IMG/VR virus record: IMGVR_UViG_3300035698_029402
Location: 1-34,234 of that record
DNA length: 34,234 nt
Strand: one strand, 5' to 3'
DNA from: a virus
In this document: positions 1 to 34,234 of the stretch, one piece after another
Layout: the number at the start of each line of letters is the position of its first letter
Position numbering within the stretch: position 1 is the first letter of the stretch
Notes under the pieces: model-generated
What the model was told of the DNA's origin: nothing
Databases searched by the model: none
What the model saw: the letters and a program-made list of their open reading frames with translations, nothing else
Position numbers and translations under genes: made by a program

Positions 1-1
1 A

Positions 2-67
2 AAGATCGCGGAACTTACTAAAGATATTATCGACAGTGAAAAATTGACGGCCCTTATGGTGACTCAC
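2..67 (+). pseudogene. Host ABC transporter ATPase, 3' part, interrupted by prophage
   Basis: Frame 2 reads KIAELTKDIIDSEKLTALMV-TH. This matches the segment after Walker B of ABC-transporter ATPases, up to the switch histidine (typically LTTLMVTHNM in the COG1101-like family). After codon 65-67 (CAC, His) the frame leaves the family pattern and stops at 110-112. The gene enters from the left edge, so only its tail before the break is visible. I infer that the phage inserted directly after the His codon. The rest of the gene should lie beyond the right end of the prophage, after a short target duplication. Confidence 0.72.
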
Positions 68-82
68 TATAGGGGGGCAGGG

Positions 83-96
83 TATCTCAGAAAATT
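83..96 (+). repeat. Left-end repeat copy 1 (putative transposase site)
   Basis: TATCTCAGAAAATT, identical to the copy at 243-256 in the same orientation, 160 bp apart. It sits about 15 bp inside the inferred phage end, as the L1 site does in Mu. Assignment as a transposase-binding site is inference. Confidence 0.55.
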
Positions 97-242
97 GATA
101 TTGGGGGATTGAGTGAGACGGGTGTGATATTTTTGTGAGACTTTATAGAGGTTTATGGGCGGTCGGCGGGTTAGTCGGGCGCTTTTTTTATAGATGAGAA
201 AAATAGGCGTTTTTGGTGGGTATTTTGTGATTTTTTGCACGC

Positions 243-256
243 TATCTCAGAAAATT
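243..256 (+). repeat. Left-end repeat copy 2 (putative transposase site)
   Basis: Second exact copy of TATCTCAGAAAATT; flanking bases are also similar (G before, A/G-rich after). Spacing from copy 1 is 160 bp, comparable with the spread of L1-L3 sites in Mu. Confidence 0.5.
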
Positions 257-441
257 AGAGAAGTGTATTTTTGTGTTCAGGGTATATTATTACAGGGTTT
301 GGTGGGGTTTTTATGTAAATTTTTGGTTGTAGCTGGTGGCGCTGCTGCTTAAACCAAATGGGGAAAAGTTGGAAATGAGTGGTAAACCGTTATAATACTT
401 ATAGTTAGAGCGCATTTTATCAGGTGTTTTTACGTTTTGGG

Positions 442-459
442 CTTAAACCGCTTAAACCG
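442..459 (+). repeat. Tandem 9-bp repeat CTTAAACCG
   Basis: Two perfect head-to-tail copies (442-450, 451-459), with a partial copy at 348-355. It lies just downstream of the leftward operon that ends at 483. It could be a protein-binding site; no function can be assigned from sequence. Confidence 0.4.
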
Positions 460-482
460 CCAAAAAAGTAATTTTGATCAGT

Positions 483-719
483 TTATTTTGGTATTGGGTT
501 CGCAAACTTACACTTTGGACATATCTGGTCGGCCGGTTTTAACAACAGCCAGATAAACATAATACCGGCAACAATGAACAGCGGCCAAAATAGAAACGAA
601 ACAAAAAATAAAATAAGAAAGAGTACCCAAAGTCCACAACCCGATCCTTTTATCTGCGCTTTTCCTTCGTAATTACAGTTCGGGCATTTTATTTGTTTTA
701 CCCGCAATACAAATGCCAT
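483..719 (-). CDS. Small Zn-ribbon membrane protein (78 aa)
   Basis: I do not recognise the family. A CPNC knuckle at residues 12-15 and a CPKC knuckle at 67-70 flank a strongly hydrophobic centre (about residues 29-60) that forms one or two membrane segments. Both cysteine pairs could bind one metal ion at the membrane surface. The start has a GAGGGG ribosome site about 7 bases upstream on the minus strand. It lies 14 bp downstream of the lipoprotein gene and is probably co-transcribed with it. Its position between the phage end and the repressor is typical of lysogenic-conversion (moron) genes; a role in altering the host envelope or excluding other phages is only inference. Confidence 0.8.
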   Translation of the reverse strand: MAFVLRVKQIKCPNCNYEGKAQIKGSGCGLWVLFLILFFVSFLFWPLFIVAGIMFIWLLLKPADQICPKCKFANPIPK

Positions 720-733
720 ATTTTTACCCCTCT

Positions 734-1153
734 TTATCCTTTTACGTGAGCCTCATAACCAACCATTACGTGATCAAACTTGTTTTTAAATTCAAATATA
801 CGCTTAAACGGGATTGGTTTTTCCGTACTGCCGCATCGAATGGCAGCGCTGGTCTTACCAACCACATCGCCAGCCTTGATCAGTAGGACTATTATAGTTC
901 CGCGCTGTATTGTATCCCAGGTTATACTGCCGGTATAGAGTGCCTCTCCTTTGATTTGATATTTTTGGGTCCCGAGTTTTTCGATAGTATATTGAATTTC
1001 CATACGTCCATATTGCACGGAGCATGATACCGGCATAGTGTAACATTCACAGACGGCAGGGTCACTTGTTTCCACTGGGCGGCCTATGTAGGGTGAGGCG
1101 CAACCGGAAAGCGGTATTATAACCAGGATGAAGAACCATTTTAATAGTTTCAT
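734..1153 (-). CDS. Putative lipoprotein (139 aa)
   Basis: The N-terminus MKLLKWFFILVIIPLSGCAS is a lipoprotein signal peptide with an LSGC lipobox, so the mature protein would be lipid-anchored at Cys18. The rest is hydrophilic and beta-rich with four further cysteines, and I recognise no domain. An ATG 12 bases upstream is also in frame, but a GGAGG sequence lies just before the ATG at 1151-1153, so that start is preferred. It is followed by the Zn-ribbon membrane gene. An AT-rich region with TATAAA on the minus strand (about 1180-1195) may be its own promoter. Phage lipoproteins expressed from lysogens can block superinfection; that role is not shown here. Confidence 0.82.
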   Translation of the reverse strand: MKLLKWFFILVIIPLSGCASPYIGRPVETSDPAVCECYTMPVSCSVQYGRMEIQYTIEKLGTQKYQIKGEALYTGSITWDTIQRGTIIVLLIKAGDVVGKTSAAIRCGSTEKPIPFKRIFEFKNKFDHVMVGYEAHVKG

Positions 1154-1218
1154 AACGACCTCCATGTGATTCGCTTAATAATTTTTATACTATAAAGGTG
1201 GCGCAAAATAAGCGATAA

Positions 1219-1809
1219 TTAAATTACCTTCTTTTTTATAAATTCCTCTTTTTTTTGTAAAGGGTCCATTTTTATATTTTCCTTTGAGTGCTGCAAGCAT
1301 TGTCGCTCGATAGCGGCAACCCTTGATTCAACGCGATTTATTTGTTTTTTAGCTTTATTTAGTTCAGTTTTAGTTGTTTCTAATTCTTCCTGGTCATCGA
1401 CAGCCTGGGAAAAATAACGGATATTACGTTCCAGGGCTTCAAATGCCACCTTATTACCACTTTTTAAAACCTTTTTTGCGCCTTCGAGCAAGTCAACGAT
1501 TTCCGGGTTTTTATCCAAAATTCCTACCTTATATAAAGAGATCGATTCAGAGACCTGTAATTCTTTTTCAGATTTATCCTTATCTATATATTTTTTCCCC
1601 TTCCCGGTTAAAAGCCAGTTGATATTGACTTTATATGTGTCCTGAATGCGACATAAATGTTCGGCATGCGGAACCCTCCCTTTTATATAAGCGCTGAACG
1701 TACCGTGCGGTATACCAGCTTGTCTAGCAAATACCGTATGTTTCCCAGCAGTATGTAGAGAAACCAACTCTAATAATCGTTCAGCTATTTTTTTTCCCAT
1801 TCGCATCAT
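1219..1809 (-). CDS. CI-type phage repressor (HTH, no protease domain)
   Basis: Residues ~8-72 form an XRE/CI-repressor helix-turn-helix: TVFARQAGIPHGTFSAYIKG, then INWLLTGKG, a common ending of CI-repressor N-domains. The C-terminal half (about 105-180) is a charged coiled coil (EELETTKTELNKAKKQINRV) and not an S24 peptidase, so RecA-triggered self-cleavage is not expected. It is divergent from the Ner/transposase operon, as c is in Mu, and its upstream region carries candidate operators. Three in-frame ATGs (1807-1809, 1804-1806, 1798-1800) compete, none with a clear ribosome site. Likely role: holds the prophage silent by repressing the early promoter near 1817-1846. Confidence 0.85.
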   Translation of the reverse strand: MMRMGKKIAERLLELVSLHTAGKHTVFARQAGIPHGTFSAYIKGRVPHAEHLCRIQDTYKVNINWLLTGKGKKYIDKDKSEKELQVSESISLYKVGILDKNPEIVDLLEGAKKVLKSGNKVAFEALERNIRYFSQAVDDQEELETTKTELNKAKKQINRVESRVAAIERQCLQHSKENIKMDPLQKKEEFIKKKVI

Positions 1810-1816
1810 TTTTTAC

Positions 1817-1846
1817 TTGACTTGTGTCCCATATGCAACATAAACT
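1817..1846 (+). promoter_or_regulatory. Candidate early promoter (rightward)
   Basis: TTGACT (1817-1822), a 17-base spacer and ATAAAC (1840-1845), or 18 bases and TAAACT. It reads away from the repressor toward the Ner/transposase operon. A short inverted repeat, TATG-CAA-CATA (1832-1842), overlaps it and may be an operator half-site pair. No experimental support. Confidence 0.5.
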
Positions 1847-1847
1847 A

Positions 1848-1874
1848 TATCTAACTTTGAAATAAAATTAGATA
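1848..1874. promoter_or_regulatory. Inverted repeat, candidate repressor/Ner operator
   Basis: TATCTAA (1848-1854) and TTAGATA (1868-1874) are perfect 7-bp arms around a 13-bp AT-rich spacer. They lie between the repressor start and the early genes, directly downstream of the candidate early promoter. This is a plausible operator; it could also be a weak transcript end. Confidence 0.4.
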
Positions 1875-1881
1875 CAGGGGT

Positions 1882-2289
1882 TTAATTGTTCGGTTTCTTC
1901 AAAACAGTTTTAAAAAGTTCAAGGTCGGCTGATTTTAACTTAAAAATAATTTCCACGACCCCGGAAATAGCTGAATGAAGCAAGATAAAGAAAAAAGCGC
2001 CGGTACCCATAACGATTTTATAAACAGCCATGCGAGTCAATTCGTCTGAACTCATAACTTCAGGGAGGACATAAGCCATGCATAATAATGAGAGCAACCC
2101 GATAAACCAGGGTTTTTGGAATAGATTTTTTTTTAATGACGTCGCGTCAGAGATTTTAGCCCGGCTTGTATCCATGTTTATCGGTTTCTGGGGCGGTCGT
2201 GCATTTTTTAATTCGGAGTCTTCATGTGAGATAAAGATCAACATGGCGATTATCGGTGCAAGCGCATCTATTATGTTAATTATGCCCAT
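1882..2289 (-). CDS. Possible membrane protein (135 aa), conflicts with 2078-2332 (+)
   Basis: The translation reads like a real protein, with three hydrophobic stretches (about residues 8-20, 62-78 and 94-114) and a charged end KLKSADLELFKTVLKKPNN. Codon use is ordinary over the whole length, including the part that does not overlap the plus-strand ORF. A CGGAG lies 10 bases before the start. Against it, it lies antisense to a plus-strand ORF with a better ribosome site, and it would put the early promoter inside or antisense to this gene. If real, it forms one leftward unit with the repressor (gap 72 bp). Only one of the two overlapping ORFs is likely to be the main product. Confidence 0.45.
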   Translation of the reverse strand: MGIINIIDALAPIIAMLIFISHEDSELKNARPPQKPINMDTSRAKISDATSLKKNLFQKPWFIGLLSLLCMAYVLPEVMSSDELTRMAVYKIVMGTGAFFFILLHSAISGVVEIIFKLKSADLELFKTVLKKPNN

Positions 2290-2332
2290 AATTTATAAAC
2301 TCCGAGAAGAAAACAAAACAGATAAAGGTTAA
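2078..2332 (+). CDS. Possible small membrane protein (84 aa), conflicts with 1882-2289 (-)
   Basis: ATG is preceded by GGGAGG at a 9-base spacing, one of the better ribosome sites in this region. The stop codon is followed after 3 bases by the Ner-like start, so it would be the first gene of the early operon. The C-terminal third has one membrane segment (AIIGASASIMLIMPIIYKL) and a charged tail. No family recognised. It overlaps an antisense ORF of comparable quality; I judge the two about equally likely. Confidence 0.45.
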   Translation: MHNNESNPINQGFWNRFFFNDVASEILARLVSMFIGFWGGRAFFNSESSCEIKINMAIIGASASIMLIMPIIYKLREENKTDKG

Positions 2333-2335
2333 ACC

Positions 2336-2587
2336 ATGACACCAAAAGAGATCAAATCCGCGATCAAAGCCAAAGGCCTTACACAAAAGAGCATAGCGAT
2401 TAAGATCGGCAAGTCCGAAATAGCCGTGTCGATGACCGTGAATAAAAACATGGTGTCGGATTATATCATGCGGGGCATTGCCGGGGCCATCGGCAATGAT
2501 CCCGTTGACGTGTTTCCCGAGTATTATCTATCCCCGGCAAAGCGCAGCACATCCAAGACCGTGCAGCCGTTCCGGCCTGCTGTTTAA
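2336..2587 (+). CDS. ner: Ner-like DNA-binding regulator (83 aa)
   Basis: A short HTH protein: MTPKEIKSAIKAKGLTQKSI, IAIKIGKSEIAVSMTVNKN, then RGIAGAIGNDPVDVFPEYY. The pattern (initial two helices, HTH, then 'xxIAxAIGxxPxxVFPxxY') is that of Ner/Nlp proteins of Mu-like phages. In Mu, Ner turns down both the early and the repressor promoters during lytic growth. It is the first secure rightward gene after the divergent control region. An AAAGG ribosome site precedes it. The last ~13 residues are basic and proline-rich and outside the usual domain. Confidence 0.8.
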   Translation: MTPKEIKSAIKAKGLTQKSIAIKIGKSEIAVSMTVNKNMVSDYIMRGIAGAIGNDPVDVFPEYYLSPAKRSTSKTVQPFRPAV

Positions 2588-2619
2588 ATACACTGTATAA
2601 GATAAAATGAGGCGGGTCA

Positions 2620-3093
2620 ATGTCTAAAAAGCGGCGAAAATCAGACAGTAAACAGTTAAATCTGTTTAATTATCTCAACAGTGTCCGGGCCCTGGATAAG
2701 AAAAGCTCTGAAGGGACCCTGAATATCGGAACCGGGATCAGGCGGTCTCTTTCCGAAGGGATAAAGCAATGTCCTTTGTCGCGGCATCAGATAGCGGGTG
2801 AGATGAGTCACAGGATAGGGGTTGAGGTGACAGTGACAACGATTGATTCATGGACGGCCGAGAGCAAGGGAAAAAACAGGATACCTGCTGAGTATATCCC
2901 GGCCTTTTGCGTGGTTACCGGGTATTTCGAGCCTTTAAATATAATAGAAGAGGCTTCGGGGCGGTTTACGCTGCCCGGGCCGGATGCTTTGAGGGGCGAG
3001 ATTCGCAAATGGCAGGAGAAGACCAAAAAAGCCAGGGCCGAAGTGAGGAAGCGTGAGCTGCTCCTGGATGAACTGGAAGCGAGACGGATGTAA
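2620..3093 (+). CDS. Early DNA-binding-like protein with C-terminal coiled coil (157 aa)
   Basis: Family not recognised by name. The basic N-terminus (MSKKRRKSDSK) is followed by a segment like a helix-turn-helix (PLSRHQIAGEMSHRIG...TTIDSWTAES, about residues 51-86) and then by a charged helix EIRKWQEKTKKARAEVRKRE near the C-terminus that could be a coiled coil. Its place between ner and the transposase is where Mu-like phages of this group carry one or more accessory regulators. Start ATG follows a GAGGCGGG sequence. Likely binds DNA; the target is unknown. Confidence 0.75.
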   Translation: MSKKRRKSDSKQLNLFNYLNSVRALDKKSSEGTLNIGTGIRRSLSEGIKQCPLSRHQIAGEMSHRIGVEVTVTTIDSWTAESKGKNRIPAEYIPAFCVVTGYFEPLNIIEEASGRFTLPGPDALRGEIRKWQEKTKKARAEVRKRELLLDELEARRM

Positions 3094-3139
3094 CAGGGTG
3101 ATTAAATTTTAAACAACGGAACAGATTCGGGCAAAGGAA

Positions 3140-3259
3140 ATGCAGGATAGAAATCGCTTAGCACATCGGAAAAGAATGCAGGAAAGAGCAATAGATCTTT
3201 TTCAAAAAGCTCCTGAACGCATTCATTATAAACGCCGGCGGCAAGGCTGGGCAGTATAA
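3140..3259 (+). CDS. Possible small basic protein (39 aa)
   Basis: The frame reads MQDRNRLAHRKRMQERAIDL...RIHYKRRRQGWAV, very rich in Arg/Lys and probably helical. Codon use is phage-like and the frame stays open from a stop at about 3109. The ATG has AAAGGA only 2 bases upstream, a poor spacing, so the true start may be a non-ATG codon further left. No family recognised. Listed because the stretch between 3094 and 3326 otherwise has no gene. Confidence 0.4.
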   Translation: MQDRNRLAHRKRMQERAIDLFQKAPERIHYKRRRQGWAV

Positions 3260-3325
3260 ACACACCAGGGTCTATATCATCGGGATAGCCTTGTGTGCCG
3301 GGAAAATTAAAAGGAGATAAATCCA

Positions 3326-3430
3326 ATGAAAAGGCATACGCAGTATGGCTCCAATTCAGTAAATAAAAAACCGGAGATTGTCAAAGGATATAAAAAACCG
3401 GACTCGCTCCAGCGTTTCCAGAGATCATAA
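3326..3430 (+). CDS. Small ORF (34 aa), maybe the true 5' end of the next gene
   Basis: ATG at 3326 has an excellent ribosome site (AAGGAG, 8 bases upstream). The frame encodes MKRHTQYGSNSVNKKPEIVK and stops at 3428-3430. It overlaps the start of the 3378-3764 frame in the next (+1) reading frame, and that gene has no good start of its own. Either this is a short coupled leader gene, or the two were one gene split by a frameshift. The A6 run at 3390-3395 is a plausible site. Confidence 0.5.
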   Translation: MKRHTQYGSNSVNKKPEIVKGYKKPDSLQRFQRS

Positions 3431-3764
3431 TATTCCGCATCGATATTCTCCACCTCAAGTGTGTATAGAGCGCGCGCTGAGCGATATTTCCGTGGATCAA
3501 TTCTTGGAATTTCTACCGCGAATAATACCTGGCAGGCATGAGCAAATTTCAAAGGTTTTAAAAGATGATGAATTAAGGCCGATTTTCCGGCAAAAGGCAG
3601 CCGAGGCTTTTTGTATGGGGGATAAAGAGTGTTTTCTAAATAACAACCCATTGTACCCGCTCTGTTATGCAAAACCAAAAGGGGCCCCTGGTTGTTATCC
3701 TGAAAAACATCACGTCTATTACACATTTGATGACCTCGCAGATCTTGCTGAAGAAATTATTTAA
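3378..3764 (+). CDS. Unknown early protein, start uncertain (up to 128 aa)
   Basis: Clearly coding from about 3450 on, with segments such as VDQFLEFLPRIIPGRHEQIS and the cysteine-containing end CYAKPKGAPGCYPEKHHVYY. Four of its six cysteines cluster in the second half, which hints at a metal site. The coordinate given uses a TTG at 3378 with a badly spaced GGAG; GTG at 3459 is an alternative (102 aa). The well-initiated 34-aa ORF at 3326 overlaps it in another frame, so the gene may have lost its original start through a frameshift. No family recognised. Confidence 0.6.
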   Translation: MSKDIKNRTRSSVSRDHNIPHRYSPPQVCIERALSDISVDQFLEFLPRIIPGRHEQISKVLKDDELRPIFRQKAAEAFCMGDKECFLNNNPLYPLCYAKPKGAPGCYPEKHHVYYTFDDLADLAEEII

Positions 3765-3837
3765 TATCCTGTTATGTAGCACAGCTAATTGTGCAGAGCA
3801 ACACGGGGAAACCTATTTGGATGAAAGGGGTAAGCTA

Positions 3838-4431
3838 ATGCAATTAATACCGGCGGATCAGAACAGATTAGAGGAGCTTGAAACGGTTATCCATAAGAAT
3901 TTTTTGGCATTTTACGAAGTGGGCCGGGCACTCAAGGAGATCCGGACCTGCAAGCTTTACCGGGGCACGCATGAAACGTTTGAACTGTACTGCCGGGAGT
4001 TGTGGGACGTGCAAAAACGGCATGCGAATAAACTTATCGCGGCATCAAAGGTGATAGATATTTTATCCGCCGAAAATGGGGCCAATTGGCCCCAAAACGA
4101 AGCCCAAACCCGCCCCTTAACCCGCCTTGAAACACCGGAACAGCAGATAGAAGCATGGAAAAGAGCGGTTCAGACGGCGCCGAACGGCAGGATCACGGCC
4201 AAGCATGTGAATGATGTTGTAAGGGAGGCGCAGGGTGATGCGGCCCTGAGACGGTCACAGAGTATGAAAGATGCCGTGAACAGCTCGCCGGCCGTGCCGC
4301 AGGCTTTTAAGGACTGTTATTTTTCACTGCTGGATATTATTCGAGACGCCCGTGAAACTAATTTTAAGGGGGCGGACAAGGAAAAGATGCTCCAGTACCT
4401 GGACGGGCTTCGCAGATTCATTGAGGATTGA
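3838..4431 (+). CDS. ParB-HTH-like DNA-binding protein (197 aa)
   Basis: The N-terminal part reads NFLAFYEVGRALKEIRTCKL, then HETFELYCRELWDVQKRHAN and KLIAASKVIDIL. This FYEVGxALxEIR...CxExWxxxxxHANxLI pattern occurs in phage and plasmid proteins with a ParB/KorB-like helix-turn-helix. A Pro/Gln/Arg linker (about residues 82-97) leads to a second conserved block, LETPEQQIEAWKRAVQTAPN, then ITAKHVNDVV. Start ATG at 3838 has AAAGGGG upstream; an in-frame ORF extends further left but without support. The stop overlaps the spacer before the transposase by a few bases. It may assist transposition or segregation. A perfect 16-bp palindrome lies in the linker-coding DNA. Confidence 0.7.
   Translation: MQLIPADQNRLEELETVIHKNFLAFYEVGRALKEIRTCKLYRGTHETFELYCRELWDVQKRHANKLIAASKVIDILSAENGANWPQNEAQTRPLTRLETPEQQIEAWKRAVQTAPNGRITAKHVNDVVREAQGDAALRRSQSMKDAVNSSPAVPQAFKDCYFSLLDIIRDARETNFKGADKEKMLQYLDGLRRFIED
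4078..4093. repeat. Perfect 16-bp palindrome GGGGCCAATTGGCCCC
   Basis: Perfect inverted repeat with no spacer, flanked by A-rich bases on both sides, inside the DNA for the linker of a DNA-binding protein gene. Could be a binding site for that protein or a strong hairpin in the mRNA. Confidence 0.5.
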
Positions 4432-4433
4432 CA

Positions 4434-6578
4434 ATGGATGCACTTACAGTAAAAAAAATAGCACAACTTGATGGCCACAGTATTCAAGCAGTGCACAAGC
4501 GGGCGACAAAAGAGGATTGGATATACTACCCGGGTGCAAACAACACAAAAAAATTTATTTTATCATCCCTGCCCAGGGATATCCGTCTTTTATATAATAA
4601 GGTAAATATCGAATCGGCCCCGCCCCTTCCCATTCCCGCAGATAGAGCCATATCACCAGCCATTCCGCGTCAAACCCAGCGCCTGGCGGGGCCGATCACC
4701 GTCAGCCGGCAGTCACAACAAAAAGCCCTGGCCAAAGCGGACCTGCTCAGACTTTACATGCAGGCCCTTAAAAAAGCGGCCTGGGGTAAAAAGAACCCGG
4801 CCCGTGAGACGTTTGTGCTGGCCTATAATTCCGGGATGGCCTGGCCCCGGCTATATGAGGTGCTGGGGCCGGTCTCCTGGAAAACCATCGAGGGGTGGAA
4901 GCGCCAGGTGAAAAGAAGCGCCGATCCCATGCGCCTGGCGGATCGCCGGGGGACTCACAGGGCAGGGGAATCCCTGATCAGCGATGTCCAGGAAAAAATT
5001 TTACTGCGGTGCCTGCTGCATCCCAACCGGCCCCTGATCGCGGAAGCGATCCGCATGGCCAAGGCGGTGATGGACCAAAAGGGAATTGAAAACGGGTACA
5101 GCGAGTCCACATACCGGCGATGGGTTCATGACTGGAAAACCCACAATATTCATATCTGGACTTTTTCCCGCAAGGGGGCAAAGGCGTGGAATGATGAATG
5201 CGCCTATTATATAGAGCGGGATTACAACCTGATCAACGTGGGCGACATCCTGGTTGCGGACGGGCACGTGCTCAATTTCGAGATAATCAACCCCTGGACC
5301 GGTAAGCCCAAGAGAATGATGATGATACTCTGGTATGATATGAAATCTAATTTCCCTCTGGGCTGGGAGATTTTGCCCACGGAAAACACCCAGGGGATTG
5401 CCAGTGCCCTGCGCCGGGCCATCCTGCGCCTGGGTAAGATTCCGAAGGTGGCATACCTGGACAACGGCAAGGCCTTTTCCAGCAAGTTTTTCAACGGGGC
5501 CAACCTGGAGGAGGCCGGTTTTGCCGGTCTGTTCGAGCGCCTGGGTATGAAGACCATTTTCGCGTGGCCCTATCACGGGCAGTCCAAAACCATCGAGCGG
5601 TTTTTCGGGACATTTGCCGAACTGGAGCGCTGGTGCCCCACCTACACGGGCACGTCCATCGAGAAAAAACCGCCTCGGATGATGCGCGGGGAGCGAATTC
5701 ACAGGAAGGTATATGAGAAAATGACCGGGGGCGGGTGCCTGACACTTGAGCAGGCCCATATGGCCGTGGCAGCCTGGTTTGATCAGTATGTCGCCCGCAC
5801 CCAGAAAGGGCACCTGGCAGGGGCCGCGCCGGCGGAGCTTTTCCTTGAGGGCAGAGGGCCGGGCGTGGATCCGGCAACACTGCAATACCTGATGATGTCG
5901 GCCGAGATTAAACAGATCAGCCGCCAGGGTATCCATTTTCCCGGGCGTAATTATTATAATCCGCTGCTGCATGGCCGGCGTCACGGGGCAATCGTCAGGT
6001 ATGATCTCCAGGATGACAGTGAAATCCTGGTATTTGAAAAATCCGGCGAATATATCTGCTCGGCGCAAAAAGTGGAAAAGGTGCACCCGGCAGCCCGAGT
6101 GCTCGGGACCGACGCTGACGTCGAGAAGCTGAAAAGCCATGTGGAACTGAAAAAGCGGCTGGAAAAGGCGGCAAGCGTGTCAGCCCGGCAGTTCATGCTC
6201 GACGAGGTCCTGCCGGAACATCAGGCCAACCTGGCCAGGGCAGGCGTGACACAACTGGGGCCCCAGACCCCCATGATCGAAAAACAAGCGGTCGAAAAGA
6301 CCGACGATGCCATCCTCCTGGAACTCGCCGAGCGCGAGACCTGGCAGGAGGATGAGACGGCCCTGTTTTTCAAGGCCCTGGCCGACCTGCCCGAGATGGA
6401 ACGATATGAAAAACTGATTGAAGCTGAAATTCGCGGGTGGCTGGTGCCGCAGCAGTGGCAGACGTTTATGAGTTATTACGAACAGACCACCGAATTTGAG
6501 AAGTATGTTGATTATTTTGATGATGCCCGGACCCGGGCGACTATTCTTTATCAGGTGGAAGCAAAAAAAAGTGAATAG
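4434..6578 (+). CDS. Mu-type DDE transposase A (714 aa)
   Basis: Carries out strand transfer at the phage ends for integration and replication. Residues ~1-60 form the Mu-type DNA-binding HTH (LTVKKIAQLDGHSIQAVHKR, then WIYYPG). The catalytic core is an RNase-H fold with D276 (VADGH), D343 (YLDNGKAF) and E388 (SKTIERFFGTF). The 67-residue D-D gap equals that of MuA (D269-D336), while the D-E gap is shorter (45 against 56). A beta-barrel region follows at about 480-565, and the C-terminal helical part probably contacts the MuB partner. Length is near MuA's 663. A TTG two codons earlier is in frame, but GAGG at 4423-4426 points to ATG 4434. The last codons (-KKSE) come from an intergenic repeat. 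Confidence 0.95.
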   Translation: MDALTVKKIAQLDGHSIQAVHKRATKEDWIYYPGANNTKKFILSSLPRDIRLLYNKVNIESAPPLPIPADRAISPAIPRQTQRLAGPITVSRQSQQKALAKADLLRLYMQALKKAAWGKKNPARETFVLAYNSGMAWPRLYEVLGPVSWKTIEGWKRQVKRSADPMRLADRRGTHRAGESLISDVQEKILLRCLLHPNRPLIAEAIRMAKAVMDQKGIENGYSESTYRRWVHDWKTHNIHIWTFSRKGAKAWNDECAYYIERDYNLINVGDILVADGHVLNFEIINPWTGKPKRMMMILWYDMKSNFPLGWEILPTENTQGIASALRRAILRLGKIPKVAYLDNGKAFSSKFFNGANLEEAGFAGLFERLGMKTIFAWPYHGQSKTIERFFGTFAELERWCPTYTGTSIEKKPPRMMRGERIHRKVYEKMTGGGCLTLEQAHMAVAAWFDQYVARTQKGHLAGAAPAELFLEGRGPGVDPATLQYLMMSAEIKQISRQGIHFPGRNYYNPLLHGRRHGAIVRYDLQDDSEILVFEKSGEYICSAQKVEKVHPAARVLGTDADVEKLKSHVELKKRLEKAASVSARQFMLDEVLPEHQANLARAGVTQLGPQTPMIEKQAVEKTDDAILLELAERETWQEDETALFFKALADLPEMERYEKLIEAEIRGWLVPQQWQTFMSYYEQTTEFEKYVDYFDDARTRATILYQVEAKKSE

Positions 6579-6698
6579 TGAGAAGTGAGAAGTGAAAAGC
6601 AAAAACAGTGAAAAGTGAATAGTGAAAAGTGAGAAGTGGTGGAGTCGCTTCGGGCTTCGCCTGCGGCTACGCCCGATAAATCGCTCCATCTATTTTAT
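6571..6698 (+). repeat. Intergenic repeat A, long form (GTGAATAGTGAAAAGTG family)
   Basis: Starts within the last codons of the transposase. Tandem GTGAATAGTG/AAAAGTG units (6571-6636) are followed by a hairpin. Outer arms TGGAG...CTCCA and an inner CGGGC...GCCCG enclose an extra ~29-base insert that the short forms lack. The downstream part (CTCCATCT, then T-rich, then AAAAAAGGAGG) continues into the ribosome site of the MuB gene. Nearly identical to copy C at 9540-9643. Confidence 0.85.
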
Positions 6699-6714
6699 AA
6701 AAAAGGAGGATGTA

Positions 6715-7440
6715 ATGACGATTGAGATTAATCCCGTGTTTATTCAGACCAGAAATGTGCGGAATTTTTCCGTGATGATGAAGGCCCTGGACCTGGGGGC
6801 CGGTGAGGGACGCCTGGCCCTGGTGTGGGGCCGTGCCGGAAGAGGGAAGACGCGCACCAGCCAGTGGTATCAGGCCAATAACGGCGGCGTGTACATGCGC
6901 ATGGCCACGGTGTGGCGCACGTCCGAGCTCTATTTTCTCCAGTCCCTGGCCAGGGAGTTGGGGATTGCCGCTCCGGCCGGGCGCAAAGGGCCGGTATTTG
7001 CCCAGGTTATGGACGCCTTGATCGATGAGCCTTGCGCCGTCTTTCTGGATGAGATCGAAAAACTGTCCAAATTTTTCCTGGACGTGATCCGGGACCTGTC
7101 TGACCTGTCGGCCTGCCCCATTATTTTGATCGGGGAAGCTGAGCTTTACAGCTACATGCGCCAGAACCGGCGGGTGTGGAGCCGGACCTACCAGCAGATG
7201 GAGTTTGCGCCCATTGATGCTGCGGACATCGTGATCTATGCCAGGGACCTGACGGGCGGAGCAATCAGGCTGCCTGTGTCCGCGGCAAGGATCCTGCACG
7301 GATCATCCGACGGAGACTTCCGGATCGTTCGCCGGGACGTGATCCAGGTGATACATTTTGCCAACGGCCGGGGAACGGTTGAGATTACCGATGACCTGGT
7401 GAAAACGGCAATCAAGACCGGCCTGAGCGGGAGGCGATAA
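6715..7440 (+). CDS. MuB-like AAA+ ATPase (241 aa)
   Basis: Transposition partner of the transposase: in Mu, ATP-bound MuB coats target DNA, delivers it to MuA and protects phage DNA from self-insertion. Walker A is G39-T46 (GRAGRGKT) and Walker B is AVFLDEIEK with D112/E113. A sensor-1-like segment (CPIILIGEAEL) follows. Length is shorter than MuB (312) and lacks an obvious N-terminal HTH, as in other Mu-like phages whose B protein is of the AAA_22 type. GGAGG lies 6 bases before ATG 6715; an in-frame extension to 6622 would translate the repeat and is rejected. The stop overlaps the next ATG (TAATG). Confidence 0.93.
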   Translation: MTIEINPVFIQTRNVRNFSVMMKALDLGAGEGRLALVWGRAGRGKTRTSQWYQANNGGVYMRMATVWRTSELYFLQSLARELGIAAPAGRKGPVFAQVMDALIDEPCAVFLDEIEKLSKFFLDVIRDLSDLSACPIILIGEAELYSYMRQNRRVWSRTYQQMEFAPIDAADIVIYARDLTGGAIRLPVSAARILHGSSDGDFRIVRRDVIQVIHFANGRGTVEITDDLVKTAIKTGLSGRR

Positions 7441-8024
7441 TGGCTCACGGAGATCATGCCCGCCAGGTGCGGGAAAGTCTGCAACGACACGGCGTCCGCG
7501 GAGCTGAAGTTCAAACCCGGCAGGTGGCCGTAGATCTGGACCTGGTGTCCCCTGCGGAAAAAAAGCTCCTGCATCGCACTCTTTACGATTTTGCCAAACG
7601 CGGTGAAATTCAGCGGGTGCGTCAGGGCGTGTATATTTATATCGGAAAATCAAAATCGAAAACAGATAAGCGCGGGGCCATATGGCGGGTGTTGCGGGCG
7701 CGCAGGCATACAACCACCACGGTGTCGGACCTGCAGGCCATGTGCGGGGTGAGCGAAGGATATGCAAAGGAATACCTGCAGATGCTCTGCTCAAATTCCG
7801 TACTGCGGCGGTTTTCAGGCGGGCATCGGGCCGATGGCGGCGAGGTGGGCGTCCGGTACCGGCTGATTAAGGATCCGGGCCCGGGTGTTCCGGCGGACGA
7901 AAAGAAGGCTGCCCGGCTGCGGAAGATACGGGGGGCGCGGAAAAAGGCGGCTTTGGCGGCGCTGGCTGAGGCCGAGGCCGCTATTTTGAAGGTGCGGGAA
8001 CTTATTAAAAACAGTGAAAAGTGA
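7440..8024 (+). CDS. Winged-helix DNA-binding protein (194 aa)
   Basis: Start overlaps the MuB stop (TAATG), so the two are translationally coupled. The N-terminal part (residues ~35-70, AEKKLLHRTLYDFAKRGEIQ, then RVRQGVYIYIG) and the middle (~80-145, RHTTTTVSDLQAMCGVSEGY, AKEYLQMLCSNSVLRR) look like two winged-helix units, each ending in a beta-wing. The C-terminus is a long basic, Ala-rich helix. It probably acts with the transposition proteins; the exact role is unknown. The last residues (KNSEK) derive from the intergenic repeat. Confidence 0.75.
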   Translation: MAHGDHARQVRESLQRHGVRGAEVQTRQVAVDLDLVSPAEKKLLHRTLYDFAKRGEIQRVRQGVYIYIGKSKSKTDKRGAIWRVLRARRHTTTTVSDLQAMCGVSEGYAKEYLQMLCSNSVLRRFSGGHRADGGEVGVRYRLIKDPGPGVPADEKKAARLRKIRGARKKAALAALAEAEAAILKVRELIKNSEK

Positions 8025-8063
8025 ATAGTGAGAAGTGGTGGAATCGCTTCGCTCTATCTAATT
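8011..8063 (+). repeat. Intergenic repeat B, short form
   Basis: ACAGTGAAAAGTGAATAGTG, then GTGGAATCGCTTCGCTCTATCT. Same family as A but with the short hairpin and no ribosome site at its end. Overlaps the final codons of the winged-helix gene and leads to the HNH gene. Confidence 0.8.
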
Positions 8064-8083
8064 AATGTTGGGCATATAAATTG

Positions 8084-8851
8084 ATGAGAAGAAAATATAC
8101 AGCCAAACAACTGGCATTTTTAAAAGAAGGCTACCTGACTATGACGGTTGGGCACTTAATGATCGCCTTCAATGCCGAATTCGGTACGAACAAACGCGAA
8201 ACGGCGATCGGGTCAGCCCTAAGAAATCATAAAATTAGATGCGGTCGGCGGCGAAGATACACCCGGGAGCAGGCTGCTTTTATTGCCAACAGCTATGCCG
8301 GCCGGAGTATTGCCGACATGACCGCTGTTTTTAACAGCCAATTCGGCAAGAAGGAGACGAAACGGCAGATAATCTCTTTTGTGAAGAATAGGGGCATCGT
8401 ATCGGGCCGCAGCGGGCGTTTTGAGAAGGGCCACAGGCCTCACAACTACGGGAAAAAAGGCTGGGCATCTGGCGGGCGATCGGTCAAGACCCGGTTTAAA
8501 CCAGGACGTCGACCTCATACGTGGCTACCTGTCGGTTCTGAGCGCGTTACCAAAGCCGGATTCCTTCAAAAAAAAGTCTCAGATACCGGCTATGGCTCGC
8601 GTGACTGGCAAAGCGTTCACAGCTGGTTGTGGGTGCAAAATTACGGGCCGATCCCTGAGGGGCACATTGTCGTGTTCCGGGACGGAGACAGAAAAAATAA
8701 TAAAATAGAAAATCTGGAGATGATTTCGAGAGGGGAAAACATGCGCAGGAACTCTATCCATAATTTACCCGAAGAACTGGTCGACGTTTGCCGAATCCGT
8801 GGCGTTTTGAACCGCCACATCAACAAAAGGATGGGAAAAAATGAAAAATAA
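8084..8851 (+). CDS. HNH endonuclease with two tandem HTH-like repeats (255 aa)
   Basis: The C-terminal half is an HNH_3-type nuclease domain: VHSWLWVQNYGPIPEGHIVV with H179 and H194, then FRDGDRKNNKIENLEMISR with the metal-site Asn. The N-terminal half holds two ~52-residue repeats (residues 4-54 and 58-109), both matching [KR]YTxxQxAFxxxxY...FNxxFG...Nx(K/R)IxxGR; they are probably helix-turn-helix DNA-binding units. The build is that of a free-standing homing-type endonuclease inserted among the early genes. No clear ribosome site is seen; a TTG one codon earlier is possible. The end overlaps the next start by 11 bases. Confidence 0.88.
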   Translation: MRRKYTAKQLAFLKEGYLTMTVGHLMIAFNAEFGTNKRETAIGSALRNHKIRCGRRRRYTREQAAFIANSYAGRSIADMTAVFNSQFGKKETKRQIISFVKNRGIVSGRSGRFEKGHRPHNYGKKGWASGGRSVKTRFKPGRRPHTWLPVGSERVTKAGFLQKKVSDTGYGSRDWQSVHSWLWVQNYGPIPEGHIVVFRDGDRKNNKIENLEMISRGENMRRNSIHNLPEELVDVCRIRGVLNRHINKRMGKNEK

Positions 8852-9092
8852 AATCGAAGATCTCAGGAACCATTTGTTTGTCACCATCGAACAGCTTCTG
8901 GATGCAGATGACCCGATGGACATTCCCCGCGCAAAGGCGGTCAGCCATGCAGCCCAGGCGATTATCAATTCGGCCAAGGTCGAGGTTGACTTTTTGAAAG
9001 TCACCGGCGGTGTTGAGGGCAGCGGTTTTATACCCTATGAACCCCGAAAGCCCCTGCCGCCGGGTATGCCTAAAAACCTGAAGGCCGTATAG
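8841..9092 (+). CDS. Conserved small phage protein (83 aa)
   Basis: Helical N-terminal part (MKNKIEDLRNHLFVTIEQLL, then MDIPRAKAVSHAAQAIINSA) and a proline-rich end (EPRKPLPPGMPKNL). Mu-like phages often have a protein of this size and helical pattern (with the RAxAxxxxAxxIIxxAKVE motif) just before gp16; I know no function for it. It starts inside the end of the HNH gene with AAAGGATGGG upstream, so it is coupled to it. Confidence 0.8.
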   Translation: MKNKIEDLRNHLFVTIEQLLDADDPMDIPRAKAVSHAAQAIINSAKVEVDFLKVTGGVEGSGFIPYEPRKPLPPGMPKNLKAV

Positions 9093-9116
9093 CTGGAAAG
9101 GAACCGGTGGGGAAAT

Positions 9117-9554
9117 ATGAAAAAAACGATTAAAATAGACCGCAGGAAAATCGCCCTGGTGCATGTGGCAAAGCGCCAGGTGGGGATGACGGATGATGAG
9201 TACCGGGCATTGCTGGGGCAATATGGGGCGGCGTCGTCAAAGGACCTGACCGTGGCGCGGTTTAAACTGGTGATGAAGCGCTTTGAGCACCTGGGGTTTA
9301 AATCGCGATCGTTTAAACGCCGGGCGCCGGCGGTTGATTCGCGGGGGCGGCTGCTGAAAAAGATCGAGGCCCAGCTTGCGGCCCTGGGATTGACGGCGGG
9401 GTATGCCGATGCGATCGCGCGTAATATTTTTAAAGGTAAATATCCAAATCTGGGGACGTATCGATGGCTCAAGGACCCGGTGGAGCTGCGGAAGGTTGTG
9501 GCCGCGCTGACGTATTATCAGCGGCGGCAAGCAAAAAAAGTGAAAAGTGAATAG
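9117..9554 (+). CDS. gemA: GemA/gp16 family regulatory protein (145 aa)
   Basis: Matches the Mu gp16/GemA family (DUF1018): KIALVHVAKRQVGMTDDEYR, then ALLGQYGAASSKDLT, VMKRFEHLGF, and near the C-terminus YADAIARNIFKGK with W-K-D motifs. In Mu, GemA affects host gene expression and DNA supercoiling. Length is typical (Mu ~180). GGTGGGG precedes the ATG. The C-terminal KKVKSE is encoded by the intergenic repeat and is outside the family's usual sequence. Confidence 0.88.
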   Translation: MKKTIKIDRRKIALVHVAKRQVGMTDDEYRALLGQYGAASSKDLTVARFKLVMKRFEHLGFKSRSFKRRAPAVDSRGRLLKKIEAQLAALGLTAGYADAIARNIFKGKYPNLGTYRWLKDPVELRKVVAALTYYQRRQAKKVKSE

Positions 9555-9643
9555 TGAATAGTGAAAAGTTGTGGAGTCGCTTCAGGCTTCACCTGCGGCT
9601 ACGCCCGACAAATCGCTCCATCTGTTTGATAAAAAAAGGAGGG
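9540..9643 (+). repeat. Intergenic repeat C, long form
   Basis: Same long form as repeat A: GTGAAAAGTGAATAGTG units, then TCGCTTC, the ~29-base insert and CGCTCCATCT, ending in AAAAAAAGGAGGG, which serves as ribosome site for the next small ORF. Differs from A at only a few positions over about 70 bases. Confidence 0.85.
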
Positions 9644-9648
9644 TAAAA

Positions 9649-9729
9649 ATGGAGGAAAAATTTTTCTGGGCGTTAATGGGGATTAATGTCGCGGCGCTGA
9701 TAATCGTGGTGACAATGATGTTTTTTTAA
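9649..9729 (+). CDS. Micro membrane protein (26 aa)
   Basis: MEEKFFWALMGINVAALIIV, then VTMMFF and a stop. A single hydrophobic segment spans residues ~7-26 after an acidic/Lys start. GGAGGG lies 5 bases before the ATG, which makes translation likely. Family not recognised; it could be a small holin-like or regulatory peptide. Confidence 0.65.
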   Translation: MEEKFFWALMGINVAALIIVVTMMFF

Positions 9730-9754
9730 GGCGGAATAAAAAAAGGAGGGCATG

Positions 9755-9955
9755 ATGAGACTGGGAAACGCGAGAATCTGTATTGATTGTGACGAAGTGT
9801 ATGACATGGCGGCGCATAAGCAATGCCCGCGGTGCGGCAGCCGGCAGACCGCGTCCCTGCGGGGATGGCTGAGGCCTTTGAAAAAGATACAGGCCGTTGT
9901 GCCTGTAAATCGGCAGAAGGCCGAGGCTGTGCCCGCTCCGGCCCATGCGGGGTAA
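9755..9955 (+). CDS. Small zinc-ribbon protein (66 aa)
   Basis: Cysteine pairs CIDC (residues 9-12) and CPRC (24-27) make a treble-clef-like zinc ribbon in the first half; the rest is basic and Pro/Ala-rich. Two ATGs in tandem (9752, 9755) are possible; GGAGGG is better spaced for the second. Unknown role; one of several Cys-rich small proteins in this middle region. Confidence 0.7.
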   Translation: MRLGNARICIDCDEVYDMAAHKQCPRCGSRQTASLRGWLRPLKKIQAVVPVNRQKAEAVPAPAHAG

Positions 9956-10000
9956 ATACCTGGTACAGCATATCAGCAAGCATTTTGAGGAGAACTGGCT

Positions 10001-10267
10001 ATGCAGGCGCAGAATATGACGGATGAAGAAATTGTCGCAGAAGAGATAGAATGTAATTATTGTGGATATAAATGTTTTTGCGGGCAGCAGAAGCAGATGA
10101 AGTTCCCCTGCTGCTGGGGCTGCTGGGGCCGATTGCCACTGCACTATAAGCATAAAATTTATGGCAAACAGGGTGATGATCTCATCGCCGGTGTTCTGGC
10201 AATAAAAAAATATCTGGAGGAAAATGAAAATGGCAAAATTGACGGCGCAGGAACTGCAGGTGCGTAA
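10001..10267 (+). CDS. Small Cys-rich protein (88 aa)
   Basis: Seven cysteines lie between residues 18 and 41 (ECNYCGYKCFCG, then FPCCWGCWG), suggesting one or two metal sites. A helical acidic part follows (DDLIAGVLAIKKYLEENENG). Start has GAGGAG 8 bases upstream. Its last 38 bases overlap the next gene. No family recognised. Confidence 0.72.
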   Translation: MQAQNMTDEEIVAEEIECNYCGYKCFCGQQKQMKFPCCWGCWGRLPLHYKHKIYGKQGDDLIAGVLAIKKYLEENENGKIDGAGTAGA

Positions 10268-10799
10268 AAATAAACTGTTAAGGGTGATGACCGGGCATAT
10301 CGGGGCCGGGTCCAAAATCGGAATGGGCGAACTGTATGAGGTTGTGTTTAATGATGGGTATCAAAATCGGATCAACGATACCAAGCTTTTGCGGCGGCTG
10401 ATTACGGAACTTCGTTTTGACGGCGTGCCCATTATCAGCAGCTCCGCCAGGGCGGACGGTGGATACTGGCTTGCTGCTGCCGGGAGTGAGCTGGAGAGCT
10501 ATTGTGAAAATCTGAAAAAGCATGCGTTGAAAAAGCTGGCCCAGGTGGCGAATTTAAAGAAGACGGCCCTGCCGGAATTGGTGGGTCAGATTCGGCTGGA
10601 ACTTGAGAATTCAATAGTGAGAAGTGAAATGAAATGTTTTATTTGTGGATCTAATGAATCTCAATGGCGCATGACATACGAAAAACACCTTTGCAAAGAA
10701 TGTTGGGAAACAATAGAACGATTGAAAATATTCCGGGAAAAGATTTCAGAGGAAAGAAAACATGGAAGCAAAAGAACAGGCAGAGCAGCTCCTCTGTGA
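10230..10799 (+). CDS. Winged-helix protein fused to a zinc finger (189 aa)
   Basis: Residues ~1-125 look like a phage winged-helix protein (AQELQVRKNKLLRVMTGHIG, RRLITELRFDGVPIISS, GYWLAAAGSELESY). Residues 128-133 (SIVRSE) are encoded by a fragment of the intergenic repeat. From Met134 there is a separate zinc-finger domain (MKCFICGSNESQW...HLCKECWETI, CxxC...CxxC). The Met at 10629-10631 may be the original start of a separate gene. GGAGG at about 10216 suits ATG 10230 better than ATG 10224. The end overlaps the Gam start by 38 bases. Confidence 0.78.
   Translation: MAKLTAQELQVRKNKLLRVMTGHIGAGSKIGMGELYEVVFNDGYQNRINDTKLLRRLITELRFDGVPIISSSARADGGYWLAAAGSELESYCENLKKHALKKLAQVANLKKTALPELVGQIRLELENSIVRSEMKCFICGSNESQWRMTYEKHLCKECWETIERLKIFREKISEERKHGSKRTGRAAPL
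10613..10628 (+). repeat. Intergenic-repeat fragment F, inside a gene
   Basis: AATAGTGAGAAGTGAA is shared with repeat A (6574-). Here it is read through in frame as part of the winged-helix/zinc-finger gene, without the hairpin part. Confidence 0.65.
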
Positions 10800-11229
10800 A
10801 GCGGCGGAAATAAAGGGCCGGATTGAGGCTGTTGAGGCCGAGGCAGCGCTGATGATTGCGGCGATTGCCGAGATATATACCGTCAAACTGGGAGTAGATA
10901 AGGCCCGGATGAAAACGATTGAAAAAGAAATAAAGAAGTTATCGAGGAAGAACAAAAAACATTTTTTCAAGAGTGATTCAGACCGGCTGCAGCTTGCCTC
11001 CGGAGCGCTGCTGTATAATGTGACAAAACGGGTGAAACGAATAAGAGGAGCGCTCGCAAAGATTGAGGCTGCCGGGATTAAGAATGTGATCAAGATCGTC
11101 AAGTCGGTTAACTGGGACGCGGTGGAGAAGCTGGAAGATGAGGATCTTGAGAAGATCGGGACGTGTCGGGTTAAAAAGGATGTTTTTGAGTATGAGGTGG
11201 GGAAAGGGAAAAAAGTGAAAAGTGAATAG
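10762..11229 (+). CDS. gam: Gam-like DNA-end protection protein (155 aa)
   Basis: Mu Gam family: a long N-terminal helix (QLLCEAAEIKGRIEAVEAEA), then the beta part with DRLQLASGALLYNVTKRVKR and the ending FEYEVGKGKK. Mu Gam binds double-strand DNA ends as a Ku-like homodimer and shields linear phage DNA from exonucleases. Length is close to Mu Gam (174). GAGGA precedes the start. The C-terminal KVKSE comes from the repeat that follows. Bacteriophage Gam is usually just downstream of the transposition genes, as here. Confidence 0.88.
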   Translation: MEAKEQAEQLLCEAAEIKGRIEAVEAEAALMIAAIAEIYTVKLGVDKARMKTIEKEIKKLSRKNKKHFFKSDSDRLQLASGALLYNVTKRVKRIRGALAKIEAAGIKNVIKIVKSVNWDAVEKLEDEDLEKIGTCRVKKDVFEYEVGKGKKVKSE

Positions 11230-11268
11230 TGAAAAGTTGTGGAATCGCTTCGCTCCATCTATTTGATA
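11215..11268 (+). repeat. Intergenic repeat D, short form
   Basis: GTGAAAAGTGAATAGTG, then GTGGAATCGCTTCGCTCCATCT. Short hairpin: TGGA/TCCA outer pairs with CG/CG around a short loop. Overlaps the last codons of gam and runs up to the AAAGGAG ribosome site of the next gene. Confidence 0.8.
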
Positions 11269-11286
11269 ATCCTTGAAAGGAGAACC

Positions 11287-11526
11287 ATGTTAACAACAGC
11301 AGCCAGAGAGCAAGACGTTAGCCTTACGAGGTTCTTTATGATCGACATAGATGGGAAAAAATATCTTGAAGTGCCGGTTGAAAAGTTTGCTTTCGGCAAT
11401 GCCTGTAACTATTGTGCTTTTAAAGGAACTGATTGCTACAACAGAAACGATTTTGATTGTCACGGTGATTCAAGGACAGACGGTCGATCTATTGTTTTTA
11501 AAGAGGCTAAAACAGCGGATGGGTGA
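11287..11526 (+). CDS. Cys-rich small protein (79 aa)
   Basis: The C-terminal part holds four cysteines, CNYCAFKGTDC and later DC (about residues 43-61), after a beta-like start (TRFFMIDIDGKKYLEVPVEK). This is a small metal-binding protein of a type common in phages; function unknown. The start at 11287 has AAAGGAG; an in-frame start at 11239 lies inside the repeat and is rejected. Confidence 0.72.
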   Translation: MLTTAAREQDVSLTRFFMIDIDGKKYLEVPVEKFAFGNACNYCAFKGTDCYNRNDFDCHGDSRTDGRSIVFKEAKTADG

Positions 11527-11529
11527 TTC

Positions 11530-11697
11530 ATGGCAGGAAGAAAGATAATAGAAAAACATGCTGGCGCCATTGTGTCAGTCCTAAAATCAGGGGCGCAATT
11601 CACCAGGGAGGACTTACTGTTTCTATCCAAGTTTTTCAAGGAATTAGCTGACATAGTAGACAAGAAATTAGAAAATGGAAAACAGGAGGCGGCGTAA
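11530..11697 (+). CDS. Small helical protein (55 aa)
   Basis: MAGRKIIEKHAGAIVSVLKS, then LLFLSKFFKELADIV and a charged end. Starts 3 bases after the previous stop and its own stop overlaps the next start (TAATG). Helical throughout, no cysteines. No family recognised; phage-like codon use and tight packing support it. Confidence 0.6.
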   Translation: MAGRKIIEKHAGAIVSVLKSGAQFTREDLLFLSKFFKELADIVDKKLENGKQEAA

Positions 11698-11759
11698 TGG
11701 ACTTTTTAATACTTTGTATCACTATTATTATTATTGTGTATTTAGCAGTCAATTCATAA
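11697..11759 (+). CDS. Micro membrane protein (20 aa)
   Basis: MDFLILCITIIIIVYLAVNS: a single membrane segment. Start overlaps the previous stop (TAATG) and GGAGG lies about 8 bases upstream in the previous gene, so translation is likely coupled. Resembles the 26-aa membrane peptide at 9649 in build only. Confidence 0.5.
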   Translation: MDFLILCITIIIIVYLAVNS

Positions 11760-11800
11760 CATCCGTGAGTTGAAACATTAGTCCAAAAGGGGAAGGATAT

Positions 11801-11974
11801 ATGTTGCGGTTTATAATCTGTAATTTGTTTCACAGGCACATGTGGCTCGGCGTACGCGAAATGGAGCGGATTGGATTGACCGCGAAAAAAGCAATCCATT
11901 GTCAAATTTGTGATGGGCCTTTGGCTGAACTGATTATCGACGAACTGAAAAAGGATGCAACAAGATGCGACTGA
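11801..11974 (+). CDS. Small protein with CxxC (57 aa)
   Basis: MLRFIICNLFHRHMWLGVRE, then MERIGLTAKKAIHCQICDGP and an acidic/basic helix. One CQIC pair is preceded by His and Cys residues, perhaps a half zinc finger. The end overlaps the next start by 10 bases. GGGGAAGG lies 5-8 bases before the start. Family not recognised. Confidence 0.65.
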   Translation: MLRFIICNLFHRHMWLGVREMERIGLTAKKAIHCQICDGPLAELIIDELKKDATRCD

Positions 11975-12480
11975 TATGCCCGAGCTGCGGGGCCGTGCAC
12001 AGCGCGGAGGCGTGGCGCAATGACGATACGGCCAGGGCCTGCATGGTGCAGGCGGTAAAATTGCCGGGGCCGGTGTCGGCTCAATTGTGGGGATATCTGG
12101 CCCTGTTTCGGCCGGGCACGAAGAGGGGCTTGCAGTGGAGCCGGGTGCAGCGGCTTATGGCTGACCTGGCCGACCAGGTGGGGACCGGGCACATTCAGCA
12201 GGCTCGCAAGGTTGCCCGGCCTGCATCACCCGCGATCTGGGCGCAGGCAATGGAAAAGATGATCGATCAGCCGCCGGGCAAGCTGCCGTTGAAAAACCAC
12301 AATTACCTGCGGGCTATTGTGTATGATCTGGCTGATGAGGCTGACCGGAAAACTGAGACGGCTCGCAATCAAACGGAAAGAACCGGGCAGTTTCGCGGGG
12401 AATCGACTTCCCGGGATGCTTCGCAAATCAGCGTGGAGGAAATGCGGGCGATGGTGGCAAAGAAAAGAAAAAATAAATGA
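11965..12480 (+). CDS. Zinc-ribbon phage protein (171 aa)
   Basis: Starts with MRLICPSCGAVHSAEAW (a CPSC knuckle), followed by CM and a helical domain with LWGYLALFRPGTKRGLQWSR, then LPLKNHNYLRAIVYDLAD. Proteins of this pattern (zinc knuckle, 'LFRPxxxRxLxW', 'PLKxHxYLxxI') are common in Mu-like phages and prophages of Proteobacteria, in the early/middle region; function is unknown, with a role in replication or regulation possible. Overlaps the genes on both sides by a few bases. Confidence 0.78.
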   Translation: MRLICPSCGAVHSAEAWRNDDTARACMVQAVKLPGPVSAQLWGYLALFRPGTKRGLQWSRVQRLMADLADQVGTGHIQQARKVARPASPAIWAQAMEKMIDQPPGKLPLKNHNYLRAIVYDLADEADRKTETARNQTERTGQFRGESTSRDASQISVEEMRAMVAKKRKNK

Positions 12481-12488
12481 GGGGAAAA

Positions 12489-12677
12489 ATGTGTAAAGCT
12501 ATAAATATTAAAACAGTAAAAAAAGAACCGCCCGAGTCCGAGTATTTTGGCCCTCTCATAAAATGTCCAAAATGCGGCAGAATTCTCATGGAGGCAACGC
12601 TGGATAGTTTAAAAACTCGTTGCCGTAAATGTGGTTGGTGGATAGTAATAAAACCGGAAAATGGGAAAGCAATTTGA
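12489..12677 (+). CDS. Com-like zinc finger protein (62 aa)
   Basis: Residues ~22-52 read IKCPKCGRILMEATLDSLKT, then RCRKCGWWIVIK. This is the four-cysteine pattern of Mu Com (CxxC, then 'LLxxA', then RCxxC), the RNA-binding activator of mom translation. Start ATG 12489 has GAGGGG upstream; another ATG at 12477 is in frame and overlaps the previous stop. No mom gene follows; a 90-base AT-rich stretch and a strong terminator come next, so the target mRNA may be elsewhere or different. Confidence 0.78.
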   Translation: MCKAINIKTVKKEPPESEYFGPLIKCPKCGRILMEATLDSLKTRCRKCGWWIVIKPENGKAI

Positions 12678-12766
12678 AAAATAATTTGCAATATGATATG
12701 ATTTGATATACCTAGAATAATTAGCGCGGCTCGCCTGCCATCTTTAAACACCATAGCGGCTTTCAC
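12678..12766. promoter_or_regulatory. AT-rich region before terminator; possible promoter
   Basis: The region has TTGCAA followed by TATACC at a short 15-base spacing, and AT-rich repeats of TATGAT. The late operon starts 100 bases later, past the terminator, so any promoter here would depend on passing the terminator or serve only a short RNA. No firm signal. Confidence 0.25.
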
Positions 12767-12816
12767 AGCCCGGTTTCCCTGGAGAATTTTCTCCGGGGCA
12801 GCCGGGCTTTTTTTTT
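12767..12816 (+). terminator. Rho-independent terminator, end of early/middle block
   Basis: AGCCCGG (12767-12773) pairs with CCGGGCT (12802-12808), with an inner GGAGAA-TT-TTCTCC hairpin, followed by nine T (12808-12816). Stem and T-run are classic for the plus strand. It closes the early/middle genes, just before the lysis and head block. Confidence 0.88.
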
Positions 12817-12834
12817 GGAGAAAGGCTATCCACC

Positions 12835-12885
12835 ATGAAGGACATTAAAAAAAAGGGAGATTATCATGGAAGAGATATTCGCTAA
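12835..12885 (+). CDS. Possible 16-aa leader peptide
   Basis: MKDIKKKGDYHGRDIR, starting 18 bases after the terminator T-run with AAAGG about 9 bases upstream, and overlapping the holin start by 20 bases. It may only couple translation; it could equally be chance. Confidence 0.25.
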   Translation: MKDIKKKGDYHGRDIR

Positions 12886-13264
12886 TCTGGTCGGTTCGTT
12901 TGCGCCGGTTATAGGCACTATAATAACCGGGCTGGTGTCGTGGGGCGTAATCGAGGTCACGAAGTATGTGCGTGCAAAGACAAAAAGCGAAGCGGCCAAT
13001 GACGCGGTATCGCATATATGTCACACCGTTGAAACGATAGTGACGGACCTGAACCGGACAATGGTGCCGGCCCTGCAGGCGGCCGCTCTTGACGGTAAAA
13101 TCGCGGAGCAGGACAAGCTGACGCTGAAGCGGATGGCCGTGGACCAGGTAAAGGGCCAGCTGCCGGCAGCGATCGAGAAGGCCGCAAGGCTGGCGGTGAA
13201 CTCCGTAAACGATCTGATCTCCGCCAAAATCGAGCAGGCGGTGCATAAGCAAAAGGATAAATAA
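12866..13264 (+). CDS. Phage holin, LLH-type (132 aa)
   Basis: Residues ~10-33 form a membrane segment (SFAPVIGTIITGLVSWGVIE) followed by a basic region (KYVRAKTKSEA) and helices with DKLTLKRMAVDQVKGQL. This is the layout of the LLH/superfamily-6 holins. A holin permeabilises the cytoplasmic membrane at lysis. It is first in the late block, after the terminator, with GGGAG upstream of ATG. No endolysin gene is adjacent. Confidence 0.72.
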   Translation: MEEIFANLVGSFAPVIGTIITGLVSWGVIEVTKYVRAKTKSEAANDAVSHICHTVETIVTDLNRTMVPALQAAALDGKIAEQDKLTLKRMAVDQVKGQLPAAIEKAARLAVNSVNDLISAKIEQAVHKQKDK

Positions 13265-13266
13265 TC

Positions 13267-13605
13267 ATGACACCCGGCGAACTTTCCACAATAGCCGGAT
13301 TCATGAGCATCCTCGGCAGCGTGCGGGGATGGCCGTTCGGCATCATTGTATTTATCGTTGTCATCGGGCCGTGGCTTTCGGCGTTTTTGCTGCTGTACCT
13401 GCAAAGCAGACGCTTCGAGAATGTGGTGAAAATGTATGAAAGCAATGTCTCACTGGTCGAGGATTATTCAAAGCTGGCAGAGGATCTGCATGATGTGGTG
13501 ATTATGAGCACGCAGACAATGACGCGGCTCGTGGACAGCATCAATACAAATCAATACTGCCCGGCAATACGGCTTAAAAAACAGGCTGAAGGAGTTGCGG
13601 CATGA
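13267..13605 (+). CDS. Membrane protein with helical tail (112 aa)
   Basis: One long hydrophobic segment (GIIVFIVVIGPWLSAFLLLY, residues ~25-44) after a short start and a periplasm- or cytoplasm-facing helical tail (RFENVVKMYESNVSLVEDYS). The build fits an inner-membrane spanin or a phage tail-helper; I see no lipoprotein partner in another frame. Located between the holin and a small helical protein, with 2 bp spacing on the left and an ATGA overlap on the right. Confidence 0.7.
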   Translation: MTPGELSTIAGFMSILGSVRGWPFGIIVFIVVIGPWLSAFLLLYLQSRRFENVVKMYESNVSLVEDYSKLAEDLHDVVIMSTQTMTRLVDSINTNQYCPAIRLKKQAEGVAA

Positions 13606-13844
13606 GCGAAACATTGAAGTTCAAGGGGCGGCTCGCGGAAAAGGAATACCAGCTCAAGAGGCTGGCATTGAATATCCGGGGCCTGGTCAGGGCAATCCGC
13701 GACAATCTTGATCCGCTGGGTGAAATCGAAGATATCAAGGCTGATATCGCGGCGGCCCAGGCGGTTGAACTGGCGGGGATGATGATCCAGCACACTGAGA
13801 CACAGGCTGACATTGTGCTGATCAGGAAAGCCCTGGGGAGATAA
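13602..13844 (+). CDS. Small helical protein (80 aa)
   Basis: MSETLKFKGRLAEKEYQLKR, LALNIRGLVRAIRDNLDPLG, then IEDIKADIAAAQAVELAGMM. It is helical and coiled-coil-like and seems conserved at this site in Mu-like phages before the small terminase. Function unknown. Start overlaps the previous stop (ATGA). Confidence 0.75.
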   Translation: MSETLKFKGRLAEKEYQLKRLALNIRGLVRAIRDNLDPLGEIEDIKADIAAAQAVELAGMMIQHTETQADIVLIRKALGR

Positions 13845-13845
13845 T

Positions 13846-13900
13846 AATGAATGATGAATGCGGAATGATGAATGATGAATATGGCTTCGCTTCGCTCAAT
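13846..13900 (+). repeat. Intergenic repeat E (divergent form)
   Basis: Tandem GAATGATGAAT units, then CTTCGCTTCGCTC, with AATGAT...ATCATT as outer arms of a hairpin. It shares the CGCTTCGCTC core with repeats B and D but has a different tandem unit. Sits between the 80-aa protein gene and the small terminase, ending before AACAGGAGAG. Confidence 0.65.
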
Positions 13901-13923
13901 CATTATTTAAAACAGGAGAGATG

Positions 13924-14544
13924 ATGGGCAAGGAAATATCCTGGGAAATCCGAGAGCGTGCCGAGGAGCTGTACATCGTCGACGGCAAAACCTTTGAAGA
14001 GGTTGCCGGGATTACAGGTGTGTCGGTTGCTCAATTAAAGCGCTGGGGCGCGGGGTGTGCGGATCCCGATGATCCGGATAAGAAATCTTCATCCTGGACG
14101 GATCGAAAAAAAGAGTACAGGACCGCGTTTGCCAATATCCGGCGTGATACGGTTTTGCTTCGGAAACGATTAATTGCCAAGGCTCTGAACAGTCTCAACC
14201 CCCAGGACGTGTTTGCCATTTCGTCTTTGGAATCAATGGCAGCCAAATTACAGCAGGCTACATCAGAAGATAAGGCCGTCACGCCCGCTGCGGATCCCAT
14301 TTCCATCAATACACCCGAAGATGCGGTGGACGCCCTGAAGACCGTTGTGGAGCGGCGGCTCAACACCCTGTTGACCCGGCCGGACCAGATCAGCCTCAAG
14401 GCGGTTAAGGAATTACGGGAGACGCTGGCGCTGGTGGAAAAAATGGAACAGCAGTATGCGCCGGGCACAGCGAAAAAACAAGGAACCAGCGCGGCCACCA
14501 TTGACGCATTGCGGGCCGCCATCATGACGGAGATGTCCTCATGA
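13924..14544 (+). CDS. Small terminase-like protein (206 aa)
   Basis: The first ~45 residues are a helix-turn-helix (WEIRERAEELYIVDGKTFEE, VAGITGVSVAQLKRW), as in DUF1804/small terminase proteins of Mu-like phages. They would bind the packaging site and hand it to TerL. The remainder is helical (residues ~60-150) with a flexible end. It directly precedes and overlaps TerL (ATGAG). Two tandem ATGs (13921, 13924) are possible; AGGAGAG fits the second. Confidence 0.78.
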   Translation: MGKEISWEIRERAEELYIVDGKTFEEVAGITGVSVAQLKRWGAGCADPDDPDKKSSSWTDRKKEYRTAFANIRRDTVLLRKRLIAKALNSLNPQDVFAISSLESMAAKLQQATSEDKAVTPAADPISINTPEDAVDALKTVVERRLNTLLTRPDQISLKAVKELRETLALVEKMEQQYAPGTAKKQGTSAATIDALRAAIMTEMSS

Positions 14545-16016
14545 GTTCCGTGCTGCTGCCATATCAGATCCGATGGAACAATGATGTTTCGCCGGTGAAG
14601 CTCATTGAAAAAAGCAGGCGTATCGGCCTGTCCTATGCCGAGGCGGCGGACGATGTTCTGCACGCGTCGGACAAAGAGCGCGGCGCGAATGTGTATTATA
14701 TTTCCTATGACAAGGAAATGACGGCCGGGTATATCCAGGACTGCGCCACATGGGCAAAGGTGTTCCATGCGGCCTCCGGAGAGATCGGAGAGCAGCTGCT
14801 CACGCGCGATGACGGCCGGGATATCCATGTTTACGACATTCAATTTGCCAGCGGGCACCATATCAAGACGTTTTCCAGCAACCCGAGAAACCTTCGATCC
14901 AAAGGCCGGCCCCGTGAGCGCCTGGTGCTGGATGAAGCAGCGTTTGTCGACGATATCGAGGAGCTCCTGAAAGCCGCCATTGCCATGACCATGTGGGGCG
15001 GCACCGTCCGGATTATCTCTACCCATAACGGGGATGAAAACCCGTTCAACGGCTTGATCCAGGACGCCCGGGCCGGGAAAAACGATTACTCTGTTCACCG
15101 GGTCACCCTTGACGATGCCATCGGTGAGGGCCTGTACCGGAAAATATGCGAGGTGACCGGCCAGGAGTGGTCGGCACAGGCTGAATCCGCGTGGCGTGAG
15201 CAGCTCATTAAACGCTACCACCCCAACGAGGATGAGGAGCTTTTCTGTGTACCGGCATTCGGCGGCGGGGCCTACCTGCCCAGGGCGCTGATTGAAGTCT
15301 GTATGGCCGATGCGCCGCTGCTGCGGTTTGACGGCAGCAGGGCGTTTAATATTGCCAAAGAGCCGGCCCGCCGGGCGGAAATGGCCGACTGGATACACGA
15401 TGTCCTCCAGCCGGAACTGGACAAACTGGACACAGCCCGGCGGCACGTATTCGGCATGGACTTTGCCCGTGTGGGGGATATGTCCGATATTGTCCCCCTT
15501 GAAATCGGCGCAACGCTTCACAAGACATGGCCGTTTATCGTGGAGCTCCACAATGTCCCGTATAAACAGCAGGAACAGGTTGTGCTGACCGTGGGTACAG
15601 GACTGCCCAGATTCGGCGGCTGCAGTATCGATGCCGGCGGAAATGGCGGGTATATCGCGGAAGCGGCCACGGATGAATGGGGCGAATCAATGGTGGACGC
15701 CATCCATTTCACAGAGCAGTTTTACCGGGATGAATTCCCGAAATACAAAGTCGGTTTTGAAGACCGGACCACCACCATCATCCGGCATGACGACGTTCTC
15801 GAAGACCACCGGGCCGTGAAATTGGTCCGCGGGGTGCCGAGGGTGCCTCAAGGCAAAACAGACAAGGCCGGGGAACGCCACGGCGACAGCACTATTGCCG
15901 GGCTGCTGGCGGATTATCGGAGCCGGAACACGGCTGGTGGACCGATCGAGTTCGAAAGCACGGGGCGCAAAAGGGCATACTCCGGATCATCCATGAACAA
16001 TTTTATGGGAGTTTAA
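14541..16016 (+). CDS. Terminase large subunit, gp28-like (491 aa)
   Basis: Packages phage DNA into the prohead and cuts it. The ATPase part has a deviant Walker A (EKSRRIGLS, 23-31), Walker B LVLDEAAF with D131/E132, and coupling motif ISTHNGDEN. The nuclease part has three acidic residues: D307 (GMDFARVG), D364 (DAGGNG) and D449 (HGDSTIAG). Length is close to Mu gp28 (551). It overlaps the small terminase gene, and the portal follows immediately. Packaging by headful from the left end is expected for Mu-like phages. Confidence 0.93.
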   Translation: MSSVLLPYQIRWNNDVSPVKLIEKSRRIGLSYAEAADDVLHASDKERGANVYYISYDKEMTAGYIQDCATWAKVFHAASGEIGEQLLTRDDGRDIHVYDIQFASGHHIKTFSSNPRNLRSKGRPRERLVLDEAAFVDDIEELLKAAIAMTMWGGTVRIISTHNGDENPFNGLIQDARAGKNDYSVHRVTLDDAIGEGLYRKICEVTGQEWSAQAESAWREQLIKRYHPNEDEELFCVPAFGGGAYLPRALIEVCMADAPLLRFDGSRAFNIAKEPARRAEMADWIHDVLQPELDKLDTARRHVFGMDFARVGDMSDIVPLEIGATLHKTWPFIVELHNVPYKQQEQVVLTVGTGLPRFGGCSIDAGGNGGYIAEAATDEWGESMVDAIHFTEQFYRDEFPKYKVGFEDRTTTIIRHDDVLEDHRAVKLVRGVPRVPQGKTDKAGERHGDSTIAGLLADYRSRNTAGGPIEFESTGRKRAYSGSSMNNFMGV

Positions 16017-17537
16017 ATGGTTGACGATATAAAAACAAAAAAGCCGATAACCGATGAGATCGCTACAACCGATAAGGATGTTAATGTTTTTTCAGGCTGG
16101 ATTACGCGCCTGGAAAACCCTGACCCGACCCTCAGAACCGAGGCCGGCGGGAAAGGGCTGAAGCTTTATGATGAGGTTGATCGTGATTCTCACGCGGGCA
16201 GTGTCTTGCAAAGCCGGTGCCTTGCGGTCGTTGGAAAAGACTGGGAGGTTCTCCCGGGTAAAAGTGCAAAAAAAGCAGGGCGCCCTGCAACTACTGAGCA
16301 AGATGAGGTCATTGCCGAATTTGTAAAGCAGATACTTTTGAGCTGTAACTTTAACCAGGCGCGGCTTGAGCTGCTTCAGGCTATTCTGTATGGATTTTAT
16401 GTTGCCGAAGTTCTCTGGGAATATGCCGACGGCACCGTTAAAATCAAAAAAATCATGGGGAAACATCCGAGACGTTTCTGCTTTACCCTTGAGCGGGAGC
16501 TTCGGCTTCTCACGCCTCAGAATATGATAGACGGAGAGAGCGTCCCTGAACGAAAATTTATCCTTTTTACTTTTGCCGACTCCGACAATCCCTATGGGAA
16601 GGGGCTGGGCCGGAAGCTCTGGTGGCCTGTCTGGTTTAAAAAACACGGGATAAAATACTGGCTCGTTTTTCTGGAAAAATTCGGTATGCCCACTGCCGTG
16701 GGAAAATATCCTCAGGGCACGGAGCCCGAGCAGCAACAGGCGCTTTTAGATGCTATTGATGCCATCCAGCAGGAGACCGGCGTTAAAATTCCGGACACTA
16801 TGGCAATTGATCTGCTGGAAGCGGCCAGAGCAGGCACGGTATCATACGAGAGCCTTTGTGAGTATATGGATAAACAGATGTCCAAGGCTGTTCTGTGCCA
16901 GACAGGGACCACGGAAGGAACGCCCGGCAAGCTTGGAAATGAAGCGTCACAGGGGGAGGCAAAACAGGAAGTCATTGAAGCCGACGCGGACCTGCTGGAT
17001 GAATGCCTGAATGAAACGCTGATCAGGTGGATCGTGGATTATAATTTTCCAGCCGTAACAGAATACCCGCGACTCAAAACCAGGGCGGAAAAAAAGCCTG
17101 ATCTTAAAGAGCAAAGCGAAATAGACAAAATAGTAACGGTTGATATCGGCGTGCCCGTGGGCAGGAAATATTTTTATGAAACTTACGGCATCCCAGAACC
17201 TGATACGGGTGAAGATGTCGTTATGCCTGCCTTGTCTGTGCGCCTGAACCAGGCCGGCCGTGAATTTGCCGAACGGAAAGGCCAGTATTCACCCGAACAG
17301 GAGAACATTGAGACACTGGTGAGGGAAACGGCCAAGCAGGCAGAGAGCGCCATGTCAGGCGTCCTGGACCCGGTCAGAAAAATGATCGCCGGCGCAGGGT
17401 CCCTGGAAGACCTGCGGGATAATATCCTGCAGGTGTATTCGGACATGGACCCGGCCGAACTGGAGGAACTCACGGCGCGGGCCATGTATGTGGCGGAGAT
17501 TTACGGGAGGGCGGCCGTTGCCAAAAAAACTGCCTGA
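16017..17537 (+). CDS. Portal protein, gp29-like DUF935 (506 aa)
   Basis: The portal dodecamer forms the DNA channel and head-tail joint. The order of motifs is that of Mu gp29 (512 aa): DPTLRTEAGGKGLKLYDEVD (early), HAGSVLQSRCLAVVGKDWEV, YGFYVAEVLWEY, then FADSDNPYGKGLGRKLWWPV and FGMPTAVGKYPQG. The start follows the TerL stop with no gap. The end overlaps the gpF gene start. DUF935 is the gp29 family. Confidence 0.93.
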   Translation: MVDDIKTKKPITDEIATTDKDVNVFSGWITRLENPDPTLRTEAGGKGLKLYDEVDRDSHAGSVLQSRCLAVVGKDWEVLPGKSAKKAGRPATTEQDEVIAEFVKQILLSCNFNQARLELLQAILYGFYVAEVLWEYADGTVKIKKIMGKHPRRFCFTLERELRLLTPQNMIDGESVPERKFILFTFADSDNPYGKGLGRKLWWPVWFKKHGIKYWLVFLEKFGMPTAVGKYPQGTEPEQQQALLDAIDAIQQETGVKIPDTMAIDLLEAARAGTVSYESLCEYMDKQMSKAVLCQTGTTEGTPGKLGNEASQGEAKQEVIEADADLLDECLNETLIRWIVDYNFPAVTEYPRLKTRAEKKPDLKEQSEIDKIVTVDIGVPVGRKYFYETYGIPEPDTGEDVVMPALSVRLNQAGREFAERKGQYSPEQENIETLVRETAKQAESAMSGVLDPVRKMIAGAGSLEDLRDNILQVYSDMDPAELEELTARAMYVAEIYGRAAVAKKTA

Positions 17538-18276
17538 AAACATATCGCTGGAGCCAATGCCGTTTGATGAGGCGATCGAATATTTTGACGGCCTGGTGCC
17601 CCTCACAAAAGCAGAGTTCTACGCCCAGGCCGAACAGGCCCGTGAAACCGCGTTCATGGTGGGCGGTGTTACCCGGATGGATATTGTCGAGGGCATACAC
17701 CAATCAATTTTAAAGGCGATCGCGGACGGCGAAACACTGGCTGATTTTCAAAGCAGGGTAGAGGATATATTCCAGGCAAAAGGGCTGACCGCCCCGGAAG
17801 AATTAACACCCTGGAGACTGGAGACGATCTTCCGGGCCAATGTGCAGACAGCTTACTCCACGGGCCGCTACAAACAGATGATCGAGGTAACGGACCGGTT
17901 CCCATACTGGGAATATGATGCGGTGAATGACGGCCGGACCCGGCCCACGCACGCGGCCCTGGACGGCAAGGTTTTTCCGGCGGACCATGCGTTCTGGGAC
18001 ACATGGTATCCGCTCAACGGGTTCAATTGTCGGTGCGGCGTGAATCCCGTGCACAAGTATTCAGTGGAGGAGGAGGGGCTGAAAATTGAAACCGAAGATC
18101 CCACGGGCACCCTGATCGAGCCTGTTGATGTCGACGGCCAAAGGCTTCCGGCCCGGCTGCTGATACCGGATGAGGGCTTTGAGCATAATCCCGCAAAGGA
18201 AGTCTGGGCCCCGGATTTGAAAAAATATCCTGATGAACTGGGAGAGCAATTTGAGAAAGAAAGGAGCAATCGATGA
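17518..18276 (+). CDS. gpF-like minor head protein (MuF fold)
   Basis: SPP1 gp7/MuF domain: PWRLETIFRANVQTAYSTGR, then VNDGRTRPTHAALDGKVFPA and PLNGFNCRCGVNPVHK, the conserved block with paired cysteines. These proteins enter the prohead with the portal. Much shorter (252 aa) than Mu gpF (~425). Two starts compete: ATG 17488 (50-base overlap with portal) and TTG 17518 with GGGAGG 7 bases upstream; the second matches a gpF-like start (PKKLPENISLEPMPFDEAIE) and is preferred. Confidence 0.88.
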   Translation: MPKKLPENISLEPMPFDEAIEYFDGLVPLTKAEFYAQAEQARETAFMVGGVTRMDIVEGIHQSILKAIADGETLADFQSRVEDIFQAKGLTAPEELTPWRLETIFRANVQTAYSTGRYKQMIEVTDRFPYWEYDAVNDGRTRPTHAALDGKVFPADHAFWDTWYPLNGFNCRCGVNPVHKYSVEEEGLKIETEDPTGTLIEPVDVDGQRLPARLLIPDEGFEHNPAKEVWAPDLKKYPDELGEQFEKERSNR

Positions 18277-19505
18277 AATTTAAAGGTTTTGATGACTGGA
18301 TTCCGATTTTTCAAACAGGGGTTCAGACCGATTCGGCGGGTAATACCCGGGAATGGACGGAAGGAGATCTGGACCGGATCGTAGAAAAATATGATCCGGC
18401 AAAGCATGAAGCCCCTGTTGTTATCGGGCACCCGGCAGAAAGCGCACCTGCGTATGGATGGGTTGAAGAACTGAAACGGAAAGGGGGGCTTCTCTATGCC
18501 AAAGCCAGGGATATCGTTCCCGAATTTGCCGATATGGTGAAAAAGGGGCTCTTTAAAAAACGCTCCATCTCATTGTATCCGGATCTCACGCTCAGGCATA
18601 TCGGATTTTTAGGCGCTATGCCGCCCGCGGTAAAAGGGCTCCCGGACATGGCCTTTTCCGGGGATGAGGCCGTAACCATTGAATTCTCAGATGCGTCGCC
18701 CTGGATATGGAACACCGTTGCAGATGTTTTTCGAAGCATTCGCGACTGGATCATCGAAAAAGAGGGTAAGGAAAAGGCCGATGAAATCATCCGGGACTGG
18801 AACATCGAGGATATCAGGACGCAGGCCGATGTACCGGTTGATGAGGCGGTCTATGAAGAAAAAACAAACAACAATAAGGGGGGAATGAGTATGGAATTTA
18901 AAGACAAACTAAAGGGGCTGCTTGAAACGCTCGGTATCGACGTCTCAAAGATACCGGATGATGCCCTGCCCGGCAAAGAACCCGAAGGCAAAGGCGTAAC
19001 AATGTTTTCCGGTGCGGATATTGAGGCCGTGAAAAATAAAGCCGCGGCCGATGAACGCAAGCGGGTGGAGACGGAGTTCGCGGAAAAAGAACGCAAGAGA
19101 CGCGAAAATAGCCGTAAGGCGGAAATCTCCACCTGGTGCGAGTCAAAGGTCAAGGAGGGTAAATTAACGCCCGCGCTGGTCAAATACGGTGTTCCCGAGA
19201 TATTGAATTTTCTGGCGTCGAATGAAGATGTCATTGAATTCGGCGAATCAAAGGAAAAGGCCACCATGCATGACCGGTTTAAAGGGCTCTTTGAAACGGA
19301 GCTTCCAAAGCTGATCGACTTTGAAGAGATTGCCGGCAGAGACAAGGATGTGGCCGGCGGCGGGAGTTCCGGCAAGAAACTCGAAGTGCTGACCCGGCAA
19401 AAGATGGATAAAAATGATAAACTCTCCTACAGCGAGGCCTTTAATGCGGTCCAGCGGGAGAACCCCGATCTGGCGAATGAATACGCCGTCGAGATTCAGG
19501 GCTAA
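18273..19505 (+). CDS. Prohead protease with C-terminal scaffold (410 aa)
   Basis: The N-terminal ~170 residues match the Mu gpI-type protease: VVIGHPAESAPAYGWVEELK with H53, then FKKRSISLYPDLTLRHIGFL with S98 as the likely nucleophile. The C-terminal half is a charged helical scaffold (VKNKAAADERKRVETEFAEK). Cutting of scaffold and capsid by the protease would drive head maturation. Its start overlaps the gpF stop (ATGA). A second start inside the gene (18891) would give the scaffold alone. Confidence 0.87.
   Translation: MKFKGFDDWIPIFQTGVQTDSAGNTREWTEGDLDRIVEKYDPAKHEAPVVIGHPAESAPAYGWVEELKRKGGLLYAKARDIVPEFADMVKKGLFKKRSISLYPDLTLRHIGFLGAMPPAVKGLPDMAFSGDEAVTIEFSDASPWIWNTVADVFRSIRDWIIEKEGKEKADEIIRDWNIEDIRTQADVPVDEAVYEEKTNNNKGGMSMEFKDKLKGLLETLGIDVSKIPDDALPGKEPEGKGVTMFSGADIEAVKNKAAADERKRVETEFAEKERKRRENSRKAEISTWCESKVKEGKLTPALVKYGVPEILNFLASNEDVIEFGESKEKATMHDRFKGLFETELPKLIDFEEIAGRDKDVAGGGSSGKKLEVLTRQKMDKNDKLSYSEAFNAVQRENPDLANEYAVEIQG
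18891..19505 (+). CDS. Nested scaffold protein (in-frame internal start, 204 aa)
   Basis: Inside the protease gene, AAGGGGGG (18876-18883) lies 7 bases before ATG 18891, in frame. The preceding residues (KTNNNKGG) form a flexible linker. Mu (I/Z) and lambda (C/Nu3) make their scaffold this way. The product would be residues 207-410, from MEFKDKLKGLLETLG to the end. Prediction only. Confidence 0.65.
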   Translation: MEFKDKLKGLLETLGIDVSKIPDDALPGKEPEGKGVTMFSGADIEAVKNKAAADERKRVETEFAEKERKRRENSRKAEISTWCESKVKEGKLTPALVKYGVPEILNFLASNEDVIEFGESKEKATMHDRFKGLFETELPKLIDFEEIAGRDKDVAGGGSSGKKLEVLTRQKMDKNDKLSYSEAFNAVQRENPDLANEYAVEIQG

Positions 19506-19533
19506 AGAAGGAATAAAGGGAGGTATTTGAGAT

Positions 19534-20277
19534 ATGGCTACAGAACAGGCAATATGGAAAGAATCATTTGAGGCAGCGGAAGATCTCTCGGATTACCAGT
19601 ATCATTTCGTCAGCCTCACGTCGGCAGGCAAGGCGCAGCTCCTCAATTCGGAGGATGAGGTCGCCATCGGCATTCTCCAGAACGCGCCCGAATCCGGCCA
19701 GGCCGCCGAGGTTATGATCATCGGCAAATCAAAGGCCAAGGCAAATGCGGCCCTGACCGTGGGCAAATTCGTCAAGCCGGAATATGTTTCCGGCACGGAT
19801 TGCGGCAAGGCCGATGACGCCGGAACATGGTGGGACACGGCCAGGGGCATGGTAACCGAGGCATCAGCGGCGGAAGACGACCTCTGCTCGGTTGTCCTTT
19901 TTGGCCCGTTTGCCCGGACAAAAGGCGGCATGGTCAAGCAGATGACCGTCACAGCGGAAGTAGCAACCGCAACTCTCACGGCGGCGGAGGTACTGGGCGG
20001 GTTCATCGACGGCACACCCACTGCCGCGGCAACATATACGCTGCCCACGGCAACCCTGCTGCTGGCGGCGCTGAACCAGGCCGGTGTAGGCAACGCCATT
20101 GAATTTACAATTAAAAATTCATCGGCCGGAGCCAATACGATCACGGTTGCGGGCGGTGTCGGCGGAACGGCAAAGGGAACGATGACCATTGCGCAGAATA
20201 ATTCCAAGCGTTTCCTGGCCATCTGCACTGCAGCCACAACTTATGATGTGTACAGCCTGGGAACGGTTGTACACTAA
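19534..20277 (+). CDS. Capsid decoration-type protein (247 aa)
   Basis: N-terminal ~115 residues match the DUF2190 capsid-cement type: LTSAGKAQLLNSEDEVAIGI, then LQNAPESGQAAEVMIIGKSK. The C-terminal part is Thr/Ala/Gly-rich and beta-like (TYTLPTATLLLAALNQAG, NSSAGANTITVAGGVGG), perhaps surface-exposed. It sits between scaffold and major capsid, as decoration proteins usually do. GGGAGG about 10 bases upstream of the start. Confidence 0.8.
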   Translation: MATEQAIWKESFEAAEDLSDYQYHFVSLTSAGKAQLLNSEDEVAIGILQNAPESGQAAEVMIIGKSKAKANAALTVGKFVKPEYVSGTDCGKADDAGTWWDTARGMVTEASAAEDDLCSVVLFGPFARTKGGMVKQMTVTAEVATATLTAAEVLGGFIDGTPTAAATYTLPTATLLLAALNQAGVGNAIEFTIKNSSAGANTITVAGGVGGTAKGTMTIAQNNSKRFLAICTAATTYDVYSLGTVVH

Positions 20278-20297
20278 AAAACGGAGGGTAAAAGAAT

Positions 20298-21284
20298 ATG
20301 GGACAGCCAAACGTTAAAGAACAGATCGTTGCGGGGCCGCTCGCGGATATCTCCGTGGCATTCCGGAACAAAGAGTATATCGCCGATAAGGTCTTCCCCA
20401 TCCTGGATGGTGCGGATCCAAAGGCCAAGATTACAGTCTATCGAACAGGGGCCTGGTTCCGCGATGAGGCCGGTATCAGGGCCGCCGGAACAAGGGCAAA
20501 AAGGGGCGGATATCCGATTACGTCGGTTTCCGTGGCCACGGATGAATATGCGTTCGCGAAAGAAGTGACTGATGAGGATCGCAGATTTTCAAAAGCCAAA
20601 AACGCCCCTGTGCTTCAGCCCGATCAGGATGCCCTTGAATTTGCCACCGATAAAGTCGATCTGAAGAAAGAAATCCGGACGGCAGCGCTTATCAAGGATA
20701 CAACCTGGGTGGATACCAATGCAAATGGTGAGGACGCGGAAGGGTTATGGGAGCCTGCGGGCAATACCAATACGTTTCTGGCCGATATCACCAAGGGGAG
20801 AAAAGCGATCCAGGGGGCCACTGGCCTGGACCCCAACTGCCTGGTGATCGATTACGCCACATTCCTGGCACTGAAGGAAGTGGATGCAATCACTGAAAAG
20901 ATTAAATATACCCAGCGCGGGGTGTTTGGGGCGGAATTGCTGGCGTCGCTGCTGGAGCTGGATGAAGTGATGGTCGGCAAGGCGATCTATAATTCAGCGG
21001 TGGAAGCCGCGGACGGGACCGACTTTACCGCTGCCAGGATGTGGGAAGTCAATGCGGCAAAAGGCATGGGATTTCTTTTTCACAGGGCGCCCAGGCTTGG
21101 ATTGAAAATTCCGACGGCGGGCGTACAGGTCAGGATCGCCTACGAGGACGGGCAGGCGAGAAGGATCTCAACCTGGAGAGAAAAGGCTGAGCACCAGGAC
21201 GTCTACGAAGTGGCTGAAGAGACGGACATTCTCTGCGTTGCCACGGGCCTTGGTTATAAGTGGCGTGATACATACGCCACGTAA
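20298..21284 (+). CDS. Major capsid protein (328 aa)
   Basis: Position after scaffold and decoration gene and the sequence pattern (IADKVFPILDGADPKAKITV, VYRTGAWFRDEAGIRAAGTR, LVIDYATFLALKEVDAITEK, GMGFLFHRAPRLGLKIPTAG, RRISTWREKAEHQDVYEVAE) fit a major capsid of the HK97-like fold. It does not obviously match Mu gpT, so it may belong to a different capsid family (one also found in transposable siphophages). A strong GGAGG lies upstream of ATG 20298 and a terminator-like hairpin follows. Confidence 0.85.
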   Translation: MGQPNVKEQIVAGPLADISVAFRNKEYIADKVFPILDGADPKAKITVYRTGAWFRDEAGIRAAGTRAKRGGYPITSVSVATDEYAFAKEVTDEDRRFSKAKNAPVLQPDQDALEFATDKVDLKKEIRTAALIKDTTWVDTNANGEDAEGLWEPAGNTNTFLADITKGRKAIQGATGLDPNCLVIDYATFLALKEVDAITEKIKYTQRGVFGAELLASLLELDEVMVGKAIYNSAVEAADGTDFTAARMWEVNAAKGMGFLFHRAPRLGLKIPTAGVQVRIAYEDGQARRISTWREKAEHQDVYEVAEETDILCVATGLGYKWRDTYAT

Positions 21285-21319
21285 ACAGCAGGTCTGAAGG
21301 TTAAAAGCTAATAAACATT

Positions 21320-21348
21320 CCGGAGCGGCAGCCCGCCCCGGGGTTTTT
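21320..21348 (+). terminator. Terminator-like hairpin after capsid gene
   Basis: CCGGAGCGG (21320-21328), loop CAGC, CCGCCCCGG (21333-21341; one mismatch), then GG and five T. It could partly stop transcription so that the capsid is made in excess over the tail genes that follow. Confidence 0.65.
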
Positions 21349-21362
21349 CAAGGAGGCGGATT

Positions 21363-21677
21363 GTGGAAATTAAGTATCTGGGGCCGTCAAAGTCTGTAAA
21401 TGTTGCGCCGTATGGCCCCCACAGGAAGAATGAGACAAAGGAATATCCCGATGATTTCGGCAAAGAGCTTCTCGCAACCTCAAAAAAGCAGAAGTTTGCG
21501 GCAGTCGAAAAAAATAACAATTCGATTATTGCCGAAACCGTTCTAATTGAGGAGATGACTGTGCCCCGGTTAAAATCATTGTGTGATGAGCTGTCGATAA
21601 AATACGGGCACGGGGACAGAAAAGCCGACCTCATCGCCCTGGTGGCGAAACACACGGCAAAATCTTCGGAGGAGTAA
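21363..21677 (+). CDS. Head-tail region protein with HeH/SAP-like end (104 aa)
   Basis: GTG start, 7 bases after AGGAGG. The first ~60 residues begin with MEIKYLGPSKSVNVAPYGPH; the last ~40 (EMTVPRLKSLCDELSIKYGH, then GDRKADLIALVAKH) look like a HeH/SAP/Rho-N-like helix-extended-loop-helix fold. Small proteins with this end occur after capsid genes in many phages. A role at the head-tail interface is inferred from position only. Confidence 0.75.
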   Translation: MEIKYLGPSKSVNVAPYGPHRKNETKEYPDDFGKELLATSKKQKFAAVEKNNNSIIAETVLIEEMTVPRLKSLCDELSIKYGHGDRKADLIALVAKHTAKSSEE

Positions 21678-21680
21678 CAG

Positions 21681-22130
21681 ATGGCTTACTGCGTACAGAG
21701 CGATCTTCTGGAGCAGATCAGCTCCGATAAACTAATCCAGCTCACTGATGACGCTGATGACGGGAGCATTGACGCGGACGTGATCACCCGGGCAATCGCC
21801 GACGCGGATGCGGAAATCGACGGCTATTGCGGCGTGCGTTACGATGTGCCTTTTTCTTCGGTACCGGTGATGATCAGAAAGCTTTCAGTTGATATCGGCA
21901 TCTATAATCTCTACGCCCGCAGACGTGGCGTCCCGGCGGATCGCCAGAAACGCTATGATAATGCGCTGCGGTTTTTAAAAGATGTTTCCCGCGGGCTGAT
22001 CAGCCTGGGATCTGATGCCCCGGCAACAGATACGGACAGCGGCCCCGAGGCGACAACGCAAAAAAGCGATCGCATTTTCACGACCGGCAGGGATTCCGAC
22101 AGCTCGACAGGGTCACTTGATAATTTTTAA
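21681..22130 (+). CDS. gp36-like head-tail connector (149 aa)
   Basis: Mu gp36 family (DUF1320): YCVQSDLLEQISSDKLIQLT, IDADVITRAIADADAEIDGY, CGVRYDVPFSSVP, then SVDIGIYNLYARRRGVPADR. The family is an adaptor below the portal. The last ~35 residues are Asp/Ser/Thr-rich and flexible. Close to Mu gp36 (138 aa). Starts 3 bases after the previous stop. Confidence 0.9.
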   Translation: MAYCVQSDLLEQISSDKLIQLTDDADDGSIDADVITRAIADADAEIDGYCGVRYDVPFSSVPVMIRKLSVDIGIYNLYARRRGVPADRQKRYDNALRFLKDVSRGLISLGSDAPATDTDSGPEATTQKSDRIFTTGRDSDSSTGSLDNF

Positions 22131-22149
22131 TCGCAAACCCGGGATGCAG

Positions 22150-22170
22150 GGGCGGGCCTTGTGCCCGCCC
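22150..22170. repeat. GC hairpin, family GGGCGGSC-ACAAG (inverted copy)
   Basis: GGGCGGGC (22150-22157), loop CTTGT, GCCCGCCC (22163-22170): a perfect 8-bp stem. On the minus strand the loop reads ACAAG, exactly as in the copy at 24594-24614. It lies in the 86-base gap between gp36 and gpG. Confidence 0.75.
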
Positions 22171-22216
22171 GTCGATACCGATTTAATTTTCATAAAAACA
22201 TCGATCGGGAAAACCC

Positions 22217-22732
22217 ATGATAGCAGCAAAATACACCATCAAAGATCTGGAAGCAAGGACCGCCCTGGAAGATCTGGCAGGCAAGCTTTCAAAGCCCGTG
22301 AAAGCCCTGCGGGAATGCGGGCTGGTTTTGCTGCGCTCGGTCGCTAAAACATTCAAGCTCGGGGGCCGGCCGGTTAAGTGGAAAGCTTCGGCCAGGGCAA
22401 AAATGGCAGGGGGCAAGACGTTGATCGACACGGCCCGGCTCATGCGGTCGATCACGATGGATGTGAAAAAGAATGCTCTGACCGTGGGGACAAACGTCAA
22501 GTATGCCCGGATACATCAACTGGGCGGCAAGATTGCAAAGAATGTGACGGTGAAAAAGCACTGGCGGTACATGGACCAGGCATTCGGCAAGCCGGTGCCG
22601 GCCCGGAATGTGCTGGTTTCAAAACATCAACGGGATATGAAACTTGAGATTCCGGCCCGGCCTTTCCTGGCGATACAATCCGCCGATATGCGGATATTTC
22701 AAAGAATATTCGGAGATTATCTGACAGAATGA
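22217..22732 (+). CDS. gpG-like virion morphogenesis protein (171 aa)
   Basis: Phage virion morphogenesis family (Mu gpG/gp31): ARTALEDLAGKLSKPVKALR, then SIVR-less core TLIDTARLMRSITMDVKKNA, GTNVKYARIHQLGGKIAKNV and the end IPARPFLAIQ. These are tail-completion proteins acting at the head-tail junction. Length is close to Mu gpG (156). The end overlaps the next start (ATGA). Confidence 0.9.
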   Translation: MIAAKYTIKDLEARTALEDLAGKLSKPVKALRECGLVLLRSVAKTFKLGGRPVKWKASARAKMAGGKTLIDTARLMRSITMDVKKNALTVGTNVKYARIHQLGGKIAKNVTVKKHWRYMDQAFGKPVPARNVLVSKHQRDMKLEIPARPFLAIQSADMRIFQRIFGDYLTE

Positions 22733-23166
22733 AAGCCCTGCTGACAGCCATTAAAACACAGCTTCAGACCAAACTGACCTATGTCCGGGACAGCGATATT
22801 TTTATTACCGAAGATATCCACCTGGTGCCGGATTCCGTCAGTTCTCCGGCCGTGGGCATCAAGGACGGCGATATCAATTATAATATTGAGACACAGAACC
22901 AGGATGAGGACACGCTGGAGGTTATCTTAATCGCCTATGTGGAGCTGCGAAAACCCGAGGCCTCGATCATGGGAGACACCTCAACCAGTAAAAAAGGCGT
23001 GCTTGATATCATCGCGGATGTGGTGACGGCATTGAAAAACGAAACCCTGTCCGGCCAGGCGGATGTAGCCGTGCCCGTGGCGGAGACCGGCAGCGAGCTG
23101 CTGGTGGATGAAGACACGGCCATGCAGATAAAATCCACAACCATGCGCTACAGTCGATTTGACTGA
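22729..23166 (+). CDS. gp37-like tail terminator protein (145 aa)
   Basis: Resembles the Mu gp37/DUF1834 type: a start with KALLTAIKTQLQTKLTYVRD, then VSSPAVGIKDGDINYNIETQ and beta/helix repeats LEVILIAYVEL, and the end STTMRYSRFD. Likely the tail terminator or neck protein that caps the tail tube. Coupled to gpG (ATGA overlap). Confidence 0.78.
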   Translation: MKALLTAIKTQLQTKLTYVRDSDIFITEDIHLVPDSVSSPAVGIKDGDINYNIETQNQDEDTLEVILIAYVELRKPEASIMGDTSTSKKGVLDIIADVVTALKNETLSGQADVAVPVAETGSELLVDEDTAMQIKSTTMRYSRFD

Positions 23167-23182
23167 GCGAGAGGAGCATAAA

Positions 23183-23410
23183 ATGAAAGTAATCTATACG
23201 GACCCAGACGGCCGGGCAGATACATATCACCCGAAGCTGGGGAAACTGATATCGGGGGAGCCGTTTGACCTGCCCGATGAGACGGCTGCCGGGTATGTCG
23301 ATTCCGGGTTGCTGAAACAGGTCAAAGTCAAAACGGGGTGGAAACCGAAACCCGGAAATATAAAAATGAAGCTCCCCGCCGCAAGCGGGCGGGGTATCAA
23401 AACGGAATAG
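23183..23410 (+). CDS. Small tail-region protein (75 aa), tail encoded by a repeat
   Basis: MKVIYTDPDGRADTYHPKLG, then SGEPFDLPDETAAGYVDSGL, a small beta-rich protein of the Mu gp38-like position. The last ~14 residues (LPAASGRGIKTE) are encoded by the CCCCGCCGCAAGCGG hairpin repeat at 23374-23394. Start at 23183 with GAGGAG. Function not known. Confidence 0.75.
   Translation: MKVIYTDPDGRADTYHPKLGKLISGEPFDLPDETAAGYVDSGLLKQVKVKTGWKPKPGNIKMKLPAASGRGIKTE
23374..23394. repeat. Hairpin CCCCGCCGCAAGCGGGCGGGG, copy 1
   Basis: Stem CCCCGCC-GC around AA with GC-GGGCGGGG (one bulge), followed by TATCAAAA. Inside the 3' end of a coding gene. Similar to copy 2 at 23473-23493. Confidence 0.75.
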
Positions 23411-23430
23411 AAACCAATTTAGATGGTGGT

Positions 23431-23447
23431 GGGAAACGTAGTTTCCC
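23431..23447. repeat. Hairpin GGGAAAC-GTA-GTTTCCC
   Basis: Perfect 7-bp stem and 3-base loop between the two CCCC-type hairpins; a C-run follows. Could end transcription weakly or be part of the same repeat unit. Confidence 0.6.
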
Positions 23448-23472
23448 CCCACACCCCCCTTCCGCATGTTTG

Positions 23473-23493
23473 CCCCACCGCAAGCGGATGGGG
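23473..23493. repeat. Hairpin CCCCACCGCAAGCGGATGGGG, copy 2
   Basis: Same pattern as copy 1 (CCCC-x-CCGC-AA-GCGG-xx-GGGG, then TATAAAA), in the 113-base gap before the tail-tube gene. Confidence 0.75.
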
Positions 23494-23523
23494 TATAAAA
23501 AATCATAATAAAGGAGAAGAACA

Positions 23524-24573
23524 ATGGCGAACCCATTAACCGGTAGAGAGATTCTCGTGGCCCTGAAAAAGGCCGCGACCTGGCGGACAGCCGTGGCGGC
23601 CGGGGCCAGCGACGGTATTTTGATACTGTCTGAATCGTTCAAGCAGACTATCGAACACCTGGATGACGACAGCGCCGGGCTGCCCTTTATCCAGCGTACG
23701 GATCAGGGCAAAATCGAGGCGTCCGGCGGCATGGAGGCTTATATGCGCTATGAGGGGCTGGACGTACTTATCGCGCTGATCATGGGCACGGCAGGTGCGC
23801 CCACCCAGCAGGCGGCCACGGGAGCTTATATCAACAGCTATGTCATGGCGGATAACCTGGACGGGCTTTTCGCGAGCCTGGCCATGCTGAAAAAGAGCGA
23901 CAAGGTTTTTGAATATCCGTCCGTGAAACTCAACCAGTTCGGCCTGTCCGGGGAGATGAACGCGCCGGTAAAACTGACTGTCGAAGGCATTGCCAACCTG
24001 CTGGAACTGGCATCATCGACCAATACCGCGGCAACATCGGCCAACATTACTTATCCCGACAAGGCGAACAGGATCATTTTCAATAAGGACGCCCATTTCT
24101 GGCTCAATGCTGAGTCCGGAGCTGCTCTTGACAGCGATGACGCCATTTATCCGGCTTCTTTTGGGCTTTCTTTTAACCGGCCGATGGAGGCTGACCTGGT
24201 CGCCGGGGCCGAAGATGTGAACGAACCCGTGGGCGAAGGCTTTCCGGAAGCCACACTGACATTGAATTTCCCAAGGTACAACGATGCAAATGCCGCGCAT
24301 TTCACGGACTGGGAAGCGTTGACCCGGAAAAAAATGGAGATTTATTTTAAAGGCGCGGTCATTGAAACCACGTACTATTACGAGTTTAAGATCTCCCTGC
24401 CGAACCTCAAGGTCATGAATCCTGAAGCGGCCATATCCGGCCCGGGCAAGATCCCGGTGAGCCTGAGCTTCAAGGTGCTGGGCACGGACAGCGCGCCGAC
24501 CGGCATGACAGGCATTACAAAGCCGTTTCAGATTGATATTCAGAATAAACGTACTACCGATCCATTGGCGTAA
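23524..24573 (+). CDS. Tail tube protein (349 aa)
   Basis: MANPLTGREILVALKKAATW, then SESFKQTIEHLDDDSAGLPF, YEGLDVLIALIMGTAGAP, and a C-terminal half with SFGLSFNRPMEADLVAGAED and FPEATLTLNFPRYNDANAAH. This pattern (N-terminal 'LVALKKAxTWxTxV', paired beta domains) is that of tail tube proteins of non-contractile tails; the second half may be a decorating domain. It directly precedes the tail chaperones and tape measure, as expected. AAGGAG before ATG. Confidence 0.78.
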   Translation: MANPLTGREILVALKKAATWRTAVAAGASDGILILSESFKQTIEHLDDDSAGLPFIQRTDQGKIEASGGMEAYMRYEGLDVLIALIMGTAGAPTQQAATGAYINSYVMADNLDGLFASLAMLKKSDKVFEYPSVKLNQFGLSGEMNAPVKLTVEGIANLLELASSTNTAATSANITYPDKANRIIFNKDAHFWLNAESGAALDSDDAIYPASFGLSFNRPMEADLVAGAEDVNEPVGEGFPEATLTLNFPRYNDANAAHFTDWEALTRKKMEIYFKGAVIETTYYYEFKISLPNLKVMNPEAAISGPGKIPVSLSFKVLGTDSAPTGMTGITKPFQIDIQNKRTTDPLA

Positions 24574-24593
24574 TTGACGGGCGGGTATAAAAC

Positions 24594-24614
24594 GGGCGGC
24601 CACAAGGGCCGCCC
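24594..24614. repeat. GC hairpin GGGCGGCC-ACAAG-GGCCGCCC
   Basis: Perfect 8-bp stem with ACAAG loop, same family as 22150-22170 but on the opposite strand. In the gap between tail tube and chaperone. Confidence 0.75.
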
Positions 24615-24640
24615 CAACAACGGATTGAAAAGGAAAGAAT

Positions 24641-25012
24641 ATGTATATTGAGATCGTTGAGGAAGAGGAAAAGTTTGAGTTGCCGATAGGTGAATCCGTG
24701 TTTGAACTCAGGCGGTTTGGGAGTGATGTGTACCGGCGGATCGAGAAAAAGCACACAACGAAAAAAAAGAATACCAGGACCGGGCTGTTTGTCGAGGAAA
24801 AAGACGAGTACGCCATTAACGCGGACCTGCTGGATTATATGATCACGGGCTGGCGGAACATCAAATCTCCCGTCACAGGGGAGGACGTGCCCTGTGAAAA
24901 AGCAGTAAAGCAGAAACTGCCGGGTGTAGTCAAAGTGCAGATCGTTGAGGCGTGTGACGCGGATTCGATCACCAGAGAAGATCAAAAAAAAAAGAGCGAG
25001 AAAACCTCATAG
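24641..25012 (+). CDS. Tail assembly chaperone, short form (123 aa)
   Basis: MYIEIVEEEEKFELPIGESV, then RRFGSDVYRRIEKKHTTKKK and INADLLDYMITGWRNIKSPV, ending DQKKKSEKTS. Function: keeps the tape measure soluble during tail assembly (like lambda gpG). The zero frame stops at 25010-25012, after a 10-A run; a -1 shift there gives the longer product. Located between tube and tape measure, the position of this gene in siphophages. Confidence 0.85.
   Translation: MYIEIVEEEEKFELPIGESVFELRRFGSDVYRRIEKKHTTKKKNTRTGLFVEEKDEYAINADLLDYMITGWRNIKSPVTGEDVPCEKAVKQKLPGVVKVQIVEACDADSITREDQKKKSEKTS
24984..24994 (+). other. Programmed -1 frameshift site (A-AAA-AAG)
   Basis: Ten A at 24984-24993, then G. In the zero frame it is read CAA AAA AAA AAG, containing A AAA AAG (24988-24994), a known efficient slippery heptamer. 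A -1 shift joins to the frame that runs to 25371. Confidence 0.82.
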
Positions 25013-25371
25013 AACATGTTCGGTACCGCCTGGACTACCCGGAGATGAATTGCCGCCGCTGTGATGAAATATATGAGGTGGACGGCATCGAGCCGGACTG
25101 CGAAAACTGCGACGTTCCGATCCTTGTCGCCGTAAACCAGGAGGTGCTGGAGCTCCACCGCACCATCAATACCGCGTTCGTGAAGGATTTTTCAGCCCTG
25201 GCCCTGGTCTTTGAGGTCTGCAATATCGAGTGTACCAGGGACGGGGCGCGCGCGATGCTGGAAAAACTCATAACACTCCACGGCCTGATAAAAGACCGCG
25301 AGATCGAAGATCACAACCGCGAGATGAAAAAACGGCAGGAAGAGGCAAAAAGGAAGCATCATGGCCGGTAA
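24994..25371 (+). CDS. Tail assembly chaperone, frameshift extension
   Basis: In the -1 frame after the slip: ERENLIEHVRYRLDYPEMNC, RRCDEIYEVDGIEPDCENC, then a helical end with VNQEVLELHRTINTAFVKDF. The fusion is ~243 aa. The extension carries four cysteines (CRRC and CENC), so it may have a zinc site, as some phage GT-type chaperone parts do. A separate start at ATG 25045 exists but would cut the cysteine-containing part; the frameshift reading is preferred. Overlaps the tape-measure start by 11 bases. Confidence 0.75.
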   Translation, partial: ERENLIEHVRYRLDYPEMNCRRCDEIYEVDGIEPDCENCDVPILVAVNQEVLELHRTINTAFVKDFSALALVFEVCNIECTRDGARAMLEKLITLHGLIKDREIEDHNREMKKRQEEAKRKHHGR

Positions 25372-28300
25372 AAACAAAGTGTACATAACCCTGGAAGTCG
25401 ATGACCAGGGAAGCGCCGTGATCAAAAAGTTTGACAACATCACGGATGCATCCTTTGACAAGCTCAAAAGGCATACAAAGGCAGGCGCTTCCCAGGCAGG
25501 CGATATGGGAACGGCCTGGCGCGGATCCGTGGGCGGCATGGAAAAGAGCTGGAACAAGTTTGCGCTGGCTGCCGGAGCCGCGATCCTGGGCATGGCTTGT
25601 GTGATCAAGAATTTTGCGGATGCTTCCACAGAGGCCTATTCCGAGTATAATGCCGCAATGGTTGACATGGGGAAAATAACGGAAGAATCGTTTGACTCCA
25701 TCATCGCGAAAATACAAACCCTGGGGCCGGAATACGGCAACGCGACAGAGCTGACAAAGGCGTATTATAATGTTGTGTCCGCGGGCGTGACCGAACCTGT
25801 CGCGGCCCTGGACACATTAAAGGTGTCGGTGCAGGCGGCCAATGCGGCCCACATAGAGGCCGCGGACACGGTCACGGGCATCACGGCCCTGATGGAAGCA
25901 TACGGCGATGCCATTGGCGGGGCCGGCGAATCGGCTGACCTGCTCTTTCAGATTGAGGCCTCCGGAAAAACAACCGTGCAGGAGCTGATTCCCTATATCG
26001 GCGAGCTGGCCGGGAAATCAGCAGCCCTGGGCATTACCCAGGATGAACTGGGGGCGGCCTTTTCCCAGGTAACCCTGCTGGCCGGTTCAACCTCCAATGC
26101 CGCCACCCAGTACAAGGCCGTGCTCACCTCCCTGATGGCGCCGTCTGCCGACATGACCGGGCTGCTGGCGGATTACGGCGGGGCCCAGAAAGCCATTGCG
26201 GATTTGGGGTTTGAAGGCGTGCTCAGGCTGATCTCCGAGGCTGCCGGCGGCAATGCATCCGAGCTGCAGAAGCTCATGGGCAGCGCCGAGGCCGTGGGCG
26301 GGATGATCACGCTCACCGGCAATGACCTGGAGGGATATACCCGGCGCCTGGCCGACATGGGGGAAAAGGCCGGGAATACGACTGCTGCGTTTGATGACTG
26401 GGCCGAATCCATGTCGGGCATCGAAAAAGCATATGACGCGTCCATTAAAAATTTTATGATCGCCTTTGGCCGGGAACTGGCGCCGATGGTATCGGACGCC
26501 ATGCAGGGCGTGATAAATATTGTACCCGGCATGATAAAGGCCGTACAGACAGGCTTTGCCTTTATCCGGGTATTCGGCATCGGGCTGGTGGATTCGCTGA
26601 CCAGCGGCTGGATCAGCATCAAATACGATTTCCTGGCGCTGATGGCCGGGATCAAAGGGGCCTGGGCCAGCGGGATTGATCTGATCGAAGAGTCCCAGGC
26701 GGCTTTTCTGGATAATCTGGCTGCCGGCCTGGACAAGATACCGGGATTTTCCGACGCGGTCACGGAATCCATGCGAAAAACAGCCGAAGCGATACGGGCA
26801 AACACGACCGAATTCGACACACTACGGGGTGCCATTGCAAAAGTGACCCTTGAAAAAAAAAAAGAAATGGCCGCGCATGACCGTGTCATCGGCGCAATGG
26901 TCGAGGAGGCCTGGGCATACCGGAACACCGGGAAAGTCGCAATCAAGGCGGCCGGCGCAATCGAGACAGCCGTCAAAAAGCAGATTAAAACCACGGGCAC
27001 AGCCGTTGTAAAAGGCCTGGCCGACAATGCCAAGGCGGAAAAAAAGGCGGCATCGGCCAAGCTGAAATTAATGGCCGGGCTGACCGATAATATCAAAAAA
27101 CTGACCCTCTCAAAATATAATTACCAAAAATGGGCCTTGTGGCAGGAAGTCAAAGAAATGGCTGCCGCGGCCGGGGAAGACAAGGCCATCCAGGACCAGG
27201 TGGCGGCATATCATAAGCTGAAACTCGATGAAATCGTTCGGGCCGAAGAGGCTGCCGGCGAAAAGCAGGCTGCAGCAGCCATGAAAGCGGCCGGGAAAAA
27301 GGTGACAGCCGTTGACGACTATGCCAGGGAATCCACCCGGATATACCAGCAGCTCCGGGCTGATGTCGAGCAGCTCAGCCAGGGCGAGTACGAATATAAG
27401 CTGGGCCTGCTGAATACACAGTATGAAAACTACAAGACCCACCTCACATCCCTGGCCGGGGAAAATGCCACCTATGCGGACGGTGTGCATCTCCTGGACA
27501 CCTGGCTGGCCAGCGAAAAGCAGAAACTATGGGATGAAGAAATCCGGCAGCACGGCAGTGCCCTGGACACAATGGGCCTGGCGTGGCGTGATTTTTCCGA
27601 TGACCAGCTGAACACCTCCCAGACCATGTATGACGGCTGGATGGACATCATGGAAGGGATGAAATCCGGCATGACCGATGTCCTGGTGGCAGGCATGAAG
27701 GGCGACTGGGACAGCCTGGCGGATGCCTGGAACAGCCTGTGGGACAATATGCTGGATATCGTGATCCGCACCATTGCCGAAATGGCGGTGCAGGCCGCGT
27801 CCGTGGCCGTGGTCGGCTGGATTACGGATGCTATTTTCGCATCCCAGGGCGTGTGGGATCTTGCCGGCAGCGAGGACGGGATACCGGTGGTTGCGCACCC
27901 CGGGGAGATGATTATCCCGGCGTACCTGGCGGACAGGATTCGGGAGAATCTGGCAGCGGACGGGTATGGTGATAATTTTTCGGGCCTGGCCGATGCCCTG
28001 GGCGGCATGTCGGGCGGGTATGACCTGCTGGGGGATGTGGCCGTGGGCATGGCCGGGCATTACGGTATGATCGGCGCGACCGGGCTGGCAGGGATGCTGG
28101 CCGGGCAGATTGATTTCGGCGATTTTCTGGGCGGTATGACAAGTCTGGAGGCGGTTGTCGGGTCCTTTTTAATGGGCGGCGTTCCGGCGGGCATCAGGGG
28201 CGCGATCGGCCTGGGGCGTGACGGCGAATTCGGCTGGGATGATTTTGGGGCGTTTCTCGGGCAGGTCGGGCTTCTGGCGCTCGGGTTCCCGGGCATTGCC

Positions 28301-28936
28301 GCGGCCATCGTCGGGGCGCCCATCGGCGCATTTCTCGGGGACCTGCTTGGAGACGCGTTTGATGCCCGGAGCATGGAAGGGCTTCGGGACGCTATGGAAG
28401 ACGCTTACGGCCTTGACAGAATCGGCGCGAACGAGGCGTTTTCCGAGTTTGTCGGCGCTATGGTGGACTCTGGGTATGATATCAGCGATATAGACGGATG
28501 GGGCGAGTGGGACCCCGGCGGACTTGAAGGCTCAGACCCAGACGCCGGCGGATACGGCAAAGGCGGATACGGCAAAGGCGTAGACGGCGAGGGCCAGAGC
28601 GCCGGGTACAGACGATACGGCGGATTTTCCAGAGGCCCGGCAGCCGGCTATCCAATGACCCTGCACGGGGCCGAGGAAGTTGTGCCCCTGGACGAACCCT
28701 ACAGGTCGAAATTTCGGGACGCGGTGGGCCTGGACCCGGTTGCGATCGCAGCCGAGATTACGCGCAATATCGGGCGTACGACCGGAAGTAACAATGGAAG
28801 CAGCAACGGCCCGGGGGTGGTCCAGGTGACGGTCAATGTGGGCAGCGAAGAATTCGGCACCTATGTGGCAAAAATCTCCGATAACGTGCGAATCGAAGCG
28901 CAGCGCAGGAATGCCGGGACCCGGAGGATTGTCTGA
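25361..28936 (+). CDS. Tail tape measure protein, TP901 family (1191 aa)
   Basis: Core tail protein that sets tail length and helps eject DNA. The N-terminal ~340 residues match the TP901 core: EYNAAMVDMGKITEESFDSI, YYNVVSAGVTEPVAALDTLK, ELIPYIGELAGKSAALGITQ, GAAFSQVTLLAGSTSNAATQ. A coiled region follows (~530-720). The C-terminal third has several hydrophobic stretches (e.g. VGLLALGFPGIAAAIVGAPI) and two similar turns, HPGEMIIPAYLADRI and HGAEEVVPLDEPYRS, typical of tape-measure ends. A 15-bp tandem repeat (28547-28576) encodes GGYGKGGYGKG. If ~0.15 nm per residue, the tail would be about 180 nm. The end overlaps the next start (TGATG). Confidence 0.92.
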   Translation: MAGKNKVYITLEVDDQGSAVIKKFDNITDASFDKLKRHTKAGASQAGDMGTAWRGSVGGMEKSWNKFALAAGAAILGMACVIKNFADASTEAYSEYNAAMVDMGKITEESFDSIIAKIQTLGPEYGNATELTKAYYNVVSAGVTEPVAALDTLKVSVQAANAAHIEAADTVTGITALMEAYGDAIGGAGESADLLFQIEASGKTTVQELIPYIGELAGKSAALGITQDELGAAFSQVTLLAGSTSNAATQYKAVLTSLMAPSADMTGLLADYGGAQKAIADLGFEGVLRLISEAAGGNASELQKLMGSAEAVGGMITLTGNDLEGYTRRLADMGEKAGNTTAAFDDWAESMSGIEKAYDASIKNFMIAFGRELAPMVSDAMQGVINIVPGMIKAVQTGFAFIRVFGIGLVDSLTSGWISIKYDFLALMAGIKGAWASGIDLIEESQAAFLDNLAAGLDKIPGFSDAVTESMRKTAEAIRANTTEFDTLRGAIAKVTLEKKKEMAAHDRVIGAMVEEAWAYRNTGKVAIKAAGAIETAVKKQIKTTGTAVVKGLADNAKAEKKAASAKLKLMAGLTDNIKKLTLSKYNYQKWALWQEVKEMAAAAGEDKAIQDQVAAYHKLKLDEIVRAEEAAGEKQAAAAMKAAGKKVTAVDDYARESTRIYQQLRADVEQLSQGEYEYKLGLLNTQYENYKTHLTSLAGENATYADGVHLLDTWLASEKQKLWDEEIRQHGSALDTMGLAWRDFSDDQLNTSQTMYDGWMDIMEGMKSGMTDVLVAGMKGDWDSLADAWNSLWDNMLDIVIRTIAEMAVQAASVAVVGWITDAIFASQGVWDLAGSEDGIPVVAHPGEMIIPAYLADRIRENLAADGYGDNFSGLADALGGMSGGYDLLGDVAVGMAGHYGMIGATGLAGMLAGQIDFGDFLGGMTSLEAVVGSFLMGGVPAGIRGAIGLGRDGEFGWDDFGAFLGQVGLLALGFPGIAAAIVGAPIGAFLGDLLGDAFDARSMEGLRDAMEDAYGLDRIGANEAFSEFVGAMVDSGYDISDIDGWGEWDPGGLEGSDPDAGGYGKGGYGKGVDGEGQSAGYRRYGGFSRGPAAGYPMTLHGAEEVVPLDEPYRSKFRDAVGLDPVAIAAEITRNIGRTTGSNNGSSNGPGVVQVTVNVGSEEFGTYVAKISDNVRIEAQRRNAGTRRIV

Positions 28937-31254
28937 TGCTCCTGGTGACACTCGACATTAATGGCACCACCCACCGGATCAGCAATGAGACGTGCGCGCT
29001 GACCCATTTGTGGAAAAACCGCATTATAAAATTTTCCCCGCCCCAGTTCCAGATGGCGCAGACATACGGCGGCTATTGCCGCATGGGGTTTGGGACCATC
29101 AGCATTTCCCCGGATGTATTTGCCGATGACTGGCCGCCGCCGGTTGAATTATCCAGCATACAGGTACAGCACACCGACACGACAGAGGCTGCCGCGACCG
29201 GCCTTATCACCGGCACGGGGTATCTGCGCAGCTATACAAAAGAGGAAGTGACATACGAGATATATCCGGATGAATACGGCGCCAGCCTGCTGGCGGAGGA
29301 CTGTGATTATGACAGCCGCACCGTGGCCCTGCCAAGAGCGTTCGGCACGGTCACCCATGTGACGCCGGTGCGGCTGCCCGATATTGACGGCCTGCCGACC
29401 TATCATAAGGGGTGTATCCCTTCGGTGGTGATCGGCACAAACTGGGATGTATATGACGACGGGTCCAGTGCAAACGCAAATGTCCAGGATAACGGGGATG
29501 GGACGTTTTCCCTGACTGTCGATCCCACAGGGGCCGTGACAATGTCGGGGGTGGGCCTGGACAGCGACATCGATACTCTTATGGAGTGGGCCTGCGCGGA
29601 GTATCTCCAGGGCACCTGTCCGGGTCTGGACCTGACCTATAATAACAGTAAAAAAAGAACGGTGAGCCCGAGTATTAATTTTTGGGCGTCCAGCCAGACG
29701 CTGCTGATTGATTTTCTTTCCGCGCTGGCCGCTTACGGGTCCCATCTGTTTTATATCCTGGACGGGACGCTCTATTTTGTGGATATGAAAGAGGCCAACG
29801 GGACATTGGCGGTTACCCGGTTTTTTGAGGCAAAGTACGAGCATAAAGCGCCGGTGAGCCTGATCCGGTCGAGCTGGAACACCCGGGCGGCGGTTACTGA
29901 GGGGATCGGCTCCTATGTAAAAACTTATAGCCACGAATCCACGCGTAAGACGGCTTTTCCCTACGGCAGTGAAACCAGTTTTTCGGTTTATCATGATGTC
30001 ATGGTTTATGTCAAAACCGCGCAGATGGACGCGCTGACGTTCCTGCTCCAGGAGCAGATCGAAATTGAGATCCCCAGCGCAGGCGATCTGATCGTTCCGG
30101 GACAGTTGATATCCTGGACGGACACGGGCCTGCGGGTTGATACGAGCTATGAGATGTATGCCCGATCGATCCGATATGATTTTGACCGGGAATCGGTGGT
30201 GATTATCGGAGAAAAAAAGATAAACGCCACTGACCTGCCAATCAAGGCGGGTATGATTTTTATATACAACGCCGTCAGCGATGATATGCCCGCCGGCTGG
30301 AGTAAGTATGCAGACGTAAAGGACCGGTGCATCGTGGGGCACGGCAGCAACCACAGCGCGGGGAGTATCGGGGGCTCCAAAACAGTGGAGTTCAACTGTG
30401 TCTCGGACGGCGGACATTCCACACCGGCAGACAATACGTTTGCGGGCAGTCTTTCTACCGGCTCACAGAAAACGGTTTATAATTATGGCACACACCCGAC
30501 TGCTCATTCGCATGATTTAACCGTTCAGTTCGAGGCGGCCTGGCAGAACCTGTGTTTTATCCAAGCCAACAGCGACCTGGCGGAGCTGCCGGCCAACACG
30601 GTCGTGCTCACGCGGACCGATGTAGCCCCGACGGGCCTGTCACCTGTTTTTACCGCGGAAAAGATATTGCGCGGCGCCACGGATTCACTCGCCGATGGCG
30701 GCGGAAGCTACTCCGACGAAACACAATCGGCGATCGGCGACCATTGGCATATTGTATATGGCGGTAACCCGGACGATATAGCAGAAGACGCTAAAGAATA
30801 TGAAGATGCGGGCGCTCACGCAAACCATGTGATGACGCTGACAATCACCGACAAGCTGAAAAAAGTGTATCTGCGGGCCTGGACCAAGGCCAGCGCTTTT
30901 AATTTTAATTCCGGGATGATCGGTTTTTGCGACATTCTTTCAGTGCCGGACGGGTGTTCTTTTTGTGACGGTGATAATGGCACGCCCGACACAGAGGATA
31001 GATATATTGTCCTGTCGGCCGATGCCGATAACGCTAACGACGGGTCGCAGCAGCTCGGGCTGAGCGGCAGCCTGAGTAATCTGACACATGACCATGAAGG
31101 CGGCGGCTTTGGTCTCTGTGCCAACGAGCATCTCGTTGAGGTGGCGCATTCTACGGTCGTAACGCACGGGCATACAATTACAGGCGACATAAGCTGGGAG
31201 CCGCCTTTTTATCCACTTATGGCTGTAATGAAAGAGGTAGCCGGCGGCGGATGA
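28936..31254 (+). CDS. Tail hub-like protein fused to collar/fibre-tip domains (772 aa)
   Basis: The N-terminal ~430 residues read like a phage tail hub/central tail protein (e.g. SSQTLLIDFLSALAAYGSHL, FYILDGTLYFVDMKEANGTL, and SYEMYARSIRYDFDRESVVI). From about residue 439 two tail-collar-like repeats follow: GMIFIYNAVSDDMPAGWSKY with DRCIVGHGSNHSAGSIGGSK, and GMIGFCDILSVPDGCSFCDG (residue 660 on). HxH pairs occur at H524/526, H603/605, H718/720 and H744/746, the type that binds iron in fibre tips. The last residues (PPFYPLMAVMKEVA) match collar/fibre ends. Coupled to the tape measure (TGATG). Confidence 0.78.
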   Translation: MLLVTLDINGTTHRISNETCALTHLWKNRIIKFSPPQFQMAQTYGGYCRMGFGTISISPDVFADDWPPPVELSSIQVQHTDTTEAAATGLITGTGYLRSYTKEEVTYEIYPDEYGASLLAEDCDYDSRTVALPRAFGTVTHVTPVRLPDIDGLPTYHKGCIPSVVIGTNWDVYDDGSSANANVQDNGDGTFSLTVDPTGAVTMSGVGLDSDIDTLMEWACAEYLQGTCPGLDLTYNNSKKRTVSPSINFWASSQTLLIDFLSALAAYGSHLFYILDGTLYFVDMKEANGTLAVTRFFEAKYEHKAPVSLIRSSWNTRAAVTEGIGSYVKTYSHESTRKTAFPYGSETSFSVYHDVMVYVKTAQMDALTFLLQEQIEIEIPSAGDLIVPGQLISWTDTGLRVDTSYEMYARSIRYDFDRESVVIIGEKKINATDLPIKAGMIFIYNAVSDDMPAGWSKYADVKDRCIVGHGSNHSAGSIGGSKTVEFNCVSDGGHSTPADNTFAGSLSTGSQKTVYNYGTHPTAHSHDLTVQFEAAWQNLCFIQANSDLAELPANTVVLTRTDVAPTGLSPVFTAEKILRGATDSLADGGGSYSDETQSAIGDHWHIVYGGNPDDIAEDAKEYEDAGAHANHVMTLTITDKLKKVYLRAWTKASAFNFNSGMIGFCDILSVPDGCSFCDGDNGTPDTEDRYIVLSADADNANDGSQQLGLSGSLSNLTHDHEGGGFGLCANEHLVEVAHSTVVTHGHTITGDISWEPPFYPLMAVMKEVAGGG

Positions 31255-31271
31255 CAGGAGGATCGGAAAAA

Positions 31272-31817
31272 ATGCGATATGGAAAATTGTTTTTACTGGA
31301 CCGGGGCAAAATAATCATTTGCAGGAATGAAGCCGGCCAGCAGGTGTCTTTTAATTCAATCGAAGAATTCCATCGATATTACCCGGGGCTGGATCTTGCC
31401 GGCAAGGTATATATCAATTACGAGCCGGAGAGAAAGCCGATATCTGTATATATCGATGACAGTGATCCGGAAATTACGGCTAAAAATGTACCGGAAAAAA
31501 AATATGAGGATGTGATTGCTGCTGTGGCCGATCTGGCTGCTAAAAAGGCAGATCCTTATTTTGAATTGGATATAGCCGGGGCAAAGGCCTTGCGCATTGA
31601 GGAGATCAAAAAAGAGGCCAGGGCGGAAATTTTTGAGATTTGGCCGATCTGGAAGCAGGTCAACTGTAATGCCGGGATATATGGGGAAGACATTAAGGCT
31701 GAAAAAAACAGTGATGTGGCTGCCGTGATCGCGGCTGTTGACGCGGCGGAAGTGCAGATCGAGAGCGCAAAATCAGTTGATGATATTCAAAAAATCAAAC
31801 GGTCGGCGAAGGGATGA
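31272..31817 (+). CDS. Tail-region protein, possible fibre-assembly type (181 aa)
   Basis: N-terminal part beta-rich (MRYGKLFLLDRGKIIICRNE, RYYPGLDLAGKVYINYEPER); C-terminal part helical (LDIAGAKALRIEEIKKEARA, EIFEIWPIWKQVNCNAGIYG, AAVIAAVDAAEVQIESAKS). The helical end resembles the C-terminal part of some phage tail-fibre assembly chaperones, but I am not sure. AGGAGG supports start 31272 rather than the in-frame ATG 31251. Confidence 0.7.
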   Translation: MRYGKLFLLDRGKIIICRNEAGQQVSFNSIEEFHRYYPGLDLAGKVYINYEPERKPISVYIDDSDPEITAKNVPEKKYEDVIAAVADLAAKKADPYFELDIAGAKALRIEEIKKEARAEIFEIWPIWKQVNCNAGIYGEDIKAEKNSDVAAVIAAVDAAEVQIESAKSVDDIQKIKRSAKG

Positions 31818-31820
31818 CGG

Positions 31821-32585
31821 TTGCAGATATTATATCCTGACAGAATCACGGACATAACCGCGGATGAGGAAAACGCTAATTATCCGCTGACCAACGCGCG
31901 GAACGATTATCCATTGGAAAAATGGAAGGCGACCTCGAAGGATGCCCAGGTGGACCTGGTGGTCAGCCAGGGCAGCGGGTGCGTGGTCTTTGAGACCAAC
32001 GCCACCGGAATTACGGCCCAGGTCAATCATGTGGGGGTGGCATCGTCGTGGCTGACCGGCAACGCGTGGCTGACCGGCAACGCGTGGCTGGCGGATCCCG
32101 GGGTGGCTACTTACGGGGTTGCCAACGGCCGGGGCGCACTGTGGGTGAATTATTCGGAAATAGCCGCGGAACATACGATCCGGCTGGCCTTTACGGCCGC
32201 TGCGGGCACCGTGATCGAGGCCGGGATTATACAGGCCGGGGATGTCAGTGAATTTCGTGATCCGAGCCAGGACAGTCTCCAGGAAGGCCTGATGGATTAT
32301 TCTATTGTCCGACAATTAAATACCGGCGGGCGGTATGTAAAGAAGCGATCGATCGTGCGCACATTTGGTTTGTCGGTCCGGGTGGACCGGGACCCGGACT
32401 TTTATACATTTATGAGAGACATCATGCAGCAGCGCGGCAGTGAGCCCGTGGCCTGGCGGGTGGTGTCGAACTCCCTGGCCGGATGGGAATGGATTGTGTT
32501 TGCGAATGCGGAAAACATGCCCGGGGGCACGCACGGAAACCCGGCGCACAGCAGGCTGGATATAACATTAAGCGAGGCGGTGTAA
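31821..32585 (+). CDS. Minor tail protein (254 aa), TTG start
   Basis: Beta-rich with LYPDRITDITADEENANYPL, SEIAAEHTIRLAFTAAAGTV, IVRTFGLSVRVDRDPDFYTF and NMPGGTHGNPAHSRLDITLS. Such sequences are seen in proteins near the tail tip; no specific family is recognised. The likely start is TTG 31821 (AAGGG 9 bases upstream). An 18-bp tandem repeat (32049-32084) duplicates the hexapeptide WLTGNA, and a third, partial copy follows (WLADPG). Confidence 0.75.
   Translation: MQILYPDRITDITADEENANYPLTNARNDYPLEKWKATSKDAQVDLVVSQGSGCVVFETNATGITAQVNHVGVASSWLTGNAWLTGNAWLADPGVATYGVANGRGALWVNYSEIAAEHTIRLAFTAAAGTVIEAGIIQAGDVSEFRDPSQDSLQEGLMDYSIVRQLNTGGRYVKKRSIVRTFGLSVRVDRDPDFYTFMRDIMQQRGSEPVAWRVVSNSLAGWEWIVFANAENMPGGTHGNPAHSRLDITLSEAV
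32049..32084 (+). repeat. 18-bp tandem repeat within a tail gene
   Basis: TGGCTGACCGGCAACGCG occurs twice head to tail (32049-32066, 32067-32084), in frame, followed by TGGCTGGCGGATCC as a partial third copy. Encodes WLTGNAWLTGNAWL. Could be slippage and vary in copy number. Confidence 0.85.
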
Positions 32586-32586
32586 A

Positions 32587-34234
32587 ATGAGTGATCGGAA
32601 TTTTGGGTCTGCCATTGGCCTGACCGGTGGTGCGGATGATAATCTGGATGCTATTTCGTATGCGGCTCTGAGCAATAATGATATTATTTTTACGACTGAC
32701 AGCGGCGACCTGTATATCCATATATATGACAGCTCATCGAGCGCTGCTGAAAGCTCGCCTGATGTGATTGCGCCGGACGATATCGGTGCCGCGGACGGCC
32801 GGCATATACTGCTGGCTGTTTTTGATTATCATAACGGGCTGAGTACTCTCCAGGGCGGCACAACTGATGAGTATTATCATTTAACCGCGGCTGAGCATGC
32901 GGCTGCGATCAGAGATGCAACCAGCGCTCTTAAGGGGCTTGCTACTGCGGCGCAGATCGATAAGCTGGAAAAAATCGAAGCGGAAGCAGACAAAACAGAT
33001 GTAACCAATGTGGATGCGGCCGGCGCAGTCATGGAATCTGATTTTAACGCCGGCACCTTTTTATATGCAGAGGGTGACAACACGCCTGTTGTAAAAACCC
33101 GGGCTGAAATATTAGCACTTTTGTCCGGTCAGGCCGGTGCGAATTTCTCTTTTAATTCTAAAAGAATTACAGATGTCGCTGATCCGGTGTCGGCCCAGGA
33201 AGCCGCGACAAAGGCCTACGTAGACAGTGTGGCACAAGGCCTCAATGTGCATGACGCGGTTGCTTGTGCGACAACGGGCAATATCACGCTGTCCGGTGAG
33301 CAGACCATTGACGGTGTTTCCACATCCACAGATCGGGTGCTCGTTAAGAACCGGACAGCTGAGTCTGAAAACGGCATCTATGTATCGGCAGCAGGGGCAT
33401 GGGCAAGGGCATCTGATTTTGATGCTGACGCCGAAGTCTCCGGGTCATTTATCTTTGTGTCCGAGGGCACAACAAACGGTGCAACGGGCTGGGTATGCAC
33501 AAACGAGCCGGAAGCATCCTCAGTCGGATCAGACGATATTACTTTTTCACAATTTTCTGATGCGGGATATATAACGGCCGCAAACGGCCTTACCAAATCA
33601 GGCAACAGCATCGTTCCGTCCGGAATACTTGAAGATCTGCATAGTATTGGTGTACCTGCATCAGACGGCCAAATTATTGTCGCAACCGGGGCCGGGGTCT
33701 TTGTTTATGAATCCGGGGCGACAGCCAGGGCCTCCTTGGGCCTATCCATCGGCACACATGTTCTTGCGCAACAGACCGTCGGCATTAGTGACGATAATTT
33801 GCTGGAGGTTGATGATGCTGGCGCGGCATCTGGTAAATTTGGACAATTTACCGCAAACGGGATGCGCGGCAGAGCACCAGTCGATGCCTTAGCTGATTTA
33901 AGCGGCCAGGCTGCAGCGGAATTTTCATTCAACACGCAAAAAGTCGGCGGCATAGTAGACCCGACTACTGATCAGCAGGCCGCTACGAAAAAATATGTCG
34001 ATGATAACAGGACTCATTATCTCCAATACCGCATCCTGGATAAAGACACGGCCCATACCGTTGACACAGGGGTGGGCGGAGAGCTGCGGGTTCCGGAGGC
34101 CTGCACAGTGCTGGGCGTTGGGGCTTATTGCGATACGGCAGGCGCGGGCAGTGTGACCACTATTGACATCAACGAGGCGGGGTCGACAATCCTGAGCACT
34201 AAAATCACGATTGACGCCACTGAAAAAAGCTCTA
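32587..34234 (+). CDS. Tail fibre protein, partial (cut by window edge)
   Basis: Open from ATG 32587 to the window end (549 codons, no stop). Motifs of fibre proteins: TTDEYYHLTAAEHAAAIRDA, LEKIEAEADKTDVTNVDAAG, and a module seen twice: LSGQAGANFSFNSKRITDVA...EAATKAYVDS (about 33124-33234) and LSGQAAAEFSFNTQKVGGIV...QAATKKYVDD (about 33898-34005). Such 'ATKxYVD' repeats are typical of trimeric phage fibres. No AGGAGG is seen, but the previous stop is only 1 base upstream, so it is probably coupled. The receptor-binding end is outside the window. Confidence 0.85.
   Translation, partial: MSDRNFGSAIGLTGGADDNLDAISYAALSNNDIIFTTDSGDLYIHIYDSSSSAAESSPDVIAPDDIGAADGRHILLAVFDYHNGLSTLQGGTTDEYYHLTAAEHAAAIRDATSALKGLATAAQIDKLEKIEAEADKTDVTNVDAAGAVMESDFNAGTFLYAEGDNTPVVKTRAEILALLSGQAGANFSFNSKRITDVADPVSAQEAATKAYVDSVAQGLNVHDAVACATTGNITLSGEQTIDGVSTSTDRVLVKNRTAESENGIYVSAAGAWARASDFDADAEVSGSFIFVSEGTTNGATGWVCTNEPEASSVGSDDITFSQFSDAGYITAANGLTKSGNSIVPSGILEDLHSIGVPASDGQIIVATGAGVFVYESGATARASLGLSIGTHVLAQQTVGISDDNLLEVDDAGAASGKFGQFTANGMRGRAPVDALADLSGQAAAEFSFNTQKVGGIVDPTTDQQAATKKYVDDNRTHYLQYRILDKDTAHTVDTGVGGELRVPEACTVLGVGAYCDTAGAGSVTTIDINEAGSTILSTKITIDATEKSS

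Follow-up and report, generated by a model that had tools for sequence, protein, structure and literature searches.

In the Mu-like phages of Pseudomonas aeruginosa, regions of genomic plasticity lie mostly in the left arm (PMC4378225). For the Mu-like phage Fc02, a lysogen transcript was described that spans the repressor together with e4, the accessory gene that follows, and next to the repressor genes active in exclusion overlap on opposite strands (PMC9936078). The lysogeny-module lipoprotein Ltp is able to exclude phages (PMC3952083). Human LITAF binds zinc by four cysteines and inserts monotopically with both ends in the cytosol; eukaryotic LITAF acts in endosomal membrane trafficking, and one structural study of it presents NMR-based models, crystallisation having failed (PMC5142333). 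The locus described herein carries a lipoprotein gene and a LITAF-like gene between the left end and the repressor of a Mu-like phage. The identity of both genes and of their slot is held with high confidence. The overall reading, which we favour by a small degree, is that they are two independent lysogenic-conversion (moron) genes, expressed in the lysogen and changing its envelope.

The window, meaning the whole stretch of DNA analysed, is the complete IMG/VR virus record IMGVR_UViG_3300035698_029402 with 34,234 bases. The ORF list and Pfam matches show a Mu-like plan, with the repressor oriented leftward and a Ner-like gene, a MuA-type transposase and a MuB-type ATPase oriented rightward (Table 1). 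The names Ner and MuB are given provisionally, from fold and place. The left end is placed near its tabulated position, not to the base, by the motif it appears to share with L008 and L016; bases 1 to ~57 form an open frame and are presumed to be host DNA. The repeats TATCTCAGAAA are found upstream of MuA as two sites each in L003 and L009 and as one site each in L011/L022, L013/L020, L014/L023 and L017. All nine transposase relatives in genome contigs are deltaproteobacterial, including four Desulfosarcina widdelii loci and one of Desulfofustis glycolicus. The hosts of the phage are therefore probably sulfate-reducer relatives, a reading drawn from these relatives and not from an identification of the window's own host.

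Table 1. Features of the left part of the window and of related short genes. Positions are those of the window unless preceded by a locus name; a dot means that no strand applies.
Feature	Position	Strand	Basis or remark
Left phage end (putative)	about 70-74	.	GGGGGCAGG, common to inferred left ends of L008 (~304) and L016 (~6)
Transposase-site-like repeats TATCTCAGAAA	83 and 243, within 70-260	.	recur upstream of MuA in relatives
LITAF-like zinc-ribbon membrane protein, 78 aa	483-719	-	PF10601 2.4e-7, 31.3 bits, cut-off 23.8
AGAGGGG, Shine-Dalgarno-like, ahead of LITAF-like gene	727-733	-	immediately past lipoprotein stop codon
Lipoprotein, 139 aa	734-1153	-	lipobox LSGC, Ala at +2; relatives in 4/389 genomes
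Shine-Dalgarno GGAGGT of lipoprotein	1158-1163	-	sequence; 4 nt ahead of ATG
CI-type repressor	1219-1809	-	PF07022 9.4e-6, 26.3 bits vs cut-off 22; PHROG transcription regulators down to 8.1e-11
Membrane-type ORF, 135 aa, upstream of repressor	1882-2289	-	49% identical relative, same place in L008
Ner-like HTH gene, first rightward early gene	2336-2587	+	PF13693 1.2e-5
MuA-type transposase	4428-6578	+	PF09299 4e-13; bait for finding related loci
MuB-type AAA ATPase	6622-7440	+	PF13401 8.8e-13
Short LITAF-like genes	L037:1269-1502, L038:158-352, L042:3038-3229		opposite tail-like genes

An earlier note on this DNA had placed two leftward, envelope-directed accessory genes between the phage end and the repressor, on the strand of the latter. 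The ORF check and homology find both at these positions on the minus strand, like the repressor. Their accessory nature is borne out by the relatives L003 and L008, whose mechanical listings show nothing leftward between the repressor and the left end, whether ORFs of at least 55 aa or of at least 50 aa are counted; the genes are thus absent between the same neighbours, as is characteristic of morons. That the products are directed to the envelope agrees with the lipobox LSGC of one and with the CxxC pairs around a hydrophobic core of the other, which passes the PF10601 cut-off. The GC contents of the two genes are 38% and 44%, compared with 52% for the window, but that of the repressor is likewise low (37%).

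The lipoprotein gene begins with the ATG at 1153 and stops at 734, the mechanical ORF beginning at 1165, and its product starts with a signal peptide and lipobox, MKLLK-WFFILVIIP-LSGC. Its length is unusual: when 70-1218 was dinucleotide-shuffled 2000 times, 10 of the shuffles had an ATG ORF that reached its 139 codons. Searches with the single sequence were empty in Pfam, PHROGs, NCBIfam, PDB, INPHARED and IMG/VR, and a phylum sample of 395 genomes gave four weak matches (best E 8.5e-4), none reading as a short lipoprotein ORF. The view of the gene as an orphan was dropped once a sample of one class gave relatives in four of 389 genomes (G539, G610, G629 and G658), all confirmed by a profile. 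Two of them are 34% identical over almost the full length (E 1.2e-19 and 4.0e-19) and two are weaker; because of these relatives at E ~1e-19 the gene is taken as real. C18, which is the lipidated cysteine of the lipobox, Y22, G24, C35 and C44 are invariant in all four rows of the alignment, and the fifth family member, from G629, shows the same cysteines by eye. Three relatives gave nothing over cut-off in Pfam, and the profile found no match among viral contigs and an unconvincing best match in the PDB (E 1.1). The predicted structure is poor (pLDDT 31.7). About 1.2 kb from the relative in G629 lies a gene that reads by eye like a tyrosine recombinase. At L121:7493-10252, another relative adjoins an HSDR_N_2 gene and a DUF4156 lipoprotein, with an apparent group II intron reverse transcriptase on the opposite strand (by eye); this region looks like a mobile or defence-type one.

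The LITAF-like protein carries CPNC at residues 12-15 and CPKC at 67-70, which flank the hydrophobic core (KD19 maximum 2.85), and C12/C15 and C67/C70 are invariant in four of four rows. Its start at 719 lies 14 nt beyond the stop codon of the lipoprotein gene. An ATG ORF of 78 codons was reached in 392 of 2000 dinucleotide shuffles of 70-1218, and length is therefore a weak argument for this gene. It is taken as real because of its conservation in L016, where 40 of 48.2 synonymous sites, a saturated value, and 27 of 185.8 nonsynonymous sites differ from the window, a purifying pattern. The copy in L016 is 77% identical over 77 residues and carries a C-terminal extension; further identities to the window protein are 85% in L123 and 53% each in L028 and L125. 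L016 (35.6 bits) and L028 (25.0 bits) also pass the PF10601 cut-off. Such genes are rare among the sampled genomes: five of the 395 genomes of the phylum sample, one being that of L016, and none of 14 control genomes contain one over cut-off. A profile of the long type recovers two of the 395 genomes (G001 and G380) and three of the 389 (G001, G467 and G703), the protein of G703 being of the short type. In the structure model, likewise poor with a mean pLDDT of 61.5, helices span residues 28-41 and 45-60, and Foldseek returned one match, at E 7.2. Neither cassette protein has a match in PADLOC, one better than E 0.016 in PHROGs, or one better than E 1.4 in the PDB by sequence. The sole relative of studied role that we encountered is the distant eukaryotic LITAF, by which the bacterial role is not settled.

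The earlier note had regarded the two genes as a possible system; a single co-inherited one is not supported. In L016, a MAG contig of 5.6 kb from a second Mu-like phage, the LITAF-like gene follows directly after the repressor in the same slot and orientation, without the lipoprotein gene, and among the 389 genomes the lipoprotein set listed above and the LITAF-profile set do not overlap. Thus, an obligate pair seems unlikely; with so few genomes in either set, and with drafts among them in which genes can be missed, this evidence does not count against every partnership. The search for the pair in other transposable phages, which the earlier note had proposed, gave a divided result, as the slot recurs and the pair itself is split. 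The lipoprotein and the LITAF-like gene look like independently travelling passengers. A two-part exclusion system, in which both proteins would act jointly across the envelope, would fit the short spacing between the genes, the presence in L054 and L017 of a lipoprotein beside a CxxC-pair membrane gene of other families, and the LITAF-like gene with an exported gene in L123. It is nonetheless improbable, given the lone LITAF-like gene of L016, the disjoint genomes and partner lipoproteins in L017 and L069 that are unrelated to that of the window. The nearest layout is that of L054, where the repressor is followed by a DUF4468 lipoprotein, an exported protein and a LITAF-like protein of the short type. 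The last has no PF10601 match at E 1 by itself and is 39% identical to that of L042 in the short-type alignment; with L054 added by hand, the six-row short-type alignment matches the long type at probability 99.2. Among viral contigs, the lipoprotein of L054 found only itself. In L017, a DUF7424 lipoprotein, missed even by a loosened lipobox pattern, precedes an RDD membrane protein whose N-terminal zinc ribbon is sub-threshold, and in L069 the slot holds a DUF4468 lipoprotein. Neither shows homology to the lipoprotein of the window, the signal peptide alone being aligned in L069. Envelope genes assembled repeatedly in one slot would fit these loci better than a single system does.

The recurrence of the slot was surveyed in 90 sequences, the window included, that reduce to 78 distinct MuA loci, in 63 of which a leftward repressor-like gene was recognised. 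Slot ORFs were defined as leftward ORFs of at least 70 aa lying at most 250 nt from the repressor or from the preceding slot ORF. By this rule, 29 of the 63 loci have at least one slot ORF, 23 have none, and 11 leave no room on the contig; six of the 23 (L002, L053, L015, L020, L022 and L023) carry leftward genes farther from the repressor. A membrane-grade segment occurs in 18 of the 42 slot ORFs of the 29 loci and in 49 of 557 rightward ORFs, these being two of 100 before MuA (early) and 47 of 457 after it (late). The enrichment (Fisher odds ratio 7.8, p 3.7e-8) is a post hoc figure that ignores kinship and counts mechanical ORFs, some of them spurious-looking, together with the two of the window. 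A membrane-grade segment combined with two CxxC motifs occurs in six of 42 slot ORFs, none of 100 early ORFs and two of 457 late ORFs; without the two ORFs of the window, 16 of 40 slot ORFs are membrane-grade and five of 40 also have two CxxC motifs. The LITAF-like gene of L054 is outside the 42 slot ORFs, masked by an overlapping frame.

By motif scan and inspection, nine of the 78 loci have a CxxC-pair membrane gene left of the repressor and on its strand: the window, L002, L009, L016, L017, L053, L054, L056 and L088. They remain from 12 leftward upstream rows scored for two CxxC motifs and a hydrophobic stretch, after L081, L019 and L095 were removed on inspection, being taken for an exported nuclease-like protein or for spurious frames. 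A curated zinc-ribbon cut-off is passed by three of the nine (the window and L016 with PF10601, L056 with Zn_ribbon_3), the other six being assigned by motif. Elsewhere, the unfiltered scan gave four rightward upstream rows in 302 kb and 16 downstream rows in 659 kb. In four Mu-like loci, proteins combining CxxC pairs and a membrane segment (L002:326-874, L053:1697-2212, L070:12561-13085 and L085:11140-11766) have an exported C-terminal domain that is alike by eye. Four Mu-like phages also share, to the left of the repressor, a family of membrane proteins with the motif LLFxVRRSVRYHxRR (L007:855-1379; L021:4337-4894, the same phage as L012; L072:209-766; L091:294-833). It is SLATT-like by eye, with no Pfam match over cut-off in L007, L021 and L091 (best SLATT_4, E 0.12, in L021).

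Two genes merely trapped by transposition as neutral passengers would account for the patchy spread and for the empty leftward slots in the mechanical listings of L003 and L008. This explanation is very unlikely, considering the surplus of synonymous over nonsynonymous differences between the window and L016 and the repeated capture of a similar kind of protein. Other leftward cargo includes RelA/SpoT-type proteins in L020 and L023 and an 8xMP protein in L015, which is located 661 nt off the repressor and was placed by the repressor, not by the left end. RelA/SpoT-type and 8xMP families are linked to phage defence. The RelA/SpoT-type proteins of the two Mu-like prophages each form a leftward pair with a partner (L020:5519-7227 and L023:2068-4142); the partner matches NA37 over cut-off in L023 and not in L020, and the RelA/SpoT-type protein of L020 has a weak PADLOC match to PDC-S33 (9.7e-6). 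A slot shared with possible defence genes, together with the small size and hydrophobicity of the LITAF-like protein, would also suit a membrane-acting abortive-infection effector. Against such an effector stand the missing PADLOC match and relatives that occur singly among opposite-strand genes in the viral contigs L037-L040 and L042, and we consider it the least probable of the readings.

As a single query, the LITAF-like protein of the window found nothing in IMG/VR or INPHARED; with an alignment of three rows, six phage loci carrying short relatives were recovered. Short LITAF-like genes lie opposite to the strand of their neighbours, tail genes by eye, in viral contigs L037, L038, L039, L040 and L042, L038-L040 encoding the same protein. 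Further ones occur in viral contig L041 and in G703, the latter adjoining tail-like and integrase-like genes. Of three proteins scanned with PF10601, that of L042 passes (27.6 bits) and those of L037 (21.3) and L038 (19.0) are below the cut-off. The proteins of L042 and L054 found nothing in INPHARED, nor did that of L028 in plasmids. Among the titles listed as matches in open-access PubMed Central, no description of a phage LITAF-like or zinc-ribbon moron was found. Morons are an already known kind of gene; LITAF-like zinc-ribbon membrane proteins as recurrent phage cargo seem to be new.

In G467 (L123), the gene after the 85% identical one codes for an exported protein, with an SH3_3 match below threshold (E 2.3e-4). 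A strong DNA hairpin lies past this second gene (z -4.46; none of 200 shuffles as good) and has attC-like letters. The upstream stretch folds like its shuffles (z 0.32, 124/200), which counts against an integron cassette. A strict attC scan did not confirm a cassette here, its one site, at 1304-1391, lying well away from the gene. Three integron integrases over cut-off lie at least 0.89 Mb from the gene even if the contig is circular, and a below-cut-off match (55.7 bits) lies ~7 kb from it; a cassette origin of this copy is kept as a lead only. Around L125, which has a 53% identical LITAF-like protein, and L119-L121, which have lipoprotein relatives, no other protein of the window was matched in the 13.7-20 kb examined, so that these copies lie outside close relatives of the phage. 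They and the L123 copy with its exported neighbour would be in keeping with an envelope conversion unrelated to phages, concerning membrane or metal stress, surface properties or nutrient use. This alternative is rather unlikely, since the slot also holds the RelA/SpoT-type and 8xMP proteins.

The favoured reading of two independent conversion genes requires expression in the lysogen, which is likely. Consensus scans found no 9-of-12 promoter between the repressor and the lipoprotein gene, and no minus-strand terminator-like site between repressor and cassette or near the cassette. Read-through from the repressor into the cassette is the simplest reading and a likely one. The ORF at 1882-2289, which has no match in Pfam, PHROG or NCBIfam, is a possible first gene of this transcript; a rightward ORF (2078-2332, plus strand) overlaps it and is partly kept in L008 (36% over 81 aa). 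On the minus strand, 1144-1116 within the lipoprotein gene scores as a 10-of-12 promoter-like site, and the LITAF-like gene could therefore own a separate promoter; the scan gave 12 promoter-like sites overall, compared with 7.5 expected.

In the proposed mechanism, two moron genes sit one after the other in the slot that separates the repressor from the left end of the Mu-like phage, and in the lysogen the repressor transcript would continue leftward through both. As a rule, lipoproteins with Ala at +2 are sorted to the outer membrane. The lipoprotein would thus be exported, lipidated and brought to the outer membrane, and its periplasmic domain may be held by a disulfide between Cys35 and Cys44. 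By analogy with eukaryotic LITAF, the hydrophobic core of the other protein would dip into the inner membrane and turn back at Trp-Pro, a re-entrant hairpin that would leave the two CxxC knuckles on the cytoplasmic face with one zinc between them. Jointly or each alone, the two proteins would alter the envelope of the lysogen, an effect that is somewhat probable. The preferred use would be exclusion, with the inner-membrane protein disturbing or guarding the entry site of incoming phage DNA and the lipoprotein interfering in the periplasm or at the outer membrane. Since neither Fc02 nor Ltp reveals the role of the present genes, conversion is regarded as likely, exclusion of the DNA of other phages, argued by analogy, as possible though doubtful, and the mechanism as conjectural.

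A broader and speculative reading, to which we give little weight, is that prokaryotic LITAF-like proteins are zinc-clamped proteins of the inner membrane which travel as a mobile class, block the entry of DNA or sense it, and share ancestry with eukaryotic LITAF. The carriers meant are temperate phages (Mu-like repressor slots, late-gene insertions and prophage ends) and perhaps gene cassettes. A single odd cassette is herewith turned into a testable class of small zinc-ribbon-like membrane proteins, repeatedly acquired by Mu-like and other phages and, in the former, adjoining the lysogeny switch. If exclusion holds true, a membrane mechanism would be added to prophage-borne defence in sulfate-reducer relatives. 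In addition, tiny prokaryotic versions of the LITAF fold are now on offer.

Compared with human LITAF/SIMPLE, the window protein likewise has two CxxC knuckles flanking a hydrophobic segment, and the inner Cys-to-Cys distance is 52 residues as opposed to 49 (C99-C148) in human LITAF (PMC5142333). Human LITAF has a proline-rich N-terminal region, whereas the window protein has 11 residues before its first Cys and no such region. LITAF domains are described as conserved in eukaryotes (PMC5142333), whereas the present one is found in a phage. The lipoprotein resembles Ltp of Streptococcus phage TP-J34, which is likewise encoded among the lysogeny genes of a temperate phage (PMC3952083). This likeness is one of gene place and product type, and the host envelope is different; an Ltp-type lipoprotein blocks DNA injection of an incoming phage, whereas exclusion by that of the window is conjectural. 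Fc02, with e4 and olg1/gene 10, is a Mu-like phage whose repressor is likewise flanked by accessory genes, a likeness of position; e4, lying downstream of it, has a transcript in the lysogen and is left without assigned function in that study (PMC9936078). The DUF7424 lipoprotein of L017 and the DUF4468 lipoprotein of L069, the two compared directly with that of the window, show no homology to it. These two and the DUF4468 lipoprotein of L054 share with it the same side of the repressor, the same strand and an export signal.

Follow-up and report, generated by a model that had tools for sequence, protein, structure and literature searches.

The similar C-terminal tails carried by several unrelated proteins of one phage are, judging from the sequence, derived from repeat DNA, and we consider it likely that the four repeats concerned (copies A to D) stem from a dispersed palindromic element, mainly bacterial-chromosomal and common to the phages of these bacteria, of which each retains one arm in a partly worn state. 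The window that we analyzed is the entire 34,234-nt stretch of virus record IMGVR_UViG_3300035698_029402. It has a Mu-like early region with genes for a transposase (4428–6578), a MuB-like ATPase, an HNH nuclease, a winged-helix protein (7440–8024), GemA (9117–9554), and Gam (10762–11229). A search of viral sequences with the Gam and MuB-like proteins as queries returned no relatives.

Repeat copies and protein tails in the window

A preliminary description of this DNA had reported copies A to D at gene ends, and all four were found there, on the (+) strand and with a common layout of (GTGAAWA)n, then GTKGTGG, then a hairpin. When copy A was used to search the window, copy C was recovered with an E-value of 1e-41, copy B with 3e-12, and copy D with 1e-9. 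The array pattern AGTGA[AG][AT]AGTGA[AG][AT] was counted 14 times on the (+) strand and never on the (−) strand, against a shuffle expectation of 0.015 per strand. Specifically, the array of copy A (10 heptamers; 6567–6638) provides the transposase gene with its stop and its final codons (KKSE) and constitutes a 37-base tandem duplication (6559–6636) in which the last transposase codons are included; GTGG and a long hairpin with a 31-base insert follow (6639–6691; folding z = −3.4). The arrays of copies B (8013–8037), C (9536–9569), and D (11211–11237) give the ends of the winged-helix protein (...KNSEK), GemA (...KKVKSE), and Gam (...KKVKSE), respectively, and are followed by GTGG plus a short hairpin in B (8038–8059) and D (11239–11260) and a long one in C (9571–9623). 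The insert that distinguishes A and C from B and D had been put at ~29 bases; it is present, but its length is 31 bases (hairpin parts of 53 versus 22 nt). Folded in isolation, the hairpins of B and D show little stability (z = −1.5 and −0.1, respectively), so we make no terminator claim for them. Two automatically predicted ORFs (6622–7440 and 11239–11526) begin with a GTG within the repeat; their true starts are likely the ATG codons at 6715 and 11288, respectively, 3′ of ribosome sites.

The resemblance among the tails of these four unrelated proteins is as the preliminary description had it, and homologs lacking the repeat do end earlier. All 12 transposase homologs stop at or soon after one domain boundary, with varied and unrelated last residues, and homologs of GemA, Gam, and the winged-helix protein likewise stop at a domain boundary without such tails. 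Two of the transposase homologs adjoin other repeats at the same spot, i.e., GAACATC units in L010 and GCAAAGGC-like units in L016. Bacterial chromosomal genes also end in arrays (...RRKVKIE, ...RLIKNE, ...EKLVKS, and ...GIVNSE). In a separate observation, the L013 transposase contains a heptamer array in frame within a variable linker (3596–3631), and the L016 transposase has a linker sequence, DGSQLTV.GSG, similar to that of L013.

A fifth array site, missed in the preliminary description, is the remnant ATAGTGAGAAGTG at 10614–10626 on the (+) strand, located at the native end of ORF 10224–10799, whose frame passes through it without a stop. Five homologs of this ORF end in ...LELE plus about 2 to 11 residues, near the remnant, and past it the frame runs into a short cysteine-rich sequence starting MKCFICGS. 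The ORF looks like two genes, a conserved first part and a cysteine-rich frame, that would have become fused through a worn array. Copy E (13843–13905, (+) strand) had been listed as a more distant relative overlapping the last codons of the gene before it. Such a copy is present, but it has its own unit, AATGATG (array at 13843–13880), with a GGCTTCGCTTCGCTC hairpin, and it starts directly at the native stop of gene 13602–13844 and adds no tail: that gene ends in ...RKALGR, and its L016 homolog ends in ...KKALGR.

Dispersal of the complete element

The preliminary description had proposed searching host genomes for the repeat. Using a degenerate pattern that covers the array, linker, and hairpin, we found the repeat dispersed in several bacterial genomes, with matches in Desulfobacteraceae 4572_123, two Desulfoluna, another Desulfobacteraceae metagenome-assembled genome (MAG), several Oscillospiraceae MAGs, and one planctomycete. 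Copies per genome, with no more than one mismatch, numbered 47, 47, 29, 17, 12, and 7 (the highest count, up to 47, being in Oscillospiraceae), compared with 0 to 2 for the pattern read backwards; the Desulfoluna count was close to this background. Host-genome copies lie mostly between genes. Three related phages (L009, L156, and L157) also carry the repeat, and copy D is 91% identical over 45 nt to a copy in L009. An Acidobacteriota match (L029) was set aside as chance, as it appears to be coding sequence and has no array. The exact long-hairpin pattern had no match in viral contigs, a constructed full-element consensus had none in plasmid and annotated phage records, and a text search of the literature for the unit sequence retrieved only unrelated papers.

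These matches bear on whether the repeat was simply multiplied by duplication or gene conversion inside this phage, which the preliminary description had named as a finding that would count against a mobile element. Copies A and C align at 92% identity across 108 nt, a stretch that includes flanking bases and reaches into the ribosome site of the next gene, and these two may represent one in-phage duplication. As an account of the family as a whole, however, duplication confined to this phage is scarcely credible: the element also resides in a number of host genomes and in three further phages, and the long and short hairpin forms both occur in host chromosomes, the long form of A and C being found in Desulfobacteraceae 4572_123 at 87% identity.

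The complete element, as seen in Oscillospiraceae, is an inverted doublet of ~110 bases, in the order array, hairpin, spacer, hairpin, and inverted array. Its left side consists of about four degenerate GTGAATA-like heptamers, GTTGTGG, the hairpin TGTCGCTTCGCGACA, and then an AT-rich spacer, and its right side consists of a second, different hairpin and the inverted array. Among the host copies, 36 of 42 were two-armed by an automatic rule accepting at least two units in the second arm, and all window copies are single arms. In the right-hand hairpin, three pairs have changed on both sides without loss of pairing, the scan pattern itself having fixed two other pairs. In L079, L087, and L094 (genome G004), the element seems to exist in a larger form as well, its two hairpins being separated by an additional stem resembling TCGTGACGA...TCGTCACGA.

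This architecture also speaks to the idea that the arrays are plain tandem repeats grown by slippage and that the hairpin is coincidental. The arrays are indeed degenerate and vary in unit number, and other phages have arrays of other units, all of which slippage would produce. We nevertheless regard this explanation as highly improbable, given that, across several phyla, the array is followed by the same linker GTTGTGG and hairpin, that array, linker, and hairpin co-occur in most copies, and that the element is completed by a second, inverted arm.

Comparison of related phages at the same locus gave a view of the repeat being present or absent. At the end of window gene 11965–12480, no array is found in the window (...KKRKNK) or in the L013 homolog (...KKRRR), while the L009 homolog ends in the array of our copies (...KKRKVRSEK) and the L157 homolog in a different one (...KKRLKVEG). 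The comparison of empty sites suggested in the preliminary description could thus be made at one orthologous gene end, but between proteins only about 42–58% identical rather than in a clean strain pair. At one locus shared by L156 and L157, the L157 element is full, with both hairpins, and the L156 element is partial, most of the core of one arm being absent, a contrast that points to a way in which single arms can form. Across related phages, array calls numbered 18 in L010 (hepta- and octamers of several unit types, some overlapping), 9 in L009, and 4 in L015. Other units seen in these phages are GAACATC, AAGGCTG, TCAAGGGG, AGGTAGA, GAATGAT, and TAGCTAA; most of these arrays lie at the end or start of a gene, and some form inverted pairs.

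We also weighed the explanation that the arrays and hairpins are selected sites of post-transcriptional regulation in RNA, as for the TAACTGA repeats of Beggiatoaceae, for which the available part of one report provides a precedent (PMC4679880). The elements lie between co-oriented genes, and the survival of hairpin pairing through two-sided changes is what such a role would predict. However, presence varies at a single gene end among related phages, the element matched no family in an Rfam search, and the mirrored units of the two arrays match one another no better than after shuffling (16 of 58; P = 0.86), which gives no support to a maintained RNA stem between the arrays. On balance, we find a regulatory RNA role unlikely.

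Position at gene ends

The preliminary description had taken the repeat for a small mobile element targeted to stop-codon regions, one that may also bring a ribosome site for the next gene. At first sight, the window agrees with this: four of the four GTGA-type copies overlap a stop, and ribosome sites lie shortly 3′ of the hairpins. The overlap, however, is automatic. Because 7 is not a multiple of 3 and the unit holds a stop on one strand, a forward array closes all three frames, while its reverse complement contains no stops; a forward array touching a gene must therefore lie at its end, and targeting is not required. In the relatives L010, L015, and L013, open-frame arrays built from other units sit inside coding linkers, and a one-armed L009 copy is in the opposite orientation upstream of a gene start. 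The import of a ribosome site fares no better, as the sequence AAAAAAGGAGGG that follows A and C also precedes repeat-free starts in the window (9737 and 20275), and complete host elements have the AT-rich spacer at that place and no AAAAAAGGAGGG-type site. The ribosome site 3′ of the hairpins is generic to the phage. Specific stop-codon targeting with import of a ribosome site is therefore very unlikely. The broader proposal of a small mobile element fits in that the repeat is dispersed and shared by unrelated gene ends; its movement is something that we infer from this dispersal and from the differences in presence among related phages.

Relation to known repeats and proposed origin

The dispersed repeat resembles REPs and REPINs, i.e., GTAG- or CGTC-tagged palindromes (PMC3733652 and PMC3116915), in being a short, extragenic, multicopy palindrome that forms inverted pairs and lies near the 3′ ends of upstream genes, and GTAG REPs have been reported to give a stop codon to flanking ORFs (PMC3733652). 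As in REPINs, extragenic palindromes are present in many copies (7 to 47, compared with 0 to 2 for the control) and form inverted doublets in the host genomes (36 of 42), though the window copies have a single arm each. In contrast to REPINs, the palindrome is flanked by heptamer arrays and the linker, with the consensus GTTGTGG, replaces the GTAG/CGTC tag, only two right arms reading GTAG; in the MAGs, we found no REP-associated tyrosine transposase flanked by, or linked to, the repeat. With its terminal inverted repeats, absence of coding capacity, and length under about 400 bp, the element also has the features of a MITE. Bacterial MITEs, as far as the accessible text on Coxiella QMITE (PMC5896051) and enterobacterial RU-1 (PMC2759123) goes, are likewise small and non-autonomous, overlap gene ends, and give proteins C-terminal residues. 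Those texts describe no heptamer arrays; in our element, the tails comprise only a few residues because every frame is closed by the array.

Further candidates for comparison are the tandem heptamers of cyanobacteria and small dispersed repeats, the latter being cited in PMC3116915. As for tandem arrays, the paired hepta- and octanucleotide "global regulator binding sites" of Geobacter metallireducens (PMC2700814) are multicopy and, like our element, have tandem units of 7 to 8 bases arranged in pairs across the two strands; the units there are GTTGCTYN and MTYCTGA, and the portion of that paper available to us describes no twin hairpin and presents a regulatory role as a hypothesis only. The TAACTGA repeats of Beggiatoaceae are also intergenic heptamer arrays with stops in the three forward frames, some of which overlap the upstream stop. 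The explanation of gene-end position by stops in all frames was already given for them (PMC4679880, in part). Their unit differs from ours, and neither an inverted hairpin doublet nor phages are mentioned in the accessible portion of that report.

We propose that the repeat is probably a REPIN/MITE-like member of a host pool, with an enzyme of the cell copying it in trans. On landing close to the 3′ end of a gene, it would swap the last few unconstrained codons for K/S/E-rich ones and terminate the protein with its domain untouched; insertions at other places in genes would mostly be lost. In a crowded phage operon, the second arm would then be lost, so that an array and a hairpin remain, followed by the next gene's own ribosome site. 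Transposition as the route, the role of selection, and the identity of the hosts are presumptive parts of this scheme. A REP-type transposase as the mover is unsupported: Y1 transposases (PF01797) were not found in two of the genomes with the most copies, an absence that carries little weight in MAGs, and Y1 loci examined in other genomes had no array. No target-site duplication was seen by eye at 17 complete copies, in which the array boundary is degenerate.

It is conceivable, though doubtful, that these elements form a class of mobile repeat not named before, with twin hairpins set in inverted heptamer arrays and a mover that is not of the REP type. Such a class would be shared among Desulfobacterota, Clostridia, and Planctomycetes, carried between hosts by Mu-like phages, and tolerated at gene ends in either orientation through its all-frame stops, giving proteins new tails as it goes. 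The element joins two described kinds of repeat, REPIN-like palindromes and tandem heptamer arrays, and it crosses phyla and occurs in phages. The named carrier genomes make testable the question of what moves it without a linked REP-type transposase. For the phage itself, the repeat accounts for a common tail on unrelated proteins and advises caution against reading such tails as functional motifs.
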